DNA of 64,000 nt from an uncultured Alphaproteobacteria bacterium (lineage in GTDB: Bacteria; Pseudomonadota; Alphaproteobacteria; RF32; CAG-239), in NCBI GenBank assembly GCA_949493535.1, contig CASZWJ010000007.1, positions 1 through 64,000 of the forward strand, read 5' to 3'. Below are positions 1 through 64,000 of the stretch, in pieces. How positions within the stretch are numbered: the first letter of the stretch is position 1; each line of letters opens with the position of its first letter. The notes under the pieces were generated by a model. That model was given only the letters and a program-made list of their open reading frames with translations, was not told where the DNA came from and searched no databases. Both the position numbers and the translations under genes were made by a program.

Positions 1-67
1 AGGAGTGTACAATGAAGTACATGACTGAGTAATTTATTCGCTGTTTCTGTATTAGCTGCCTAATCCA
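1..67 (+). repeat. TGTAC-hairpin repeat, copy 1 (cut by window start)
   Basis: Bases 1-54 are identical to bases 116-169 of the next copy, a tandem period of 115 bp. The core TGTACAATGAAGTACA is intact at 6-21, but the left arm lies outside the window. After CTGTATTAG the sequence diverges from copy 2. Member of the family described at 69-190. Confidence 0.8.
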
Positions 68-68
68 T

Positions 69-190
69 AAATTCTTTTATATGAGGTAAATAATAAGAAA
101 CAAGAAAAATTACGAAGGAGTGTACAATGAAGTACATGACTGAGTAATTTATTCGCTGTTTCTGTATTAGTTACCCATAGAAAAGAATTT
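69..190 (+). repeat. TGTAC-hairpin repeat, copy 2
   Basis: Long imperfect hairpin. Outer arms are AAATTCTTTT (69-78) and AAAAGAATTT (181-190), a middle stem is TAATAAGAAAC (91-101) with GTTTCTGTATTA (158-169), an inner stem is AAATTAC (107-113) with GTAATTT (144-150), and the tip is TGTAC-AATGAA-GTACA. The conserved unpaired blocks TATATGAGG and CCATAG lie between outer and middle stems. The right arm runs into the stop codon of the minus-strand fliE gene. Function is unknown; an ERIC/REP-like palindromic element or a transcript-end structure are the main options. Confidence 0.85.
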
Positions 191-503
191 ATATTTGCAT
201 GTTAAGAATAGACTGATAAGCCTTTACCGCCGTGTCACGGAATGCAACGACCGTATCCAACGCCATTTCGGCATTTGATACAGCCAAAACAACGTCTTGA
301 ACATCTGCTTTTCCTTGGATTCCGGCAATCGTTACGGCTTCGCTCTTTTTTGAAAGCTCAACCGCTTTGTCAAAACTGCTTTTAACCATTTCGCCAAAAT
401 TTGAAGATGGAGCTGCTTTCGGCTGTTCGGCCGGAATTTTGGCCCCGATACGGCTTAAAGCTGTCTGATACGCATCCAATGCACTGGAAATATTGTTAAT
501 CAC
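189..503 (-). CDS. fliE: Flagellar hook-basal body protein FliE
   Basis: FliE joins the MS ring to the proximal rod of the flagellar basal body and is exported by the flagellar type III apparatus. The product has 104 residues, the usual family length, and ends with the typical amphipathic helix (VAFRDTAVKAYQSILNM). The GTG start is supported by AGGGAGA about 7 nt upstream. It is the last gene of flgB-flgC-fliE, 17 nt after flgC. Its stop codon falls in the right arm of hairpin repeat copy 2, which may therefore form the 3' end of this transcript. Confidence 0.93.
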   Translation of the reverse strand: MINNISSALDAYQTALSRIGAKIPAEQPKAAPSSNFGEMVKSSFDKAVELSKKSEAVTIAGIQGKADVQDVVLAVSNAEMALDTVVAFRDTAVKAYQSILNMQI

Positions 504-520
504 GATTGTCTCTCCCTAAC

Positions 521-931
521 TTACTTCAAAATATCCAAAACTTTAGTATTCATTTCTCTGGCGGTCTGCACCATTGTCAAATTGGCTTCATAAGCCCTCT
601 GAGCTTCCTTCATATCCATCATTTCGACCAAAGGGTTTACATTCGGCATGGCCACATAACCCTCGGCATTGGCTGCCGGATGATTTGGCGCATATTTCAT
701 CACAAAGGGCGATTTGTCTTCAATAACTTTGCTGACCTTAACCATTTCCGCGCCGGTTTCTTTGTCAACATAGTTCTTAAAAGTCACGACCTGACGGCGA
801 TACGGATCCTCTCCCGGACGGATACCGACAGATTCGGCATTGGCCATGTTTTCGGATATTACCCGCAAACGGTCGCTCTGGGCTTTCATCCCTGAAACCG
901 CTATATCTGCCGTAACTGATAAATTGCTCAT
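521..931 (-). CDS. flgC: Flagellar proximal rod protein FlgC
   Basis: A 136-residue rod protein that assembles with FlgB, FlgF and FliE in the periplasmic proximal rod. The N-terminus carries the rod/hook family signature (AVSGMKAQSDRL, then SENMANAES), the middle has PGEDPYRRQ, and the C-terminal helix contains EMMDMKEAQRAYEAN, as in FlgC. A GGGGATT ribosome-binding site precedes the ATG. It lies 16 nt after flgB and 17 nt before fliE, consistent with one operon. Confidence 0.95.
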   Translation of the reverse strand: MSNLSVTADIAVSGMKAQSDRLRVISENMANAESVGIRPGEDPYRRQVVTFKNYVDKETGAEMVKVSKVIEDKSPFVMKYAPNHPAANAEGYVAMPNVNPLVEMMDMKEAQRAYEANLTMVQTAREMNTKVLDILK

Positions 932-947
932 TTTTCAATCCCCGCCG

Positions 948-1349
948 CTAAATATTAATTTTAGTATTAGCCGCTCTTAACATGGTGCGGTATTTGTTAT
1001 AAATGGTAATCATGCGATTGTATTCGCCGCTGGCTTTGCTGGCTTCGTTAAGCTGGTCTTCAACAATAACGCCGTTCCCGTCGATTGTCAGCGGAGTTGT
1101 CGGCCTTGGCGTATAAACCTTATTGGTAAAAGAAGCAGAACCCGTGCCGCTCATATGCATCGGATTTGTCGTTTTCAGAGCCAGAGTCTGAGACAGCTCG
1201 CCGCTGAAAGTAGGCTTCTGCACATCTTTTGGAAGGTAGCCGGGCGTGTTGGCATTAGCCAGATTCGTGGCTATAACCCTTTCCTTTTCAGTCAAATAAC
1301 GCATATTCTGATGCGCCAGACTAATAACCGACAGATTAGTTAAATCCAT
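948..1349 (-). CDS. flgB: Flagellar proximal rod protein FlgB
   Basis: A 133-residue proximal rod protein with the family motif NLANANTPGY near residue 30 and a C-terminal rod helix (YNRMITIYNKYRTMLRAAN). The frame is open seven codons further upstream, but the internal ATG at 1349 is preferred because GGAAAGGGA sits just ahead of it and FlgB proteins start close to this point. It is the first gene of flgB-flgC-fliE, and its upstream region is shared with the divergent FlhB-like gene and contains a palindrome at 1374-1393. Confidence 0.93.
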   Translation of the reverse strand: MDLTNLSVISLAHQNMRYLTEKERVIATNLANANTPGYLPKDVQKPTFSGELSQTLALKTTNPMHMSGTGSASFTNKVYTPRPTTPLTIDGNGVIVEDQLNEASKASGEYNRMITIYNKYRTMLRAANTKINI

Positions 1350-1373
1350 AACATTCCCTTTCCATGACATGCT

Positions 1374-1393
1374 TTTGCATATTTACATGCAAA
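1374..1393. promoter_or_regulatory. Palindrome between flgB and the FlhB-like gene
   Basis: TTTGCAT and ATGCAAA flank a 6-nt spacer. The 14-mer ATTTACATGCAAAT (1381-1394) recurs as its reverse complement at 36957-36970, inside another palindrome upstream of the retropepsin-like operon. Its position in a divergent promoter region suggests an operator, but no regulator gene is identifiable here. Confidence 0.4.
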
Positions 1394-1472
1394 TATCATG
1401 CCGCCGAAAAGCTCTTGCCAACTTTTCCCCAAAAGTTTATATTAAGGCAGGAAACAATTTCGGAACATAAAC

Positions 1473-1793
1473 ATGTCTGAACAAAATAGTAGCAAAAAGA
1501 ACAAGAATAACAATGCAGAAATCGGCTTGTCCACAGATTATGCTGTTGCGCTCGGCTATGACATGGAAAAACAAAATGCCCCGAAAGTTCTTGCCAAAGG
1601 GCAAGGGCATGTTGCCGAGAAAATTATTCAAATTGCCATTGATCAGGGAATTGAAATCCGTCAAGACGCCGATTTGGTTCAAATATTGAAAGCAGTAGAC
1701 ATTGACAGTGAAATTCCGATTGAAGCTTTTTCAGCCGTAGCTGAAATCATTTCTTACATTTATCGCGAAAACGGCAAAATAATCGAAAAATAA
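1473..1793 (+). CDS. FlhB C-terminal-domain-like protein
   Basis: A 106-residue cytoplasmic protein matching the C-terminal export-switch domain of FlhB/YscU (AVALGYDMEKQNAPKVLAKG, then IAIDQGIEI and the closing AEIISYIYR). It lacks the transmembrane part and the NPTH autocleavage motif of full FlhB. Small solo FlhB-CTD proteins of this kind are known in several bacteria and are presumed to act in flagellar export. The N-terminal 20 residues are Lys/Asn-rich. It is divergent from flgB. No strong Shine-Dalgarno is visible, but this is the only good start. Confidence 0.85.
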   Translation: MSEQNSSKKNKNNNAEIGLSTDYAVALGYDMEKQNAPKVLAKGQGHVAEKIIQIAIDQGIEIRQDADLVQILKAVDIDSEIPIEAFSAVAEIISYIYRENGKIIEK

Positions 1794-1810
1794 TCTAAAA
1801 ACGCCCGACT

Positions 1811-1970
1811 AAACCGCTTGAGAAAACCTCTGAAACGGATAATAAAAAAAACTCGGATAGAGGAATTTATAAAGTGATTTAAAAGGCGAGGAAAATTTTA
1901 GTGTACATAGAAGTACATAAATTTTACGAGACCGCATTTAATCATTTTAGAAAACACCTGAACAGATAAT
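1811..1970 (+). repeat. TGTAC-hairpin repeat, copy 3 plus a partial 3' remnant
   Basis: First unit of a 125-bp tandem duplication (ACTCGGATAGAGG at 1851 and again at 1976), preceded by a fragment at 1811-1847 that matches the unit's 3' end. The core TGTACATAGAAGTACA is flanked by AAAATT and AATTTT. The stem AAAGTGATT (1871-1879) pairs with AATCATTTT (1940-1948). The outermost arms pair poorly compared with copy 4. Confidence 0.8.
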
Positions 1971-2096
1971 GAAAAACTCGGATAGAGGAATTTATAAAGC
2001 GATTTAAAAGGCGAGGAAAATTTTAGTGTACATAGAAGTACATGAATTTTACGAGACCGCATTTAATCGCTTTAGAAAACCTCTAGACGAGTTTTT
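1971..2096 (+). repeat. TGTAC-hairpin repeat, copy 4
   Basis: A nearly complete hairpin: AAAAACTCG (1972-1980) pairs with CGAGTTTTT (2088-2096), AGAGG with CCTCT, and AAAGCGATT (1996-2004) with AATCGCTTT (2065-2073), closed by the TGTACATAGAAGTACA tip. Compared with copy 3, one stem carries a compensatory change (T-A becomes C-G). The right arm covers the rsmB stop codon and its last three codons, so the left arm is an inverted near-copy of the rsmB 3' end. Confidence 0.85.
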
Positions 2097-3306
2097 CCAG
2101 AATGGCGATGAAAAAGCCGTCAGTCCCTGTCGTTAAAGGGGATAAACGCAAATACTTTTCAGAATGGTAGGGATACGGCGCCTCTAATTTTTGCTCCCAA
2201 AGCTCTTTTATATTTATCAAACGGACATTTGGATTGCTCTGCAAAAAAGCTCCTATGATTTCTTCGTTTTCTTCATTCAAAATCGAACAGGTAATATAAA
2301 CGATACGCCCGCCGATTTTCGTTTTTTCATAGGCTTTGCCCAACAGCTCGAACTGAATCTTATTAAGTTTGTCAACCATATTTTGATTCAGGCGGAATTT
2401 GGCATCAGGAGAGCGGCGCCAGGTTCCGGTTCCCGAACAAGGGGCGTCAACGACAAAGCGGTCAAAATCCTTATCAGAAGTTGCAACAAAATCAAGGAGT
2501 TCAATATTTTTGATACCCAAACGCTCCAAACGCGGTTTAATTGCCATTAAGCGTTTTTTTTCAATGTCATGAGCATAAATATGGCCTTTGTTTTGCAACA
2601 AATACCCCATTGCCAGACTTTTGCCGCCGGCTCCGCAACAATAATCTATAATCTTATGCTCCGGCTTGACGTCTGCCAAAACGGCCGCCAGTTGGGAGGC
2701 CTCGTCCTGAACCTCAATCTCTCCTTCTTTATAGGCAATGCAGTTGCCCAAAGGGATACGCTCATCACAGCGGATGCCAAGCGGCGAATAAGGCGTCGGA
2801 TAAACGCTGAAACCTTCGGCTTTGAGCTTGTCAATAACCGCTTCCCTGCTCTTGACATTAATGCGAAAATCCGCACTAGCCGGCACATTCAAAGATTTAA
2901 GCAAACGAACGTCCTGAATCTTTTTATACAGCCATTCCGGCGTTTCGGCTTCGACATGCGGCGGATAAACGTCTTCATTATCAATTTTAAGCCATTCTTT
3001 TTCTTCAACGCTTAAAGCCGCCGGAGAGTATTGGCCTCCGTCAAAAACGGCATCAATATCTTCCCCTTTGCTTTTCAGATAAGCCAACAAGATTTTTCGA
3101 TACTCTTTGGATTGCGCATCAAACTCAAGTTTCATCCGGTTGCGGATAATATGCCAAACCGTCTCGCTGATAAAACGCCGGTCTTTTGAACCGATATATT
3201 TGCGGGATTTGAGATAATCGTCAATAATTCCGTCCGCAGGCTTACTGTCTTTGAAAATTTCGCTGATAAGTTCTAAAACCGCCTGATAACGCGCACCGTT
3301 TTGCAT
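2083..3306 (-). CDS. rsmB: 16S rRNA m5C967 methyltransferase RsmB
   Basis: SAM-dependent rRNA (cytosine-C5) methyltransferase of the RsmB/NOL1/Sun family. The order is an N-terminal NusB-like RNA-binding region (first ~130 residues), a SAM-binding loop DYCCGAGGKS, motif IV with the catalytic PC (VVDAPCSGTGTW) and motif VI with the nucleophile cysteine (VYITCSILNEEN). The ATG at 3306 is chosen over the upstream in-frame start because AGGAGA lies 7 nt before it, giving 407 residues. Its 3' end is embedded in hairpin repeat copy 4. Confidence 0.9.
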   Translation of the reverse strand: MQNGARYQAVLELISEIFKDSKPADGIIDDYLKSRKYIGSKDRRFISETVWHIIRNRMKLEFDAQSKEYRKILLAYLKSKGEDIDAVFDGGQYSPAALSVEEKEWLKIDNEDVYPPHVEAETPEWLYKKIQDVRLLKSLNVPASADFRINVKSREAVIDKLKAEGFSVYPTPYSPLGIRCDERIPLGNCIAYKEGEIEVQDEASQLAAVLADVKPEHKIIDYCCGAGGKSLAMGYLLQNKGHIYAHDIEKKRLMAIKPRLERLGIKNIELLDFVATSDKDFDRFVVDAPCSGTGTWRRSPDAKFRLNQNMVDKLNKIQFELLGKAYEKTKIGGRIVYITCSILNEENEEIIGAFLQSNPNVRLINIKELWEQKLEAPYPYHSEKYLRLSPLTTGTDGFFIAILEKLV

Positions 3307-3331
3307 ATGTTTCTCCTTTTTTTCAGCAGTA

Positions 3332-3372
3332 TAAAACAAAAGCCTGTAAAAGCAACATGCTTTTACAGGCTT
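3332..3372 (-). terminator. Terminator of the 3399-3755 gene
   Basis: A perfect 13-bp stem, AGCCTGTAAAAGC with GCTTTTACAGGCT, is followed on the minus strand by TTTTGTTTTAT. It sits just past the stop of the 118-residue gene and before the rsmB ribosome-binding site. Confidence 0.8.
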
Positions 3373-3398
3373 GGCTGACTTTTCGTCAGGAAGAACCG

Positions 3399-3755
3399 TC
3401 AGGAACGTTCACCCCAGACCTGAGTGAAACCACGTTTTGAGCTGTGGCTGTTAGGATCCACCATTTCGGTCAGGAAATTATCCCCTTCGCGGAAAAAATA
3501 CATTCCGCAAACCGGCGTTCCTCTGTAGCTGACCGAAAAGATATAACCTTTTCTGCCGTCAGCGAGCGTCATATCACCGAAAGACACGACTGAACAGTAC
3601 ATGCCTCGGTCGACAACCTGCTCTCCTCTGTCTTGCACGGTAATTGGCTTGGTAAGCAGAATTGCCAGATTTTTACCTAGCTCGTCTTGTGTTGCTCCGG
3701 TCAGAACCTCTGCCAAAACAACCTTTTTCTTCGAGAGAAAAACTGATTCTTTCAT
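3399..3755 (-). CDS. Hypothetical protein (118 aa)
   Basis: Not recognised. A soluble 118-residue protein without signal peptide or membrane segment; the middle is beta-rich (GYIFSVSYRGTPVCGMYFFREG) and the C-terminus is polar. It has its own terminator. The leader is AT-rich and shows no Shine-Dalgarno (CGATATG), a property shared with many of the unknown genes in this window. It is likely a lineage-specific gene; no function can be assigned. Confidence 0.6.
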   Translation of the reverse strand: MKESVFLSKKKVVLAEVLTGATQDELGKNLAILLTKPITVQDRGEQVVDRGMYCSVVSFGDMTLADGRKGYIFSVSYRGTPVCGMYFFREGDNFLTEMVDPNSHSSKRGFTQVWGERS

Positions 3756-3958
3756 ATCGAAAAATTTTTAGGTTACACAAAAAATACAAAATTACTTCAT
3801 TAGATTAAGCATTATTAGCCGAATTTTTGACAAAAGTAAAGAATTATTTATGCTGCAAACCCAATACCTCTTTTTTTTATTTAAAATTATCTATAGGAAT
3901 TTCGCAGATAAGTCTAAAAATGTTTGAAAGCACGCCCGTTTTGCACCGGCCCAAACAC

Positions 3959-4165
3959 CTACCGGTCTTCCCAAAGTTCAAAACGAGGTTTTCCGCCGGA
4001 AACAGTATCTTCAAACAAGGCCAAAGGACGCGCCCAAATCTGAGACTTGTTCTTTACATTGCAATAAATAACCAGCTTTTCTTCTGTTTCCGTATGGGTT
4101 GCAACTTCCAACACCAAATATAAATTGCCTTTATAATGTTGGTAAATTTGTCCGCGATGTACCAT
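3959..4165 (-). CDS. DUF1653 family protein
   Basis: A 68-residue protein matching the DUF1653 pattern: HRGQIYQHYKGNLYLVLEVA, the HTET box, LVIYCN, and ARPLALFEDTV. The function of the family is unknown; it is a small compact beta domain. It begins 6 nt after the rlmE stop, so it is probably the last gene of the gppA-gppA-rlmE operon. Confidence 0.85.
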   Translation of the reverse strand: MVHRGQIYQHYKGNLYLVLEVATHTETEEKLVIYCNVKNKSQIWARPLALFEDTVSGGKPRFELWEDR

Positions 4166-4171
4166 ATCTCT

Positions 4172-4873
4172 TTACTCCCGATTATCTTTTTTAAAACCAA
4201 TTGCAACCAGATATTCTTCGGGAGAGCCTTGGCGGCTGGCATCAGGTTTCGCATGAGAAACTTTGGCGAAATTCTTTTTAACGTCAGCCAGCAAAGCCCC
4301 TTCCGCCCCGCCTTTAAAAACCTTGGCGATAAAAATGCCGTTCGGCGCCAAGACTTCTTTGGCAAATTCATAGGCAATTTCAACAAGACCGATTGTCCGC
4401 AAATGGTCTGTCTGCTGGTGGCCGGTCGTATTGGCGGCCATATCGCTCATCACAATATCCGCCTCGCCGTTCAAAAGCTCTTTCAGTTTATCGGCAGCTT
4501 CCGGTTCGGTAAAATCCTGCTGAATCAGCGTTGCGCCTTTAATTGGTTCTGTTTCCAAAATATCAATGCCGACAACCTGCCCCGTTCCCTTATTGCGCTC
4601 AACCGCAACCTGTGTCCAACCGCCCGGCGCGCAGCCCAAATCGACGATTGTTTTGCCTTTGCCCAAAAAATGAAACTTTTCATCTAACTGTATCAGCTTA
4701 AACGCAGCTCGGGAACGATAGCCCAAACGTTTTGACTCCGCAACATACGGATCGTTCAGCTGCCGTTCAAGCCAGCGATTGGAAGACTTGTCGCGGTATT
4801 TTGAGGTTTTGACACGCACCGTCAACTGGTGGCGGCCGCGAATTTCCTTTGCTGATTTAGTCAACTTTGCCAT
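4172..4873 (-). CDS. rlmE: 23S rRNA Um2552 2'-O-methyltransferase RlmE (FtsJ/RrmJ)
   Basis: SAM-dependent methyltransferase that modifies U2552 of 23S rRNA in the late large subunit. 233 residues with a basic N-terminus (KYRDKSSNRWLERQLNDPYV), the SAM loop VDLGCAPGGWTQVA, the catalytic Asp in VMSDMAANTTGH and the catalytic Lys in FIAKVFKGG. The start overlaps the end of the preceding Ppx/GppA gene by 17 nt, consistent with translational coupling. Confidence 0.93.
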   Translation of the reverse strand: MAKLTKSAKEIRGRHQLTVRVKTSKYRDKSSNRWLERQLNDPYVAESKRLGYRSRAAFKLIQLDEKFHFLGKGKTIVDLGCAPGGWTQVAVERNKGTGQVVGIDILETEPIKGATLIQQDFTEPEAADKLKELLNGEADIVMSDMAANTTGHQQTDHLRTIGLVEIAYEFAKEVLAPNGIFIAKVFKGGAEGALLADVKKNFAKVSHAKPDASRQGSPEEYLVAIGFKKDNRE

Positions 4874-5861
4874 TTTTGCTCACATACTTGTTAATTAACT
4901 GTCTGGTATCTTTTTTATTATAATTTTCAATCAACTCGTCAAGAATGCCATCTTTGGCACTTTTTAATGAAGCGGTCAGCTCATCTGCTCCCAAGCGGTC
5001 ATAAATCGTTTTAAAAATAACGCTGGCGGCAGTAAAAATAAAAGAGCGTTTTTTGCCGATATAATCATCTTCCAACAATTGCTGCCGATTCAGCGTATAA
5101 ATACGCGCAATCTGCTTATCAATATCCGTGCATTTTATACAATGCCCGTCAGCCATATCCCTGTCATATCTTCCAAACTTTTTAATCATCGAAACAAACC
5201 GCAGCGGCGTACTGGAGGTTGATACAAAACAAACCTGCCCGCGCTTTTCATCAAGCTCGGCATCTTTAACAAACCGGTCGACATAACCGGCAATTTCCTG
5301 TTCAAGCTTTTGAGCCTTCTCAGAATCATACTCAACCAGATCAAAAGCTTCCGAAGCGTTGCGCGCACCCCACGGAATGGACACGGTATGCAGAATTTTC
5401 GGATTTTTGGTATTCTCGGCCAAGGTAATTTCGGTTGAACCGCCGCCCAAATCATACAAAACGACATAAGGAGTTTTGCCGCAGACATGTTCTAAGGCGC
5501 CTTTAAGATTCAGGCGCGCCTCTTCATAACCGTCAATCACTTCTATTTTTATTAAGGATTCGTCATAAACCCTCTTGATAAATTCATCGGCATTCTTGGC
5601 CATACGGCACGATGCCGTCGCAATAGCCCGACAATCAACAATATTATATTGGTTCATAACCTGCTTGAGCTTATAAAAGCACTGCACGCCGCGTTCTACC
5701 GCTTCCGGCGTAAATTTCATTTGAGGATACATCCCTTCGCCCAATCGCGGAGACAAAGCATCGGAAAAGACATAATTTTTTTGGGCATCGGCAATAGCCA
5801 AACGGCAAGAGTTTGTTCCCAAATCAATCGCCGCAAAATAAAAGTCATTCACTGTGTTCAT
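4857..5861 (-). CDS. Ppx/GppA family phosphatase (second copy)
   Basis: Exopolyphosphatase / (p)ppGpp 5'-phosphohydrolase family with the ASKHA fold. Motifs are AAIDLGTNSCRLAIA (phosphate 1) and LYDLGGGSTEITL (phosphate 2), in 334 residues with only the N-terminal catalytic domain pair. It overlaps the first Ppx/GppA gene by 17 nt and rlmE by 17 nt. The two tandem copies are clearly paralogous but only moderately similar, so they may differ in substrate. Which one acts on polyphosphate or pppGpp cannot be told from sequence. Confidence 0.88.
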   Translation of the reverse strand: MNTVNDFYFAAIDLGTNSCRLAIADAQKNYVFSDALSPRLGEGMYPQMKFTPEAVERGVQCFYKLKQVMNQYNIVDCRAIATASCRMAKNADEFIKRVYDESLIKIEVIDGYEEARLNLKGALEHVCGKTPYVVLYDLGGGSTEITLAENTKNPKILHTVSIPWGARNASEAFDLVEYDSEKAQKLEQEIAGYVDRFVKDAELDEKRGQVCFVSTSSTPLRFVSMIKKFGRYDRDMADGHCIKCTDIDKQIARIYTLNRQQLLEDDYIGKKRSFIFTAASVIFKTIYDRLGADELTASLKSAKDGILDELIENYNKKDTRQLINKYVSKNGKVD

Positions 5862-6951
5862 TGTTTTTCTTTCCCCTTTTGTTAAAAGGATAGCGTCTGC
5901 GACGCTTTTTATGGCCGTTATTTTGAGAATGCATCAAATCAAGCAAAATTCCTTCTCTTATGCCCCGATCTGCAACCGTAATTTCGGAAATCGGCCAAAA
6001 AGAACACAAAGCTTCTATAATCGCGCATCCGGCCATGGTCAAATCGGCCTTTTGCGCCCCGATGCAGGGATGTTTCTTGCGCCCTTCATCACCCAGACGT
6101 TTAATTTTGGCAATAGCTCGGTCAATATCCTGTTTGGTAATCGAAAGGCCGTCTACTGCCGAGCGGTTATAACGAGGCAAATTCAAATGGACGGCACCTA
6201 AAACCGTCACGGTGCCGGAAGTTCCGATAATCTGGATTTCCTGATTGCGAACGGCTTCCATAATGTTATATTTTTCTTCAAACTCGCTAAGAATTTTATG
6301 CGTCCGTTCAATAATCGTATTATAAGCCAAATTAGTCATATCCTGAGACGGAAATGCCTCGGAAATCGTCACAACGCCATAAGGAAGCGAAACGAAACCC
6401 TCAATAAAACTTTTGCCGCTGTTCGTCACTCTTGCCAGAGAAATCTCCGTTGAACCGCCACCGATATCAAAGACCAAAGCTCGTTTAATGCTGCGGTTCA
6501 AAAGCGGGATACAGCCGACTACGGCCAAACGGGATTCCTCTTTTGATGAAATAATTTCAATATTTAATCCGGTCTCGCGTTTGACGCCTTCAATAAAATC
6601 CGCACAATTAAGCGCGCGGCGGCAGGCGGCCGTTGCAACATAACGATAACGGTAAATCGGGGCATATTCAGCCAAAACGCCGGCACAAACTTTCAATGCG
6701 CCGACTGTCCGTTTGATTGCAGGACGGGACAATTCATTGTCTTTGATTATCCCTTCGCCCAAACGGGTTATCTTCGAAAAAGTTTCAACTATCCTAAAAG
6801 AACTCGGCGTCGGCGTTGCAATTACCAAACGGCAGGAATTCGTACCCAAATCAATCGCCGCATAATTCCGCTGCTCCTGCGAAAGCGGCTGCTTGTGCTT
6901 TTTACCTTCATATGGCTTTGTATTATTTGTTTTTTTGCGCCATTTTTGCAT
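5845..6951 (-). CDS. Ppx/GppA family phosphatase (first copy)
   Basis: Same family as the next gene: AAIDLGTNSCRLVIA and VFDIGGGSTEISLA are both intact. It has 368 residues, with a basic Lys/Arg-rich tail (KKRRRRYPFNKRGKK) and a basic N-terminal extension that could bind nucleic acid or polyphosphate (inference). It heads a tight gene string gppA-like, gppA-like, rlmE, DUF1653. Upstream lie an AT-rich hairpin (7021-7059) and hairpin repeat copy 5. Confidence 0.88.
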   Translation of the reverse strand: MQKWRKKTNNTKPYEGKKHKQPLSQEQRNYAAIDLGTNSCRLVIATPTPSSFRIVETFSKITRLGEGIIKDNELSRPAIKRTVGALKVCAGVLAEYAPIYRYRYVATAACRRALNCADFIEGVKRETGLNIEIISSKEESRLAVVGCIPLLNRSIKRALVFDIGGGSTEISLARVTNSGKSFIEGFVSLPYGVVTISEAFPSQDMTNLAYNTIIERTHKILSEFEEKYNIMEAVRNQEIQIIGTSGTVTVLGAVHLNLPRYNRSAVDGLSITKQDIDRAIAKIKRLGDEGRKKHPCIGAQKADLTMAGCAIIEALCSFWPISEITVADRGIREGILLDLMHSQNNGHKKRRRRYPFNKRGKKNNEHSE

Positions 6952-7020
6952 TAATTTTCAATTCGATATAAAAAAAGGTTATAATTTGCTAAATTTATAA
7001 CCCATTATTGAAAGAGACAC

Positions 7021-7059
7021 AATATTTTTTTGATTCTTTATGAAAGAATAAAAAATATT
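7021..7059. other. AT-rich hairpin between ccrM and the gppA pair
   Basis: AATATTTTTT-ATTCTTT pairs with AAAGAAT-AAAAATATT around a short ATG loop. On the minus strand it follows hairpin repeat copy 5 and could finish the ccrM transcript. A second small palindrome, GGTTATAA with TTATAACC, lies at 6977-7003. Confidence 0.45.
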
Positions 7060-7064
7060 AATCC

Positions 7065-7187
7065 AAATTTTATTATATGAGGCTAATAATAAGATTTCAG
7101 AGTGAAAGTACTGCAGTGTACATAAAAGTACATGAGGAAACTTTCAACTCGCAAAATCTGTATTAGTAGTCCATAGAATAAAATTTT

Positions 7188-7188
<1 letters not shown>
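7065..7188 (+). repeat. TGTAC-hairpin repeat, copy 5
   Basis: A complete element. Outer arms are AAATTTTATT with AATAAAATTT, the middle stem is TAATAAGATTT (7087-7097) with AAATCTGTATTA (7154-7165), the inner stem is TGAAAGT with ACTTTCA, and the tip is TGTACATAAAAGTACA. All three variable stems differ in sequence from copy 2 yet still pair. The right arm reaches the stop codon of the minus-strand ccrM gene. Confidence 0.88.
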
Positions 7189-8306
<1,118 letters not shown>

Positions 8307-8459
8307 TTACTCCGATGTGTCAAGTATCATAGAATTTAGTTATAAATTTATTAACATTGAACAAAAATTATTACTGCAGTCCAACAAAAAAAATAATTCG
8401 TATTTTACAGAAAGATAAACGCCTTTTTTTTGTGAGTAATTTAATATGGAAACAAAAAT

Positions 8460-9089
8460 TCAAACAGCTTTGTTAATAATCGCCTGAATCGGTTTATAAG
8501 AACACCGATGTTCGGGGCAAATGCCATGTTCCCGCAAACCGGCAATATGAGCTGCCGTTCCGTAACCGGCATTTTTTTCAAAAGCATACCAAGGATATTT
8601 CTCGGCCAATTCTTTCATCAGCCTGTCCCTATAAACTTTGGCTACAATTGACGCCGCGGAAATGGAATATGATAAAGCATCGCCTTTAATAACGGTTTGC
8701 ACGGTACAAGGAAAATTCTTCGGTTTTTGATTTCCGTCGACCAAAGCCTTCTCCGTCGTCACGCCCAAAGCTTCATAAGCCCGCCGCATGGCAAGGAAAG
8801 TTGCCTGCAGAATATTCATTTCGTCTATTTCTTTGCTGCTGGCTTTGCCGATTCCGATTGCCAGTTTCCCCTTTTTCTGTTCTTCAAACAACAATTCATA
8901 AAGCGCCTCGCGCTTTTTGGCCGATAATTTCTTTGAATCGTCCAAGCCGTCCAACAAAGCCTTATCCACGTTTCTGTCAAGAAAAACTACGGCACCGGCC
9001 GCAACCGGCCCCGCCCACGGACCGCGTCCGGCCTCATCTATTCCGGCAACAGGCGTTCCCGAATTATCTTCATATTTAAAATCAGGCAT
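8460..9089 (-). CDS. rnhB: Ribonuclease HII
   Basis: Endonuclease that cuts the RNA strand of RNA-DNA hybrids and initiates ribonucleotide excision. 209 residues with the family start AGIDEAGRGPWAGPV, DDSKKLS, and YSISAASIVAKVYRDR; the metal-binding Asp-Glu pair is in DEAGRG. GAGGAAA precedes the ATG. It lies 9 nt downstream of two secreted cysteine-rich genes, so it appears to be co-transcribed with envelope genes, an unusual setting. Confidence 0.95.
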   Translation of the reverse strand: MPDFKYEDNSGTPVAGIDEAGRGPWAGPVAAGAVVFLDRNVDKALLDGLDDSKKLSAKKREALYELLFEEQKKGKLAIGIGKASSKEIDEMNILQATFLAMRRAYEALGVTTEKALVDGNQKPKNFPCTVQTVIKGDALSYSISAASIVAKVYRDRLMKELAEKYPWYAFEKNAGYGTAAHIAGLREHGICPEHRCSYKPIQAIINKAV

Positions 9090-9098
9090 AAATTTTCC

Positions 9099-9443
9099 TC
9101 ACTTTGTACAAGGCGTTGTCGGACTAAGGCAGCGCCCGTAGCAATCATAAAGCAGTTGATTGGGCGGGCAGACGCATTTTTGATTCACGCAAACCTTGCC
9201 GCCGCGGCAGGGCGGATTGCAGCGCGAAGCTTCCGGACAGCCCCAGCAGGCAACTCCTTTATAGCTGACACGCGTCGGATTTTTACAAACCGAAGGATAA
9301 CTTGCCGTCCGCCCTATCTCCCAACACAAACGGTTCATTTTGCCTATGCGGCCTTTCAAAGTGCTGCTGTTAACCAGCGCGGCAGCTGTTCCCGCATAAA
9401 ACAACAAGGCAGTCAGCACAAAAAGCTTCAAAACAATTTTCAT
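9099..9443 (-). CDS. Secreted cysteine-rich protein, copy B
   Basis: Start at 9443, giving an ATGA overlap with the stop of the preceding paralogue. A signal peptide (MKIVLKLFVLTALLFYAGTA) is followed by a mature domain with about 14 cysteines, including CNPPCRGGKVCVNQKCVCPP and DCYGRC. The spacing resembles small disulfide-knit domains such as EGF/TIL-like modules, but assignment to a family is not possible by eye. Probably periplasmic or surface exposed. Upstream homologue at 9440-9799. Confidence 0.75.
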   Translation of the reverse strand: MKIVLKLFVLTALLFYAGTAAALVNSSTLKGRIGKMNRLCWEIGRTASYPSVCKNPTRVSYKGVACWGCPEASRCNPPCRGGKVCVNQKCVCPPNQLLYDCYGRCLSPTTPCTK

Positions 9444-9799
9444 TTTGCCCGCCGCCCTTTCCGTCCGGCAGCCAAACCCTGACATTGAAAGCTTTTGACA
9501 CACATGCCGTTACAATCAATTAAACCACTGTTCGGCGGACACACACATTTGCTTCCGGCACAAATTTTTCCACCGCTGCAAGCCGGATTACACTTGTTAT
9601 TTCCGCGGCATTTATAGCAGGTCTTGCCCTTATAATTCACCATATCAAGCAAACAGCCGGACGGCGCATTCGGCTTCATCCCTATTTCAACGCACACATT
9701 GTCAGAACTGTGCAATATAGGAAGATATTGTCCGGCTTGTGCATTTAAAGCCGCCAAAAGCAGAACCGCAAAAGCAATTGCCGGACACCCCAAACGCAT
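9440..9799 (-). CDS. Secreted cysteine-rich protein, copy A
   Basis: 119 residues with a signal peptide (first ~22) and a cysteine-rich mature domain containing CNPACSGGKICAGSKCVCPP and DCNGMC, paralogous to the next gene. The C-terminus is basic (AAGRKGRRAK). It is 3 nt downstream of the META-like lipoprotein and translationally coupled to copy B. The even number and regular spacing of cysteines implies disulfides and export (inference). Function unknown. Confidence 0.75.
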   Translation of the reverse strand: MRLGCPAIAFAVLLLAALNAQAGQYLPILHSSDNVCVEIGMKPNAPSGCLLDMVNYKGKTCYKCRGNNKCNPACSGGKICAGSKCVCPPNSGLIDCNGMCVKSFQCQGLAAGRKGRRAK

Positions 9800-9802
9800 T
9801 TG

Positions 9803-10198
9803 CTATTCCTTAACGGCTCCGGTTTCGTCAAAAATATATTCCTTGCCGTCTGCAAACTTCAGGATAAGTTTTTTTCCTTCCAGAGAAAAAGTCTTAATCT
9901 GCGGCAAGCTTGACAAATAAGCCTGTTCGGCTTCCATTAAAGGCTGAGGCCCCATCATCATGGTTGAACCGGCCGGAGACAATTCAATATTGTTGCCGTC
10001 GATTTTATAGGTTCCGAAATAACGATTGACGACACCCCCGAAAAAACGGTTGCTTTTTGCAGAAAAGCCGAGAGAGATTTCAGCATCATTCATCGCATTC
10101 TGCATTTTATAATCTTTGCCTTGAATGGTATCGCCCTGAGCCGAACAAGCCGCCATAAGCATCGCCATTCCGATAACGCCCAAAAATTTCTTCATCAT
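9803..10198 (-). CDS. META-domain-like lipoprotein
   Basis: A signal peptide with lipobox MAAC marks a lipoprotein. The mature part resembles META/HslJ domains: a strand with NRYFGTYKIDGNNIELSP, a Met-rich turn STMMMGP, then EAEQAYLSSLPQIKTFSLEG and LILKFADGKEYIF. GGAG precedes the tandem ATGs; either may be used. It is the first gene of a string with two cysteine-rich secreted proteins and rnhB. META proteins are linked to envelope stress in other bacteria; the role here is inferred only. Confidence 0.75.
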   Translation of the reverse strand: MMKKFLGVIGMAMLMAACSAQGDTIQGKDYKMQNAMNDAEISLGFSAKSNRFFGGVVNRYFGTYKIDGNNIELSPAGSTMMMGPQPLMEAEQAYLSSLPQIKTFSLEGKKLILKFADGKEYIFDETGAVKE

Positions 10199-10359
10199 CT
10201 TATCTCCTTAAACTAACAATTATATCCGCTATATATAGCACAAAAAAACATATAGTCCACATCTTAACGGAAAATATCAAAACAAAAAAACTATTGACTT
10301 AGAGGCAACTCGAAATGTTAGACTATAAGTATTATAATACTTTTTTGGGAGTAACGACA

Positions 10360-10854
10360 ATGGAAGCAAAAACTTTTTATTACAGATTCCATAAATTCGA
10401 TACGTTGCTGGTTTTAAATATTCTGCTTGCCGTTTTGTTAGCCCAATGTCTCGCCTGTTTCCCGAGTATGATATATTGGCCTCAGGTCAGGATTCTTATC
10501 GTGCTGGCCACCACATCGTCTTTTGTTTGGTGCTGGCTGCATCTTGTCAAACACAAAATGGCTGTTATTGACGACAGAGGCATCACAATAGACCATTGTC
10601 AACTTCTGGCTTGTCAGGATATAAAAAATGCCGAAGAAAAAATCGTTCGTTGTTGCTTCAAGAAACGCCGCGTTCTCATTTTAAATCCCAAAGAAGGTAT
10701 TGAATACCGATATAATTTTCTGCAAAAACATAACGGTGAATTTACAGCCTTTTCCATTCCGCTATATGGTATCATCAGCCAGAAAGATGCCGAAGAAATA
10801 ACGGCAATTATCGCAAGTAAAGTTAAACTGACAAAACTGAAAGAAAATCCTTAA
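10360..10854 (+). CDS. Hypothetical membrane protein
   Basis: Not recognised. GGGAG precedes the ATG at 10360, giving 164 residues. Two adjacent hydrophobic segments at about residues 15-65 are followed by a cytoplasmic-type domain (AVIDDRGITIDHCQ, RRVLILNPKEGIEYRYNFLQ), similar in layout to small PH-like membrane proteins. Its stop overlaps the convergent malQ stop by 4 nt. Confidence 0.6.
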   Translation: MEAKTFYYRFHKFDTLLVLNILLAVLLAQCLACFPSMIYWPQVRILIVLATTSSFVWCWLHLVKHKMAVIDDRGITIDHCQLLACQDIKNAEEKIVRCCFKKRRVLILNPKEGIEYRYNFLQKHNGEFTAFSIPLYGIISQKDAEEITAIIASKVKLTKLKENP

Positions 10855-12968
10855 GCCGGACGGTTCTCTGCAATCATTGACATCATTTCCGAAAACGCTT
10901 TTCCCGCTTTTATTTCCTCAATGCTCTTTGCCAATTTAAACCGCCAGTTTGGATATTCGGCAATTGTTCCCGGCGCATTATCCAAAATCTTTTGTCTGTA
11001 AATATCGCACAACCGTACCAAGAATAGCGCACTGTTGGTTTTTGCACCGTATTTGTTCACATCAAAATGCAAACATTCGGGAATACTGCGGTCATCCAAT
11101 TCTTTTGCCTTGATAGCATCTACTTCGCTCTGGCTCAGAATATCCTGCTGCAACAAAGCAGTTATCATATTTTCACAATCTTTCCGGCGGCCGGACAAAT
11201 TATCACGATATTGCGCTTCATTGACATACAAACCGCAGGTGTTAAACACCTCAATATCTTCATCGGCCCAAAAGCCGCAGGCAGTTGCCTGATCATGCGT
11301 TGAAATCTGCGCCAAAGACAAATACTGGTATTTTTCCGGAGCAATAAACTCGCCGTTTTTTTCTTTCTGACGACAAAAAACCTTATAAGAAAGCAAACCG
11401 TGTTCAGCCATATACTCCCTAAAACCTTCCGGAACGGTGCCTAAATCTTCACCGATAACCAAACACTTCCGGCGGTTGCTCTCAAGACACAAAATCGCTG
11501 TCAAATCTTTTATATCATAATAAACATACGCCCCCTGCACCACCGGATTGTTTTCTTTGAAAAATCCCCAAAATAAACGTCTGAGCCCCATAGCATGGTC
11601 AATTCGCAATGCACCTGAAATTTGCATATTTTCCCGAATTAATCTAATAAAAGGCGCATAATGTTGTTCTTTTAACACTTGTGGATGATAAGGCGTAAAA
11701 CCCCAGCTCTGTCCGCGCGGGCGCATCGGATCCGCCGGCGCTCCGATTGTGCAGTCAAGAACATACGCCTCGGGATTTTCCCAAACTTCGCAGCCATTGG
11801 ATGCCGCTCCGATCGGCATATCAGTATAAAGTCCTATTTTCATATTCAAGGATTGAGCCAATTTCTGCACTTTTCTCAATTGATTATCCGCCAGCCAATG
11901 GCAATAGGCAAAGAAATTTATCCTTTCGGCATTATCTCTTATAAAATTTTGAACATAAGGGGAATTAATGTCTGCTTGCTTCCAATAGCGCCAAAAATCT
12001 GTCGGCGCTTGTTTTTCCAAAACCGCTTCAAAAACGCATAAATTATGTAAAGATTCGCCTTTTTCCTGTTTATAAGCCTCAAACATTCTCCGCCGTTCAT
12101 CAGACGCATGGCTCTCAAAATAAGCAAACATCAATTCGGCAATCCGCAGTTTCAGTCGTAAAACTTCTTTGTATAACACCTTTTCGGACGCATTAAGTTT
12201 CTCAATACATTTCTGCGTTTCACTCTGTCTCATAAATTCCCGAACAGAAAGAGAATTAACAAAATCTTCTTCCGAACGCAAATCCAAATAAATATAATTA
12301 ATAAACAACCGGCTCAAGGTTCGATATGGTGAAACATCTGCCGTTTCTGACTGCTGCATCGTACAAGGCGACATCATTCCCAGAGGATTAAGGCCAACCA
12401 CATCGCCGCCGTTTTGAGCCGTCAGACGGACAATCTCTGCCAAGTCGCCAAAATCGCCAATACCGATGCTGTTCTTTGAATGCAGAGAATAAAGCATGAG
12501 TGACACGCCGAAAATATGCTCTGCATTTTTCAAAAACGGCGGCTGATAACAAAGACGCGGCGCATAAATAAGTAAGGATTTTTGGCAGATTTCATCATCT
12601 TTTTTGACAAGAACGTCATAATAGCCTGTTGATATTCCATTTATTATAACATCCGTCAAACCGGAGACTTGTTTTTGAAAGACAACTGCCCCTTCCTCAT
12701 TTATAAGGACTAAACCGAACTCACCGCCGGCATCTGGCCGCAAAACGATATCTTCATTATCATAAAAAGAAATAACATCAGGCAAAATCCGCTTCATTGA
12801 GAGTTTTTCAATCATCTTGTCAACAGATTCCGACGATTCGACATCATATCCCATTGATTTAAGAAAAAATTGACGAATTTCATCCGTCGTATAATGAACA
12901 GCTCCGGTTTTGTCTACATATGACGATGAGATTCCTGCCAAATCAGCCAATTCTTTAATTTTTTCCAT
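10851..12968 (-). CDS. malQ: 4-alpha-glucanotransferase MalQ (amylomaltase, GH77)
   Basis: Transfers alpha-1,4-glucan segments between maltodextrins. 705 residues with an N-terminal carbohydrate-binding extension (~200 residues) as in proteobacterial MalQ, then the GH77 barrel: nucleophile Asp in LRIDHAMGL, acid/base Glu in GEDLGTVPEGF, and third acid in STHDQATACGFW. The start at 12968 is chosen because GGAG lies 6 nt upstream. It is divergent from a maltokinase gene, suggesting shared maltose/maltodextrin metabolism. Confidence 0.93.
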   Translation of the reverse strand: MEKIKELADLAGISSSYVDKTGAVHYTTDEIRQFFLKSMGYDVESSESVDKMIEKLSMKRILPDVISFYDNEDIVLRPDAGGEFGLVLINEEGAVVFQKQVSGLTDVIINGISTGYYDVLVKKDDEICQKSLLIYAPRLCYQPPFLKNAEHIFGVSLMLYSLHSKNSIGIGDFGDLAEIVRLTAQNGGDVVGLNPLGMMSPCTMQQSETADVSPYRTLSRLFINYIYLDLRSEEDFVNSLSVREFMRQSETQKCIEKLNASEKVLYKEVLRLKLRIAELMFAYFESHASDERRRMFEAYKQEKGESLHNLCVFEAVLEKQAPTDFWRYWKQADINSPYVQNFIRDNAERINFFAYCHWLADNQLRKVQKLAQSLNMKIGLYTDMPIGAASNGCEVWENPEAYVLDCTIGAPADPMRPRGQSWGFTPYHPQVLKEQHYAPFIRLIRENMQISGALRIDHAMGLRRLFWGFFKENNPVVQGAYVYYDIKDLTAILCLESNRRKCLVIGEDLGTVPEGFREYMAEHGLLSYKVFCRQKEKNGEFIAPEKYQYLSLAQISTHDQATACGFWADEDIEVFNTCGLYVNEAQYRDNLSGRRKDCENMITALLQQDILSQSEVDAIKAKELDDRSIPECLHFDVNKYGAKTNSALFLVRLCDIYRQKILDNAPGTIAEYPNWRFKLAKSIEEIKAGKAFSEMMSMIAENRPA

Positions 12969-13157
12969 ATCAATCTCCATTTTTTCGGATAATAGCACCC
13001 CAAATAAAACTTTACAATTCATATTATTCTTATACAATACAAGCATTATTTCCACAATAAAAGGTTCAGCTGTTCGCAAAAAGTAAAGCTGTAGGCAAAA
13101 GTCCGGCAATTTTTATTCATATGCAGATAAAACTGAATAAAAACAAAAGGTTTTGAA

Positions 13158-14678
13158 ATGAACACACATAAAAATACCATGAAATATTTGTACCAGCAGC
13201 GTTGGTGCAATTTCAAATCAGAGATCGTAAACGGAAACGTCCGTAATGTTGCTTTTGATACAATCCCTTTGGGAGAAAATAAATTAATTGCAATCGGCAG
13301 AGCCGAAATAGAAGGAGAAGCAGACCGTTACTTTATGATGCCCCTGCAAAAAGTGACGGAAGAAACAAATGCCGACACAATTACGCTTAACGGCAAAAAC
13401 TATAAAGATGCCGTTGAAGAGCAAGACTTTTGGTCAACGCTGACAAAACATCTTCGAGCCAATAGCAATAAATTGGAAATCCCCGGCGGCTGGATCTTAG
13501 AATATAACAGCATGGGCAAAACCGACGAGGCGGAAAGAAATCAAGAAGCCGTATCTCATCCGCTGAATGTCGAGCAAAGCAACTCAACCGTAATTGTCGA
13601 AGGAAAAAACACGCCGATTGCTTTCAAACTTGAACGCATGCTGGCATTTTCCAAAGATGAAAATCCTGAATTTGATATGAATAATAAATTAATGAGGGAG
13701 GAAAGCTCCGTCATGCCGCAGACATACGGCTATCTGGTTTTGTATAATGACAAAGGCGAAAAAGCCTCCTCCGGAATTGTTCAGGAATTTATCAAAAATA
13801 AAGGCGACATGTGGAACTATTCCATTAATTATATCAAACAAAAATTGCATCAGGGCTTCTTAACACAAACAGAATTGAACGAAGAAAACTGCTCGGAATT
13901 TATGGAACTGGCAGCAACACTCGGTCAACGCACTCAGGAAATGACCGATTGCTTTTCCAAAGAAGATGACAATCCTGATTTTACTCCGGAACCGGTCAAT
14001 GACAGATTTTTACATATTTATCAAAAACAATTACAAGCACTGCTCCGCAAAACCCAAAAAAACATTGCCGACAACTTGTCTTTCTTATCGGGAACAACCC
14101 AAACTCAGGCTCAAAACCTTTTGAACAACTGGGATAAGCTGACTTCTGATTTTATTAAAAGACAAATTGAAAAAATTAACAACAGCGAAAATAAGGGAAC
14201 CGTTTGCCGCGTCCATGGCGATTTTCACCTCGGACAAGTTTTGGTAACCGAAAACAACGACCTCAAATTTATCGATTTCGCCGGCGAACCGGCTTTACCG
14301 ATTGACCAACGCAAACAAAAACATATTTCGGTTCGTGATTATGCGGGAATGTACCGATCTCTAAACGGCTATCTGGGAGCCGTTGCCGCCGAAGAATTTG
14401 CCGCAGAAGCCAACACGCCGGAACTGGCTCAACGCCACAAAGAATATGCTCAAAAAGCAATCAAACCGTTAATGCGTCAGGCTACCAAAGTATTTTTAGG
14501 CAGACAAAGCCTGCAAAATCCATGGATGAGCATGGAGATATTCCGCAAAAACCTTTACGAAGTCAATTATGAAGTCTGCCACCGTCCGCAAATGGCTTAT
14601 GTTCCGATTGAAGGTTTAAGCAAGTTGCTTGAGAAAAGAGATACGATAAATACCAGAAACAATGGCATAGAGAAATAA
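13158..14678 (+). CDS. Maltokinase-like phosphotransferase
   Basis: Kinase of the APH-like fold resembling maltokinase (Mak/TreS C-terminal partner), which makes maltose 1-phosphate from maltose and ATP. The catalytic loop is CRVHGDFHLGQVLV; the metal-binding box reads FIDFAGEP where FIDFEGEP is usual; downstream DYAGMYRSL matches RDVAGMLRSF. 506 residues. The divergent malQ neighbour supports a role in alpha-glucan metabolism, although no GlgE or TreS is in the window. AAGG precedes the ATG. Confidence 0.8.
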   Translation: MNTHKNTMKYLYQQRWCNFKSEIVNGNVRNVAFDTIPLGENKLIAIGRAEIEGEADRYFMMPLQKVTEETNADTITLNGKNYKDAVEEQDFWSTLTKHLRANSNKLEIPGGWILEYNSMGKTDEAERNQEAVSHPLNVEQSNSTVIVEGKNTPIAFKLERMLAFSKDENPEFDMNNKLMREESSVMPQTYGYLVLYNDKGEKASSGIVQEFIKNKGDMWNYSINYIKQKLHQGFLTQTELNEENCSEFMELAATLGQRTQEMTDCFSKEDDNPDFTPEPVNDRFLHIYQKQLQALLRKTQKNIADNLSFLSGTTQTQAQNLLNNWDKLTSDFIKRQIEKINNSENKGTVCRVHGDFHLGQVLVTENNDLKFIDFAGEPALPIDQRKQKHISVRDYAGMYRSLNGYLGAVAAEEFAAEANTPELAQRHKEYAQKAIKPLMRQATKVFLGRQSLQNPWMSMEIFRKNLYEVNYEVCHRPQMAYVPIEGLSKLLEKRDTINTRNNGIEK

Positions 14679-14730
14679 CAGCCTCTATCCCTTTTTTCTA
14701 TAATAATGCCATTATCCCTTTTATAATAAT

Positions 14731-14762
14731 GAAATCGCCCAAAGCAGGTTTTGGGCGATTTC
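14731..14762 (+). terminator. Terminator-like hairpin after maltokinase
   Basis: A perfect stem, GAAATCGCCCAAA with TTTGGGCGATTTC. It is not followed by a clear T-run, so it may act as a weak or processed 3' end. Confidence 0.5.
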
Positions 14763-14915
14763 ATGCATTTCTTTTCCCCCGCCATGAAAAAGATAATCAA
14801 AAGTAAATATAGAGATTCACTTTACTCAAAGATTTAAAAATAAGGCTTGACTAAGAAATTGTAATATTCTATTTTTCCAAAAGCTAAAGCGGATTTGAAA
14901 TTGAAAAAATTAACA

Positions 14916-14960
14916 AAATCCAAATTCCATTTCTCACTAACCCATAGCTCAGTTGGTTAG
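14916..14960 (+). pseudogene. Duplicated 5' fragment of the tRNA gene
   Basis: The upstream segment AAATCCAAATTCC(A/G)TTTCT and the tRNA positions CCCATAGCTCAGTTGGTTAG recur about 230 bp before the intact tRNA gene at 15170. Homology stops in the D-arm, so this copy cannot form a tRNA. Confidence 0.8.
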
Positions 14961-14968
14961 CTTGAGGC

Positions 14969-14995
14969 AAAAAACATCAAGGTCTTGATGTTTTT
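14969..14995 (+). other. Perfect hairpin beside the tRNA fragment
   Basis: AAAAACATCAAG and CTTGATGTTTTT flank a GT loop directly after the tRNA fragment. It would terminate transcription entering from the fragment. The following 15000-15120 bases are purine-rich with no recognisable gene, and contain AGGCCCTGCTC, close to the reverse complement of the tRNA D-arm GAGCAGGCC. Confidence 0.5.
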
Positions 14996-15169
14996 AACGA
15001 AAGGTGCCGCGGAGTTAGTTTGCAAGCGAACAATGCGAAGCGAGGCAAACGTTACGAGCAAACGACAGGAGCGCAGTTAACGAGGTTGGAACCGAGTTTT
15101 ACGAAGCGACTCAGGCCCTGCTCTTTTATTATTGTAACGGGATTGAAAAATCCAAATTCCGTTTCTTAC

Positions 15170-15246
15170 GGGCCCATAGCTCAGTTGGTTAGAGCAGGCC
15201 GCTCATAACGGTCTGGTCGTTGGTTCGAGTCCATCTGGGCCCACCA
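15170..15246 (+). tRNA. tRNA with CAU anticodon, probably tRNA-Ile2
   Basis: 77 nt with encoded CCA. The acceptor stem is GGGCCCA/TGGGCCC; the D-arm is AGCTCAGTTGGTTAGAGC; the anticodon stem is GGCCG/CGGTC with loop CTCATAA; the T-loop is TTCGAGT. The T stem has one T-T mismatch. The body (GAGCAGG, CTCATAA, GGTCG) resembles isoleucine tRNA with lysidine-modified CAU more than initiator or elongator Met, so TilS modification is inferred. Confidence 0.9.
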
Positions 15247-15247
15247 T

Positions 15248-15280
15248 AATAAAAACCCTCCCTTGCGGAGGGTTTTTATT
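15248..15280 (+). terminator. tRNA terminator
   Basis: Symmetric stem AATAAAAACCCTCC with GGAGGGTTTTTATT immediately after the tRNA CCA end. Confidence 0.88.
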
Positions 15281-15635
15281 ATGATAAGTTATGGCAGCTC
15301 CTATTACCGGAGCTGTTTTGCATCGCTGCGGAAATCTTTGCTTTTCTACTTATGCAAACAATTAACCTTTGCTTTGGCCATTTATCTCTCGCAAAGCCAA
15401 GAGAAGTTTATTCAAAGAAATCAAATATTTAACAGAGTTTAAATCTTGCAAATGTCAAAATCGTATTTTGAGAGAATCCCCCAAACTCGTTTGCAAATAT
15501 TCCTTTATTTTTCAAGAAGTTAACACAATTGAAGACCTGTAGGGCCTTGAGATAAAAATATTGACTTCTTTGCATTGTATGATACTTCTTAACTACTTAA
15601 ATTTATTTTGTATTAATTATTAATTTTTGTATGGT
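15281..15635. other. Non-coding interval
   Basis: No open frame with coding character. Contains a small hairpin AGCTCC-tattacc-GGAGCT followed by GTTTTG (15294-15318), and TTGACT at about 15562 that could be a -35 element for the next gene. Otherwise nothing recognisable. Confidence 0.5.
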
Positions 15636-15953
15636 ATGAAAAAAGATAAAAAATTTGAACATCCTGCCGAGCAAAAACAGGCGAAGTGTATTTATAGCCG
15701 TATTATTAAAGGGCTTGTTATCGCCGGTGTTTCCTTGTTCTTTGTCCATTGGGGATATTCTCTTTATGTAGCTTGTTTTATTCTTTGGTCTGCTCATTTC
15801 TACAAGCAAGGATGTATGGAATGGGTATGTGATGAATACGAGCAAGACGGTTATCCAACGCAAGGACTGCATAGGATGTATAGAAGTTGGGTGTTTTTTG
15901 CTATTTTGTCAGCGATAATTTTGATTATAATTTACTATAAAATCAGTTCGTAA
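15636..15953 (+). CDS. Small hypothetical membrane protein
   Basis: About 105 residues with a charged N-terminus (KKDKKFEHPAEQKQ), a hydrophobic pair at ~residues 25-55 (GLVIAGVSLFFVHWGYSLYV) and a C-terminal transmembrane segment (FFAILSAIILIIIYY). Start ambiguous between two nearby ATGs; neither has a Shine-Dalgarno. It has its own terminator. Not assigned to a family. Confidence 0.55.
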   Translation: MKKDKKFEHPAEQKQAKCIYSRIIKGLVIAGVSLFFVHWGYSLYVACFILWSAHFYKQGCMEWVCDEYEQDGYPTQGLHRMYRSWVFFAILSAIILIIIYYKISS

Positions 15954-15971
15954 ATTGCCTGACAAACCCCT

Positions 15972-16010
15972 CCATAAAAAAGCTCCCTCTTGCGGGGAGT
16001 TTTTTTATGG
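15972..16010 (+). terminator. Terminator of the small membrane protein gene
   Basis: CCATAAAAAAGCTCCC pairs with GGGGAGTTTTTTTATGG. Confidence 0.85.
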
Positions 16011-16182
16011 TAAGTTATAACTGCTCGAACCGGTCGAACCGCAACAAATAAAAAAGAAACAGCCATATTCAACTTAATAACCATAAGGACAGGATGTTTA
16101 AATCCTGTTCAAAAAACTTGTAAGTGAATAATAATGGTACCTTAATATTTCTTAGATTAATTATGTTATAAGGAATTAAAAC

Positions 16183-16785
16183 ATGGCGATAAAATTTTGT
16201 GTTTTTGATGTCGGGCAGGTTTGTTATCCTTATAGCTTGGATCCTCTTAATCACCTTATGCGGAAAATGTCACTTAAAAAAGGTAATTTTGATACCAAAG
16301 GCGGAGTAAAATCATTTAATTATAATCCGTTTATGAAAGGGGAAATTGATTTTTCACAATTTTGCAAAGATTTATGTTCTCATTGCGAAGCTGATTACGC
16401 GAAAGATTTTGATGCTTTAATTAACGAAGCAATGCATAAAGGTGTTGGAGATTTCTATCCCGAAACATTAGCCATTATATCCGAGCTTCAATTAAAAGGA
16501 ATTGAGGTTTGCCTGCTATCCAACGCGCTGCCAAATTTGTTTGATACAGCCCAAGGCTTGGTGACAGATGATAAAATTTTTGTGTCATATAAGTTGAGTT
16601 TATTGAAACCTGATGTCGAGATCTATAGAAAGGTATTGAAGTCATTAAAGGCTAAACCGGAAGAAGTTATTTTTATTGATGATAAACTGAAGAATGTTGA
16701 AGCAGCAAAATCAATCGGTATAAATGGAATTGTCTTTGATAAAGATAAAATTGCAGACGATGTGAGAATGTTCGTGAATTGCTAG
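16183..16785 (+). CDS. HAD-superfamily phosphatase (subfamily IA)
   Basis: A 200-residue soluble hydrolase. Motif I is FDVGQV (nucleophile Asp; Gly at the second position as in YihX-type FDLGNV), motif II is LLSNALP, the conserved Lys is in LLKPDVEIY, and motif III/IV is VIFIDDKLKNV. The cap is helical and C1 type. The probable substrate is a sugar or other small phosphate ester. AAGGA precedes the ATG. It is convergent with the CPCxVC gene. Confidence 0.85.
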   Translation: MAIKFCVFDVGQVCYPYSLDPLNHLMRKMSLKKGNFDTKGGVKSFNYNPFMKGEIDFSQFCKDLCSHCEADYAKDFDALINEAMHKGVGDFYPETLAIISELQLKGIEVCLLSNALPNLFDTAQGLVTDDKIFVSYKLSLLKPDVEIYRKVLKSLKAKPEEVIFIDDKLKNVEAAKSIGINGIVFDKDKIADDVRMFVNC

Positions 16786-16796
16786 CCGCCCACCAT

Positions 16797-16833
16797 AAAA
16801 AAAGCCTGCGTGTTTTCCACACACAGGCTTTTT
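16797..16833. terminator. Bidirectional terminator
   Basis: AAAAAAAGCCTG and CAGGCTTTTT flank GTG/CAC pairing between the convergent HAD gene and the CPCxVC gene; T-runs occur in both directions. Confidence 0.85.
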
Positions 16834-16849
16834 ATCAAAAATCAGAAAG

Positions 16850-17245
16850 TTATACTTCCCGAATACATCCATTTTCATAGATATAGGATCTTCCGTCATC
16901 CATGGTAAAGCGCTCACCATCTTTGATTTCCAGAAATGCTCCGTCCTTTTTAAAACACATTTTAGTCATGTTCGGATTTCTTGAGGCAAAAGCCTTAACA
17001 TAAACAAAAGCCTTAGTATTGCTTTCATGAGCAATAGCCCCCATAAACCTGCAAACGAAGCAAGGACATCCAACCTTAATTCCGTTTCGGTAAAACCAAC
17101 ACAGTCTGACAACATACTCAAGATTTTCATCTTTCGCAGACGCTCCTGATTTAATCTCTAAATCATTGTCAAGCATATCCGCCTGCAACAAAGCACACAT
17201 TAACTTAACTGCATCTCTCGCGGTTGCAACTTTAAGATTTCCCAT
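16850..17245 (-). CDS. CPCxVC-motif hypothetical protein, copy A
   Basis: 131 residues, no signal peptide. It shares with the gene at 18671-19105 the core GCPC(F/Y)VC(R/D)F, then (A/G)xVYVKAFA, MT, and GERFTM(D/H)D. The three closely spaced cysteines suggest a metal site or redox centre (inference). The gene has a near-consensus promoter (17295-17323) and an AT-rich leader without Shine-Dalgarno. Family not recognised. Confidence 0.7.
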   Translation of the reverse strand: MGNLKVATARDAVKLMCALLQADMLDNDLEIKSGASAKDENLEYVVRLCWFYRNGIKVGCPCFVCRFMGAIAHESNTKAFVYVKAFASRNPNMTKMCFKKDGAFLEIKDGERFTMDDGRSYIYENGCIREV

Positions 17246-17294
17246 GATAATAATAATTTTAATAAAACAACAAATTATAAGTCACTAGCCTTGT

Positions 17295-17323
17295 AAAATA
17301 CGGGCAAAAAAGAATGATGTCAA
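17295..17323 (-). promoter_or_regulatory. Sigma70 promoter of CPCxVC copy A
   Basis: On the minus strand TTGACA (17318-17323), 17-nt spacer, TATTTT (17295-17300). The expected start leaves a leader of about 45 nt. Confidence 0.75.
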
Positions 17324-17476
17324 TAAAAAAAGGTTTATAACAAATTACAACGAGCCTTCCCCACAAACAAAGATAATAAAAATTTTTATAGAAATGCTAT
17401 TGCATTTTGTCCAAAATCATAATAAAAAATTATCATAAAAATATTTTTTATGTATAATATTTAAAATTATTACTGT

Positions 17477-18589
17477 ATGGAACGAATTGCTATTATTAAA
17501 AACTTCTTCGACTTGGTCGGATTAACTAAAGCCGAACGTCTAACATTGATAAAAGCGCTTATGAAAGAATGGAGCTTAACGACTGCTGACCTATCAACGC
17601 CAGCAGACCTTCCGGTTGTAACTTCCGATGATTTCGGTATTGATTCCGAACACCCTTCCAAACAGGAAACCGCCGAACCTGCGGTTGTTGACGCCTCTGA
17701 AGAAAATTCTTTAAAGACAGACACACTGCAAGAACAAATTTCTTTAGAAACGCCGCCAGAACCGGCATCGCCGGTTAAACGACGCGGACGCCCTAAAAAA
17801 AACGAAAACGGCATACATTTGACACCTATGGAAGAGAAAAAACAATCCCTGAGAGGGCACAGAAAGAAAACCGATATCGTTAGCCAAACGCCGGATTCTG
17901 CAATTGAACCGCCCATCAAACGCCGCGGGCGCAGAAAGAAAAGCGAAAGCCTTTCCTGCGAAGCAATCCCAGACGTTTCCAGGCTCGAAACCCAAGAAGC
18001 ATCCAAAGTGCCGCCGGAAAAGTTTTCTGCAAAAGATGAAGAATTAATTGCAGAAACCGCCGGAATCACAGATCTCAGAATGTTACTTGAAGATGAACCG
18101 CCTGTCCGTTCTAAAACGACCAAAAGGCGTAACCCGGCATTCCGCTATCTGGCAGATTATCCGTCCTTAAAAAAGCAGATAGTCGGACGAGACTACCCGT
18201 TTGAATTTTTATATCAATGGGAAGGCTGCAATCTCTTGTCGCCCTATGTTTTGTCAGACTTAATGCCGATAGGAATTTACATTCCTTACAAAAGTATGGT
18301 ATTCGGCAAATATCGCGGTTTCATCATATCTATTTATGATGAACAAATCTTTGAAAATAGCATTGAAGCCCTTGAAGAAGCAAGGAAAATGCAGCCGATT
18401 GACGAGGAAGGATGGTCTGTCATGAATGCGATACAATTCGGTGTCGCAAAAACATCATCCGAAATACTAAATCGAATGCTGGCCAAAATCGGCGGAGACA
18501 GGTTAAAACAGACTTACCGCCTCCTCAGCCCAAAATCAAACCACGTTACAGGCATAGGAAAGTTCCGCTATACAATCGACGTAAAATGA
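17477..18589 (+). CDS. AT-hook protein of unknown function
   Basis: 370 residues. A disordered, acidic/Pro-rich N-terminal half carries two AT-hook-like clusters, KRRGRPKK near residue 100 and KRRGRRKK near 150, then KTTKRRNP near 215. The C-terminal ~150 residues form a folded domain ending EEGWSVMNAIQFG, LNRMLAKIGGDRL, FRYTIDV, which vaguely resembles Lcl/DUF1566-type domains and the end of the 43989-44546 protein. TATAAT lies at 17453-17458; no Shine-Dalgarno. Minor-groove DNA binding is inferred from the hooks. Confidence 0.65.
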   Translation: MERIAIIKNFFDLVGLTKAERLTLIKALMKEWSLTTADLSTPADLPVVTSDDFGIDSEHPSKQETAEPAVVDASEENSLKTDTLQEQISLETPPEPASPVKRRGRPKKNENGIHLTPMEEKKQSLRGHRKKTDIVSQTPDSAIEPPIKRRGRRKKSESLSCEAIPDVSRLETQEASKVPPEKFSAKDEELIAETAGITDLRMLLEDEPPVRSKTTKRRNPAFRYLADYPSLKKQIVGRDYPFEFLYQWEGCNLLSPYVLSDLMPIGIYIPYKSMVFGKYRGFIISIYDEQIFENSIEALEEARKMQPIDEEGWSVMNAIQFGVAKTSSEILNRMLAKIGGDRLKQTYRLLSPKSNHVTGIGKFRYTIDVK

Positions 18590-18614
18590 TTTTCTGATAA
18601 TACGGTTCCAAAAC

Positions 18615-18656
18615 AAACAATCCCCATAAACTTTTTAGTTTACGGGGATTGTTTTT
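18615..18656. terminator. Bidirectional terminator
   Basis: AACAATCCCCATAAACT pairs with AGTTTACGGGGATTGTTTTT between convergent genes. Confidence 0.88.
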
Positions 18657-18670
18657 AACTCCTGATATAA

Positions 18671-19105
18671 TCAGGCGGGAATAATGTCTCCTCCACGGAA
18701 GATGAAATCCTCATCTTCATACCGGCCTTGCTCATCATGCATTGTAAAGCGTTCGCCTTCTTCGATATTGTCAAAACCATAATCCATATAGTTCTGAACA
18801 AAATAAATCTGCGTCATCTCTGAGACTTGGGCGGCAAATGCCTTAACATAAACGATGCCTCGAACAGCCTTGCCCGTTTTACGGTCTTTGCCGGTAAAAT
18901 CACAAACATAACAGGGGCAGCCGATCCATTCGTTTGTTTCCGGATCGCGAGATAACCGCATGAGAAAAACACGGCGATGCGGATGGTTGGTGGTTGTTTC
19001 ATCCGCAAATTCAAGTACTGCATCAGTAACTTTTTCTGCCAGTTTCTGTTTCATCAGCTCAATGGCTTTTTGTTCATTAGAAACAAGGAGAGCTCTTTTA
19101 TCCAT
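18671..19105 (-). CDS. CPCxVC-motif hypothetical protein, copy B
   Basis: 144 residues, paralogue of 16850-17245: GCPCYVCDFTG, GIVYVKAFAA, MTQIYF, and EEGERFTMHDEQG align. The N-terminal helix carries an acidic/His stretch (FADETTTNHPHRR). The gene has a textbook promoter (19141-19169), an AT-rich leader, and the start TATTGTATG without Shine-Dalgarno. Together with copy A it brackets the AT-hook gene. Function unknown; a small metal-binding or redox protein is possible. Confidence 0.7.
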   Translation of the reverse strand: MDKRALLVSNEQKAIELMKQKLAEKVTDAVLEFADETTTNHPHRRVFLMRLSRDPETNEWIGCPCYVCDFTGKDRKTGKAVRGIVYVKAFAAQVSEMTQIYFVQNYMDYGFDNIEEGERFTMHDEQGRYEDEDFIFRGGDIIPA

Positions 19106-19140
19106 ACAATATAATTTATTAGATTTATAAAAACAGACAA

Positions 19141-19169
19141 AATATATCCCAAAAAATATATTTTGTCAA
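19141..19169 (-). promoter_or_regulatory. Sigma70 promoter of CPCxVC copy B
   Basis: TTGACA (19164-19169), 17-nt spacer, TATATT (19141-19146), reading leftward. The -35 box lies only 4 nt beyond the DUF1847 stop codon. Confidence 0.82.
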
Positions 19170-19172
19170 ACA

Positions 19173-19628
19173 CTACTCAGCTAAAGCGTCAACAATGTTA
19201 TGATTATGAGCAAAAGACTTTACCAAAAAAGTCGTAACGGCCGCCTTTGAATGCTTTTCAAACAGCAGTCCGTGCCCTAAACAAAGCCCGACATTAATAT
19301 TAAAATCCGTCTGTTTTTCATTCAACCACCGCGCTTGATAAACAGGGTCGCAGCAAGCCCCTTTGATTTCTTCGCTTATATCGCAGCCCTTTAAGCCGCT
19401 CTCTTTACAATTAACGGCATAAACTTCAAAGCCTTCGGCTTGTAACCGAGCTGTTAAACGATCTGCATATTCCTGAACACTTTTACAATTTGCAATGCCG
19501 AGTTTTTGAAAACCGGAAACCTTTGCAAAATCAATCAACTCCTGCAATCGCGATTTGCTTCTTGCTTTGGCTGTTTGTATCATAATCTGGCAATCATCGT
19601 CATTATAACCATGAGACATATTAGTCAT
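19173..19628 (-). CDS. DUF1847 protein (short form)
   Basis: 151 residues matching the C-terminal part of DUF1847 proteins: GACCDPVYQARWLNEKQTDF, NVGLCLGHGLLFEKHSKAAVTTFLVK, FAHNHN. The N-terminal cysteine cluster usual for this putative metal-binding family is absent, so this is a short variant. TTTAAAGG is the likely ribosome-binding site. It lies downstream of rpoD in the same direction, separated by a terminator. Confidence 0.8.
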   Translation of the reverse strand: MTNMSHGYNDDDCQIMIQTAKARSKSRLQELIDFAKVSGFQKLGIANCKSVQEYADRLTARLQAEGFEVYAVNCKESGLKGCDISEEIKGACCDPVYQARWLNEKQTDFNINVGLCLGHGLLFEKHSKAAVTTFLVKSFAHNHNIVDALAE

Positions 19629-19640
19629 CCTTTAAATAGA

Positions 19641-19676
19641 CAAATCCCTCTTTCGAGGGATTTGTGTTTTTTTTTC
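19641..19676. terminator. Terminator between rpoD and the DUF1847 gene
   Basis: CAAATCCCTC-tttc-GAGGGATTTG; a nine-T run follows on the plus strand, only a weak TCTATTT on the minus strand, so some read-through from rpoD is plausible. Confidence 0.7.
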
Positions 19677-19685
19677 ATTAATCAA

Positions 19686-21755
19686 TTACTGATCCAAAAA
19701 GCTTCTCAACTTTCTTGAACGGCTCGGATGCTTCAGTTTGCGCAGAGCCTTGGCTTCAATTTGGCGAATACGCTCGCGCGTAACGTTAAACTGCTGTCCA
19801 ACCTCTTCCAAAGTATGATCCGTATTCATACCGATACCGAAACGCATGCGCAGCACACGCTCTTCCCTCGGCGTCAGAGATGACAAAATACGGGTACATG
19901 TTTCTTTCAAATTAGAATGAATAGCAGAATCCAGCGGCTGCAAAGCGCTGTCATCAGCAATAAAATCACCGAGAGACGAGTCTTCTTCATCACCGACCGG
20001 AGCTTCCAAAGAAACCGGCTCTTTGGCAATTTTCATAACTTTGCGAACTTTTTCCAAAGGCATGGACAAACGTTTTGCCAATTCCTCGGGAACCGGCTCA
20101 CGCCCCATTTCCGCTAGCATCTGGCGGGAAGTGCGAACCAGCTTGTTAATCGTTTCAATCATATGTACCGGAATACGGATTGTGCGAGCCTGATCGGCAA
20201 TGGAACGGGTAATCGCCTGACGAATCCACCAAGTTGCATAAGTTGAAAATTTATAACCGCGGCGATATTCAAATTTATCAACGGCTTTCATCAAACCGAT
20301 ATTGCCTTCCTGAATCAAATCAAGGAACTGCAAACCGCGGTTGGTATATTTTTTGGCAATGGAGATAACCAAACGCAAGTTGGCTTCAATCATTTCTTTC
20401 TTAGCACGTTCTGCCTCGCGTTCGCCCTTTTTAATGGTGTCGACCATACGGCGATATTCGGTAATCGGCAACCCGCATTCCGTTGCCATTTGCGCAACAT
20501 TATCACGCAGTTCGGCAATCTCTTTGCCGTATTTTTCAACAAAAGCTTTCCAGTGCTTATCATTTTTCTTTGAAATATTTTCAATCCAGTTCGGATCCAA
20601 TTCAGACTTCTGATAAACTTCGAGGAAATCTTCGCGCTTGATTTTGCAAGACAATGCATAACGCAACAATTTGCCTTCCAGCCCCATCAAACGTTTGTTC
20701 AGTTCATTCAACTGCTCAACCAACTGTTCAATACGCACGGCATTCAAATGAATGGAACTCATTAACTCAACGAGTTCTTTCTTAACTTGCAGATATTTTT
20801 TCTCAACGGCAGGAGAAATACATTTGCCGGCAATGATTGCCGCCACGCGCTGGCTTTGGATTTTCTTCAAATCATCATAGTAGCTTGAAATTTTGGTCAA
20901 AATTTCCAAAACAGGCTCAAGCAAAGCTTCTTCCATGGCCGAAACGGAAGCTGAAATCCGGCCGGCGGCGGCATCGGAATCATCATCTTCGTCAGCGGCT
21001 TCGGAATGGCCGGCATCTTCGACATCATCTTCCGGTTCTTCGTCTTCAACATCTCCCTCGACATCATCGTCAAGTTCAATATCATCATCCAAATCGTCGT
21101 CTATATCGTCAAGATTATCTTTCTCGGCAATTTCTTCCGCCACTTTTTCAAAATCGTCATCGGCAGAATCATCATCTTCAAAAGCTATTGCATCGGCATC
21201 ATCGCCATACATCATTTCCAAATCGACAATATCGCGAAGCTGCATGCGCCCTTCGACCAAATCATCGCGCCAGCCGGCAATGGCTTTCAAAGTCATCGGG
21301 CTTTCGCATAAACCGTCAATCATCACGGTCTTGCCTGCTTCGATACGTTTGGCAATGGCAATTTCGCCCTCACGGGACAAAAGTTCAACGGTTCCCATTT
21401 CTTTAAGATACATGCGAACAGGGTCATCGCTGCGTCCTAATTCTTTCTCGTCGAAGTTTCCGCTTTCGTCATCATCATAATCTTCAACAACGTCTTCGGC
21501 TTCCTGTTCAAAGCTGTCTACATCCGATTCGGCAATAATGCTGATACCCATGTCCGAAATTCCGGTCATGATGTCTTCAATGTTTTCAGAGGACTCTTTT
21601 TCAGGGGGAAGAGCGCGATTGAGTTCTTCTACCGTAATATAGCCGCGGATTTTTCCTTTGTCTATAAGGCGTTTGACGGCGCTTCCGAGATTATCAATCA
21701 AAGGGGTGTCGCTGACCGTACCGTCGTACAGGTCTGGATTATCTATATCTGACAT
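19686..21755 (-). CDS. rpoD: Primary sigma factor RpoD (sigma70)
   Basis: Housekeeping sigma subunit, 689 residues. Region 1.1 is at the N-terminus ([20 protein letters not shown]), region 1.2 has [11 protein letters not shown], region 2.3-2.4 has [20 protein letters not shown], and region 4.2 has [17 protein letters not shown]. Between regions 1.2 and 2, roughly residues 190-265, lies an extremely Asp/Glu-rich run. It follows dnaG, giving the macromolecular-synthesis order yqeY-dnaG-rpoD. AAGGAAT precedes the ATG. Confidence 0.97.
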
Positions 21756-21889
21756 GAATATTCCTTTAAAATCGATTTTATAATATTTGCTAGCTTAGAG
21801 CTGTTTTAATGATTAATATCTCATTTGTCAACACTTGCTTTCCGTAAAACGGCACAATTATCAATAAACTTCTGAATAGTGAGGAAAAA

Positions 21890-23749
21890 CTATTCAAAAT
21901 CTTGAGAATTAATAAGGCTCTCTCGGGCTTTTTTCAACGATTCGTACCTTTTATAAGCCTCTTCGGAAAACGATTCGGAATTTTGCAGTTGGCGGAGACA
22001 GTCTTTTATTTCGGAATCAAGCTGGCACAACTGGGATTCAACGATACGCAAATCAATATTTTCGCGCATGCGTACGTCATTAGGGTTCTGCTGGCGCAGC
22101 ATCTTAAACTCAAGCAGTTTGTCCGCTGTTTTTTCAAGCCCGCGTTTTTTCAAAGCCTCAAGCATTTCTTCAAATGTTGCCGCCTCGCCTTCCATGGCTA
22201 TATCAAAAACACTATCCAGCAAATGGCGCAGTTCTTCATTATTAATGCTGAAATTCATCAGCTTTTCTTCATATTCTTCAATCAGGTTCGGATAACAAAC
22301 CAAAGCCGATACCACATATTTGGCAACCAGTTCGTCAAGAGCGACCTTGGGCGTTGCTAACGCGGCCTGATGATAATCCGGCTCATTGCGGCGCTTATAA
22401 GGCTGACGCCGCCCATATGCCGATGCAGACGCCTGTTCGCCGCTTTTTTGCTGATTTTGCCTGCGCGCCCGCCACGAAGCGCCTTTGCCGATTTCATCAT
22501 ATATCTTGTCTTGCATGTCTTGGGCATAATAATTGCGCACGGTCTCATCAGCAATTTTGGCAACTTCTTCTTTAATGTTTTTTTCCACCAAAGCCTTTTG
22601 CTCGGGCGTTGAAGTTTTCATTCCCTCGATGTTTTTCTTCCACAACAGTTCTTTCAACGGAACGGTTTCGGAAATTGCCGCATCAAAAGCTTCGCGCCCC
22701 AGAGTTTTCAGAAACTCGTCGGGATCTTTAGCACCGCTCAAAAAAACATATTTCAGGGAATATCCGGCTTTCAAAATCGGCAAGGCCCTGTCAACGGAAC
22801 GGATAGCAGCCCTTTTGCCGGCCATATCGCCGTCAAAACAGCAGGTCGGCTCGTTAACCACGCGCCAAGCTTCTTGAATCTGCTCTTCGGTCAAAGCGGT
22901 TCCGAGCGGTGCCACGGCATGATGAATTCCGTAATTGTCCATACCGATAACATCCATATAACCTTCGCAGATAATGAGTTTCTTTTCCTGAAAACCGGCA
23001 TCTCGGGCATTGTTAAGATTATATAATATACGGCGTTTGTTAAAAATCGGCGTTTCCGGAGAATTCAGATATTTCGGCTGCCCGTCACCCATAATGCGCC
23101 CGCCGAAAGCAATCACCCGCCCCCGCTTGTCCATAATCGGAATCATCACGCGATCTCGGAAAAAGTCATGCGGCCGGCGGTTCTTATCTTCCGGAACAGT
23201 CAAAAGCCCCAGCTCGTTCATTTCTTTGTCGGCAACGCCTTTACCGGAAAGATAAGTTTTCAGGCCGTTATTGTTCGGAGAATAGCCGAGGCGGAATTTG
23301 GCTATAATATCATCGCCGAAGCCGCGGCGCGAAAGATATTCCAGCGCCCGCATGCCTTCCGGCATCCGCAGGTTCTTTTCAAAAAACTTGCAGGCAAGAT
23401 CCATAATGTCATAAAGAGAATTTTTCTTCTCGACTTCTTCGGGGCGGATATAGCTGTCACGCGGCACCTGAAGCCCCGCTTTGTTGGCAAGCTTTTCAAC
23501 GGCTTCCATAAACGGCAGATTATTGGCTTCCATTTCAAATTTGATAATATCGCCATGCGCGCCGCAACCGAAACAATGGTAAAAGCCTTTGGCTTCATTG
23601 ACGGTAAAAGACGGCGTTTTTTCATTATGAAACGGACAACAGGCATGATATTCCCGCCCTTTGCGGATAAGCTTGACCTTGGCGCCGACTACATCAACAA
23701 TCGACACCTTAGCCCGAAGCTCTTCCAAAAACCTTTGCAAATCCGCCAT
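21890..23749 (-). CDS. dnaG: DNA primase DnaG
   Basis: Synthesises RNA primers at the replication fork. 619 residues. CHC2 zinc finger CCPFHNEKTPSF...CFGCGAHGD (residues ~37-65), TOPRIM core with CEGYMDVIG and CFDGDMAGKRAA (~255-310), and a C-terminal DnaB-interaction domain. No clear Shine-Dalgarno before the ATG. It lies 134 nt upstream of rpoD and 21 nt downstream of yqeY. Confidence 0.96.
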   Translation of the reverse strand: MADLQRFLEELRAKVSIVDVVGAKVKLIRKGREYHACCPFHNEKTPSFTVNEAKGFYHCFGCGAHGDIIKFEMEANNLPFMEAVEKLANKAGLQVPRDSYIRPEEVEKKNSLYDIMDLACKFFEKNLRMPEGMRALEYLSRRGFGDDIIAKFRLGYSPNNNGLKTYLSGKGVADKEMNELGLLTVPEDKNRRPHDFFRDRVMIPIMDKRGRVIAFGGRIMGDGQPKYLNSPETPIFNKRRILYNLNNARDAGFQEKKLIICEGYMDVIGMDNYGIHHAVAPLGTALTEEQIQEAWRVVNEPTCCFDGDMAGKRAAIRSVDRALPILKAGYSLKYVFLSGAKDPDEFLKTLGREAFDAAISETVPLKELLWKKNIEGMKTSTPEQKALVEKNIKEEVAKIADETVRNYYAQDMQDKIYDEIGKGASWRARRQNQQKSGEQASASAYGRRQPYKRRNEPDYHQAALATPKVALDELVAKYVVSALVCYPNLIEEYEEKLMNFSINNEELRHLLDSVFDIAMEGEAATFEEMLEALKKRGLEKTADKLLEFKMLRQQNPNDVRMRENIDLRIVESQLCQLDSEIKDCLRQLQNSESFSEEAYKRYESLKKARESLINSQDFE

Positions 23750-23770
23750 TTATTTTTCTATCAAGAGATT

Positions 23771-24232
23771 TTAGCCGAGTAGGCTTTTGATAATTCCGTT
23801 AGCCTTGCCGAAATCCATTTGTCCGACATATTTGGCTTTCAGCTCGCCCATAACTTTTCCCATATCTTTCATGGAAGCAGCGCCTGTTGCCGCAATCGCA
23901 GCCTTAATGGCTGTTTCAATATCGGCATCGCTCATCTGCTTGGGCAAGAACTTTTCGATAACATTGATTTCATTTTGTTCTTTATCAGCCAAATCCTGAC
24001 GGTTGCCGTCCAAATACATCTTAATTGAATCTTTGCGCTGTTTGACCATATTCTGCATCATGGCCAGCAAATCGCTGTCAGAAGCTTTTTCTTGGCCTTT
24101 GCCGCGGGCATCAACATCTTTTTCTTTCATGCCGGCAATAATCAGACGGACAGCGCCGACTGTTGTCATATCTTTGTTTTTCATAGATTCTTTAAGCGCA
24201 TTTTGCAAATCATCTCTCAACATGTTAAACAT
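23771..24232 (-). CDS. GatB/YqeY domain protein
   Basis: 153-residue YqeY-type protein, helical, related to the tail of amidotransferase GatB: LRDDLQNALKESMKNKD, MMQNMVKQRKDSIKMY, EQNEINVIEKFLPKQMSD, KANGIIKSLL. Presumed to bind tRNA; physiological role unsettled. It is commonly found beside dnaG/rpoD in many bacteria, as here. GGGAG precedes the ATG. First gene of yqeY-dnaG-rpoD. Confidence 0.93.
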   Translation of the reverse strand: MFNMLRDDLQNALKESMKNKDMTTVGAVRLIIAGMKEKDVDARGKGQEKASDSDLLAMMQNMVKQRKDSIKMYLDGNRQDLADKEQNEINVIEKFLPKQMSDADIETAIKAAIAATGAASMKDMGKVMGELKAKYVGQMDFGKANGIIKSLLG

Positions 24233-24405
24233 CTCCCTAATTTTTCAACGATTGTTCCGAGAATAATCTCTCAAAGCAAAAATTGCAAGGAGATTATCGC
24301 CCTGCCCTCTGTTTCGTTTTCAGAATTTAAGGCTAAATAAATTGACCGTCTTTTTTTCTTGTGGTTTAATGCCTACATTATAAAAAAACATTTATCGGAA
24401 ATGCC

Positions 24406-25230
24406 ATGAAAAAACTCATTTTTATTTATTTTATACTCCTCTCTCCCGCTGCCTGGTCTATTGAGGACGCGGGGCTTGACGAAGAATTGCAGCAGCGTCA
24501 AATTGAAGAAAACATCAATAAGATAGGACAAGAAATTAACAAAAACATTGAAGATGCCGGCAAAAATCTGCGCATGGCCATTCCGGCAATGACAAACAAT
24601 CTCAGCAATATTATAAATACGTTCACATCGCAAATGATTCCGATTATGCGGGCTCTGGAAGAAAACAGCAAACTCATACAGGCTTCGGATTCCATGGCCG
24701 ATGCGCTGAAACAATCCCTGCCGGCACAATACCGCCAGGAAATAAAATACAATATTGATTCTAAAAACAACGAATTAAAAATAAACGGCAAAATCTCGGA
24801 AAAAGGCACGACCACCCGCTTCGGCATCACCCGCAATCTGGCGGCCGCGACCGTTGCCCAATCGCTGATTACCGAAGCCGATAAAACGGAAGACGCCAAT
24901 TTTCATAATCCCGATTCGGCCAAACTCCCAAACAAAAACATCTTGGATTTAGACAACAACAAAATTCCGTTTAATCAATTCAAGCTTGAACTGATTAACG
25001 ATAATGTGTTTTTGATTACTGAAGATAAGGCACAGCAAAAAAGTTTTATTTTCGGCAACTTAAATCCGGTCTTGACCATTCAGGCCGAAAGCAAAGGACC
25101 GGAACATGCCGAAAAAATCCGTGATTTTATCAAAAATCTGAACTTGCCGAAAATAAACCAAGCCGTCAGCTATCAGCCGGAAAACGATGAGCCGGATTTA
25201 AACTTATTGCTGCCTTCGCCCGAAAACTAA
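24406..25230 (+). CDS. Secreted hypothetical protein
   Basis: 274 residues with an N-terminal signal peptide (MKKLIFIYFILLSPAAWS). The mature part begins with a charged amphipathic, likely coiled-coil helix (ELQQRQIEENINKIGQEINK), followed by a beta-rich region. The C-terminus is acidic/Pro-rich. Not recognised. It is convergent with the DUF4105 gene and overlaps its end by 4 nt. Confidence 0.7.
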   Translation: MKKLIFIYFILLSPAAWSIEDAGLDEELQQRQIEENINKIGQEINKNIEDAGKNLRMAIPAMTNNLSNIINTFTSQMIPIMRALEENSKLIQASDSMADALKQSLPAQYRQEIKYNIDSKNNELKINGKISEKGTTTRFGITRNLAAATVAQSLITEADKTEDANFHNPDSAKLPNKNILDLDNNKIPFNQFKLELINDNVFLITEDKAQQKSFIFGNLNPVLTIQAESKGPEHAEKIRDFIKNLNLPKINQAVSYQPENDEPDLNLLLPSPEN

Positions 25231-27035
25231 AAATAACGGCGCAGGCTGAACAACATTTCTTCCAAATTCTTGCCGCGATTCTGTTCATATGAATATTTTG
25301 CAGCCAATGCATGGTTGCGATTAAGCGTATAAACCGCCTCGGCATTATATTTTATCCTGTCGGCAAATTTTGAAGTCCCCCAGATTTTTTCTGCTTCCGC
25401 CAACAAGCGCCAATCGCCGAAATCGGCAAAAACGCCGGCTGCGGCTCCAAGCCCTGCCCAACCGTTATGCGGCAGAAAACCGCCGTAAGAAGCATAAGAA
25501 TTGCCCAAGGCATACAGCCAAATCTCATCCGTAACGGCATAGCTGGAACCCCCGCCGACTTTCAGGTTAAAAGCATATCCCTCTTTTTCCGTTTTCGGGT
25601 TAAATTCTCTGGCAATATTGGCATCAATCACATAAGAAACGGGCTTAAACATGGCATCGGCCGGAGAAACAGACTTAATGCCGACAATATCCAGTTTTTG
25701 CAAAACGGTTTTATTTTTATCATCATAATGGCGCAACGCCGCATTTAAGAAGTTAATTTCCGCTCCGCGCAAAAATCCGTAATTATTATCCGTTAAAGAA
25801 TGATATGCCGGACGGTAGGAAATTTCCTGAAAAGCCTCGCCGTTTCTGAACCCCGCGCCAACAGTCAATCGCATGGCATCATGAGTTTCTATCGGATTCT
25901 CCCCTTCTGCCAAGTCGTTGATCGAGCCGATTTCTGAAATTTTATTACGGGCAACAAGCAATTTAAAACTGCGCTTGCGATAATCGTACAATTCCAAATT
26001 ATGCGCCACATATTGATATTGCACATATTGATAAGCCGTTTCCAAAACATCGGCTTTTTCGGCTTCCGTCAACGCCGGCAGGGTATAGTCTTCTTCTTTA
26101 ATCGCTTTCAGATACAACTCTTTCTGCCGAGGCGTCATCAGCTTATAACGGTGCCGGATTTTAGCTTGGCGCGACGGGCGATAACGATAATCTTTAACCA
26201 GATTTTTGCGCTTCATCACCGCTTTGACCGTATCCAGAGGAATTGTCTGAACCGGAAATTCATCTGCCAGCTTTAATGACGGGCGCACGGCGTCAAGCGT
26301 TTCCATAAGCATATAGGAGCAATTTTGCGTAAAGAAATAATAACGGGTCTGAGAATGTCCGGCTTCCCACAAATGCGCCACAAAATAATCAAGTTCCTCG
26401 GGCGTAAAATTGAGGTTAAATTCCCAAATATCGCGATTTTCGATATTATTATACATATTAATCACATCATAATACGGCTTGACCGTAAAACCGCCGTAAT
26501 AACCGCCGGTCAATCCCCAAACAGCAAACAGAACCGAATTTTCTTTGCCGTCCGTAAACGCGCCGTAATTCGCGCCATGCGCCAAAAGCTGCGTTCCTTT
26601 GCGAGCCGTGTCAATCCTGAGCAGCGTGTGCCCGAACAATGATGACGGATTATTCATATAAGCATCCGTAAACAGCAAGGTAACGCCTGCCGGCTGCAAA
26701 TCCTTATAAAATTGTTCCAGCTCTTCACATTTCGGAAAAGAGGCCGAAACCAGGCCGTTTTTTTTCAAAAGTTTGTAACGTGCCGGAAACAGGCATTTTT
26801 TCTCAACGTCATTCGAATTTACAAACAAATCGATTGTCGCAGCCAACTCAGCCTGAGGAGATGTTTTCCCTTCCGGGCTTAAAAAGAAAGGATCTGAATC
26901 AATCGTGCTTTTATAACCGTTCCCGTCCGGACGGTAATGGACAACAGCCAGCCATTCGGGCGAATATTCAAATCCGGCTTGGACAGGCAAAATCCGACAA
27001 ACAGAAAAGAAAAATATAAGGAAAAATTTTTTCAT
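25227..27035 (-). CDS. DUF4105 (Lnb-type) periplasmic/outer-membrane protein
   Basis: 602 residues with a signal peptide. The N-terminal half is the DUF4105 domain: NPSSLFGHTLLRID with the conserved His, GLTGGYYGGFTVKPYYD, FFTQNCSYMLMETLD with the conserved Cys. The C-terminal half is beta-strand rich with aromatic ends (VYTLNRNHALAAKYSYEQN, final RRYF), suggestive of an outer-membrane barrel. DUF4105 domains have been linked to lipoprotein N-acylation (Lnb) in other bacteria; whether this homologue does so is inference. Confidence 0.8.
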   Translation of the reverse strand: MKKFFLIFFFSVCRILPVQAGFEYSPEWLAVVHYRPDGNGYKSTIDSDPFFLSPEGKTSPQAELAATIDLFVNSNDVEKKCLFPARYKLLKKNGLVSASFPKCEELEQFYKDLQPAGVTLLFTDAYMNNPSSLFGHTLLRIDTARKGTQLLAHGANYGAFTDGKENSVLFAVWGLTGGYYGGFTVKPYYDVINMYNNIENRDIWEFNLNFTPEELDYFVAHLWEAGHSQTRYYFFTQNCSYMLMETLDAVRPSLKLADEFPVQTIPLDTVKAVMKRKNLVKDYRYRPSRQAKIRHRYKLMTPRQKELYLKAIKEEDYTLPALTEAEKADVLETAYQYVQYQYVAHNLELYDYRKRSFKLLVARNKISEIGSINDLAEGENPIETHDAMRLTVGAGFRNGEAFQEISYRPAYHSLTDNNYGFLRGAEINFLNAALRHYDDKNKTVLQKLDIVGIKSVSPADAMFKPVSYVIDANIAREFNPKTEKEGYAFNLKVGGGSSYAVTDEIWLYALGNSYASYGGFLPHNGWAGLGAAAGVFADFGDWRLLAEAEKIWGTSKFADRIKYNAEAVYTLNRNHALAAKYSYEQNRGKNLEEMLFSLRRYF

Positions 27036-27065
27036 AAGATAAAACCGGCATCAGGCTGATAAATA

Positions 27066-27105
27066 AAGGCGCGGCCGGAACACAGGAAGCACCGGGCCAC
27101 GCCTT
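27066..27105 (-). terminator. Terminator of the DUF3015 gene
   Basis: AAGGCG-GGCC pairs with GGCC-CGCCTT; on the minus strand it is followed by TTTATTTAT. Confidence 0.7.
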
Positions 27106-27122
27106 AGATAATGAAGCTCTAA

Positions 27123-27578
27123 TTAGGCTTGTGTTACTTCAAGCAGCTTCAAAGTAACGCTCAATGCATCGGCATTTTGGTCATTGAACATATAAGCAAA
27201 GTTTTGTTTGGAAATTTCACCGAGCTTCTCGCTATCCATATTCAAAATACCGGCAAGAGTTTCAATGGTTTCGCCGCGGCCGGCAGCTGCATCCATAGCA
27301 TATTGCTCCATGTTGTTTTCCATGAAAGCCAAAGCCATTCTGCCGGTACCGCCGGTAATGCGTCCGTTCGGGTCGCAACCGGATGTGCCGAATGTAATGC
27401 CGAATGTCTGTGTGCCGAACAATCCGTTGGTGGTTGCCGCCAAAACCTGCGGAGCAATACCGCTCTGTCCGCGCCAAGCCATAGAACCGAGGCCGCAGCC
27501 CGTGCTGTCAACGGCCTGAGCGTTTGAAGCCAGAACCAAAGCGCCGGCAACTGCTAAAGAGAACACGATTTTTTTCAT
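27123..27578 (-). CDS. DUF3015 family exported protein
   Basis: 151 residues. Signal peptide MKKIVFSLAVAGALVLASNAQA, then TGCGLGSMAW, LAATTNGLFGTQTFGITFGTSGC, and FMENNMEQYAMDAAAGRGE, all typical of DUF3015, a periplasmic family of unknown function. The upstream in-frame TTG lies inside the GGAG ribosome-binding site, so ATG 27578 is taken as the start. Confidence 0.88.
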   Translation of the reverse strand: MKKIVFSLAVAGALVLASNAQAVDSTGCGLGSMAWRGQSGIAPQVLAATTNGLFGTQTFGITFGTSGCDPNGRITGGTGRMALAFMENNMEQYAMDAAAGRGETIETLAGILNMDSEKLGEISKQNFAYMFNDQNADALSVTLKLLEVTQA

Positions 27579-27692
27579 CTCAAAAATCTCCAATAGTTAA
27601 AATTTTACAAAAAACAATTTAACACAGTCTGCATTTTTGTATAGAGAATATTACCGGCTTTACCCAGAAAATATTAATTTTTCCGAAAGAGC

Positions 27693-27720
27693 TTGCATTC
27701 GCGGAATTATATGCTATATT
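27693..27720 (+). promoter_or_regulatory. greA promoter (extended -10)
   Basis: TTGCAT (27693-27698), 16-nt spacer, TGCTATATT with TATATT at 27715-27720. It gives a leader of about 110 nt before greA. Confidence 0.75.
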
Positions 27721-27745
27721 GCAAAAATAAACATAAGGAAATGGG

Positions 27746-27771
27746 CTGTGACGGATTCTTTGACGTCACAG
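27746..27771 (+). promoter_or_regulatory. Hairpin in the greA leader
   Basis: CTGTGACG and CGTCACAG form a perfect 8-bp stem with a 10-nt loop, followed by TTTAATTTTT. It could be an attenuator or a protein-binding site in the greA transcript; at the DNA level it could also be an operator. Confidence 0.45.
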
Positions 27772-27837
27772 TTTAATTTTTATAACAACTTTGATTTTTT
27801 TATAAAATCAGCAATCATTAACATTGAGGTAAATAAA

Positions 27838-28311
27838 ATGGAAAAATTCCCTTTGACCAAACAAGGGTTCATTGAACTTGAAGCTGAATTAAAACACCTG
27901 AAAGCAGTCGAGCGTCCGAATATTATTGCCGCCATTGCAGAAGCGCGTTCACACGGCGACTTGTCCGAAAACGCAGAATATTCCGCAGCCAAAGAGAAAC
28001 AAAGCTTTATTGAAGGCCGTATTCAAGACTTGGAAGCCGTTATCAGCCGCGCCCAAGTGATTGACCCGGCCGCAAGCAAATGCGGCGTTATCCGTTTTGG
28101 CGCCACGGTTTTGGTTGCCGATGAAGATACGGATAAAGAACAAAAATACCAAATCGTCGGCGATTATGAAGCTGATATCGACCGCAATAAAATTTCGCTT
28201 TCTTCTCCCCTTGCCAAAGCTTTAATCGGCAAAGAAGTCGGCGATGTTGCTGAATTTTCGGCCCCCGGCGGAAAAAAATCTTTTGAAATTATTGAGATTG
28301 ACTACATATAG
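27838..28311 (+). CDS. greA: Transcription elongation factor GreA
   Basis: Rescues backtracked RNA polymerase by stimulating transcript cleavage. 157 residues. The N-terminal coiled coil contains AIAEARSHGDLSENAEYSAAKE with the acidic tip residues, and the C-terminal FKBP-like domain ends SPLAKALIGKEVGDVAEF. ATG 27838 is preceded by GAGGT and gives the standard length; longer upstream extensions are not GreA-like. Confidence 0.96.
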   Translation: MEKFPLTKQGFIELEAELKHLKAVERPNIIAAIAEARSHGDLSENAEYSAAKEKQSFIEGRIQDLEAVISRAQVIDPAASKCGVIRFGATVLVADEDTDKEQKYQIVGDYEADIDRNKISLSSPLAKALIGKEVGDVAEFSAPGGKKSFEIIEIDYI

Positions 28312-28337
28312 AAATCTCCTTTTTAATAAATATATAT

Positions 28338-28366
28338 AAGCCATCGGAATACCGATGGCTTTTTTA
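28338..28366 (+). terminator. greA terminator
   Basis: AAGCCATCGG and CCGATGGCTTTTTT with a short loop. Confidence 0.9.
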
Positions 28367-28389
28367 TTTTATACTAAAGGAGAAAAGAA

Positions 28390-28722
28390 ATGACAGAAGC
28401 AACTTCCGCACCGCAGAACAACAATGCCAAATATACTTATAACTATGCTGACAAATGCGATTGCAGCGAAGATGACAACTGCGGCTGCTCTTATCCGAAC
28501 AACATGCCTCACGATTTTGGCACCCACTGCCCGAAAGATCAGGAAAACAGCTGTTCAAACAAGGGGGGGAATAAATTGAAACCTGAAGAATACGATTATT
28601 CTTATAATCACGAAAAAACCGAAATTAAAACCGAAAACGTCCACCTCAAAGAGGAAAGCATTTGCATTTGCTCGCCCAAAGAATGCGAATGCAGCATAAC
28701 CCGCAACGAAAAAAGCAAATAG
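28390..28722 (+). CDS. Small cysteine-rich cytoplasmic protein
   Basis: 110 residues without signal peptide. An N-terminal cluster DKCDCSEDDNCGCSYPNN and a C-terminal cluster ICICSPKECECS give about eleven cysteines, many in CxC pairs, in a very polar, Tyr-rich protein. AAAGGAG sits 7-8 nt before the ATG. CxC clusters suggest metal binding (inference). It lies between the greA terminator and trxB; no family recognised. Confidence 0.65.
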   Translation: MTEATSAPQNNNAKYTYNYADKCDCSEDDNCGCSYPNNMPHDFGTHCPKDQENSCSNKGGNKLKPEEYDYSYNHEKTEIKTENVHLKEESICICSPKECECSITRNEKSK

Positions 28723-28757
28723 TTATCATCAGCCGGATTTTTATAACACAATAATCC

Positions 28758-28786
28758 TTGCCAAAGCGGCGTTTCATGGCTAATTT
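28758..28786 (+). promoter_or_regulatory. trxB promoter
   Basis: TTGCCA (28758-28763), 17-nt spacer, TAATTT (28781-28786), about 32 nt before the trxB start. Confidence 0.65.
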
Positions 28787-28818
28787 ATAAAAAAATGAAA
28801 TAAAGGAGTTATAATTAT

Positions 28819-29760
28819 ATGGCTGAATACAAAACAAAAGTACTAATTATCGGTTCCGGTCCGGCCGGCTATACGGCAGGCATTTACGCTGCACGTGCCG
28901 GCTTAAACCCGATTCTGGTTTCCGGCAGCCAAGTCGGCGGACAATTAACTATCACAACCGAAATTGAAAATTTTCCGGGTTTTCCCGAACCGATCGGCGG
29001 CCTTGATTTAATGCAGCGTATGCGCGAACAGGCACAAAACGTCGGCGTAACCATCGTTGACGATTTAATTACCGAAGTTGATTTTTCAAAAGCGCCTTAT
29101 CATTGCAACTCCGCAGGCAGCAATCTGTTCTGCGGCGACACTGTTATTATCGCAACCGGCGCTTCGGCTCGCTGGCTGGGACTAGACAGCGAAAAGAAAT
29201 TTTTAGGATTCGGCGTTTCCGGCTGCGCAACCTGCGACGGTTTTTTCTATCGCAACAGGGATGTTGCTGTTGTCGGCGGCGGCAACACGGCTGCTGACGA
29301 GGCTTTATACCTCACCAACTTTGCAAAATCCGTCACCCTGATTCACCGGAGAGATTCTCTTCGCGCCGATAAAGTGATGCAGCAGCGTTTGGCTGATAAT
29401 CAGAAAATTAAAATTGAATGGGACAGCGTTGTTGACGAAGTTGTCGGCACAGAAAATCCGCTGGGCGTTACGGGCGTTGTTCTGAAAAACGTTAAAACAG
29501 ACAGCAAAAAAGAACTGAAAGTCGACGGATTGTTTATAGCCATAGGCCACCACCCGAACACAGATTTGTTCAAAGGAATTTTAGAATTGGACAACGACGG
29601 CTATATCAAAACCAAAGACAACGGCTGCGAAACAAACATTCAGGGCATTTTTGCCGCCGGAGACGTTCAAAATCCGAACTACAGGCAGGCTGTGGTTGCA
29701 GCCGGTTCAGGCTGCATTGCTGCTCTGGAAGCCGAAAAATATTTAAGCCGCCAGAATTAA
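28819..29760 (+). CDS. trxB: Thioredoxin-disulfide reductase TrxB
   Basis: FAD/NADPH-dependent reductase of thioredoxin, 313 residues. FAD-binding IIGSGPAGYTAGIYAARA at the N-terminus, redox-active CATC near residue 138 (GCATCDGFFYR), NADPH-binding VVGGGNTAADEALYL, and the closing FAD motif GIFAAGDVQNPNYRQAVVAAG. AAGGAG precedes the ATG. Hairpin repeat copies 6-8 begin right after its stop. Confidence 0.97.
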   Translation: MAEYKTKVLIIGSGPAGYTAGIYAARAGLNPILVSGSQVGGQLTITTEIENFPGFPEPIGGLDLMQRMREQAQNVGVTIVDDLITEVDFSKAPYHCNSAGSNLFCGDTVIIATGASARWLGLDSEKKFLGFGVSGCATCDGFFYRNRDVAVVGGGNTAADEALYLTNFAKSVTLIHRRDSLRADKVMQQRLADNQKIKIEWDSVVDEVVGTENPLGVTGVVLKNVKTDSKKELKVDGLFIAIGHHPNTDLFKGILELDNDGYIKTKDNGCETNIQGIFAAGDVQNPNYRQAVVAAGSGCIAALEAEKYLSRQN

Positions 29761-29853
29761 AAGATAATAAGGTCTAAGGAAAATTGCGAGGGAGTGTACA
29801 AAGAAGTACATAACCGAACAATTTATCCGCAAAATCTGTATTAGTTTTCCATG
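29761..29853 (+). repeat. TGTAC-hairpin repeat, copy 6
   Basis: The tip TGTACAAAGAAGTACA and inner stem AAATTG/CAATTT are intact; 29774-29852 is identical to the corresponding part of copy 7, a 120-bp tandem period. The middle stem is weakened (AAGGTCT against AAATCT) and outer arms do not pair, so this copy looks decayed at its base. Directly follows the trxB stop codon. Confidence 0.85.
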
Positions 29854-29859
29854 CATCTC

Positions 29860-29987
29860 AATAAAGGGGGTTATATGAGAAAAATAATAAGATTTAAGGA
29901 AAATTGCGAGGGAGTGTACAAAGAAGTACATAACCGAACAATTTATCCGCAAAATCTGTATTAGTTTTCCATAGAACACCCTTTATT
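29860..29987 (+). repeat. TGTAC-hairpin repeat, copy 7
   Basis: A complete element: outer AATAAAGGG with CCCTTTATT, conserved blocks TTATATGAG and CCATAGAA, middle TAATAAGATTT with AAATCTGTATTA, inner AAATTG with CAATTT, tip TGTACAAAGAAGTACA. The outer arms are unrelated in sequence to those of copies 2 and 5 yet fully paired. Confidence 0.88.
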
Positions 29988-29994
29988 CTTCTAC

Positions 29995-30096
29995 GGTTTT
30001 GATAGATACCTTTGCTGCGACGGAATTTTTGAACGACATGTACAACCAGTTACATGAGTGAAAAAATCCCGAGCATGAAAGGTGTATAGCAAAACC
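29995..30096 (+). repeat. TGTAC-hairpin repeat, copy 8 (diverged)
   Basis: Same architecture with diverged sequence: GGTTTTG with CAAAACC, ATACCTTT with AAAGGTGTAT, ATTTTT with AAAAAT, and tip ATGTAC-aacca-GTTACAT. It ends 1 nt before the stop codon of the minus-strand permease gene. Confidence 0.7.
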
Positions 30097-30097
30097 C

Positions 30098-31327
30098 CTA
30101 TTCATAGCGGAGGGCGTTTATGGGATTTAACAGCGAAGCTTTATATGCCGGATAAAAACCGAAAAAGAGTCCGACAAAACCGGCAAAAGAAAACGGCAGC
30201 AAAATATACATCAGGGTTGCCTGCGGCGTGAGCGAACTGAACATCGCAACCAGATAAATCCCGCTCAATCCGAAAAAGATGCCGAGCAACCCGCCGATTA
30301 AAGACAAAACCAGCGCTTCCATTAAAAACTGCAAACGAATATCCCAGGTTTTGGCGCCGATTGCCATGCGAATACCGATTTCGCGCGTCCGTTCGGTCAC
30401 GGAAACCAACATAATATTCATAATGCCGATACCACCGACCAGCAAAGAAATTCCGGCAATGGAACCTAACAGAATAGTCATGATTTTGGTTGAATTTTCC
30501 ATCATTTCCATCATCTGCGTCAGGTTCATGATTACAAAGTCGTCTTCTTTGTTCGTACCGAGATTATGCCGCTGCCGGAGCAGTTCTTTAATCTCGGGTT
30601 GAGAACTATAAGTACTTTGAGAATCAACAGCTTGCAGAATAATCATTCGAACTTGGTCCGGAAACTGGATTCCCATAACTTTTTTCTGCGCCGTAGTAAT
30701 AGGAATAAACACGCTGTCATCCTGATCCTGCCCCATACCGCTCTGCCCGCGCGATATTAAAACGCCGATAACCTGAAACGGCAACCCTTTAATGCGGATA
30801 GTCTTGCCGATAGGGTCAACATCGCCAAAGAGTTCATTAACAACCGTCTGCCCCAAAATGGCAACTTTATTGGCATTTTTAATATCAGATTCGCTGAAAA
30901 AGCGCCCATAAGCAAGCTCCCATTCCTTAATTTCAAAATTGCGGTTATCGGTTCCGGTAATGCCGGTCGACCAGTTTGCATTGCCGTAAACAATTTGCGC
31001 CGTCTCTTCCAAAACGGGAGCAGCCAGACGGATTTTGCTTATTTTTTCCTGAATGGCATTGCCGTCAGCCATTTTCATTGTCGGCTGCGACCCGTGCCCG
31101 CCGCGCGCTCCGCTGGATGTGGCCACGCCGGAACGGACAATAATCAGATTGGAGCCCATGGTTTTCATTTCGTTTTGAATTGAAATCTGCGCACCGTTAC
31201 CAATAGCCAGCATCACAATCACCGCAGCCACGCCGATAATAATGCCGAGACTGGTTAAAATAGAACGCATTTTATTGGCTTTGATTGCCCGAACCGCAAT
31301 GCTGAAAATGGTCTTTAATTCAATCAT
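30098..31327 (-). CDS. MacB-like ABC transporter permease
   Basis: 409-residue FtsX/MacB-type permease: one N-terminal transmembrane helix (LTSLGIIIGVAAVIVMLAIG), a large periplasmic domain (~residues 45-280) and three C-terminal helices (ILLGSIAGISLLVGGIGIMNI onward). The ERTREIGIRMAIGA motif contacts the ATPase. Start 31327 overlaps the ATPase stop by 8 nt. MacB is usually one fused polypeptide; here ATPase and permease are separate genes, as in LolCDE/YknXYZ-like exporters. Confidence 0.9.
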   Translation of the reverse strand: MIELKTIFSIAVRAIKANKMRSILTSLGIIIGVAAVIVMLAIGNGAQISIQNEMKTMGSNLIIVRSGVATSSGARGGHGSQPTMKMADGNAIQEKISKIRLAAPVLEETAQIVYGNANWSTGITGTDNRNFEIKEWELAYGRFFSESDIKNANKVAILGQTVVNELFGDVDPIGKTIRIKGLPFQVIGVLISRGQSGMGQDQDDSVFIPITTAQKKVMGIQFPDQVRMIILQAVDSQSTYSSQPEIKELLRQRHNLGTNKEDDFVIMNLTQMMEMMENSTKIMTILLGSIAGISLLVGGIGIMNIMLVSVTERTREIGIRMAIGAKTWDIRLQFLMEALVLSLIGGLLGIFFGLSGIYLVAMFSSLTPQATLMYILLPFSFAGFVGLFFGFYPAYKASLLNPINALRYE

Positions 31328-32036
31328 GCTTCTTCTCCGGCCTTGTAGATTTGCTGACCACCTCATCGCTGCTGATTTCCCCGTCCACAATGCGAATAAT
31401 TCTGTTTGCATATTTGGCAATGTCTTCTTCATGGGTCACCAAAATAATCGTTCGTTTCATCTCCTGATTAAGTTTGGTAAACAATTCCATAATTTCAACG
31501 CTCATTTTCGTATCAAGGTTACCGGTCGGCTCGTCGGCAAAAATAATCGGCGCTTCGTTAACAATCGCACGGGCAATTGCCACGCGCTGCTGCTGTCCGC
31601 CGGAAAGCTGGTTCGGCTGGTGATGCATACGTTCTTTCAGCCCCACGCTTTTCAAAGCTTGCTCCGCCCGTTTTCTGCGCTCGTCATCCGGCACGCCGGC
31701 ATAAACCATCGGCAGTTCGACATTTTCAATAGCAGAAGTTCTGGACAACAGGTTAAATCCCTGAAAAACAAAACCGATTTTCTGATTGCGGATTTCCGCC
31801 AATTCGTCAGAAGAAAGCCGCTCGACATTAATAGCGTCAAGCAGATAATGCCCCGAAGTCGGTTTGTCCAGACAACCGAGAATATTCATCAAAGTAGATT
31901 TTCCTGAACCGGACGGCCCCATAATGGCAACAAACTCGCCATTATCAATCTGCAGAGAAATCCCTTTGAGAATTTTCAGATTAAAACCGTCAAGAGGATA
32001 ACTCTTGGTAATGTTTTTCAGTTCAATCAAAGCCAT
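31320..32036 (-). CDS. MacB/LolD-type ABC transporter ATPase
   Basis: 238 residues. Walker [11 protein letters not shown]-loop FVFQGFNLL, signature [14 protein letters not shown], Walker [13 protein letters not shown] and H-loop VTHEE. It is the energy-coupling subunit of the tripartite exporter with the adjacent permease and membrane fusion protein; neighbouring frames overlap at both ends, implying translational coupling. Confidence 0.93.
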
Positions 32037-33196
32037 TAGCGCGGCATCCTCATTCTCATTTGCCGGCTTTTGACTTCAGTGCCTTTTTTTTCCAAAATCA
32101 CATTATCCCCTTCTTGCAGCTCGGCTGAACTAATTTCTGTATGGTTATCATCGCTGACGCCGGTTTTAACGGCAACGCGCAGCGACTTTCCGTATTTCAT
32201 AATCCATAAGCCTTTGTCTTTATACCTTTTGCTGCTGCCGCCGTTTTCATCTTCCATATAAAAACGCAAGGCCTGATTCGGAACCAGCAAAACATCTCCT
32301 TTTTCTGAAGTTATAATTTCAACATTGGCAGTCATCCCCGGTTTAAGTTTTAACTCCCGATTATCAATTTCAATAATAACTTCATAAGTCACGACATTGG
32401 ATGTATTAATGGCTTCATTGCGAACCTGAGTTACAAGGCCGTAAAAAATTTCATCGGGATAACTGTCCACACTGAACTCAACCGTCTGCCCTTCTTTCAC
32501 TTTGGCAATATCGGCCTCGACAACAGAAGCCTCAATCTGCATCTTGGTCAAATCTTCCGCCACATTAAACAAAGTCGGCGTTTGGAAACTGGCGGCAACA
32601 GTTTGCCCCACCTCCACTTCTTTGGATACGACAATCCCTTCTACCGGAGAAACAATTTTTGTATAGTTCAAATCAATCTTTGCAGAATTGAGCGAAGCCT
32701 CAGCCTGTTTAACCTGAGCTTCTTTTAAAACCAGCTGGGCAACCGCATTGTCATAATCGCGTTGCGCGGATTCAAGTTCTTTATCGGCCGAATATCTGGA
32801 AACATTAAGCTTTTTAACTCGATCCAAATGCTTTTTATAATATGTAATATCATTTTTAACAACCTGCACTTCGGCTTTTGCAATATCAAGCGCAGCCTGC
32901 CTTTGAGCAACCGTTGCCTCGAACAGTGCAGGATCTATCTGCGCCAAAACCTGATCTTTCTGCACGGGAGAATTATAATCGACATATATTTCAGAAATTG
33001 TTCCCGACACCTGCGTGCCGATATTAATTGTCGAAATCGGATTAATAATGCCCGAAGCGGTTACTTTTTCGGTAATAGCCCCTTTGGAAAGTGTATTAAC
33101 AACATATTCATCGGCATTTTTCTGACTGCGTTGGAAATAAAAAACGAATCCCGCGGCAACTATCAGCAATAATCCATATTTTATATATCTCTTCAT
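32036..33196 (-). CDS. MacA-like membrane fusion protein (HlyD/RND adaptor family)
   Basis: 386 residues with an N-terminal signal anchor (IKYGLLLIVAAGFVFYF), half-lipoyl domain (ASGIINPISTINIGTQVSG), an alpha-helical hairpin (~residues 95-170), second lipoyl half (SPVEGIVVSKEVEVGQTVAA) and beta-barrel (EIDNRELKLKPGMTANVEI). It is the periplasmic adaptor of the exporter and would need a TolC-type channel, not present here. First gene of the three-gene operon. Confidence 0.92.
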   Translation of the reverse strand: MKRYIKYGLLLIVAAGFVFYFQRSQKNADEYVVNTLSKGAITEKVTASGIINPISTINIGTQVSGTISEIYVDYNSPVQKDQVLAQIDPALFEATVAQRQAALDIAKAEVQVVKNDITYYKKHLDRVKKLNVSRYSADKELESAQRDYDNAVAQLVLKEAQVKQAEASLNSAKIDLNYTKIVSPVEGIVVSKEVEVGQTVAASFQTPTLFNVAEDLTKMQIEASVVEADIAKVKEGQTVEFSVDSYPDEIFYGLVTQVRNEAINTSNVVTYEVIIEIDNRELKLKPGMTANVEIITSEKGDVLLVPNQALRFYMEDENGGSSKRYKDKGLWIMKYGKSLRVAVKTGVSDDNHTEISSAELQEGDNVILEKKGTEVKSRQMRMRMPR

Positions 33197-33276
33197 CTCC
33201 GTTTCTACCTTAACGATAAATTTGGCGCCAATTTTTTTATAAAGTAAGCCAAATTGCTTAAAATTTAATAAAGGTC

Positions 33277-33305
33277 TTGCAAAGCCCCATATTTTTGTCT
33301 ATATT
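33277..33305 (+). promoter_or_regulatory. Sigma70 promoter upstream of the 33406 gene
   Basis: TTGCAA (33277-33282), 17-nt spacer, TATATT (33300-33305). The predicted leader of about 95 nt has no Shine-Dalgarno. Confidence 0.7.
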
Positions 33306-33405
33306 ATTAAACAATATTTATACAATTATGACTACGCATTATATATAACGCCAATCCGAGCAATTTTGTTCACTTGGCGAGTACTAACAATAAAACTTTT
33401 TAAAT

Positions 33406-33732
33406 ATGAGTGAATCAAACACTGTGACCGCCGCGTTAAAAAATGCGCGCCGGTTCAATGCCAACGGCAATCAGAAAATCAGTAGGAAACAAGCCAAAGC
33501 CATCGAAAACAACAAGTTTTTGAGAAGCGTCATCACTGAGCTTGATCATCAGAAAACGACTTCGGCCGAGAACATCACCCGCTTAAGAAACATTTTCTCC
33601 TCGCTCAAAAACTACAAAGGGCTGGAAAAATATCTTTATGAGGTCACAATCTCGCTGGGTTTAAGCCGCAAACCTGATTTCATCGCTCTGGCAAAAGAGT
33701 TTAACACTATTCTCACCGAACAAAAACTCTGA
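33406..33732 (+). CDS. Hypothetical protein (108 aa)
   Basis: Not recognised. Basic N-terminus (KNARRFNANGNQKISRKQAK) followed by a predicted all-helical region. Soluble, no signal. Good promoter but no ribosome-binding site before the ATG. It is 29 nt upstream of a second unknown gene in the same direction, so the two are likely co-expressed. Confidence 0.65.
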   Translation: MSESNTVTAALKNARRFNANGNQKISRKQAKAIENNKFLRSVITELDHQKTTSAENITRLRNIFSSLKNYKGLEKYLYEVTISLGLSRKPDFIALAKEFNTILTEQKL

Positions 33733-33761
33733 GAAAAATTATTAAAAAAAAACAAAAAAAA

Positions 33762-34607
33762 ATGGATTTAAAAAAGTTTTTTAACAGCATTGCCCATCTT
33801 CCGCTGGAAGATAAGATTGCAAAGGTTTTTGAAACATTTGTCTCAAAAAATGAGTTGAAATTGGCCAACCAAACGGTTCTCAAACTCATCGGCAGGGATA
33901 AAACAATTTCGCTGCAAGAAAAAGAAAGGCTTATCCTGAAATATTTTCCGGAGAACGCATCAAATCTTTTCCTCGAAATTATCGAGGCATCGCGAAAGAA
34001 ACCCCACAATCTCACCAACCAGCTTCATTTGCTTGACTACATCAAGCTGAACATGAACCAAGGAGGATTGCTGCACACCGCGCATCTGGACACAATCTAC
34101 GGCCTGAAAGAGGAAAATGTCAAAGAAAAAAACAAACGTTTTCTCAAGACAATTGCCGCTTTTCTGACCCAGAAACGCGAATTGAACGAATACGTGGACA
34201 AGCATGATTGTCAAATCATCAAAAACTTCCTGAAAGTGGAACTTTACACCCAATATCAGGATCAGATAAATGACATCATCCATGTCGCATTCCGTTTCAA
34301 AAAACAGAGAATTAAACAGTATGCATCGGCATTTTACGATGAGGTCATCAGCCACACCGGAAATATCGACAAAGTTCTGTTCTTACTCCTGTTGCGCGGA
34401 GCATACCTGAGCGAAGAGGTCTACAACCTTCTTATAAAGCATGCAGATCTCATCACCGATGACGAATCTCTCGGCAATGATGTGATTGAAGCTGTCCAAA
34501 AGCTCCAAACTGAAGATTTGAATGCTTCAAAAGAAGAAAGGCAAATGATTGACCATGCGTTAGAAATTCTAAACGCCAAAATGGTCATGAAAGCAGCGAC
34601 CAGATAA
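33762..34607 (+). CDS. Hypothetical helical protein (281 aa)
   Basis: Not recognised. Leu/Lys-rich, predicted all-alpha soluble protein (KLANQTVLKLIG, SNLFLEIIEASRKK, KQRIKQYASAFYDEVI), with a look of helical-repeat scaffolds. No signal or catalytic motif is evident. The start codon is preceded by an A-rich run and no Shine-Dalgarno. Ends at a strong terminator. Confidence 0.65.
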   Translation: MDLKKFFNSIAHLPLEDKIAKVFETFVSKNELKLANQTVLKLIGRDKTISLQEKERLILKYFPENASNLFLEIIEASRKKPHNLTNQLHLLDYIKLNMNQGGLLHTAHLDTIYGLKEENVKEKNKRFLKTIAAFLTQKRELNEYVDKHDCQIIKNFLKVELYTQYQDQINDIIHVAFRFKKQRIKQYASAFYDEVISHTGNIDKVLFLLLLRGAYLSEEVYNLLIKHADLITDDESLGNDVIEAVQKLQTEDLNASKEERQMIDHALEILNAKMVMKAATR

Positions 34608-34625
34608 CTTTTTCATTTTTACCTG

Positions 34626-34658
34626 AAAGGCGCCTTCGTGAGAAGGTGTCTTTTTTTT
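34626..34658 (+). terminator. Terminator of the 33406-34607 gene pair
   Basis: GGCGCCTTC-gtga-GAAGGTGTC followed by TTTTTTTT. Confidence 0.9.
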
Positions 34659-34682
34659 AGCTTTTTTACTGCATAAAAAAAC

Positions 34683-34710
34683 AAGGTGCCTGACTTTTGT
34701 CAGACACCTT
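34683..34710 (-). terminator. Terminator of the 34721-35468 gene pair
   Basis: AAGGTGcCTGAC and GTCAGaCACCTT around a TTTT loop; on the minus strand a TTGTTTTTTT run follows. Confidence 0.85.
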
Positions 34711-34720
34711 ACATGTTTGT

Positions 34721-35065
34721 TTAACAAATAATAAAAGCAACCTCAGAATAAGCTTCAATCCTTATCTCTTTTGAGCTGCAATCATAAACGACAAGATAAT
34801 CTCCGGCTCCCGATATTTCCGAGATAAACGAGATATTGCCGTATCTGCCTTTCTGGTAAAACTTAACCCGAGAAGGCAGTCTGTCCGGCAGCAGCAAATG
34901 GCCGCTTCCGCCGGTTTCATCATATCTCCGGCGCAAATTTCTCAGTTTGGCAGAAGTGTCTTCAAGATTTTCAAAGACATATTTTTCGATCAAAGCGCCG
35001 ACTTCTGCACGCATTTTCAACAGCACTTCTTCTGCAATGCTCTCAAATGTGATTCTTCTAGACAT
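34721..35065 (-). CDS. Hypothetical protein (114 aa)
   Basis: Not recognised. N-terminal helix (TFESIAEEVLLKMRAEVGAL), then a basic Arg/Lys loop (KLRNLRRRYDE) and a beta-rich C-terminal part (KFYQKGRYGNISFISEI, YLVVYDCSSKEIRIEAYSEV). It overlaps the upstream unknown gene by 8 nt and shares its promoter. Confidence 0.6.
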   Translation of the reverse strand: MSRRITFESIAEEVLLKMRAEVGALIEKYVFENLEDTSAKLRNLRRRYDETGGSGHLLLPDRLPSRVKFYQKGRYGNISFISEISGAGDYLVVYDCSSKEIRIEAYSEVAFIIC

Positions 35066-35468
35066 CGTAATTTTGTTTAAATTGGAAACAAAGTTGTTTT
35101 TGATACATTATTATTTTTCCACGGATATGCGAACCATAAGGTAACATCAATACAAAATCGGTTCCAATCGCATGCGGTTTCAAAGCCTTATAGGTTAAAG
35201 AACCGTACCACAACCCCATACTATTGGTTTCCGGAATGTAATACAGATAATCTTTGTGAGATCTATCGCTCCGACACGTCAGTTCCATAATAACTATCGG
35301 GCACATACACTTATTCCGAAGGGAAATATCATGGCATTCGGCAATTACAGCTTCTCCCATATTATAGTCTTCTTCCAACCCGACAATTTCCGTCGTCATA
35401 AAATACTTCAAATACTCAGAAGTCCAAATCACTGTCTGGCTTTCTTTAAAAAAGTCTTCTAACACCAT
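35058..35468 (-). CDS. Hypothetical protein (136 aa)
   Basis: Not recognised. Mixed alpha/beta soluble protein with several Cys/Met residues (RNKCMCPIVIMELTCRSDRSH) and the sequence MGLWYGSLTYKALKPHAIGTD, a motif style (LW(F/Y)G) also seen in the 54-56 kb paralogues. A clear promoter (35498-35526), an AT-rich leader and the start TAAATTATG without Shine-Dalgarno. Confidence 0.6.
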   Translation of the reverse strand: MVLEDFFKESQTVIWTSEYLKYFMTTEIVGLEEDYNMGEAVIAECHDISLRNKCMCPIVIMELTCRSDRSHKDYLYYIPETNSMGLWYGSLTYKALKPHAIGTDFVLMLPYGSHIRGKIIMYQKQLCFQFKQNYDV

Positions 35469-35497
35469 AATTTACATTTTTATATTTAACTGCACTT

Positions 35498-35526
35498 AAA
35501 TTAAAGAAAATTTAGACAAAAGTCAA
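35498..35526 (-). promoter_or_regulatory. Sigma70 promoter of the 35468 gene
   Basis: TTGACT (35521-35526), 17-nt spacer, TAATTT (35498-35503), reading leftward. Confidence 0.65.
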
Positions 35527-35607
35527 GTTTTATTCCCTCTCCACTTTAAATAAAGAGAAAGCTTTATATATATGAGGTCTGCAAACTAACCTTATAAGGA
35601 TAATATC

Positions 35608-36864
35608 ATGAAATCCTCCCGAATTCTGTTCTCCGCCGCAATAATAAGCAGCATCTGCCTTACCGGCTTTGAAACCGCAGCACAGTCCTATTTTGAAAAC
35701 TATGCGGACAAAAACCTGCCTCAGGCCAAAAGCGCGAAAGAGCGCGTCCAAGCCGGACAAATCAGGCGCAATCACACATTTTCCGATTTCGGCAAAGATT
35801 ACAGCGCCTTTAAAAATCGTTTAAGCAAAGAATACGGCCTCAATTTTGGTGCCGATATTTCTTTTATGGGGCAAAGAGGCGCGCCAAGCGGACATAAAAC
35901 ATCATTTCAAACAATTATATATCCCTATTTGACCTGGCAGAATTTCCAAAATGAATACGGTACAGGAACTTTAAATATGGCCTATAATATTGTCCGTTAC
36001 GGGGGTTCAATCAGCGGAAATAATCTTGGCGGCAATTTGGGCGTTGTTACCGGCATTAACGATTATGGCAGCAGCCAGACCTCTTTTGACGAATTATATT
36101 ATACCTGGCAGCTGGGCGGTTCTTGGAACTGGCTGACAATTGCCTTGGGTCAGTTTCCCGTATACAATTTCGACGGCAGCAGCTATAACTCAAACCAGCA
36201 GGAAAACTTTATTAATGATGCCCTGTCTCAAAACGCATCCTCAACCTACTCGACCGCAGGCGTCGGAACCTACGTTCAAATCAGCCCTAATTCGGAATGG
36301 ACTTTTGCATTGGGTGCACAAGACGCAACAGATGTCAGCGGAACATCCGTCCGGTTAAACAATTTCGGAGATAACCATTACGCCACATTCGGTTATGCTT
36401 CATATTCCCCCACCATAAAAGGCTGGGGAGCCGGCCAATATTCCGTCTTGGTGTATAATATGCCGGCTGTATCTCAACAACCGGAAACAACTAACGGCTG
36501 GTCTTTTAACCTTTCGCAAAACTTCGGCAAAAAATGGAATGTATTTGCCCGTGTCAACGGCGTTAACGGACATGTAGCCGAAATTAACCGTTCATATGTA
36601 CTGGGAGCCGTCTACCTCAATCCGCTGGACAGAAATCCGCTGGATCAAATCGGTCTGGCTGCTGCCTATAATAAAATTGATGAAACGGCCGTCGGCGAAC
36701 CGACGGAACATAAAGCCGAAAAAGTTTTTGAAGCTTATTGGGCTTGGGGAATTTCAAAATGGATGACGATAACTCCCGATATCCAATTTTATATTGATCC
36801 GGCCTTAAACCCGAAATCAGATTATGATACGGTCTTCTCTTTAAGAACCACATTTTTCTTCTGA
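35608..36864 (+). CDS. OprB-family carbohydrate-selective-type porin
   Basis: 418 residues with a signal peptide (cleavage near AAAQS) and an outer-membrane beta-barrel: repeated aromatic strands (TLNMAYNIVRYGG, LYYTWQLGGSWNWLTIALGQFPVYNFDGS, GWSFNLSQNFGKKWNVFARVNG), ending in Phe (LRTTFFF) as expected for BAM-assembled proteins. The layout fits the OprB family. Its substrate is unknown; chlamydial AaxA, an arginine porin, belongs to the same family. AAGGAT precedes the ATG. Confidence 0.85.
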   Translation: MKSSRILFSAAIISSICLTGFETAAQSYFENYADKNLPQAKSAKERVQAGQIRRNHTFSDFGKDYSAFKNRLSKEYGLNFGADISFMGQRGAPSGHKTSFQTIIYPYLTWQNFQNEYGTGTLNMAYNIVRYGGSISGNNLGGNLGVVTGINDYGSSQTSFDELYYTWQLGGSWNWLTIALGQFPVYNFDGSSYNSNQQENFINDALSQNASSTYSTAGVGTYVQISPNSEWTFALGAQDATDVSGTSVRLNNFGDNHYATFGYASYSPTIKGWGAGQYSVLVYNMPAVSQQPETTNGWSFNLSQNFGKKWNVFARVNGVNGHVAEINRSYVLGAVYLNPLDRNPLDQIGLAAAYNKIDETAVGEPTEHKAEKVFEAYWAWGISKWMTITPDIQFYIDPALNPKSDYDTVFSLRTTFFF

Positions 36865-36869
36865 TAACA

Positions 36870-36895
36870 AAGCCCCTGCGGCAGGGGCTTCTTTT
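36870..36895 (+). terminator. Porin gene terminator
   Basis: AAGCCCCTG-cgg-CAGGGGCTT followed by CTTTTTGTTT. Confidence 0.88.
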
Positions 36896-36947
36896 TGTTT
36901 GCGCTTCAATAAGATTTATCAAGAGCTTATATAAATTTAACTTTACT

Positions 36948-36970
36948 TTTACATGAATTTGCATGTAAAT
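36948..36970. promoter_or_regulatory. Palindrome upstream of the retropepsin-like operon
   Basis: TTTACATG and CATGTAAA flank a 6-nt spacer. ATTTGCATGTAAAT (36957-36970) is the exact reverse complement of the 14-mer at 1381-1394 upstream of flgB. Location about 40 nt before the start codon fits an operator. Confidence 0.4.
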
Positions 36971-37008
36971 ATCTATAATTTACTAATAACTTAAATTAAA
37001 CGTTGAAA

Positions 37009-37539
37009 ATGATGAAAAACTTAAGCCGTATCTTTCTTTCCTGCCTTTTAGCCTTAGCGTCCGCCTCTTGCGAAACTTCCCCTCGGCCGAGTATTGTTCC
37101 CGCCGTCGAACGCCCCAAAGCCGATGCCCACCGCCAGAATATCATCGGCGAGGTCGAACCTGTTTACCTGCCGCCGGCAACATCTCCTTTTCTGGCCCGC
37201 ATTGATACCGGCGCCCAATATTCTGCCATCGACGCCCGCAATATTAAATTTTTTGAACGCGACGGCGAAAAATGGGTTGCCTTTACGGTCACTAACCGCC
37301 AAACGGGAGAAAGCCGCCGTTTTGAAAAAGAGCTTGTTCGCCAGGTTACCATTAAACGTATTGAAGAAAGCGAAAAACGGCCGATGGTTGAAATGGACGT
37401 CAAGTTCGGCACAGAAACATTCAGAGCCCTTTTCTCTTTGGCAGACCGCTCAAAATTCGATTACCAGGCGCTCATCGGCCGCAATATATTAAACGGCCGC
37501 GCTATCGTCGATACTTCTCTGACCCAAACGCTTCATTAA
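37009..37539 (+). CDS. Retropepsin-like (RimK-associated, DUF785) protease homologue
   Basis: About 176 residues with a signal peptide and a probable lipidation or cleavage site (LALASASC). The aspartyl-protease-like core is FLARIDTGAQYSAIDAR (catalytic DTGA), with the second-half signature YQALIGRNILNGRAIVDTS. Family often annotated ATP-dependent zinc protease. First of three adjacent genes with a 7TM inactive transglutaminase and an ATP-grasp ligase, a conserved trio. An in-frame TTG two codons earlier is less likely. Confidence 0.85.
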   Translation: MMKNLSRIFLSCLLALASASCETSPRPSIVPAVERPKADAHRQNIIGEVEPVYLPPATSPFLARIDTGAQYSAIDARNIKFFERDGEKWVAFTVTNRQTGESRRFEKELVRQVTIKRIEESEKRPMVEMDVKFGTETFRALFSLADRSKFDYQALIGRNILNGRAIVDTSLTQTLH

Positions 37540-37557
37540 AATTTCAAGAGAACGCCA

Positions 37558-39096
37558 ATGCTGAAAAAAGTTACGTCTGTCCGCTTTGTTTTGTCTGTTT
37601 TACTGCTTCTTTCCGCCATATTTGCCGGCTACAGCATCTATTACAAAACCCGTTATTGGGGCTTTAGCCTGACCCCGAAAAAACTGACGGATGTCTGGAC
37701 TATTGAAGCCCATATTTCTTTTAACCCGACGGGAGACCCTATTAAAGTTTCTCTTGCCACGCCGACAGAAGATAACAATTTCAAAATCTTAGAACAGGAT
37801 GTCGTTGCAGAAGGCTACAAAACAAAACGGATAAAAGCCGATACCAACCGTATCGTTCTGACCTCTCCGGCAAAAGAATCAATGCAAGATATCTATTACC
37901 GCGTTATGCTGTTTGACAATGAAAAAGCCAGCGGCAAAACCAAAGCGCCGGTTCCGCCGGCTCCGCAAAAGCCTTATTTAGACGAGCAAATGAGCGCCAC
38001 CGCGCAAAAATTGCTCAAATCAGCAAAAAAAATGTCCGGAAATGAAGTCCAGCAAATCATCAACTTGCTAAACCAGACAACGCCTGACGCCAATGTGCTG
38101 GCATTTTTGCCGATAAAAAAGAGTGCAAAAGATATTGCTCAGGCCGCTCAGAACCTGCTGGCTCTGAAAAATATTCCGACCCGCCTTTCCCGAGGTATAA
38201 AATTGGTTGAAAACCGCAAATCTTTCTCAGCCGATTTGATGCTTGAAGCCTATACCGACGGCAAATGGAAAACCTATAACATCTCTGATGCGGCAATAGG
38301 CCTGCCGGACAACTTTATTTTATTCCAGCGCGGCGGAGAGTCGCTGATTGATGTTGAAGGCGGCGAAGATTCCGTTGTCAAATTCTCTGTTATCAAATCC
38401 GTCAGCTCTTCAATCAATCTGGCCGGACAAAGAGCCAAACTGGCACATCAGAAAGCCTTATTTGACTATTCAATCTACAATCTGCCGATTATGCAGCAGA
38501 ACACTTTGAAATGGCTGATGATTTTCCCTTTGGGTATTCTGATTATTGTTTTGATGAGAAATGTTATCGGCATCCAGACAATGGGAACATTCACGCCGAT
38601 GCTGCTCTCCATGTCTTTGGTTAAAACCGGTTTTGTTCCGGGACTGGTCTGTTTCGGATTAATTGTCAGCATCGGGCTTCTGCTGAGAGCGTTGCTTTCC
38701 AAATTAAACCTGCTCTTGGTTCCGAGAATTTCTTCTGTAGTCATTTTTGTTATACTGATTATGCAGGCCTTTACGATTTTAGGCTACAAGCTTCATTTTG
38801 ACATTGCTTCTTCGGCAGCTTTTTTTCCGATCATCATTATGGCATGGATTATTGAACGCGCGTCAATCACTTGGGAAGAAGACGGCCCGGCCAACGCCGG
38901 CAAAGAGGTATTCAACAGCCTGCTTGTCGCCATAATCACCTATTTTATAATCAGCAGCGAAACAATCCGCCACATTATGTTTGCGTTTAATGAGCTTAAC
39001 TTGGTTATTCTCTTTATGGTTATGCTGCTCGGAACCTATACGGGCTACCGCCTGACAGAATTGAAAAGATTTTCACCGATAGCCGCAGGAAAATAA
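37558..39096 (+). CDS. Inactive transglutaminase-like protein with seven transmembrane helices
   Basis: 512 residues: N-terminal anchor helix (VLSVLLLLSAIFAGYSIYY), a periplasmic transglutaminase-fold region (~residues 100-290) without an obvious catalytic Cys-His-Asp set, then seven membrane helices (from WLMIFPLGILIIVLM to LNLVILFMVMLLGTYTGY). Lies between the retropepsin-like gene (18 nt) and the ATP-grasp gene (2 nt), so it probably links periplasmic sensing to the cytoplasmic ligase (inference). Confidence 0.88.
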   Translation: MLKKVTSVRFVLSVLLLLSAIFAGYSIYYKTRYWGFSLTPKKLTDVWTIEAHISFNPTGDPIKVSLATPTEDNNFKILEQDVVAEGYKTKRIKADTNRIVLTSPAKESMQDIYYRVMLFDNEKASGKTKAPVPPAPQKPYLDEQMSATAQKLLKSAKKMSGNEVQQIINLLNQTTPDANVLAFLPIKKSAKDIAQAAQNLLALKNIPTRLSRGIKLVENRKSFSADLMLEAYTDGKWKTYNISDAAIGLPDNFILFQRGGESLIDVEGGEDSVVKFSVIKSVSSSINLAGQRAKLAHQKALFDYSIYNLPIMQQNTLKWLMIFPLGILIIVLMRNVIGIQTMGTFTPMLLSMSLVKTGFVPGLVCFGLIVSIGLLLRALLSKLNLLLVPRISSVVIFVILIMQAFTILGYKLHFDIASSAAFFPIIIMAWIIERASITWEEDGPANAGKEVFNSLLVAIITYFIISSETIRHIMFAFNELNLVILFMVMLLGTYTGYRLTELKRFSPIAAGK

Positions 39097-39098
39097 AT

Positions 39099-40061
39099 AT
39101 GATAAAAGATTTTTTCTCGTCTTTTACCTCTCCGTCAAAACTGCATGCCGCCGGCGTATTGGGCATGAACAGCCGCAACTATAACTTCATATCCCGCTTG
39201 AACAGCCGCCGGCTTTATCCGCTTGTTGACGATAAGGTTCAAACCAAAACGCTGGCACAGAAACACGGCATTACCACACCGGGGCTGATTGGCGTTATAG
39301 AATATCAGCATCAGGTCAAAGACCTGCTCAAAATCATTGGCAATGCCAAAGACTTTGTAATCAAACCGGCTCACGGCTCCGGCGGCAAAGGCGTTTTGGT
39401 TATAACAGGTTTTACGGAAGACTGCTTTACCAAAGCCTCCGGAGAGAAACTGACTTTTAATGAAGTTTACCAGCATATCTCCAATATCTTGAGCGGCCTG
39501 TATAGCTTAGGCGGCCAATATGATGTCGCCGTTCTTGAAGAGCTGGTTCATTTCAGCAATATTTTTAAAGACTACAGCTATCAGGGGATTCCTGATGTCA
39601 GAATTATTGTTTATAAAGGCTATCCGGCCATGTCAATGATGCGGCTGGCAACAAAAGCCTCCGGCGGACGTGCCAATCTGCACCAAGGCGCTGTCGGCGT
39701 CGGTTTAGACATCAGCTCAGGCTCAGCCCTGAAAGCTGTCATGAATAACCTGCCGATAACCAAACATCCCGATACCGGAGCCGAGTTAAGCCAAATCAGT
39801 GTCCCGTACTGGCGCGAACATTTGATTATCGGCGCCAAAGCCTATGAAATGACCGGATTGGGCTATCTTGGCGCAGACATTGTCTTAGATGCGCAAAAAG
39901 GCCCGATGATGCTGGAACTTAACGCCCGCCCCGGTCTGGCAATCCAAATAGCCAACGGCAAAGGCATAGAAAGCGTTTTGAAGAATATTGAAAAAAATTA
40001 TCCGACAAACCTCACGCCGGAAGAACGCGTGGATTATGTTCTAAACCTTGGAAAAAAATAG
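39099..40061 (+). CDS. ATP-grasp alpha-L-glutamate ligase-related protein
   Basis: 320 residues. ATP-grasp signatures: FVIKPAHGSGGKGVLVI, DVRIIVYKGYPAMSMMRLA, and the metal-binding PMMLELNARPGLAIQIAN. Predicted to form an amide or peptide-like bond using ATP; the acceptor is unknown. Two nt after the 7TM gene, clearly the same operon. This family is typically partnered with RimK-type retropepsins and 7TM transglutaminases. Confidence 0.88.
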   Translation: MIKDFFSSFTSPSKLHAAGVLGMNSRNYNFISRLNSRRLYPLVDDKVQTKTLAQKHGITTPGLIGVIEYQHQVKDLLKIIGNAKDFVIKPAHGSGGKGVLVITGFTEDCFTKASGEKLTFNEVYQHISNILSGLYSLGGQYDVAVLEELVHFSNIFKDYSYQGIPDVRIIVYKGYPAMSMMRLATKASGGRANLHQGAVGVGLDISSGSALKAVMNNLPITKHPDTGAELSQISVPYWREHLIIGAKAYEMTGLGYLGADIVLDAQKGPMMLELNARPGLAIQIANGKGIESVLKNIEKNYPTNLTPEERVDYVLNLGKK

Positions 40062-40125
40062 TGGCAATTACATTTTTAAATTCCTATATAATTTTCAGAA
40101 CAATTTAAGACAAAGGAATAAACGC

Positions 40126-40740
40126 ATGGCAAAAGAAACAAAACTGCTCAAAGACAAAGAAACCAAAAAACTCGGAGGCACCAAAACCAAAAGTCTGCCG
40201 AAAGACGAAACAAAAAAATTAAGCGTCAGCCCGACAAGAGCAAAAAAAATCAAACATTCTTATAATGTAAAAGACGCTGAAAACGCTCTCGTACTGAAAT
40301 TAAAAGACGGTGACGTTGTAATCGAAATGTATCCTGACGTTGCACCCAACCATGTTGACCGAATCAAAGAGCTGGTTCGCGCCGGATTTTACAACGGCTT
40401 AAAATTCCACCGCGTTATTGACGGCTTCATGGCTCAAACCGGCTGTCCTTACGGAACGGGAACTGGCGGCTCCGGCAAAAAACTGAAAGCCGAATTTAAT
40501 AAAATGCCCCACAAGCGCGGCACTGTCTCCATGGCCCGTTCAATGATGCCCGATTCGGCCGACAGCCAGTTTTTCATCTGTTTTGCCGATTGCGATTGGC
40601 TTAACGGCCAATACACCGTTTGGGGAGAAGTCACTTCCGGCATGGAATTTGTCGATATGATTAAGAAAGGCGACGGCGCTAACGGCGCTGTCAACAATCC
40701 GGATGAAATCATCAGCATAGATGTAATTGCAGATTTATAA
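40126..40740 (+). CDS. Cyclophilin-type peptidyl-prolyl isomerase (cytoplasmic)
   Basis: 204 residues; AGGA supports ATG 40126. The cyclophilin domain has FYNGLKFHRVIDGFMAQTGCP, GTVSMARSMMPDSADSQFFI and LNGQYTVWGEV. A Lys/Thr-rich N-terminal extension with imperfect repeats (ETKLLKDKETKKLGG, PKDETKKLS) precedes it, and there is no signal peptide. The basic tail might bind RNA or ribosomes (inference). Confidence 0.92.
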   Translation: MAKETKLLKDKETKKLGGTKTKSLPKDETKKLSVSPTRAKKIKHSYNVKDAENALVLKLKDGDVVIEMYPDVAPNHVDRIKELVRAGFYNGLKFHRVIDGFMAQTGCPYGTGTGGSGKKLKAEFNKMPHKRGTVSMARSMMPDSADSQFFICFADCDWLNGQYTVWGEVTSGMEFVDMIKKGDGANGAVNNPDEIISIDVIADL

Positions 40741-40757
40741 AAAAAAATAAAACGTCT

Positions 40758-40785
40758 AAATCCCCGAAATTCGGGGATTTTTTTT
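40758..40785 (+). terminator. Cyclophilin gene terminator
   Basis: AAATCCCCGA-aat-TCGGGGATTTTTTTT. Confidence 0.9.
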
Positions 40786-40831
40786 ATATTTAGCCCTTTA
40801 AAACAAAACCGTCATAAAAAAAGTGTTTTTT

Positions 40832-40859
40832 TTGTCGAAATAATATGTTATATTATAAA
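40832..40859 (+). promoter_or_regulatory. Promoter of the 40963 gene
   Basis: TTGTCG (40832-40837), 16-nt spacer, TATAAA (40854-40859). Gives a leader of nearly 100 nt. Confidence 0.55.
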
Positions 40860-40865
40860 TACAAA

Positions 40866-40962
40866 AATAGATTTCTGGCAATTATTATAGACAAACTAAA
40901 GCGGTTCAAGGACCTCTTCAGCTGTGATAATTGCTCATAATAAACCATAAAACATCCTGATT
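40866..40962 (+). promoter_or_regulatory. Structured 5' leader of the 40963 gene
   Basis: A 13-bp stem with two G-U pairs (GCAATTATTATAG at 40878-40890 with CTGTGATAATTGC at 40922-40934) encloses a second hairpin GGTT-caag-GACC. No T-run follows, so it is not a terminator. The gene lacks a Shine-Dalgarno, and this structure ends about 28 nt before the start codon. Candidate cis-regulatory RNA; no known riboswitch class recognised. Confidence 0.45.
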
Positions 40963-41250
40963 ATGTGCAAACTGAAAAAAGCACTGGCGAAAGCCGACTT
41001 TGAAGCTATCGCTTCCCTGTCATTCACAGTTAATGACGTTGAATCTATCATTACTGATGCTGAAAACGCTCTCGAAGATGACAAGAATCTCATCGAAATG
41101 ACAATTCCTCAAAACAAGATGCTCCAAAACCGCATCGAACGCGCTCAAAAACGCGTTGAGGAAAATCAGATAATCATCGATAACGGACAATTGCTCCTTG
41201 AGATGATTGAGAAGAACGAAGAACTCTTCGGCTCTGACTTCGATGACTGA
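40963..41250 (+). CDS. Hypothetical coiled-coil protein (95 aa)
   Basis: Acidic, predicted largely helical with a coiled coil (IPQNKMLQNRIERAQKRVEE, IIIDNGQLLLEMIEKNEELF). No signal or known domain. Possibly translation is controlled by the structured leader. Terminated separately from the following PcfJ-like gene. Confidence 0.65.
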   Translation: MCKLKKALAKADFEAIASLSFTVNDVESIITDAENALEDDKNLIEMTIPQNKMLQNRIERAQKRVEENQIIIDNGQLLLEMIEKNEELFGSDFDD

Positions 41251-41274
41251 CCCCGGCTAACCGCACAAAAACAA

Positions 41275-41308
41275 AAATCCTTTACTCCTTAACGGAGTAA
41301 AGGATTTC
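41275..41308 (+). terminator. Terminator of the 40963 gene
   Basis: AAATCCTTTACTCC-ttaac-GGAGTAAAGGATTT, then CTTTTT. Confidence 0.9.
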
Positions 41309-41380
41309 TTTTTGAGCAGACAGCACTTGACAAAATTTCCCGAAAGAGTTAGTTTCGGCTAATCATTGGACATTTTAGAT

Positions 41381-43948
41381 ATGCAGATAGCAAATTTTAG
41401 AGAATATATTTCTGTTTTAAGGGAAATTTATACCGGTGAAGCCATGGCTGAAACCGGAAGCTATTACTATGCCCTAATGTCTTCCGGCAAAGATTTGGCT
41501 GAGAAAAAAGCCGAATTAAAAAAGAAAATCAGCCGTTTAAATGAAAGAATACGCAAACAGGCCGTCAAAATAAAAGAAATGCAAGATAAAAAAACGGCCG
41601 GTTTGCAAATGGCACAACTGAAAAAAGCAAAACAAAATCTGGTTACCTTGTTAAAAGAGCAGCAAAACGGCGACCATTTTAATGTTTTAAGCGAAGAAGC
41701 CAAAATCTGCGTTTGCAGCGGTTTTCTTCTGCAAAAATATCTGACGACAGAATTAATAAAAAACAACCCCCTGCACTTTCCCGTCAATGAAAACGGCAAC
41801 TTGGCCGTCGACACATCCTTATTGCGCCAATCGGATATTTTCCATGAAGCCGGACACATAAAAGACTTCGTAGCATCTTATATTGCCCATTATCCGGAAA
41901 AAGTAAAAACCCCCGGACACTTCAAAACCATGCTCAACGGCGTCAACAGCTGGCAGGAACTTTTAAACTATGTCGAAGATTTTTTTGAACAACTAAACGA
42001 CAATGAATTTTTGAAAGACGGACCAAACAAAGCCAGCCGTCTCGGTTGCGAAGTCATAATAAAATTTCCCGAAGAAAAACTTCAACTTGTCCGCCTGCAT
42101 ACGGAAAAAGCGCTTGATTATGAAACAGACAAAATGAAACATTGTGTCGGAAAAGGCGGCTATGATAAAAGCGTAAAAAACGGAACAAAGCATATTTACT
42201 CTCTTCGTGATATGAATAAAGACGGAGAATGGCTGCCGCACGCAACCATAGAGTACTGCGAAGGGAAAATAAAACAAGTCAAAGGCTATGAAAATAAAGA
42301 CATTCCCGAGCAATACATTCCCGTTGTCCGCAAAGCGGTTTTTCACATTCTCGGCAGTCAGGATATTTCCCAACTTTATAAAGAAAACAAACTGTCCGAC
42401 CTTGAAAAATGGGGCTACATTTTAGATATTAATAATCAGCCCCACGATTTGTACAATATCTGCCAACCGATACACCTTCGGCATTTAAATTCAGACAGTT
42501 CTAAATTAAAATTAATCCCCAAGCATCTGCTTCATTTAGACACCCTGACGATGAATAGCAATATAGATGAAAATACAATAAAACTATTGCAGCAATTTCA
42601 CAAAATTGACCGCATTGATATATACAACACCATTCCTGTTGTTTCTAATCCCATGGCAGCAAGAAACATACTATGGAAATACATTGGCGACACATCTATG
42701 GAAAATATTGCGAAGAGGATTGGTAAAAACCTTCTCCGCAAAATCGGTTTTATTTTTGATGTAAACACCAATCTTCACGACCTTTTAAATCTGCGCGAAG
42801 AAATACAAATACATTCAATAGAACAAAATTCCGAATTTATCAAATTCATCCCTGACAATATGGTAAGTGCAAAAACATTTACCGTCACTTCCGACATTGA
42901 TGAAAAACTGGCCGACACATTAAAAAAATTCAAAAATATAGACAAGCTGAACGCCGAATATAATATAACCATATCAAACCCTTTGAACGCAAGAAACATC
43001 CTTTCTGATTACATCCCTTTATTGGATGACACACTCACCAAAAAACTCGGATACATCCCCAGGTGGAATCCTGATGCCTCTTACTCTCCGGCCAAAATCG
43101 AAAGATTAATCGAAAAAACACAGGAACAGAATATCTCTCACCCCGAAATATTAATAGACGTAATCAATCTCCAAAATGAAGAGAAAATAGAATGCATCAA
43201 TACTAAAGATTCGTTATTTCCTTTAATTAACCATAAAAAAATAACCGTCAAAAAAGTTCACATAGAAGAAAAAATCGCACCGGAAACAATTGACAAAATA
43301 AATAATCTGGCCGGCATACATTACCTTATTATCAAAAATGCTGATTTTGCAGATGTAAAGTCTTTAGATTTCAGCCGGATCAATTTTCTTCAGACACCGG
43401 ATACCCATAAGAAGGATATAGGCTTCTTTTTAAATGATGAAATGTTTTTAGAAGGAGAAAGCATACCTTATTTTATTACGGACAGAGCCGTCACATTTAA
43501 TGCCTGCACAAATCTGCCGCCATTGACAAGCATTAAATTTCCACATAATGTAAAGCATATAATGATTTCTCCGCAAGAAAAAAAAGCCTATACTCTGCCT
43601 GATTTCAGAAAATATCCTGAGTTGGAAAGCCTGCAACTTAATAACATGGACTTGTCGGAAAACACAAACATATACCTGCCCAAAGGCCTTAAATATTTGG
43701 CTTTTTACAACTGCAAGTTCGGACAAGAAATAAACATGGATTTGAGCGCATTTACGCAATTGGAAATATTACGGCTGAATGAATGTGACTTAAGCGGAGT
43801 TGATAATGTCGCTGTTCCCCAAAGTTTGGAACTGCTGTCCAAGGAAAACATAAAACTAAAAAAAGGCGTCGAATTACCGAAAATCAAATCTAAAACATCA
43901 AACATAAAATATTTTCTTAACAGCATTCAGACTGTTAACGCCAGATAG
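41381..43948 (+). CDS. PcfJ-like protein with LRR-like C-terminal region
   Basis: About 855 residues. An N-terminal coiled coil (~30-95) is followed at ~residues 260-330 by a PcfJ-type signature: DKMKHCVGKGGYDKSVKNGT, HIYSLRD, ATIEYCEGKIKQVKGYENKD. The C-terminal half has irregular repeats with Leu/Ile periodicity (LLHLDTLTMNSNIDENTIK; LKYLAFYNCKFGQE; LEILRLNECDLSG). PcfJ was first named from an enterococcal conjugative plasmid; function unresolved. Start ambiguous (an upstream TTG is also in frame); no Shine-Dalgarno. Confidence 0.75.
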   Translation: MQIANFREYISVLREIYTGEAMAETGSYYYALMSSGKDLAEKKAELKKKISRLNERIRKQAVKIKEMQDKKTAGLQMAQLKKAKQNLVTLLKEQQNGDHFNVLSEEAKICVCSGFLLQKYLTTELIKNNPLHFPVNENGNLAVDTSLLRQSDIFHEAGHIKDFVASYIAHYPEKVKTPGHFKTMLNGVNSWQELLNYVEDFFEQLNDNEFLKDGPNKASRLGCEVIIKFPEEKLQLVRLHTEKALDYETDKMKHCVGKGGYDKSVKNGTKHIYSLRDMNKDGEWLPHATIEYCEGKIKQVKGYENKDIPEQYIPVVRKAVFHILGSQDISQLYKENKLSDLEKWGYILDINNQPHDLYNICQPIHLRHLNSDSSKLKLIPKHLLHLDTLTMNSNIDENTIKLLQQFHKIDRIDIYNTIPVVSNPMAARNILWKYIGDTSMENIAKRIGKNLLRKIGFIFDVNTNLHDLLNLREEIQIHSIEQNSEFIKFIPDNMVSAKTFTVTSDIDEKLADTLKKFKNIDKLNAEYNITISNPLNARNILSDYIPLLDDTLTKKLGYIPRWNPDASYSPAKIERLIEKTQEQNISHPEILIDVINLQNEEKIECINTKDSLFPLINHKKITVKKVHIEEKIAPETIDKINNLAGIHYLIIKNADFADVKSLDFSRINFLQTPDTHKKDIGFFLNDEMFLEGESIPYFITDRAVTFNACTNLPPLTSIKFPHNVKHIMISPQEKKAYTLPDFRKYPELESLQLNNMDLSENTNIYLPKGLKYLAFYNCKFGQEINMDLSAFTQLEILRLNECDLSGVDNVAVPQSLELLSKENIKLKKGVELPKIKSKTSNIKYFLNSIQTVNAR

Positions 43949-43988
43949 ATTTCAAAATAATTATTGTGTAACTTCAAAAAAGTAAATT

Positions 43989-44546
43989 ATGAACGAATTA
44001 TCAAGCAAAACGAACATCATTTTCAAAATGATAACGATGTTCCTGTCAAAACAAGAGTGTGAAAACCTGATACAGTTTCTGAGCAGGCATTACGGCATAT
44101 CCTTGAATGATGATGCCAAACCATCAAAAGAAATGGCGAAAACCGCCGAGCCTAAACAACCGGCTTCCGAAGAACCGGCCCCAAAAACCGAAAAGCAGGA
44201 TTTTCCGCTTGAGGTTGTTTACTTCAACGGCAACAGGTCTTTCAAAAGGATACACGGCGCAAAGGCTATCGGTATCATAATTCCCGAAACAAGCAAAGTG
44301 CTTTATTTTGATGGCAGCGAAAACAGCGGAACCAGACATCAGGCGCTATCATACATCAAAAACCTGCCCTACAAATTCAACTGGCATCTAATGTCGAAAA
44401 AAGAGGCCGTAAAAATCCAAAAGCACCTTGAGCAAGTCAACGCAACCCTCAAACTGATCAACGGCCTGCCAATCAGCGACAAAAACTATATGCTGGCCGA
44501 TGACAATCAGCGCGCGGGGTATGTCCGTTACACGGCTTCTCTCTGA
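43989..44546 (+). CDS. Hypothetical protein with Lcl/DUF1566-like end
   Basis: 185 residues. A linker rich in Pro/Glu/Lys (~residues 38-70) separates an N-terminal helical part from a C-terminal domain with FNWHLMSKKEA, LKLINGLPISDKNYMLADD, AGYVRYTASL. That end shares its pattern with the AT-hook protein at 17477-18589 and loosely with Lcl/DUF1566 domains (Trp-x-Leu, Asn-Leu, Ile-Gly, closing strand). It begins 40 nt after the PcfJ-like gene and has no Shine-Dalgarno (AAATTATG). Confidence 0.6.
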   Translation: MNELSSKTNIIFKMITMFLSKQECENLIQFLSRHYGISLNDDAKPSKEMAKTAEPKQPASEEPAPKTEKQDFPLEVVYFNGNRSFKRIHGAKAIGIIIPETSKVLYFDGSENSGTRHQALSYIKNLPYKFNWHLMSKKEAVKIQKHLEQVNATLKLINGLPISDKNYMLADDNQRAGYVRYTASL

Positions 44547-44565
44547 CAGACATCTTCAAAACAAA

Positions 44566-44600
44566 AAAAACAGCAGGATTAAACCCCTGCTGTTTTTTTG
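44566..44600. terminator. Bidirectional terminator
   Basis: AAAACAGCAGG-attaaa-CCCCTGCTGTTTTTTT between the convergent unknown gene and the RND pump gene. Confidence 0.88.
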
Positions 44601-44603
44601 TAT

Positions 44604-47600
44604 CTAGCGATAATTATCACTAAGTTTGGCAGTTCCTCGTTTAATCGCCCTCTTATTGATTTTGCGGCGCAAAATATTCTCTTCGTCAAAAATCTCACCG
44701 ATAACGGCAAACATCATCGGCACAAACAAGGTCGCCACAAAAGTTGATAAAATCATGCCGCCGATCATGCCGGTACCGATTGCGTGGCGGCTTCCGGCGC
44801 CGGCACCGGTCGAAACAGCCAGAGGCAAAACACCGAAAGTAAAGGCCAATGAGGTCATCACAATCGGGCGAAAACGCAGTTTGGCGGCTTCTGTCGCCGC
44901 CTGGGCATAAGTCAAGCCTTCCTGAACTTTCATTACGGCAAATTCAACAATCAAAATCGCATTTTTAGCCGCCAGACCGATTAAGGTCACCAAGCCGACT
45001 TGGAAATACAAATCATTTTGAATCCCGCGGATATACGTTGCCAGCAAAGCGCCCAAAACCGCAAACGGCACGGAAAGGATAACCACAAAAGGCAATGACC
45101 ATTTTTCATATTGCGCCGACAAAATCAGGAAAATCATAATCAAACCGAAAACAAAAGCCTGAGTTGAAGCGCCTCCGGTTAATTTTTCCTGATAAGCCGA
45201 GCCGACCCAAGACAAAGCATAATCATCGCCCAAGACCTGTTCTGCCACTTCTTCCATGGCTTTAATTGCCTGGCCGGAAGAATATCCGGCCGCCGGATCG
45301 CCCATAATCTTAGCTGCCGGAAAGATATTGAAACGGTTAACCAATTCAGGCCCCGTCACTCTCTCTACTTTAATCAGCGTTGACAGCGGCACCAATTGCC
45401 CGTTATTTGATTTAACATAGACATAGCGCAAGTCATCCGGCGTACGGCGAAACTTAGACTCAGATTGCAGTGTCACGCGGAAATTACGCCCCATATAAGT
45501 AAAATCATTAACGTAAAGGCTGCCGAAAGTCGACTGCATAACCGCATAAATTGCATTAATCGGCACATTCAGCATCCTTGCTTTTTCCCTGTCCAAATCA
45601 ATACGATACTGCGGCGTACTGACGGAAAAAGTTGTTTTAACATTAGCCAGCTCGGGCCTTTTATTGGCGGCATCAATAAATTCCTGAGTTTTCGTCATCA
45701 GTTCTTTAGGCGTCCGCCCCGCTTTATTTTGGATATAGCCTTCAAAACCCCCGGTCGTGCTCATTCCCATAATCGGCGGCATACTGAATGCATAACCGAT
45801 TCCTTCCGGCTGGCTCATGCCCATTCCGGTAAACACGCCGGCCAAAGCTTCCGCAGATTGTCCGGCTGTTTTACGCTGTTTCCAATCCTTAAGGGTCACA
45901 AAGCTGATACCGGAATAGGTATTCTGGCTGGAAGAAAGCATGTTAAAACCGTTAATCGTCAACACGTCTTCCACATTCGGATTATTTTTAACCATATCCG
46001 AAACCTTACCGGTAAACTTACTGGTGCGAGACAATGAAGAAGCCTCAGGCATGCTGTAAGCAACCATAAGATTTCCTTGATCCTCATTCGGAACCAAACC
46101 GCTCGGAATAATCTTAAACAAACCGAGAATTACCAAAATCACCGCGGCAAAACTCAAAACAGCCGTTTTTCGGTGCTTAAGAAAAAATTCGACACCGACA
46201 ATATACCACTCGGTCACTTTATCAAAAAATCGGTTAAACCATTTGAAAAAGCCTTTCGGTTCCTTATGCCCGTGGTTAGGCTTAATAATCAAGGCGCACA
46301 AAGCCGGCGTCAGCGTCAATGCCACAAGAGCCGAAATCAACACCGAAACGGCAATTGTAACGGAGAATTGCTTATACATAACGCCGGTCATACCTCCGAG
46401 AAAGGCAATCGGCAAAAAGACCGAAGACAAAACCAGCGCCACGGCAACAACCGGTCCGGAAACTTCTTCCATGGCTTTAATGGCAGCCTCTTTCGGCGAT
46501 AAATGTTCTTCGCTCATCAGCCTTTCGACATTCTCCAACACAATAATCGCGTCATCAACCACGATACCGATCGCCAAAATCAAACCGAACAATGTCAACA
46601 GATTAATCGAAAAGCCCAAAACATACATTCCGGCAAAAGCGCCGATAATGGAAACCGGAACCGCCAAAATCGGTATCAGCGTCGCCCGCATATTCTGCAA
46701 AAACAAATACACAACGGCAATTACCAATAAAACCGCTTCAAAAAACGTATGTATAACCTCATTAATCGAAACATTCACAAACAATGTCGTATCATACGGA
46801 ATCTCATAGGTTATTCCCTCGGGAAAACTCTTTGACAATTGCGCCATCTTTTCTTTTACCAAATCTGCCGTTTCCAGTGCATTGGCTCCCGGCTGCAAAT
46901 AAACGGCAAAAGCAACGGAAGGCTTGCCGTTAAACGTTGAATTAACACTATATTCCTGAGCGCCGAGTTCAATGCGGGCAACATCTTTAAGACGCAGCAT
47001 GCCGCCTTTTTCATCACTTTTCAGAATAATGTTGCCAAATTCTTTTTCATTAACCAAACGCCCCTTGGTATTCACAGAATAAGTAAAGGCTACGCTCTCG
47101 TCCATAGGCTCTTGCCCGAACTGTCCGGCAGCAAATTGCGAGTTTTGTTCCTGAATGGCGGAAATCACGTCTTGCGGCGTCAGATTATAATCCGCCAGCT
47201 TATCGGGAGACAGCCAAATCCGCATGGAATAATCCTGATTGGCAAACAAAGAAGCGCTGCCCACACCTTTGATACGTTTAATTTCATCAAGAACATTCAA
47301 TAATGCATAGTTAGATACAAAAACCGTATTATATTGCGCCGATTCGGAACGCATGGTGATAACCTGCAGAATGGAATTTGACTTCTGTTCAACCGTCACG
47401 CCCTGTTTTGTCACCTCGGGAGGCAGTTTTGAGGCCGCAGCCTGAACTTTGTTATTCACATCAATCGTCGCCTGATCGGGATTCGTACCGATATCAAAAA
47501 CCACGCCGATTGTCAGATAACCCGATGACGTTGCGTTTGAATACATATAAATCATATTTTTGACGCCGTTTATCGCCTGCTCAATCGGAGCTGCCACCGT

Positions 47601-47780
47601 ATCCGCCAAAACTTCTGCCGTTGCGCCCGGATAAACGGCCGAAACTTGAATTTCCGTCGGAACGATATTCGGATATTGTTCAATCGGCAAAGCTTTCATA
47701 GCCACCAAACCGGCCAAAACAATAATCAGCGACAGCACCGTCGCAAAAATCGGGCGTTCAATAAAAAACTTCGAAAACAT
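44604..47780 (-). CDS. RND efflux transporter, HAE1 (AcrB/MexB) type
   Basis: 1058-residue inner-membrane pump. N-terminus FSKFFIERPIFATVLSLIIV, transmembrane segment 4 with the proton-relay Asp pair (LILAIGIVVDDAIIVLENVERLM), and C-terminal GLAAKNAILIVEFAVM. Length and topology (two sets of six helices with large periplasmic loops) are full size. Drug or bile-type substrates are expected for HAE1 pumps, inferred only. It lies 15 nt downstream of its adaptor. The channel protein is absent from the window. Confidence 0.96.
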   Translation of the reverse strand: MFSKFFIERPIFATVLSLIIVLAGLVAMKALPIEQYPNIVPTEIQVSAVYPGATAEVLADTVAAPIEQAINGVKNMIYMYSNATSSGYLTIGVVFDIGTNPDQATIDVNNKVQAAASKLPPEVTKQGVTVEQKSNSILQVITMRSESAQYNTVFVSNYALLNVLDEIKRIKGVGSASLFANQDYSMRIWLSPDKLADYNLTPQDVISAIQEQNSQFAAGQFGQEPMDESVAFTYSVNTKGRLVNEKEFGNIILKSDEKGGMLRLKDVARIELGAQEYSVNSTFNGKPSVAFAVYLQPGANALETADLVKEKMAQLSKSFPEGITYEIPYDTTLFVNVSINEVIHTFFEAVLLVIAVVYLFLQNMRATLIPILAVPVSIIGAFAGMYVLGFSINLLTLFGLILAIGIVVDDAIIVLENVERLMSEEHLSPKEAAIKAMEEVSGPVVAVALVLSSVFLPIAFLGGMTGVMYKQFSVTIAVSVLISALVALTLTPALCALIIKPNHGHKEPKGFFKWFNRFFDKVTEWYIVGVEFFLKHRKTAVLSFAAVILVILGLFKIIPSGLVPNEDQGNLMVAYSMPEASSLSRTSKFTGKVSDMVKNNPNVEDVLTINGFNMLSSSQNTYSGISFVTLKDWKQRKTAGQSAEALAGVFTGMGMSQPEGIGYAFSMPPIMGMSTTGGFEGYIQNKAGRTPKELMTKTQEFIDAANKRPELANVKTTFSVSTPQYRIDLDREKARMLNVPINAIYAVMQSTFGSLYVNDFTYMGRNFRVTLQSESKFRRTPDDLRYVYVKSNNGQLVPLSTLIKVERVTGPELVNRFNIFPAAKIMGDPAAGYSSGQAIKAMEEVAEQVLGDDYALSWVGSAYQEKLTGGASTQAFVFGLIMIFLILSAQYEKWSLPFVVILSVPFAVLGALLATYIRGIQNDLYFQVGLVTLIGLAAKNAILIVEFAVMKVQEGLTYAQAATEAAKLRFRPIVMTSLAFTFGVLPLAVSTGAGAGSRHAIGTGMIGGMILSTFVATLFVPMMFAVIGEIFDEENILRRKINKRAIKRGTAKLSDNYR

Positions 47781-47795
47781 GGTTTATTCCTTCTG

Positions 47796-48950
47796 TTATT
47801 CAGCCGTTGTCTGTATTGCTTCTTGAGGGTTGACTGTCATTCCCGGGCGGATTTTCATCAAACCGCTGATAATAATTTTATCGCCGGGCTGCAAACCGCT
47901 ATCAATAATCCACCCGCCGGTTTGAGTTCTCAAACCGGTCTGGACATTGACGCTTTCAACAATATTTTTATCATTAACTTTATACAGATATGCCCCGTTG
48001 GCACCCTGCATGACAGCCTCTTGCGGAACGACTAAAGCATCAATGCGGGTTAAGCCTTCCATAACCAGACGCAGGAACTGTCCGGGACGCAAACGTTTTT
48101 CAGGATTGGGGAAGACCGCCCGGAGTTTAATGGTGCCGGTTTTTTCATCAACATTCGGCGTCACAAAGTTAATCTCGCCTTCCAAAGGATACAGCTTATC
48201 ATTGCCGAATTTGACACGCGCCTTAACCTCACTCTTGTTTTCGGGATTTTTGACTTTGCCGCTGTCAATCATATTGGCCAAAGACATCATTTCATTTTCA
48301 GAAGCAGAAAAAATAACATAAATCGGGTCTAGTTGCGTAATTGAAGTAAGTAAACTGGATTCTCCGGTTGCTGAAATCAAACTCCCTTCGGATTGGGCTT
48401 CCATACTTGTAATGCCGCTGATCGGCGCCCGAACGGTCGTATAATCCAGATTCAACTGGGCAGCATCAACTTCAGCTTGGGCTAATTGTACGGAAGCAGC
48501 CAAAGAATCAAGGTTTGCCTTAGCTTCGTCTCTTGCCTTTTCGCTGGCATACTTTTGTTTATAAAGTTCTTCCGTACGTTTCCACTGCGTTTCGGCATTT
48601 TTAAATTCGGCCCTGACCTGCGCCAATCTGGCTTTGGTCTGATTAAGCGTTACTTCAAAAGGCTTGGGGTCAATCTGAAACAAAACGCTGCCTTCTTCAA
48701 CTTCAGAGCCTTCAACATAATTCCTTTTAAGCAAAATTCCGCCAACTCTCGCCCGAACCTCCGTTTCTTTGGAACCTTGGGCTCTGGCGGCAAATTCAAA
48801 ACTAAGCGGTACGTTTTGCGGCTCAACGGCAACAACCTCTGCCGTAGGAACCATTGCAGCCGGCTGAGCTTTCTGCTTGTCTTCATCTTTGCAGCCGGCA
48901 ACGGATAAAAACATTAAAGCAACAGCCAATACCTTATTACGCAATAACAT
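47796..48950 (-). CDS. RND efflux periplasmic adaptor (AcrA/MexA type)
   Basis: 384-residue membrane fusion lipoprotein (lipobox SVAGC). Lipoyl halves RARVGGILLKRNYVEGSEVEEG and RAPISGITSMEAQSEGSLIS surround a helical hairpin (~residues 100-165), followed by beta-barrel (RLRPGQFLRLVM) and membrane-proximal domains. Pairs with the downstream pump gene as an operon. Confidence 0.95.
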   Translation of the reverse strand: MLLRNKVLAVALMFLSVAGCKDEDKQKAQPAAMVPTAEVVAVEPQNVPLSFEFAARAQGSKETEVRARVGGILLKRNYVEGSEVEEGSVLFQIDPKPFEVTLNQTKARLAQVRAEFKNAETQWKRTEELYKQKYASEKARDEAKANLDSLAASVQLAQAEVDAAQLNLDYTTVRAPISGITSMEAQSEGSLISATGESSLLTSITQLDPIYVIFSASENEMMSLANMIDSGKVKNPENKSEVKARVKFGNDKLYPLEGEINFVTPNVDEKTGTIKLRAVFPNPEKRLRPGQFLRLVMEGLTRIDALVVPQEAVMQGANGAYLYKVNDKNIVESVNVQTGLRTQTGGWIIDSGLQPGDKIIISGLMKIRPGMTVNPQEAIQTTAE

Positions 48951-49186
48951 CGATAAAACCTCTTTAGTAAAATTTTGTAAAAACTACCATTAAATGTACA
49001 ATATAATAATGAAATTACTATCTCTTTTTCAAACTATCGGCATTTGTGGATATCTTAGAATGTATCTAATACTTAAGATTTAGTTATCATGCCCTCTCAT
49101 TGAAAAAACTCGCCGAACAATTAGTTCTATCATGCAAGATAATCGCAAATAAAAAAATATAAACATCTCAAACAAGGAGAAATAAT

Positions 49187-49774
49187 ATGACAACTCAAGG
49201 CGTACGCTACCCTACCTTTGCATTTATCACCGGCGGTGCCGGACAGGCCGATGACGGTATCCCCCCGCAGCCGTTTGAAACATTCTGCTATGACTCTGCA
49301 TTGCTTCAGGCTCGAATTGAAAACTTTAACGTCGTTCCTTACACCTCTGTTTTGCCGAAAGAATTATATGGCAAAATCCTGCCGATTAACGACAAGATTG
49401 TCAGCCAGTTCAAACATGGCGCCGTATTGGAAGTCATCATGGCCGGCCACGGTGCCAGCCGCGATGAGCACAAGGCCATTGCAACCGGTTTGGGCGTTTG
49501 CTGGGGCAAAGACAAAAACGGCGAACTGATTGGCGGCTGGGCTGCCGAATATGTTGAATTTTTCGACACTCAGATTGACGATGAAATCGCCAAAGGCCAT
49601 GCGGAAATGTGGCTCAATAAATCTTTGAACCATGAACTCTCAATCCGCGGCGTTGAAAAACATTCAGAATTCCAAATGTGGCATAACTATGTCAACATCA
49701 CGCAGCAGTTCGGCTACAGCCTGACTGCCATGGGCTTCCTGAACTTTGAACACGCAGATCCGGCTCAGGCTTAG
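49187..49774 (+). CDS. aaxB: Pyruvoyl-dependent arginine decarboxylase (AaxB-like)
   Basis: 195 residues. Converts arginine to agmatine and CO2, consuming a proton. The precursor self-cleaves at Thr53-Ser54 in PYTSVLP to create the pyruvoyl group; the family's catalytic Glu is Glu82 in [13 protein letters not shown]. Stretches such as [20 protein letters not shown] and [20 protein letters not shown] are close in pattern to the chlamydial AaxB branch rather than archaeal PvlArgDC. AAGGAG precedes the ATG. The next gene is an arginine/agmatine-type antiporter. Confidence 0.9.
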
Positions 49775-49868
49775 TTTCTGTCAATCGCAACAAACTGCCG
49801 TATCTGTTATCAAAACTGGCAAAGTTCAATAAACAATACGGCAGTTTTATCATAATAGGATAAGAAAA

Positions 49869-51353
49869 ATGGCACAAAAACATATTATAACGGCTACCCC
49901 TGCTCCGGCTCCGGTAAAAACCGGCTTGGGCGTTTTTGCGCTTGCGGCAATCGTTGTCAGCTCCATGCTCGGCGGCGGCATTTACAGCCTGCCGCAAAAC
50001 ATGGCGGCCGGCGCCTCTGCCGGAGCCGTGCTCTTGGCATGGCTGATTACAGGCATCGGCATTTATTTCATCGCTAACACTTTTCGTATTTTGTCTGTTG
50101 CCAAACCTGATTTGACAACAGGTATTTACATGTACAGCCGCGAAGGCTTCGGCCCTTATGCAGGCTTTACGATCGGTTGGTCTTATTGGCTCTGCCAAGT
50201 TTGCGGCAATGTCGGCTATGCCGTCATCACCATGGATGCGCTCAATTATTTCTTCCCGCCTTATTTTGCGGGAGGAAACAATTTAGCGTCAATCATCGGC
50301 GGTTCAATCATTATTTGGGGCTTTAACTATCTGGTCTTAAAAGGCATACGCCAAGCCAGCATTGTCAACACCATCGGCACGGTTGTAAAAATCGTTCCGC
50401 TGATTTTGTTTATCATAATCATGGCCTTTGTTTTCAGCCCTGCAAAATTTGATTTTGACTTCTGGGGCGAATCAATTGCCGCGCAAACCAGCCTCGGCGG
50501 GTTAAGCACTCAAATTAAAAGCACGATGCTTGTCACGCTTTGGGCTTTCATCGGCATTGAAGGCGCCGTCGTCATGTCAAAACGCGCAAAATCTCCGGAT
50601 GCCGTCGGCAAAGCCACTTTCTTGGGCTTCGTCAGTTGTCTGGCAATTTATGTTCTTTTGTCACTGCTGCCCTTCGGCTATATGACACAGAAACAGTTGG
50701 CTGCCGTACCCAACCCGTCAACAGCCGGCATTCTTGAGCCTGTAGTCGGACGCTGGGGCGCTTGGATGATGAACATCGGCCTCTTGGTTTCCGTTTTGAC
50801 CAGCTGGCTGGCTTGGACAATGGTAACGGCTGAAATTCCGCAGGCCGCAGCACAAAACGGCACATTTCCTCAAGAATTTGCCAAAGAAAACAAATACGGT
50901 TCGCCGGCAGTTTCTTTGTGGATTACCAGTGCCATGATGCAGTTGTTTATTCTGTTGGTTTATTTTTCAAATAATGCTTGGAACACAATGCTCAGCATTA
51001 CCGGCGTCATGGTATTGCCCGCCTACTTTGCTTCCTGCGCATATTTATGGAAAATCTGCGCAGACGGCGAATATCCGGCAAATCTGCCCGTCAAACGTTC
51101 AGAAGCTTTGATAACCGGTGTCCTCGGCGCAATTTACGGTTTGTGGCTGATTTATGCCGCAGGACTGAAATATTTGCTTTTGGCAGATGTGATCGTTGCT
51201 TTGGGAATTCCCGTTTTCATCTGGGCTCGCAGACAATCTGCTCCGAATGAAAAAGCCTTTACCGGCAAAGAAAAAGTTATGGCCTGTATTTTAGGTTTGA
51301 TCGCCCTCTGGGCTGTCTATGCCTTCTCTCGCGGCTTAATAACTTTGAACTAA
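49869..51353 (+). CDS. aaxC: APC-family arginine/agmatine (or arginine/ornithine) antiporter, AaxC-like
   Basis: 494 residues, about 12 membrane helices. The first helix has the APC substrate motif [16 protein letters not shown]; helix 3 has [17 protein letters not shown]; helix 6 has [14 protein letters not shown], matching the ArcD/AaxC/AdiC group. Placed 94 nt after the decarboxylase, it should exchange external arginine for internal agmatine. The exact substrate pair (agmatine versus ornithine) rests on context. Confidence 0.88.
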
Positions 51354-51368
51354 ATATTATTTATAAAA

Positions 51369-51399
51369 GAAAAGCCCCTTTCGAGGGGCTTTTTCTTTT
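51369..51399. terminator. Bidirectional terminator
   Basis: AAAAGCCCCT-ttcg-AGGGGCTTTTT between aaxC and the convergent nitroreductase gene. Confidence 0.9.
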
Positions 51400-51410
51400 A
51401 TGGCAACTTC

Positions 51411-51926
51411 TTACCACATATTGTTATGAATTTTATGCTGTTTAAAACGGTCCTTAGGCTGCTTCGGCTCATCGGCGGCATAACCGATAACAACCAAAGA
51501 AAACGGCTGGATATGTTCCGGCATTTGAAAAAGCTTATGAAAAGCATTCATCCTTTCTTCTACTGGATAAATCCCGCACCAGCAGCTGCCTAATCCCTTG
51601 GCATGGGCTCCAAGCAGCAAATTCTCGGTTGCTGCCGCACAATCGCCAATCCAATACCCGTCATCATGTTGTTCCTGCAAATTTCCGCAAACGATAACGG
51701 CTAAACTTGCATCTTTCAAAAAAGAACAATACGGATGAATAGAAATAATCTTATTAAAAAGATTCTGATCATCAACAACCACAAACTCCCATGGCTGGGA
51801 ATTTCTGGCTGACGGGGCATGCATTGCCATATTCAGCAAGTCATCAACGTCCTTTTTGGAAATACGGTTATTTTTTTGAAAACTCCGCACGGAACGGCGG
51901 GTTAAAATTCCATCTTCTAAATTCAT
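51411..51926 (-). CDS. Nitroreductase-family FMN oxidoreductase
   Basis: 171 residues. FMN-binding RRSVRSF near the N-terminus, MAMHAPSARNSQPWEFVVV, GDCAAATENLLLGAHAKGLGSCW. Soluble NAD(P)H-dependent flavoprotein; physiological substrate not deducible. GGAGAAG lies a few nt before the ATG. Monocistronic, between two terminators. Confidence 0.92.
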   Translation of the reverse strand: MNLEDGILTRRSVRSFQKNNRISKKDVDDLLNMAMHAPSARNSQPWEFVVVDDQNLFNKIISIHPYCSFLKDASLAVIVCGNLQEQHDDGYWIGDCAAATENLLLGAHAKGLGSCWCGIYPVEERMNAFHKLFQMPEHIQPFSLVVIGYAADEPKQPKDRFKQHKIHNNMW

Positions 51927-51983
51927 TTTACTTCTCCTTGTTTGATGCTCTTAATATTTAAGAGCAACTGACACTGTTTGCAA

Positions 51984-52018
51984 CAAAAAAGGCTGCATTT
52001 TATTCATGCAACCTTTTT
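51984..52018 (-). terminator. Terminator of the DUF218-like gene
   Basis: AAAAAAGGcTGCAT and ATGCAaCCTTTTT with a TTTATTC loop, downstream of 52035-52910 on the minus strand. Confidence 0.75.
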
Positions 52019-52034
52019 CGTACTATAGGCAGAA

Positions 52035-52910
52035 TTAATCAAATTCTTCTCTCAATCTTTTTTTGACTTGCTTTATGGCCATTCTCACCTCGCTCTTTAT
52101 CCAAGGCTTAAAGAATAGCACTGTAGACAAAGCATAAACATATTGCCAAATACCGGTAAAATTCAACGCATTGATTTTCAGCGGATATTTTCGGGCCAGA
52201 CGCTGAGATGCTTCAACAACCTTGTCTGAAACTTCAAAATCCAGCGGAGCCTGAATCTTCCCCGAATACCTGACAATACGGTCATATATCGAGGCAACCT
52301 CAGCCAAAAACATAACGCCTTTTGCCAAGCCTTTGCAGTTATATGCCTGCATCATATCAGACAAGCTCTCATGCGGAACATACCAATGGACACCGGCAGC
52401 TTTTAATGCCTCAAACTGGTTTAACCTGACTTCCGTCGGATATTGCCGAGACAAAAACGCAAAGGTTCTCTCCAATCGCAAGGATAAGCGGGTCGTCACG
52501 CAAAAGATAACCTTTCCGCAAGATTTGACAACATGCTTATAAACATCAAGACAGTTAAGTCCCGTATTCGTTCCGTGATCCAGAACAGTGATGTCTTTTG
52601 CTCTGGCTCCAAGCTCCAAACAAACCATGCGTTGTTTCATACCTTCCGAAACGCCTTCCTCATTAAGATGCTTGGATAAAGGCCCTGTGCCGCCTACGCA
52701 TAAAAGAAACGGATAATATCCGTAAGTCTTATGAATTAAACGATAAAGGTACATTGCATAAAACGCAGAAGTGATATCATCGTCAATACAGACGAGATAA
52801 CGGGCACGAACAACAGTTCCGTCGGGATTAAAACAATCTGACTTTACTTTCAATTCAGACAATATCAACGCTGCGTCGACATAGTCTCTCATACAAAAAA
52901 ATTGTTTCAT
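52035..52910 (-). CDS. DUF218 (YdcF/SanA)-like protein
   Basis: 291 residues, mostly soluble. The Rossmann-like core follows DUF218: LVCIDDDITSAFYAMYLYRL, LLCVGGTGPLSKHLNEEG, ITVLDHGTNTGLNCLDVYKHV, VIFCVTTRLSLRLERTF. DUF218 proteins act in envelope or vancomycin-barrier functions in enterobacteria and may bind nucleotides. The C-terminus is basic (IKQVKKRLREEF). AT-rich leader, no Shine-Dalgarno. Confidence 0.75.
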   Translation of the reverse strand: MKQFFCMRDYVDAALILSELKVKSDCFNPDGTVVRARYLVCIDDDITSAFYAMYLYRLIHKTYGYYPFLLCVGGTGPLSKHLNEEGVSEGMKQRMVCLELGARAKDITVLDHGTNTGLNCLDVYKHVVKSCGKVIFCVTTRLSLRLERTFAFLSRQYPTEVRLNQFEALKAAGVHWYVPHESLSDMMQAYNCKGLAKGVMFLAEVASIYDRIVRYSGKIQAPLDFEVSDKVVEASQRLARKYPLKINALNFTGIWQYVYALSTVLFFKPWIKSEVRMAIKQVKKRLREEFD

Positions 52911-53060
52911 ACTGATAATTGTTTATGATTCAATATTGCCTAAAAATCCCTGTTGAAAGCTTCTTCATCAAATGATTAAATCTGCTGTAAAATGATACAA
53001 ACAAAGAATAATTAGGAAATTGAAAACAGGCTAACACATTTTTAGACAAAAAGCAACATA

Positions 53061-53094
53061 AAAGCGGAAAAATAAATATTTCCCGCTTTTTTTT
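53061..53094. terminator. Terminator-like hairpin after the MIF-like gene
   Basis: AAAAGCGGaAAA and TTTCCCGCTTTT with T-runs on both strands; lies 29 nt beyond the stop of 53123-53461. Confidence 0.75.
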
Positions 53095-53122
53095 ATCGTA
53101 AATATTGAGTTTTTACTTGAAT

Positions 53123-53461
53123 CTAGCCGAGCAAACTGCCGCCAATGCTTAAATCTGCCGCAGGCATGTCAATAAAGTTGATATTAATATGACGTTTATC
53201 CAAATCAAGCCTTGAGCTTAAAAAATCAGTCAATTTCTCAGCCAAAACGGCCTTATTGCCAAAACCGATTGATTTCATTTCAACCAAAGCGCTTTTAACA
53301 TTTTCATCACCGCCGAAAAGCATATTCTGATTATCGTTTAACGTTACAATCACATAATTAATCGGCTTATGAAGCTCTGCGGCAACAAAATTCGCCGCTT
53401 CTGCTAAAAATGCTTTGTTTTCCTGCACAGGGCTGTTGGTATGAATTGTCAAAAACGGCAT
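53123..53461 (-). CDS. MIF/tautomerase-superfamily protein
   Basis: 112 residues with catalytic-type Pro immediately after Met (MPFLTIHTN), followed by MIF-like VAAELHKPINYVIVTLNDNQNMLFGG and the C-terminal RHININFIDM. ATG 53461 is chosen because GGAG lies 7 nt upstream and the N-terminal Pro is essential in this family. Bacterial MIF homologues may act as phenylpyruvate tautomerases; role here unknown. Confidence 0.88.
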   Translation of the reverse strand: MPFLTIHTNSPVQENKAFLAEAANFVAAELHKPINYVIVTLNDNQNMLFGGDENVKSALVEMKSIGFGNKAVLAEKLTDFLSSRLDLDKRHININFIDMPAADLSIGGSLLG

Positions 53462-53602
53462 AAAATTTCTCCTTAAAAGATAAAACTTTTCTAAACATAG
53501 CCGATTAAACAGATTTTTCAATCAAAAAAATAAATAAAGCGCTTGTTTATAGACAAAAAATGTGTTACATTTTGTCATACGACAATTCATACGGAGACAG
53601 TT

Positions 53603-54052
53603 ATGAGCAGCAAAGAAGCAATATTAATTCACAAAACAATAGAAACGCTGAAAAAACAACTCGAAAATCCGGAACTGACCGATTTGGAAAAACAAGCCAA
53701 AGAATTTTATATTCGCGAACTCAGTGAAATGACGCCCTGCCCAGACGAAGAAATCTTTAAAAAACCATGTGCCAATATTCGAGGCAGGACAACTCCGGCC
53801 GAAGTAACCGACCGCGAAGTTTTTCAAAAATTTATCCGCCTGACCCCCAAAGGGCAGCCGATGACAAATGCAAACGGAGAAGTCCGCTCCCAGCTCTGCT
53901 ATTTTAAAAATTTTGAATCTTACTTAAAATATATAGAAGGCAGGCTCAAAGTCTCTCCGCAGCGATACTCTTTGTACGAAGGGATGACGCAAGGCGAATA
54001 TTTGGAATTTCACACCCCTCAAAAAATGTATTCGCCTTATCGAGATTATTAA
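53603..54052 (+). CDS. Hypothetical protein (149 aa)
   Basis: Not recognised. GGAG precedes ATG 53603. An N-terminal amphipathic helix (AILIHKTIETLKKQLENPEL) is followed by a Pro/Cys-containing middle (MTPCPDEEIFKKPC) and a Tyr-rich C-terminus (FESYLKYIEGRL, YSLYEGMTQGEYLEFH). No signal peptide. Strong terminator follows. Confidence 0.65.
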   Translation: MSSKEAILIHKTIETLKKQLENPELTDLEKQAKEFYIRELSEMTPCPDEEIFKKPCANIRGRTTPAEVTDREVFQKFIRLTPKGQPMTNANGEVRSQLCYFKNFESYLKYIEGRLKVSPQRYSLYEGMTQGEYLEFHTPQKMYSPYRDY

Positions 54053-54073
54053 ATTTTTACCTCACACATACAC

Positions 54074-54117
54074 AAAAAAAAGAAAGGCCGCTTTAATATA
54101 AGCAGCCTTTCTTTTTT
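54074..54117. terminator. Bidirectional terminator
   Basis: AGAAAGGCcGCTT and AAGCaGCCTTTCT with flanking A/T runs between convergent unknown genes. Confidence 0.88.
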
Positions 54118-54126
54118 ACGCATTTT

Positions 54127-54753
54127 TCAAACACTGAGATTAACAACGCGTGAGCACAAGATAAAATCATGCTCATAAGTCAGCCGGACATTTTTGAGAA
54201 CTTGATTTCCGGTTAAAGTTAAATGGGCAATCGCTTTTTGCGGCTCAAGCCATTCTCCGGTCTCAATATTAAATATCCGCAAGACAATGCCGTTAACATA
54301 AAACACCCAGGCAAAAAAATTCTCATCACCGGTACTCACATGTTCAAACTTTCCGGAAATCAAATCATATTTTGCCGAAAAACAGGCATTTTGTTTGACT
54401 TTTAACAAATCAAGACGCCAACAGGGAATTATTTGGCATATACCGGAAAAATTGTAAATAACGGAATACAAACTGCCATCGGTATGCATAAACCCTAATG
54501 GTTCCTTTTTAATTTTAAACGCTTCTTCCACAACTTCCTCAACTGCCCCGTCAATTTTACAGGTAAAAAATTTCCTGACACCTTTGACAAGCAAGCTTCC
54601 GAACCACAGAGTATAAGTATCATCTTCAACAAATGAACCACATTCCTTAAGGCAAACAAGCGTTAAAACTTTTGCGGAAAAACCGCAATCATTGTTCTCA
54701 ATGCCGAACTTCTCAGCCACAGCATCAAAAAGCCTTTTTTCATTCAAAATCAT
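54127..54753 (-). CDS. Unknown paralogous family, member 1
   Basis: 208 residues, soluble. Shares with 54780-55406 and, more weakly, 55563-56228 an ordered set of motifs: YTLWFGSLLVKGVRKFFTC, LGFMHTDGSLYSVI, CQIIPCWRLDLLK, NFFAWVFYVNG, FNIETGEWLEP. Beta-rich. The gene is 26 nt downstream of member 2, probably co-transcribed. No Shine-Dalgarno (ATTATTATG). Function unknown; no catalytic residues obvious. Confidence 0.7.
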   Translation of the reverse strand: MILNEKRLFDAVAEKFGIENNDCGFSAKVLTLVCLKECGSFVEDDTYTLWFGSLLVKGVRKFFTCKIDGAVEEVVEEAFKIKKEPLGFMHTDGSLYSVIYNFSGICQIIPCWRLDLLKVKQNACFSAKYDLISGKFEHVSTGDENFFAWVFYVNGIVLRIFNIETGEWLEPQKAIAHLTLTGNQVLKNVRLTYEHDFILCSRVVNLSV

Positions 54754-54779
54754 AATAATTGTGTTTTTAAGTCAGACCA

Positions 54780-55406
54780 CTATTTAAACTCACATCTTTC
54801 GATACATTTATTCTCGTGATAAAACTCTTCCTCTCCCAGAAAAAGAATCTTGCTCAATTCAAATTTCCAACTTGAAATTTCTGACGGTTCCATCCATCGG
54901 CTGTCTTCAATATTAAAGAAACTGCAAATACAGGCATCGTCATAATATATCCAAGCCAGAAACTTTTTCCCTTGGCTTTCGGCACGAACCAAATCGCCTT
55001 TTGACGGAATAGAACTGCCGCCATAATAGCGTTGCCGGCGCACATTATCCCAACTCAGGTTGTTTTTCGGTATAATCCGTTGCCGGCCGTCTGTTCCGAC
55101 AATAAGGTAAAAATACTGATTATCCATAAACAAACCGAGACAATTTAACGTCTTGTTGTAATTAAACACGCCTTCGGGCAAAACAAAGAATTCAGCGCCT
55201 TTAGCCGTACAGGCAAAGTAACGGACCTGCTGCCCTTGTTCAACTTTTCCGAACCACAGCGAATAATACTGCTGGCCAACAAACACCTGATATGAAACAT
55301 CAGCCCAAACAAACCCGAATTTTGCCGTAAACAAATACGCTTCTTCCCGATTAATTGATAACTGACTGCACACCAATTGTTCTAATTTTTCTTCAGATAA
55401 AGTCAT
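54780..55406 (-). CDS. Unknown paralogous family, member 2
   Basis: 208 residues. Same motif series: YSLWFGKVEQGQQVRYFAC, LNCLGLFMDNQYFYLIVG, QRIIPKNNLSWDN, KFLAWIYYDDA, FFNIEDSRWMEPSE. Has a likely promoter at 55480-55507 and a leader of about 70 nt without Shine-Dalgarno. Tandem-duplicated neighbours suggest recent expansion. Confidence 0.7.
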   Translation of the reverse strand: MTLSEEKLEQLVCSQLSINREEAYLFTAKFGFVWADVSYQVFVGQQYYSLWFGKVEQGQQVRYFACTAKGAEFFVLPEGVFNYNKTLNCLGLFMDNQYFYLIVGTDGRQRIIPKNNLSWDNVRRQRYYGGSSIPSKGDLVRAESQGKKFLAWIYYDDACICSFFNIEDSRWMEPSEISSWKFELSKILFLGEEEFYHENKCIERCEFK

Positions 55407-55479
55407 ATGCGAAAATTGTGTTAGAAGAGTAGTCCTCTCCGATTTTAATAATAAAATTAATTATATTGCTTGAACCTAT

Positions 55480-55507
55480 AGTATAATATTTTTGTCAAAA
55501 TTTGCAA
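55480..55507 (-). promoter_or_regulatory. Promoter of unknown-family member 2
   Basis: On the minus strand TTGCAA (55502-55507), 16-nt spacer, TATACT (55480-55485). Confidence 0.6.
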
Positions 55508-55511
55508 TAAA

Positions 55512-55545
55512 AAAATCCCGTTTCCAAAAAAGAAACGGGAATTGC
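55512..55545 (-). terminator. Terminator of unknown-family member 3
   Basis: AATTCCCGTTTC and GAAACGGGATT on the minus strand, followed by TTTTTT. Confidence 0.9.
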
Positions 55546-55562
55546 ACCTTACAAAAAGAAAG

Positions 55563-56228
55563 TTAACAGAATTCAACAGTAATAACATCGGGATAGACAA
55601 ATTTTATCTGCATATTCCCAACCTCTGCCGGAACAGGAGATAATACGATTTTAAATTTATCATACGAAGCGGCACACTCTTCGGAACTGACAAATTTTTG
55701 AGTATCTATTCTAAAAAAAGCCATCCAATTACGCCGCTTTTGCGGATATGAACTATCCTTAAAATATTGATAAAAAGCCCACCCAAAATACCAATTGTCT
55801 TTTTCAACAACTAATTCCGGCCGCCAATAAGCATACTCGCCCTTAACAGACGGAACCACCTCATCAATTAAAAAACACCAATTCGGCACTAAAATTTTCT
55901 GTCCCTGAGCATTTTTTATCATTCTATATTTTCTGGAACCCAATTGAGCTTCAAAGCTATCAGGAGCATTAAGAAACTCTCTGCTTTGTTTCATTTTAAC
56001 AACCATTCCTTCTGACAACTCCGGTACAAATACCGCCAAAGGATGCCCTTCCGCTTTCAAAAACCACAAGTCGCACTTTTTTCCGACTTTTGACCGAAGC
56101 TTTGGCATAGCTGAAAAATCCCAACCTGATTGAATTTTTACTTTTTTGAAATAAACCCGAGGAATAGCATTTGTGTTAAAACTTGTCTGAAACCAGTCTT
56201 TAACTTCTTTTTCTGACAAACATTTCAT
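55563..56228 (-). CDS. Unknown paralogous family, member 3
   Basis: 221 residues, diverged relative of members 1 and 2: CDLWFLKAEGHPLAVFV, KILVPNWCFLIDEV, YWRPELVVEKDNWYFGWAFYQYF, MAFFRIDTQKFVSSEE. The common layout is an N-terminal helix, an LWF-x motif, an IIP/ILVP motif and a late FxAW/FGWAFY motif. AAATTATG start without Shine-Dalgarno; own terminator downstream. Confidence 0.68.
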   Translation of the reverse strand: MKCLSEKEVKDWFQTSFNTNAIPRVYFKKVKIQSGWDFSAMPKLRSKVGKKCDLWFLKAEGHPLAVFVPELSEGMVVKMKQSREFLNAPDSFEAQLGSRKYRMIKNAQGQKILVPNWCFLIDEVVPSVKGEYAYWRPELVVEKDNWYFGWAFYQYFKDSSYPQKRRNWMAFFRIDTQKFVSSEECAASYDKFKIVLSPVPAEVGNMQIKFVYPDVITVEFC

Positions 56229-56307
56229 AATTTAAAATTTCAATTAATAATACTTAATATAAAATAATCCCGTAAAGCCTTACTGTTATCACTTTCAGAC
56301 TTTTTTG

Positions 56308-56555
56308 CAACAAAAAAGAGTATAAAATATTCTTGAAAACAAGAAATTTTATACTCTTTCCCAATTCTTTTGCACGCCGGGCATATCGCTCGAAATAAAA
56401 AATAAAAAAAATGCCCGTAAAAAAATTTTCTTTTGTGCAAAAAAATTGTTTTACCCTGTTTTGTGTTAACTACTGTTTGGCTTCTGTTTACATCGGCCTC
56501 AAAGGCCCGCATGTCTCACATCTTATTTTGTATAAAGACATACATTTGATAATTG
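56308..56555 (-). ncRNA. Candidate small RNA upstream of the unknown trio
   Basis: In a 517-bp stretch without a credible gene, the minus strand has TTGACA (56585-56590), 17-nt spacer and TTTAAT (56562-56567). About 240 nt later comes a strong terminator-like hairpin (56315-56359). The enclosed transcript contains GGCCTttgAGGCC and GGGCAT...ATGCCC hairpins. The open frame in this interval (start 56512) is low-complexity Phe/Lys-rich and not protein-like. Confidence 0.4.
56315..56359 (-). terminator. Terminator-like palindrome
   Basis: AAAGAGTATAAAAT and ATTTTATACTCTTT, a 14-bp perfect stem with an inner CTTG-aaaa-CAAG hairpin; on the minus strand TTTTTTG follows directly. Confidence 0.75.
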
Positions 56556-56696
56556 CCGTTCATTAAACTTAACAGGTTCCCATATGTCAAAGAACGCTTT
56601 GATTATTACGCAAGTAACGCGTTCAACAAGCATAATAATCGAGAATCTAATAGAAAAGTGTTTTCACTATATCCCTTTTTTATCCTATTGCAACAA

Positions 56697-56731
56697 AAAA
56701 ATCCCCGCCTTTTCAGACGGGGATTTTTCAC
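56697..56731 (-). terminator. gyrA terminator
   Basis: AAAAATCCCCG-ccttttcaga-CGGGGATTTTT, 16 nt past the gyrA stop; T-run on both strands. Confidence 0.88.
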
Positions 56732-56746
56732 TTTACATCAAGCGAA

Positions 56747-59578
56747 TTACTCATCATCGCTTTCGCTGCCGACCTCAGGCTCGGTCACTTCGCCGTTGTC
56801 TTCTTCAACATCGGCAACGCTCTCGCCCAAGACTTCGCTTCCGGTTTCTTCCTCAAGCTCATCTTCGTCATCCTCATCGGCATCAAGCCAGGTAACGGAA
56901 ACAACCTTTTCGTCATCTGCCGTGCGGAACAAGATAACACCCTGTGTCTTGCGTCCGGCAATACGGATGTCGGAAACAGGCATACGGATAAGCTTGCCGC
57001 CGTCGGTAACCATCATAATCTGGTTATCGTCTTCAATCGGGAACGAGCTGGCAATTTCTTTGTTGCGGGCAGACATTTCCATATTGGCAATACCTTGGCC
57101 GCCGCGACCCGTCACGCGATATTCATAAGATGACGTGCGCTTGCCGTATCCGGTGGTTGTAACAGACAAAATGAACTGTTCCTGTTCTTTCATGAAATTA
57201 TATTTTTCCGGAGTCAGAACAGTCATTTCAACGCCGCTTTCTTCAGGAGCAACCTCGCACTCGCCGCCTCTTTCGGCCTGAATGCGCTTGACTGCTGCGC
57301 GAATGCGCGCATACTCGTCGCGTTCTTCAGTTGTGGCTTCGCTGTGGTTCAGAATAGACATTGAAATCACTTCATCGCCGGCAGCAAGCTTGATGCCGCG
57401 GACACCGGTCGAATTGCGTCCGACAAAGACGCGGACGTCGGTAACGGGGAAGCGGATGCACTTACCGCTGCGGGCTGCCAACATAATATCGTTATTTTCA
57501 TGGCAGATACGAACGTTAATCAGTTTGTCGCCCTCATCAAGCTTCATCGCAATCTTACCGTTTGACTGAACGTTTACAAAATCCATCAGAGAGTTGCGGC
57601 GGACATTACCCTGAGATGTCGCAAACATAATGGACATATCCTGACACTCTGCCTCGTTTTCCGGCAATTTCATAATCGTGGTAATCGTCTCGCCAGCGTC
57701 AAGCGGCAGCAGATTGATAAACGGCTTGCCTTTTGAAGTCGGAGAACCCAGAGGCAGTTTATAAACCTTCATCTTATAAACCAAACCTTTGGAAGAGAAG
57801 AACAGAACCGGCGTGTGGGTCGAAGCCACAAACAAACGCGATACAAAATCTTCTTCTTTGGTTGCCATGCCGGATTTGCCTTTGCCGCCGCGTTTCTGGG
57901 CTTTATAAGCATTCAGCGGCACGCGTTTGATATAACCTGCATCGGTAACGGTCACAACCATTTCTTCACGCTGGATTAACGATTCGATATCCGTATCATA
58001 TTCAATATCTTCAATCTTGGTGCGGCGCGGCGTTGCATATTCGTCTTTAATGGCAACAAATTCATCGCGCATAATGCCGTAAAGTTTCTCGCGGCTGGCC
58101 AAGATTGACAGATATTCTTTGATATCTTCGCCGATACCGGTCAGTTCTTCGTGAATCTTATCCCTTTCCAAACCGGTCAGGCGTTGCAATTTCAAATCCA
58201 AAATCGCGCGGGCCTGAGCCTCGGACAAACGGTATGTGCCGTTTTCAACCTTGCGGTCCGGTTCGTCAATCAAAACAATCAGAGGTTCGACTTCTTTGGC
58301 CGGCCAAGCTCTGGACAACAAAGCGTCTTTAGCTTCCTGCGGGTTCGGAGAAGTACGGATTAAATCAATAACCGGATCAATATTTTCAACGGCAATCGCC
58401 AAACCGACCAAAACATGAGCGCGGTCGCGGGCTTTGTTTAACAGATAAATCGTGCGACGGCGGATAACTTCCTCGCGGAAAGCAACAAAGGCCGAGATGA
58501 TTTCTTTCAGATTCATCATCATCGGGCGGCCGCCGTTAATTGCCAGCATATTCATACCGAAGCTGGTTTGCAGCTGCGTAAATTTATAAAGCTGGTTCAA
58601 AACCACATCAGCCTGAAAATCGCGTTTGACTTCAATCACGACGCGAACGCCTTGGCGGTCGGACTCATCGCGGATTTCAGAAATGCCTTCGATGCGTTTT
58701 TCTTTAACCATTTCGGCAATCTTGGAAATCAGCACGGCTTTATTGACCTGATAAGGAACTTCATGAACAATGATTGCTTCCTTGTCTTTGTGCAGTTCTT
58801 CAATCGTGCATTTGGCGCGCATCATCACCGAACCGCGGCCGGTCAGATAAGCAGATTTTGCGCCGCTGTAGCCCAAAATCAAACCGCCGGTCGGAAAATC
58901 AGGACCCGGAACGATATTAACCAAATCATCAATAGAAATCAGCGGATTGTCAACATAAGCGCAGCAGGCATCCATCACTTCGCCGAGGTTATGCGGCGGA
59001 ATATTGGTCGCCATACCGACGGCAATACCGTTTGCGCCGTTAATCAGCAGGTTCGGGAAACGCGCCGGCAAAACGGTCGGTTCCTGAACGCTCTCGTCAT
59101 AGTTCGGCATAAAGTCGACCGTATCTTTGTCAATATCATCAAGCAAAGACATCGCCACTTTTTCAAGACGGGCTTCGGTATAACGCATGGCAGCGGCGCT
59201 GTCGCCATCCATAGAACCGAAGTTGCCCTGCCCGTCAATCAGCGGCAGGCGCATGGAGAAAGGCTGAGCCATACGCACCATGGCTTCATAAATTGAGCTG
59301 TCGCCGTGCGGGTGATATTTACCCATAACGTCACCGACGATACGGGCAGACTTACGATAAGGCTTGTTATAATCATAGCCGTTTTCGTGCATTGCATACA
59401 AAATACGGCGGTGAACAGGCTTCAAACCATCACGCACATCAGGCAGCGCGCGGGAAACGATAACGCTCATCGCATAATCAAGGTAAGAACGGCGCATCTC
59501 GTCGCAAATGCCGATCGGGCTGATATCCTGTCCGGCAGTAGCGCTGACAACGCTCAAATCTTCATTTTCTTCAGTCAC
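56747..59578 (-). CDS. gyrA: DNA gyrase subunit A
   Basis: 943 residues; breaks and rejoins DNA in the type II topoisomerase GyrA2B2. The active-site Tyr is in [14 protein letters not shown]; the QRDR segment reads [17 protein letters not shown] with Ser at the usual position 83 and Glu where E. coli has Asp87. The GyrA box QKRGGKG marks the DNA-wrapping beta-pinwheel, followed by a long acidic tail. GTG start with AAGGAAA upstream; monocistronic. Confidence 0.97.
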
Positions 59579-59925
59579 TTTATTTTCCTTTACATATACT
59601 AAAACTGCCGAAAATATAGCAAAAACTCGCTTCCGCCTCCAGCCAATTCTTCAACTTATGCCCATTTAAAAATGCCAAAATCGTTTCTACGGGCAAAAAA
59701 AGTGTCTTAAAATCGATTTTGCCGATAAAAAAGTTAACAATAATTTTAAAGAAAAACGCTCTGCGGCGAAATTTTCGCCTTTAACGGCGACGAACGCCTC
59801 CCACTCAGCCGAACAAAAGCTTCAAATCGAAAATAAAGGCGCAAATAACAAAAAATAATTTCAACCGGCAAACCGTCATTTTCAACTTGATTTATCCGCC
59901 AATCTGCTTTAACCTTGCTTTCAAG
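59579..59925. other. Intergenic region upstream of gyrA
   Basis: No coding frame. Must contain the gyrA promoter on the minus strand, but no box is clear enough to name. GCGGCGAAATTTTCGCC (59773-59789) forms a small inverted repeat. The remainder shows nothing recognisable before the RNA candidate at 59926. Confidence 0.5.
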
Positions 59926-60137
59926 CCATATTCCTTAGAAAAGAGTATGGTTCAGGGCTTAGAAAACCCTTCAACACAATCAGTCGTTAGCATAACGACT
60001 TAAAATACTTATGCCGACTATCTGTCTTTGGACGGATGTCGGTGAATAAGGCTTTGGCCGAATAAGCCGAGCCGTCTGATTGTGTACGGTTTTCTAACAT
60101 CCGCCCGCCTTGAAACTTTCAGCGCGGGTTTTGTTTT
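59926..60137 (+). ncRNA. Candidate multi-branched structured RNA with its own terminator
   Basis: A leading hairpin CCATA...TATGG (59926-59950) is followed by a closed domain. P1 is TTAGAAAACC (59959-59968) with GGTTTTCTAA (60088-60097); P2 is ACACAATCAG (59974-59983) with CTGATTGTGT (60076-60085). Inside are three hairpins: AGTCGTTA-gca-TAACGACT, CCGAC...GTCGG, and GGCTT...AAGCC. A terminator CCCGC-TGAAA-c-TTTCA-GCGGG plus TTTTGTTTT ends it at 60137. No protein frame. Could be a free RNA or the attenuated leader of the following lipoprotein gene; no known class recognised. Confidence 0.6.
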
Positions 60138-60164
60138 AGCTTAATAAAAAAGGATGTTAATCGT

Positions 60165-60596
60165 ATGAAAAAAACAATCATTGCAAGCATAATGGCCATT
60201 TGCCTTTCTGCCTGCACAACTTTAACTCATCAGGAAAAAAACACTCTCTACAGCTTAAAAGCTCAGGGGATTACCATTGAAAAACCGGCCGGAAATTGGG
60301 AAACGCCGGCCAACCCTGCCGGAGCCGGAGCACTCAACCTGCTGCCCGGATTTGGCAATTTTTACCTTGCTTCCGGCAACGGCGGCGACAGCAGCCAATA
60401 TCTTTACGGATTTCTTAACCTGCTGACTTGGCCTATTTCGGTCATCTGGGGAATCCCTGAGGCTGCAATTGATGCCAACCGCATCAACGAAAGAGAGCTG
60501 ATTTACTTCTACACGTTCAACGAAAGCGGCAAAGAAGCTCTTGCCCGACAAGGATTTGAAATCACTTCCACCGGAAAACTGGAAAAAATCAAATAA
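60165..60596 (+). CDS. Small lipoprotein
   Basis: 143 residues with signal peptide and lipobox LSAC (MKKTIIASIMAICLSAC). The mature part includes a Gly-rich hydrophobic stretch (GAGALNLLPGFGNFYLASGNGG and LLTWPISVIWGIPEAAIDAN) and a C-terminal alpha/beta tail. AGGA precedes the start. It follows the candidate structured RNA and may be controlled by it. Family not recognised beyond lipoprotein. Confidence 0.8.
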   Translation: MKKTIIASIMAICLSACTTLTHQEKNTLYSLKAQGITIEKPAGNWETPANPAGAGALNLLPGFGNFYLASGNGGDSSQYLYGFLNLLTWPISVIWGIPEAAIDANRINERELIYFYTFNESGKEALARQGFEITSTGKLEKIK

Positions 60597-60635
60597 CTTT
60601 TTCTGATAAAACGGAGCGCGCTCGGGGAGTTTGCC

Positions 60636-62432
60636 TTAAGCTCGCTGAGCGCACTGCTCCGGAACAATCATTTCCACTTCGAGAACCGCATTTGTTTTAG
60701 CCTGCTTGTTTCTCTGCTTCTGAAAACTCTCCGGCTCCCTAAAATTCCGATGGCTGATTGTCACGCCGCCGGAAGAACAATAAAAACGGGCGTCCGGTTC
60801 TGCCCCGAATGAAGCCGTCGAACCACTTTCTTTGGCATGCTCCTGCAAATGCTTGGTCAGTTTTTCGCCGGTCGGCGTTTCAAATTCAACAAACATCAGA
60901 TAATTGGAAACATCATTGATATCAGCCGGACGGTCAAGCATTTTCGCCATTTTAACCGGCATTTTATGGTGGATATTAATTTCATGCGGACGCTTGATGC
61001 CTTCAAATCTTGGGAAATAATCCCCTTTTTGGCTCATTGCTTCAACCCATTTTTCATAATATTCGCCATATCCGTTTTTAAAAAAATCGTTACTGATTTT
61101 CTTATAAACATTAGCGCACTCAGCAACAAAATCGCCATATTTTGGAAACTGGTCTTGGAATTTTTCTTTCCAAATTTTGTTAAAAGAATAGTGAGGCGGC
61201 TGCGGCATTTTTACCATTTTCAAATCTAAACCTTTTACAACAGCATCTGTTTTTAAATTATTGCCTAAATCGGCCTTAAGCGTTTTCTCCAACATCGCCG
61301 CTTCTTTGCCGACAGACAGCATAAAGCCCAGACGGCGCGCCTGTTCCTGATAAGGCGTTTCCACATTCCCGCAAATATCGGAAATCCGAGCCGGAACAGT
61401 ATTATGAGCAATCGCATTGTTCTTTTTCTGAACTATCTTGGCAAGGTCATAACTGTTCAGCTTATCCCAACTGCTCTCGCTGATTCCATTTGCCCGCAGA
61501 CTTCTTTTCATCTCATCGGCAGCCACTTTGCCGTAAGTATCGGCAATCACCTCAAGCATTTTATCAATATTCAAACTGCCCGAATCTTTTTTGGCTTTTG
61601 ATTTTGCTTTTATGTTTAAATAGAATTTTTCACCATAGTTTTTAACAAAATGATCGCTGTACGGCACATTTATATCATCGCCTTCGGGAATATAAAAATT
61701 GCCGGATGCCATACAACGGAAGAAATGGTTATCGGGTCCGAAAGTATTGGCGCGCTCAACCAAAACATTTTCCATATAGTTTTCTAAAACGCTATCCAAA
61801 TCAATTTTTGGATTTTTGCGCTTGCGTTCTTCCAATTTTTCCAGCAGCAACGATTGCGCTGACTTATACTCCGGCTTGCGCTTCAAATCTTGGTTTATTT
61901 TCTCTATTCTGGGTTTGATATAAGCGTCAAATGCCGTATTTTTTGCCCCCTCGCCGGAACACATATAATCGGCCAAAGCATCCAGATATCTGCCTGACCA
62001 GCCGCCGAGTTTTCCGTTTTCGCCCCACAAATTGCTGGCAAACATATCAGCCCAGCGCTGCATTTTTTCCGTTAAGCCCAATTCTTCAGTTGAAGTTTTC
62101 TTTTTCTTGCTTTTTCCTTTGCTGCCGCTCAGCATATCTTCCAGTTTTTCAGGAAGCTGATCCGCCGTCAGGCCAAAAAAGCTGCTCATATCGTCTTGCC
62201 AAACTTTTGCTTCTTCTGCCAACGCCTTCTTTTTATCTTGTGCTGACAAATAGGCTTCAACAAAAGATTCTTCCTGCTCAAACAAGCTGCCGTCTTCTTC
62301 CATTTTGGCACCTTTGGCACACAATTCTTCAATCTTGCTGAATTCGTCTTTCCAGCAGCGCAAATCGGCTAACATACTGAGTGTATAAAGCTTTTGAACA
62401 TTTGGGGTCTTAATTTCGAATACTTTGCTCAT
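60636..62432 (-). CDS. Large hypothetical protein with HNH-like C-terminal motif
   Basis: 598 residues, no signal peptide, mostly helical with a Lys-rich linker (SKGKSKKKKTS near residue 110). Near residues 495-550 lies HEINIHHKMPVKMAKMLDRP, then NDVSNYLMFVEF and HLQEH, reminiscent of HNH/treble-clef nucleases (HH...N...H). A C-terminal tail follows. It could be a nuclease effector or a phage-derived structural protein; neither can be confirmed. Hairpin CGGAGC...GCTCCG overlaps its 3' end. Confidence 0.6.
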   Translation of the reverse strand: MSKVFEIKTPNVQKLYTLSMLADLRCWKDEFSKIEELCAKGAKMEEDGSLFEQEESFVEAYLSAQDKKKALAEEAKVWQDDMSSFFGLTADQLPEKLEDMLSGSKGKSKKKKTSTEELGLTEKMQRWADMFASNLWGENGKLGGWSGRYLDALADYMCSGEGAKNTAFDAYIKPRIEKINQDLKRKPEYKSAQSLLLEKLEERKRKNPKIDLDSVLENYMENVLVERANTFGPDNHFFRCMASGNFYIPEGDDINVPYSDHFVKNYGEKFYLNIKAKSKAKKDSGSLNIDKMLEVIADTYGKVAADEMKRSLRANGISESSWDKLNSYDLAKIVQKKNNAIAHNTVPARISDICGNVETPYQEQARRLGFMLSVGKEAAMLEKTLKADLGNNLKTDAVVKGLDLKMVKMPQPPHYSFNKIWKEKFQDQFPKYGDFVAECANVYKKISNDFFKNGYGEYYEKWVEAMSQKGDYFPRFEGIKRPHEINIHHKMPVKMAKMLDRPADINDVSNYLMFVEFETPTGEKLTKHLQEHAKESGSTASFGAEPDARFYCSSGGVTISHRNFREPESFQKQRNKQAKTNAVLEVEMIVPEQCAQRA

Positions 62433-62516
62433 CAGAAAACTCCATAATTAATTATTGTATATAATATAATAATATATTCGCCCGCGCAATATATTTTTGT
62501 ACAAAAACATATAATG

Positions 62517-62545
62517 TTGACAAAAAAAGATAAATGAGGTATATT
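62517..62545 (+). promoter_or_regulatory. Sigma70 promoter of the 62572 gene
   Basis: TTGACA (62517-62522), 17-nt spacer, TATATT (62540-62545), about 27 nt before the start codon. Confidence 0.85.
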
Positions 62546-62571
62546 GGTTATTGGAATTAATACTATTTTGT

Positions 62572-62955
62572 ATGAAAAATAACGAAAAAAAGAAATTGCC
62601 CGTGCTGTTTAGTAAAAAATTTATAGCACATGTCTTCAACATCCCTGAAAATAAAATCAGCTCTTGGGGACTTATTAAAGACAACGGCCATTACTCCCCT
62701 TGTTTATTACTTAAAGGAAGCCGGAACGTTGTCGATTTAATCGGGGCAGAATTTAAATCCTGTTTGAAACTAAGTTGGACAAATGTCCAATCCTTCCCCG
62801 TTAAAAACGTCTCGCAGAAAAAAGGAAAAATTATCTTTACTGCGATAGATAACGGCGAGGAGATTTCAGTGGAATTTTCCCATGAGGATTTAAAAAACAT
62901 CTATTTCAAAAGATGTTACATTCCCGGAATGACAGACAAACATACTTTTCTGTAG
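62572..62955 (+). CDS. Hypothetical protein (127 aa)
   Basis: Not recognised. Basic N-terminus (MKNNEKKKLP) then a mixed alpha/beta soluble protein (KNVSQKKGKIIFTAIDNGEE, EISVEFSHEDLKNIYF). Consensus promoter with a leader of only about 20 nt and no Shine-Dalgarno (TTTTGTATG). An in-frame TTG seven codons upstream lies within the predicted transcript start region and is rejected. Confidence 0.6.
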   Translation: MKNNEKKKLPVLFSKKFIAHVFNIPENKISSWGLIKDNGHYSPCLLLKGSRNVVDLIGAEFKSCLKLSWTNVQSFPVKNVSQKKGKIIFTAIDNGEEISVEFSHEDLKNIYFKRCYIPGMTDKHTFL

Positions 62956-62974
62956 CCTGGCATTCCTCTACTCA

Positions 62975-63018
62975 CAAAAAAAAGGAGCTTCCGCCTCACC
63001 GGCCGAAACTCCTTTTTT
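62975..63018. terminator. Bidirectional terminator
   Basis: AAAAGGAGcTT and AAACTCCTTTTTT with a GC-rich inner part, between the 62572 gene and ssb. Confidence 0.85.
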
Positions 63019-63039
63019 CGTTTTAAGCTTCATGTTTCA

Positions 63040-63513
63040 TTAAAACGGAATATCATCATCCAAATCAGCTGCGGGAGCTGCACCGCCGGCAGGAGCTGAA
63101 TCCCAGCCGCCGGAAGAAGAACCGGAGAAAACATCATTGCCGCCGGCAGGAACACCGTCACCGCGACCGTCTAACAGAACCAAAGTGCCTGAGAAGTTTT
63201 GCAAAACAATCTCTGTCGTATATCTTTCCTGACCATTGGCATCTTCCCAACGACGGGTCTGCAACTGGCCTTCCAGATACACTTTTGAACCTTTACGCAA
63301 ATATCTTTCCGCAATATCGGCCAGCTGGGCATTAAAAATAACCACCCGATGCCACTCGGTTCTTTCTTTTCTTTCGCCGGAAAGCTTGTCTTTCCAAACA
63401 TCGGAAGTGGCAATATTAAGGTTGACGATTTTAGAGCCGTTTGCCGTGTTGCTAACTTTCGGATCCGCACCCAGATTGCCAACCAATATAACTTTGTTAA
63501 TGCTGCTAACCAT
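63040..63513 (-). CDS. ssb: Single-stranded DNA-binding protein
   Basis: 157 residues. OB-fold ([66 protein letters not shown]), a Gly/Ala-rich linker and the protein-interaction tip DLDDDIPF. Start 63513 (ATG) is chosen because the upstream in-frame GTG is part of the AAGGTGA ribosome-binding site. Confidence 0.96.
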
Positions 63514-63614
63514 TTTATTATTCACCTTATTAAAATATATAAAAACTGCGGTTTTCCGCCTTCAAAATTCAACCGGATTATAGCTTGAATCAAACAAGAA
63601 AAGCAAACAGAAAA

Positions 63615-64000
63615 TCAATAGACCTGTGTATATTCGCCGTTATTAAAACGATAAATGCTGTAATTCAACGGATTTTTTGCATTTCCGTTGGCAAAAGAAA
63701 CATCCCCCCAGGCCGTTTCAAAAACCGTTTCGGGAATCAGCATTTTCATCTTATCAAAATTATAAGAATTCGCCATAGCAACTAAATCAGCCCAAAGCTT
63801 GACGGCCGAATAGCTGTAAACGCTCAACCCGCGCGGCTCAACGCCGAGCAAGCGCATTTTGACCAGCGTTTCGGTAAATTCGGTATTCTCTTTTAGCGTC
63901 GGCAAAGATAACAAATAAACACCCTCGGCATATTTGCCCATATCTTCAAGAAAACGCCCCTGAACCTGATATCGGTTTAAAAATACCGGCAGGTTCTTAT
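63615..64000 (-). CDS. Periplasmic ligand-binding protein, LivK-like (C-terminal part, runs off window)
   Basis: The frame is open to the window edge without a stop; only the C-terminal ~128 residues are present. EDMGKYAEGVYLLSLP, YSYSAVKLWADLVAMANSY and VFETAWGDVSFANGNAKN resemble the branched-chain amino acid (type I) periplasmic binding fold, where a closing 'T.lG.v.Fd.nG' motif is typical. Ligand unknown. Confidence 0.7.
   Translation of the reverse strand, partial: KNLPVFLNRYQVQGRFLEDMGKYAEGVYLLSLPTLKENTEFTETLVKMRLLGVEPRGLSVYSYSAVKLWADLVAMANSYNFDKMKMLIPETVFETAWGDVSFANGNAKNPLNYSIYRFNNGEYTQVY

Follow-up and report, generated by a model that had tools for sequence, protein, structure and literature searches.

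ERIC elements are described in the literature as having TA ends and a TA duplication, with 3′ placement relative to genes and an effect on mRNA; in Yersinia, ERIC is reported to alter the stability of co-transcribed mRNA, and an effect on mRNA that depends on the orientation of the element is reported as well (PMC2229807; PMC10969869). A 2024 review confines ERIC to the Enterobacteriaceae and Vibrionaceae. In the alphaproteobacterium Caulobacter, the CcrM-associated intergenic repeats (CIR) are palindromic and about 110 bp long (PMC2229807).

The hairpins described here occur in the 1.72-Mb genome (21 contigs; G000) of a gut alphaproteobacterium, of which the window, that is, the whole stretch of 64,000 nt that was analysed, forms positions 1–64000 of contig C7. 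The genome holds about 58 copies of a hairpin of approximately 125 nt (58 matches at E ≤ 1 to a covariance model built from 21 copies), in which covarying arms flank an invariant tip, AGTGTAC-N6-GTACATGA, found in exact form 26 times in the genome. In the 21-copy alignment, 92.7% of the cells are paired, a proportion that falls to 38% when the partners are slid by one column. Two-sided changes number 148, against 48 ± 6 in shuffles, and none of 500 shuffles reaches this value; where a pair has flipped between A-U and U-A the arms still match, and broken intermediates are few. Tandem arrays are common, their period being near 125 nt.

Like the CIR, these are palindromic intergenic repeats of an alphaproteobacterium, but the CIR consist of two hairpin arms with a GANTC loop, whereas the unit here is one long hairpin tipped by GTAC. 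Rickettsia palindromic elements (RPE) are also alphaproteobacterial palindromes, of about 100–150 bp, yet they lie in frame inside coding regions and the present hairpins lie at stop codons. REP/REPIN elements with RAYT are likewise dispersed palindromes outside genes, although REP units measure 20–40 bp and go with a Y1 transposase, in contrast to the unit of about 125 bp and the Y1-free genome seen here. The likely reading of the hairpins is that they are a non-autonomous palindromic element about 125 bp long, of an ERIC-like (IRU/RU-1) type, inserted at stop codons, with a role at gene 3′ ends and coupled to replication.

The copies in the window and the genes they adjoin are as follows.

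2..36, + strand: partial copy at the contig edge (tip 5–21), tandem partner of the fliE copy
63..195 by the model, arms 67–192, + strand: hairpin at the fliE stop (model match, E 1e-24; fold)
189..191, − strand: fliE stop codon; the right arm overlaps it with its outer end (Pfam FliE)
1473..1793, + strand: FlhB-like C-terminal gene, convergent with rsmB (Pfam and sequence comparison)
1801..1850, + strand: putative remnant of one more copy, reduced to the right arm, adjoining the FlhB-like stop (read from the sequence)
1855..1963, + strand: hairpin, inner member of the rsmB array (model match, E 4.5e-12)
1967..2100, + strand: hairpin at the rsmB stop, tip 2026–2042 (model match, E 4e-25; fold)
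2083..2085, − strand: rsmB stop codon (TAG), lying within the right arm
7059..7191, + strand: hairpin at the stop (7188) of the ccrM-like methylase (model match; sister comparison)
29741..29862, + strand: hairpin, inner member, overlapping the end of a + strand reductase gene with its stop at 29760 (E 3e-14)
29857..29989, + strand: hairpin, inner member (model match, E 2e-26)
about 29994..30096, + strand: divergent hairpin, the same in kind, at the MacB/FtsX permease stop (30098), tip ACATGTACAACCAGTTACATGAG (symmetric hairpin scan)

The right arm of the hairpin at the rsmB stop, CGAGTTTTT, reaches into the last rsmB codons. The divergent hairpin gave no match with model R1, and the canonical copies at 29741–29862 and 29857–29989 stand to its left. 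The preliminary description of this DNA had reported that the right arm meets the stop of a minus-strand gene at four loci (fliE, rsmB, the ccrM-like gene and the MacB-like permease gene), and this was confirmed at all four, with Pfam support for FliE, RsmB, an N4/N6 methylase with RAMA, MacB_PCD/FtsX and the convergent FlhB-like gene.

The position at stop codons is a rule of the whole genome. Among the 30 best-scoring copies of this genome, the right-hand gene is always on the opposite strand, and its stop lies within −13 to +7 nt of the arm end in 27, compared with 10% of random intergenic positions; the left-hand genes vary in both strand and distance. A stricter automatic rule places 27 of 35 copies at a stop (binomial p about 1e-20), and in this and related genomes together the figure is 93/117, with an offset peak at −2 to 0, many of the copies away from stops being inner members of tandem arrays. 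Outside this alphaproteobacterial family the preference is weaker (16/46 on the right vs. 6/46 mirrored on the left). The genome-wide survey against stop codons proposed in the preliminary description thus revealed a strong preference for 3′ ends rather than a lack of one. Within this single family, with its conserved tip and covarying arms, the strand bearing the tip is antisense to the gene at whose stop the hairpin sits.

The stop-codon habit is partly known already from described elements, and it is the confinement to a single strand and a single chromosome half that is the unexplained part. Strict replication-strand polarity holds in most genera of this alphaproteobacterial family: all 58 copies here have one orientation per contig, with the tip strand always the C-rich strand by GC skew, and the same polarity is seen in G011, G012, G014, G015 and G017. 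The origin was placed near 90 kb on contig C1 by the skew switch and the MnmG, MnmE, Rho and CoaE neighbourhood; copies start 10.7 kb to its right and go on, and the 90 kb on its left are free of them. The terminus is situated near 170–190 kb on C2, with copies only to its left. With the contigs besides C1 and C2 placed in halves by subtraction, the copy-bearing part totals 837 kb, or 49% of the genome. Wherever it was sampled, the other replichore is free of the element: 447 kb of it, taking in 40 kb of C2 just before the terminus, gave no match at E ≤ 10, and the bearing half gave 34 matches in 364 kb, some of them the two strands of one copy. Positions 50001–70000 of contig C4 read as N and lie outside the searched sequence. 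That the empty half bears a mirror family of hairpins was ruled out, as a symmetric hairpin scan found ordinary terminators only. Spread along the chromosome from neighbour to neighbour was also discarded, since neighbouring copies are no closer in sequence than distant ones (permutation p 0.65).

In G017, which belongs to another genus and is assembled in five contigs, all copies have the same polarity and lie on one side of the origin and terminus; most of this side is homologous to the copy-bearing half of the present genome, with one stretch mapping to a copy-free contig. In other genomes, too, most of the stretches that carry copies correspond to this half (within the genus 33 vs. 3, with one mixed). 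The exception is one genus of the family, represented by G009 (64 copies, for example, L240), whose many copies point either way, on contigs where GC skew is weak. Single contigs of Rudaea and Legionella carry copies of both orientations, and the strand rule therefore belongs to this alphaproteobacterial family and not to ERIC-like elements generally, so that polarity as a property of all such elements was rejected. That an ERIC-like element inserts only at the stops of genes on the leading strand of one replichore, always in the same absolute orientation and throughout the family, is a tentative proposal that we hold to be somewhat doubtful; if true, insertion would be tied to one specific replication fork or to a unidirectional replication event, or the hairpins would mark one chromosome arm. 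We found no known mechanism for such a rule.

Isolated mismatches indicate which strand folds. In a strand-neutral arm alignment, the tip strand carries 107 G.A against 5 C.T mismatches and 36 G.T against 13 A.C; in 33 copies from other taxa, A.G outnumbers C.T by 64 to 3, and G.T (26) and A.C (25) are even. This bias marks the tip strand as the one under selection for folding, whether in the form of RNA or of single-stranded DNA. Both the G.U and the G.A bias point to the tip strand, and the hairpin extends over the 3′ end of the opposite gene, which would suit a structured antisense RNA that is transcribed from the tip strand and acts on the mRNA of the convergent gene. This explanation is unlikely, given that single-stranded DNA predicts the same bias, that the mixed strands of the left-hand genes offer no common promoter source and that a search of Rfam found no family matching the hairpin of about 125 nt.

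Comparison with sister species bears on how the hairpins arose. The rsmB site is empty in four species of the same genus, in which the rsmB stop abuts the end of the convergent flhB-like gene, the two stops overlapping as TTAA in G003, and this empty site is without a terminator. Here, the gap of about 290 bp between the two genes contains two full hairpins and the putative remnant, and both genes retain a TA-purine stop, which, as a single case, is consistent with insertion at TA and duplication of the TA. The length of the rsmB product is unchanged within one residue relative to the sisters, and where arms overlap the coding region (offset −13, e.g., rsmB), the last codons and the stop probably come from the element. 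Three further sites are filled here only, namely those at ccrM, at the gene ending in KVRVVSTIEYWLK and at the gene ending in RAYCQDLLNTMLV; their empty counterparts have an ordinary intrinsic terminator that is absent from the filled sites. At fliE and other genes, several species have the element at the same stop but with differing subfamilies. Given the empty sister sites, the hairpins were inserted at stops, recently in this lineage, which bears out the insertion suggested earlier. Insertion into the loop of existing terminators was ruled out, as the arms are unlike the terminators of the sisters.

The same sites bear on a role in transcript ending, which the preliminary description had expected. 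Three loci lack the terminator that their empty sisters have, in agreement with such a role; the empty rsmB site had none to replace, and the folding-selected strand is antisense to the gene, so that selection on this strand would sit badly with a terminator for the right-hand gene. It is very unlikely that the hairpins are simply the genes' own intrinsic terminators, diversified by selection and immobile. They do occupy terminator positions, the sisters having a terminator instead at three loci, and they are flanked by an A-tract and a T-tract, but the tip is conserved across phyla, the copies form tandem arrays of about 125-nt period, they keep to a single strand and a single chromosome half, and it is the antisense strand on which folding selection falls. 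Rather than the short GC-rich stem with a T-tract immediately after the stop by which Rho-independent terminators are recognised, the hairpins have a long stem with purine internal loops, often with the stop codon itself within the stem.

The outer arms at unrelated genes share the consensus AAAAnTCG..TA(A/G)..GG and its complement. Since one consensus is common to them, the arms are the element's own terminal repeats and not copies of each gene's end, and a rewriting of one arm from the other is therefore not needed. It had been stated that the left arm repeats the gene's 3′ end as an inverted near-copy; this is literally true and nevertheless misleading, given the arm consensus shared by unrelated genes. 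The proposed origin, in which template switching copies an ordinary gene end into the downstream flank and so makes the left arm (quasi-palindrome correction), is highly improbable. Pairing that survives A-U/U-A flips, with few intermediates in which it is broken, and a paired arm that overlaps the coding end at rsmB, would suit it; however, both arms follow the element consensus at unrelated genes, the same gene has different subfamilies in sister species, both arms change between orthologous copies (79 changes in the left arm and 66 in the right, in tighter windows), and the invariant tip is left unaccounted for. An apparent 3:1 ratio suggesting faster drift of the gene-distal arm was due to the flanks and shrank to these figures in the tighter windows. 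Rewriting may still help keep the arms matched. A third arm subfamily has the same tip and outer arms GGCTTTG...CAAAGCC (L110:15958, L086:12279 and L017). Two identical copies 51 kb apart (L110:6164–6297 and L111:17255–17388) lie at apparently duplicated EF-Tu genes (C-terminus RTVGAGVVSKILK).

Least credible of all is derivation from REP/RAYT or from an IS200/IS605-type single-strand transposon: hairpin DNA with replication-strand polarity is expected of such elements, but an IS200-type Y1 transposase (PF01797) was absent from this genome and from the copy-rich G009 and G011, and the unit length and two-arm anatomy are unlike REP.

An ERIC-like element inserted at stops could work as follows. 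Insertion would take place at the TA within a stop codon, with the element providing a new purine after the TA, so that the stop is regenerated and the gene unharmed; the outer arm would then lie at the gene end or a few codons inside it. As long as a purine comes next, insertion at the TA of a stop does no harm, and this would account for the position. TA is weakly enriched at the outer offsets (24–25% vs. 8% background). The hairpin with its flanking A/T tracts may replace a lost intrinsic terminator as the mRNA 3′ boundary or set mRNA stability, as is reported for ERIC in Yersinia. As a loosely held guess, replication-coupled insertion would meet its target as single-stranded DNA on one strand of one fork. 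TA targeting leaves the fixed gene orientation and the leading-strand and one-replichore restriction unexplained, and no candidate transposase for the element was identified, the Y1 type being absent from this genome.

The tip pattern occurs in at least 103 stretches of species genomes, most of which fold as the same hairpin; among the matches listed are Legionella, Thioalkalivibrio, Gallionellaceae, Deferribacteres, Vampirovibrio and Clostridia, and the tip also recurs in Rudaea. On contig C1 of G034 (Vampirovibrio), seven copies with the typical loop are spread over more than 1 Mb and share one orientation, although the GC skew there is weak. A model built on diverse taxa (R2) had almost no structure and was set aside. 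Against model R1, E. coli ERIC scores 15.8 bits (E 0.13), which is not significant alone. In matching orientation, 4 of 300 hairpin-preserving shuffles reach the best score of the ERIC likeness and 11 of 300 the mean, the best alignment being with a Clostridia copy and covering about two thirds of ERIC. Common ancestry with ERIC is probable on these comparisons, and unproven because the E. coli ERIC scores only at this level.

Compared with the ERIC/IRU/RU-1 elements, the hairpins share the form of a single imperfect palindrome (about 127 bp in ERIC, about 125 bp here), the tip plan of AG, 5 bp, loop, 5 bp and TGA, and the occurrence of many intergenic copies at gene 3′ ends (27/30 at stops here); two E. 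coli ERICs also end beside a gene of the opposite strand (ybhI, cusC), 1–6 nt from its stop. They differ in the tip stem (TGTAC/GTACA vs. CTTAC/GTAAG in ERIC), in their far more varied arms and tandem arrays, and in their strict confinement to one replication strand and one replichore, a confinement that was not found described in the ERIC literature. The present family also suggests that ERIC-like elements have a much greater age and a much wider distribution than their assignment to the Enterobacteriaceae and Vibrionaceae implies. We know of no mechanism established for the movement of ERIC since its discovery in 1990–91; new copies only at stops, on one replication strand and in one chromosome half would sharply narrow the mechanisms, in a way testable by genome comparison alone.
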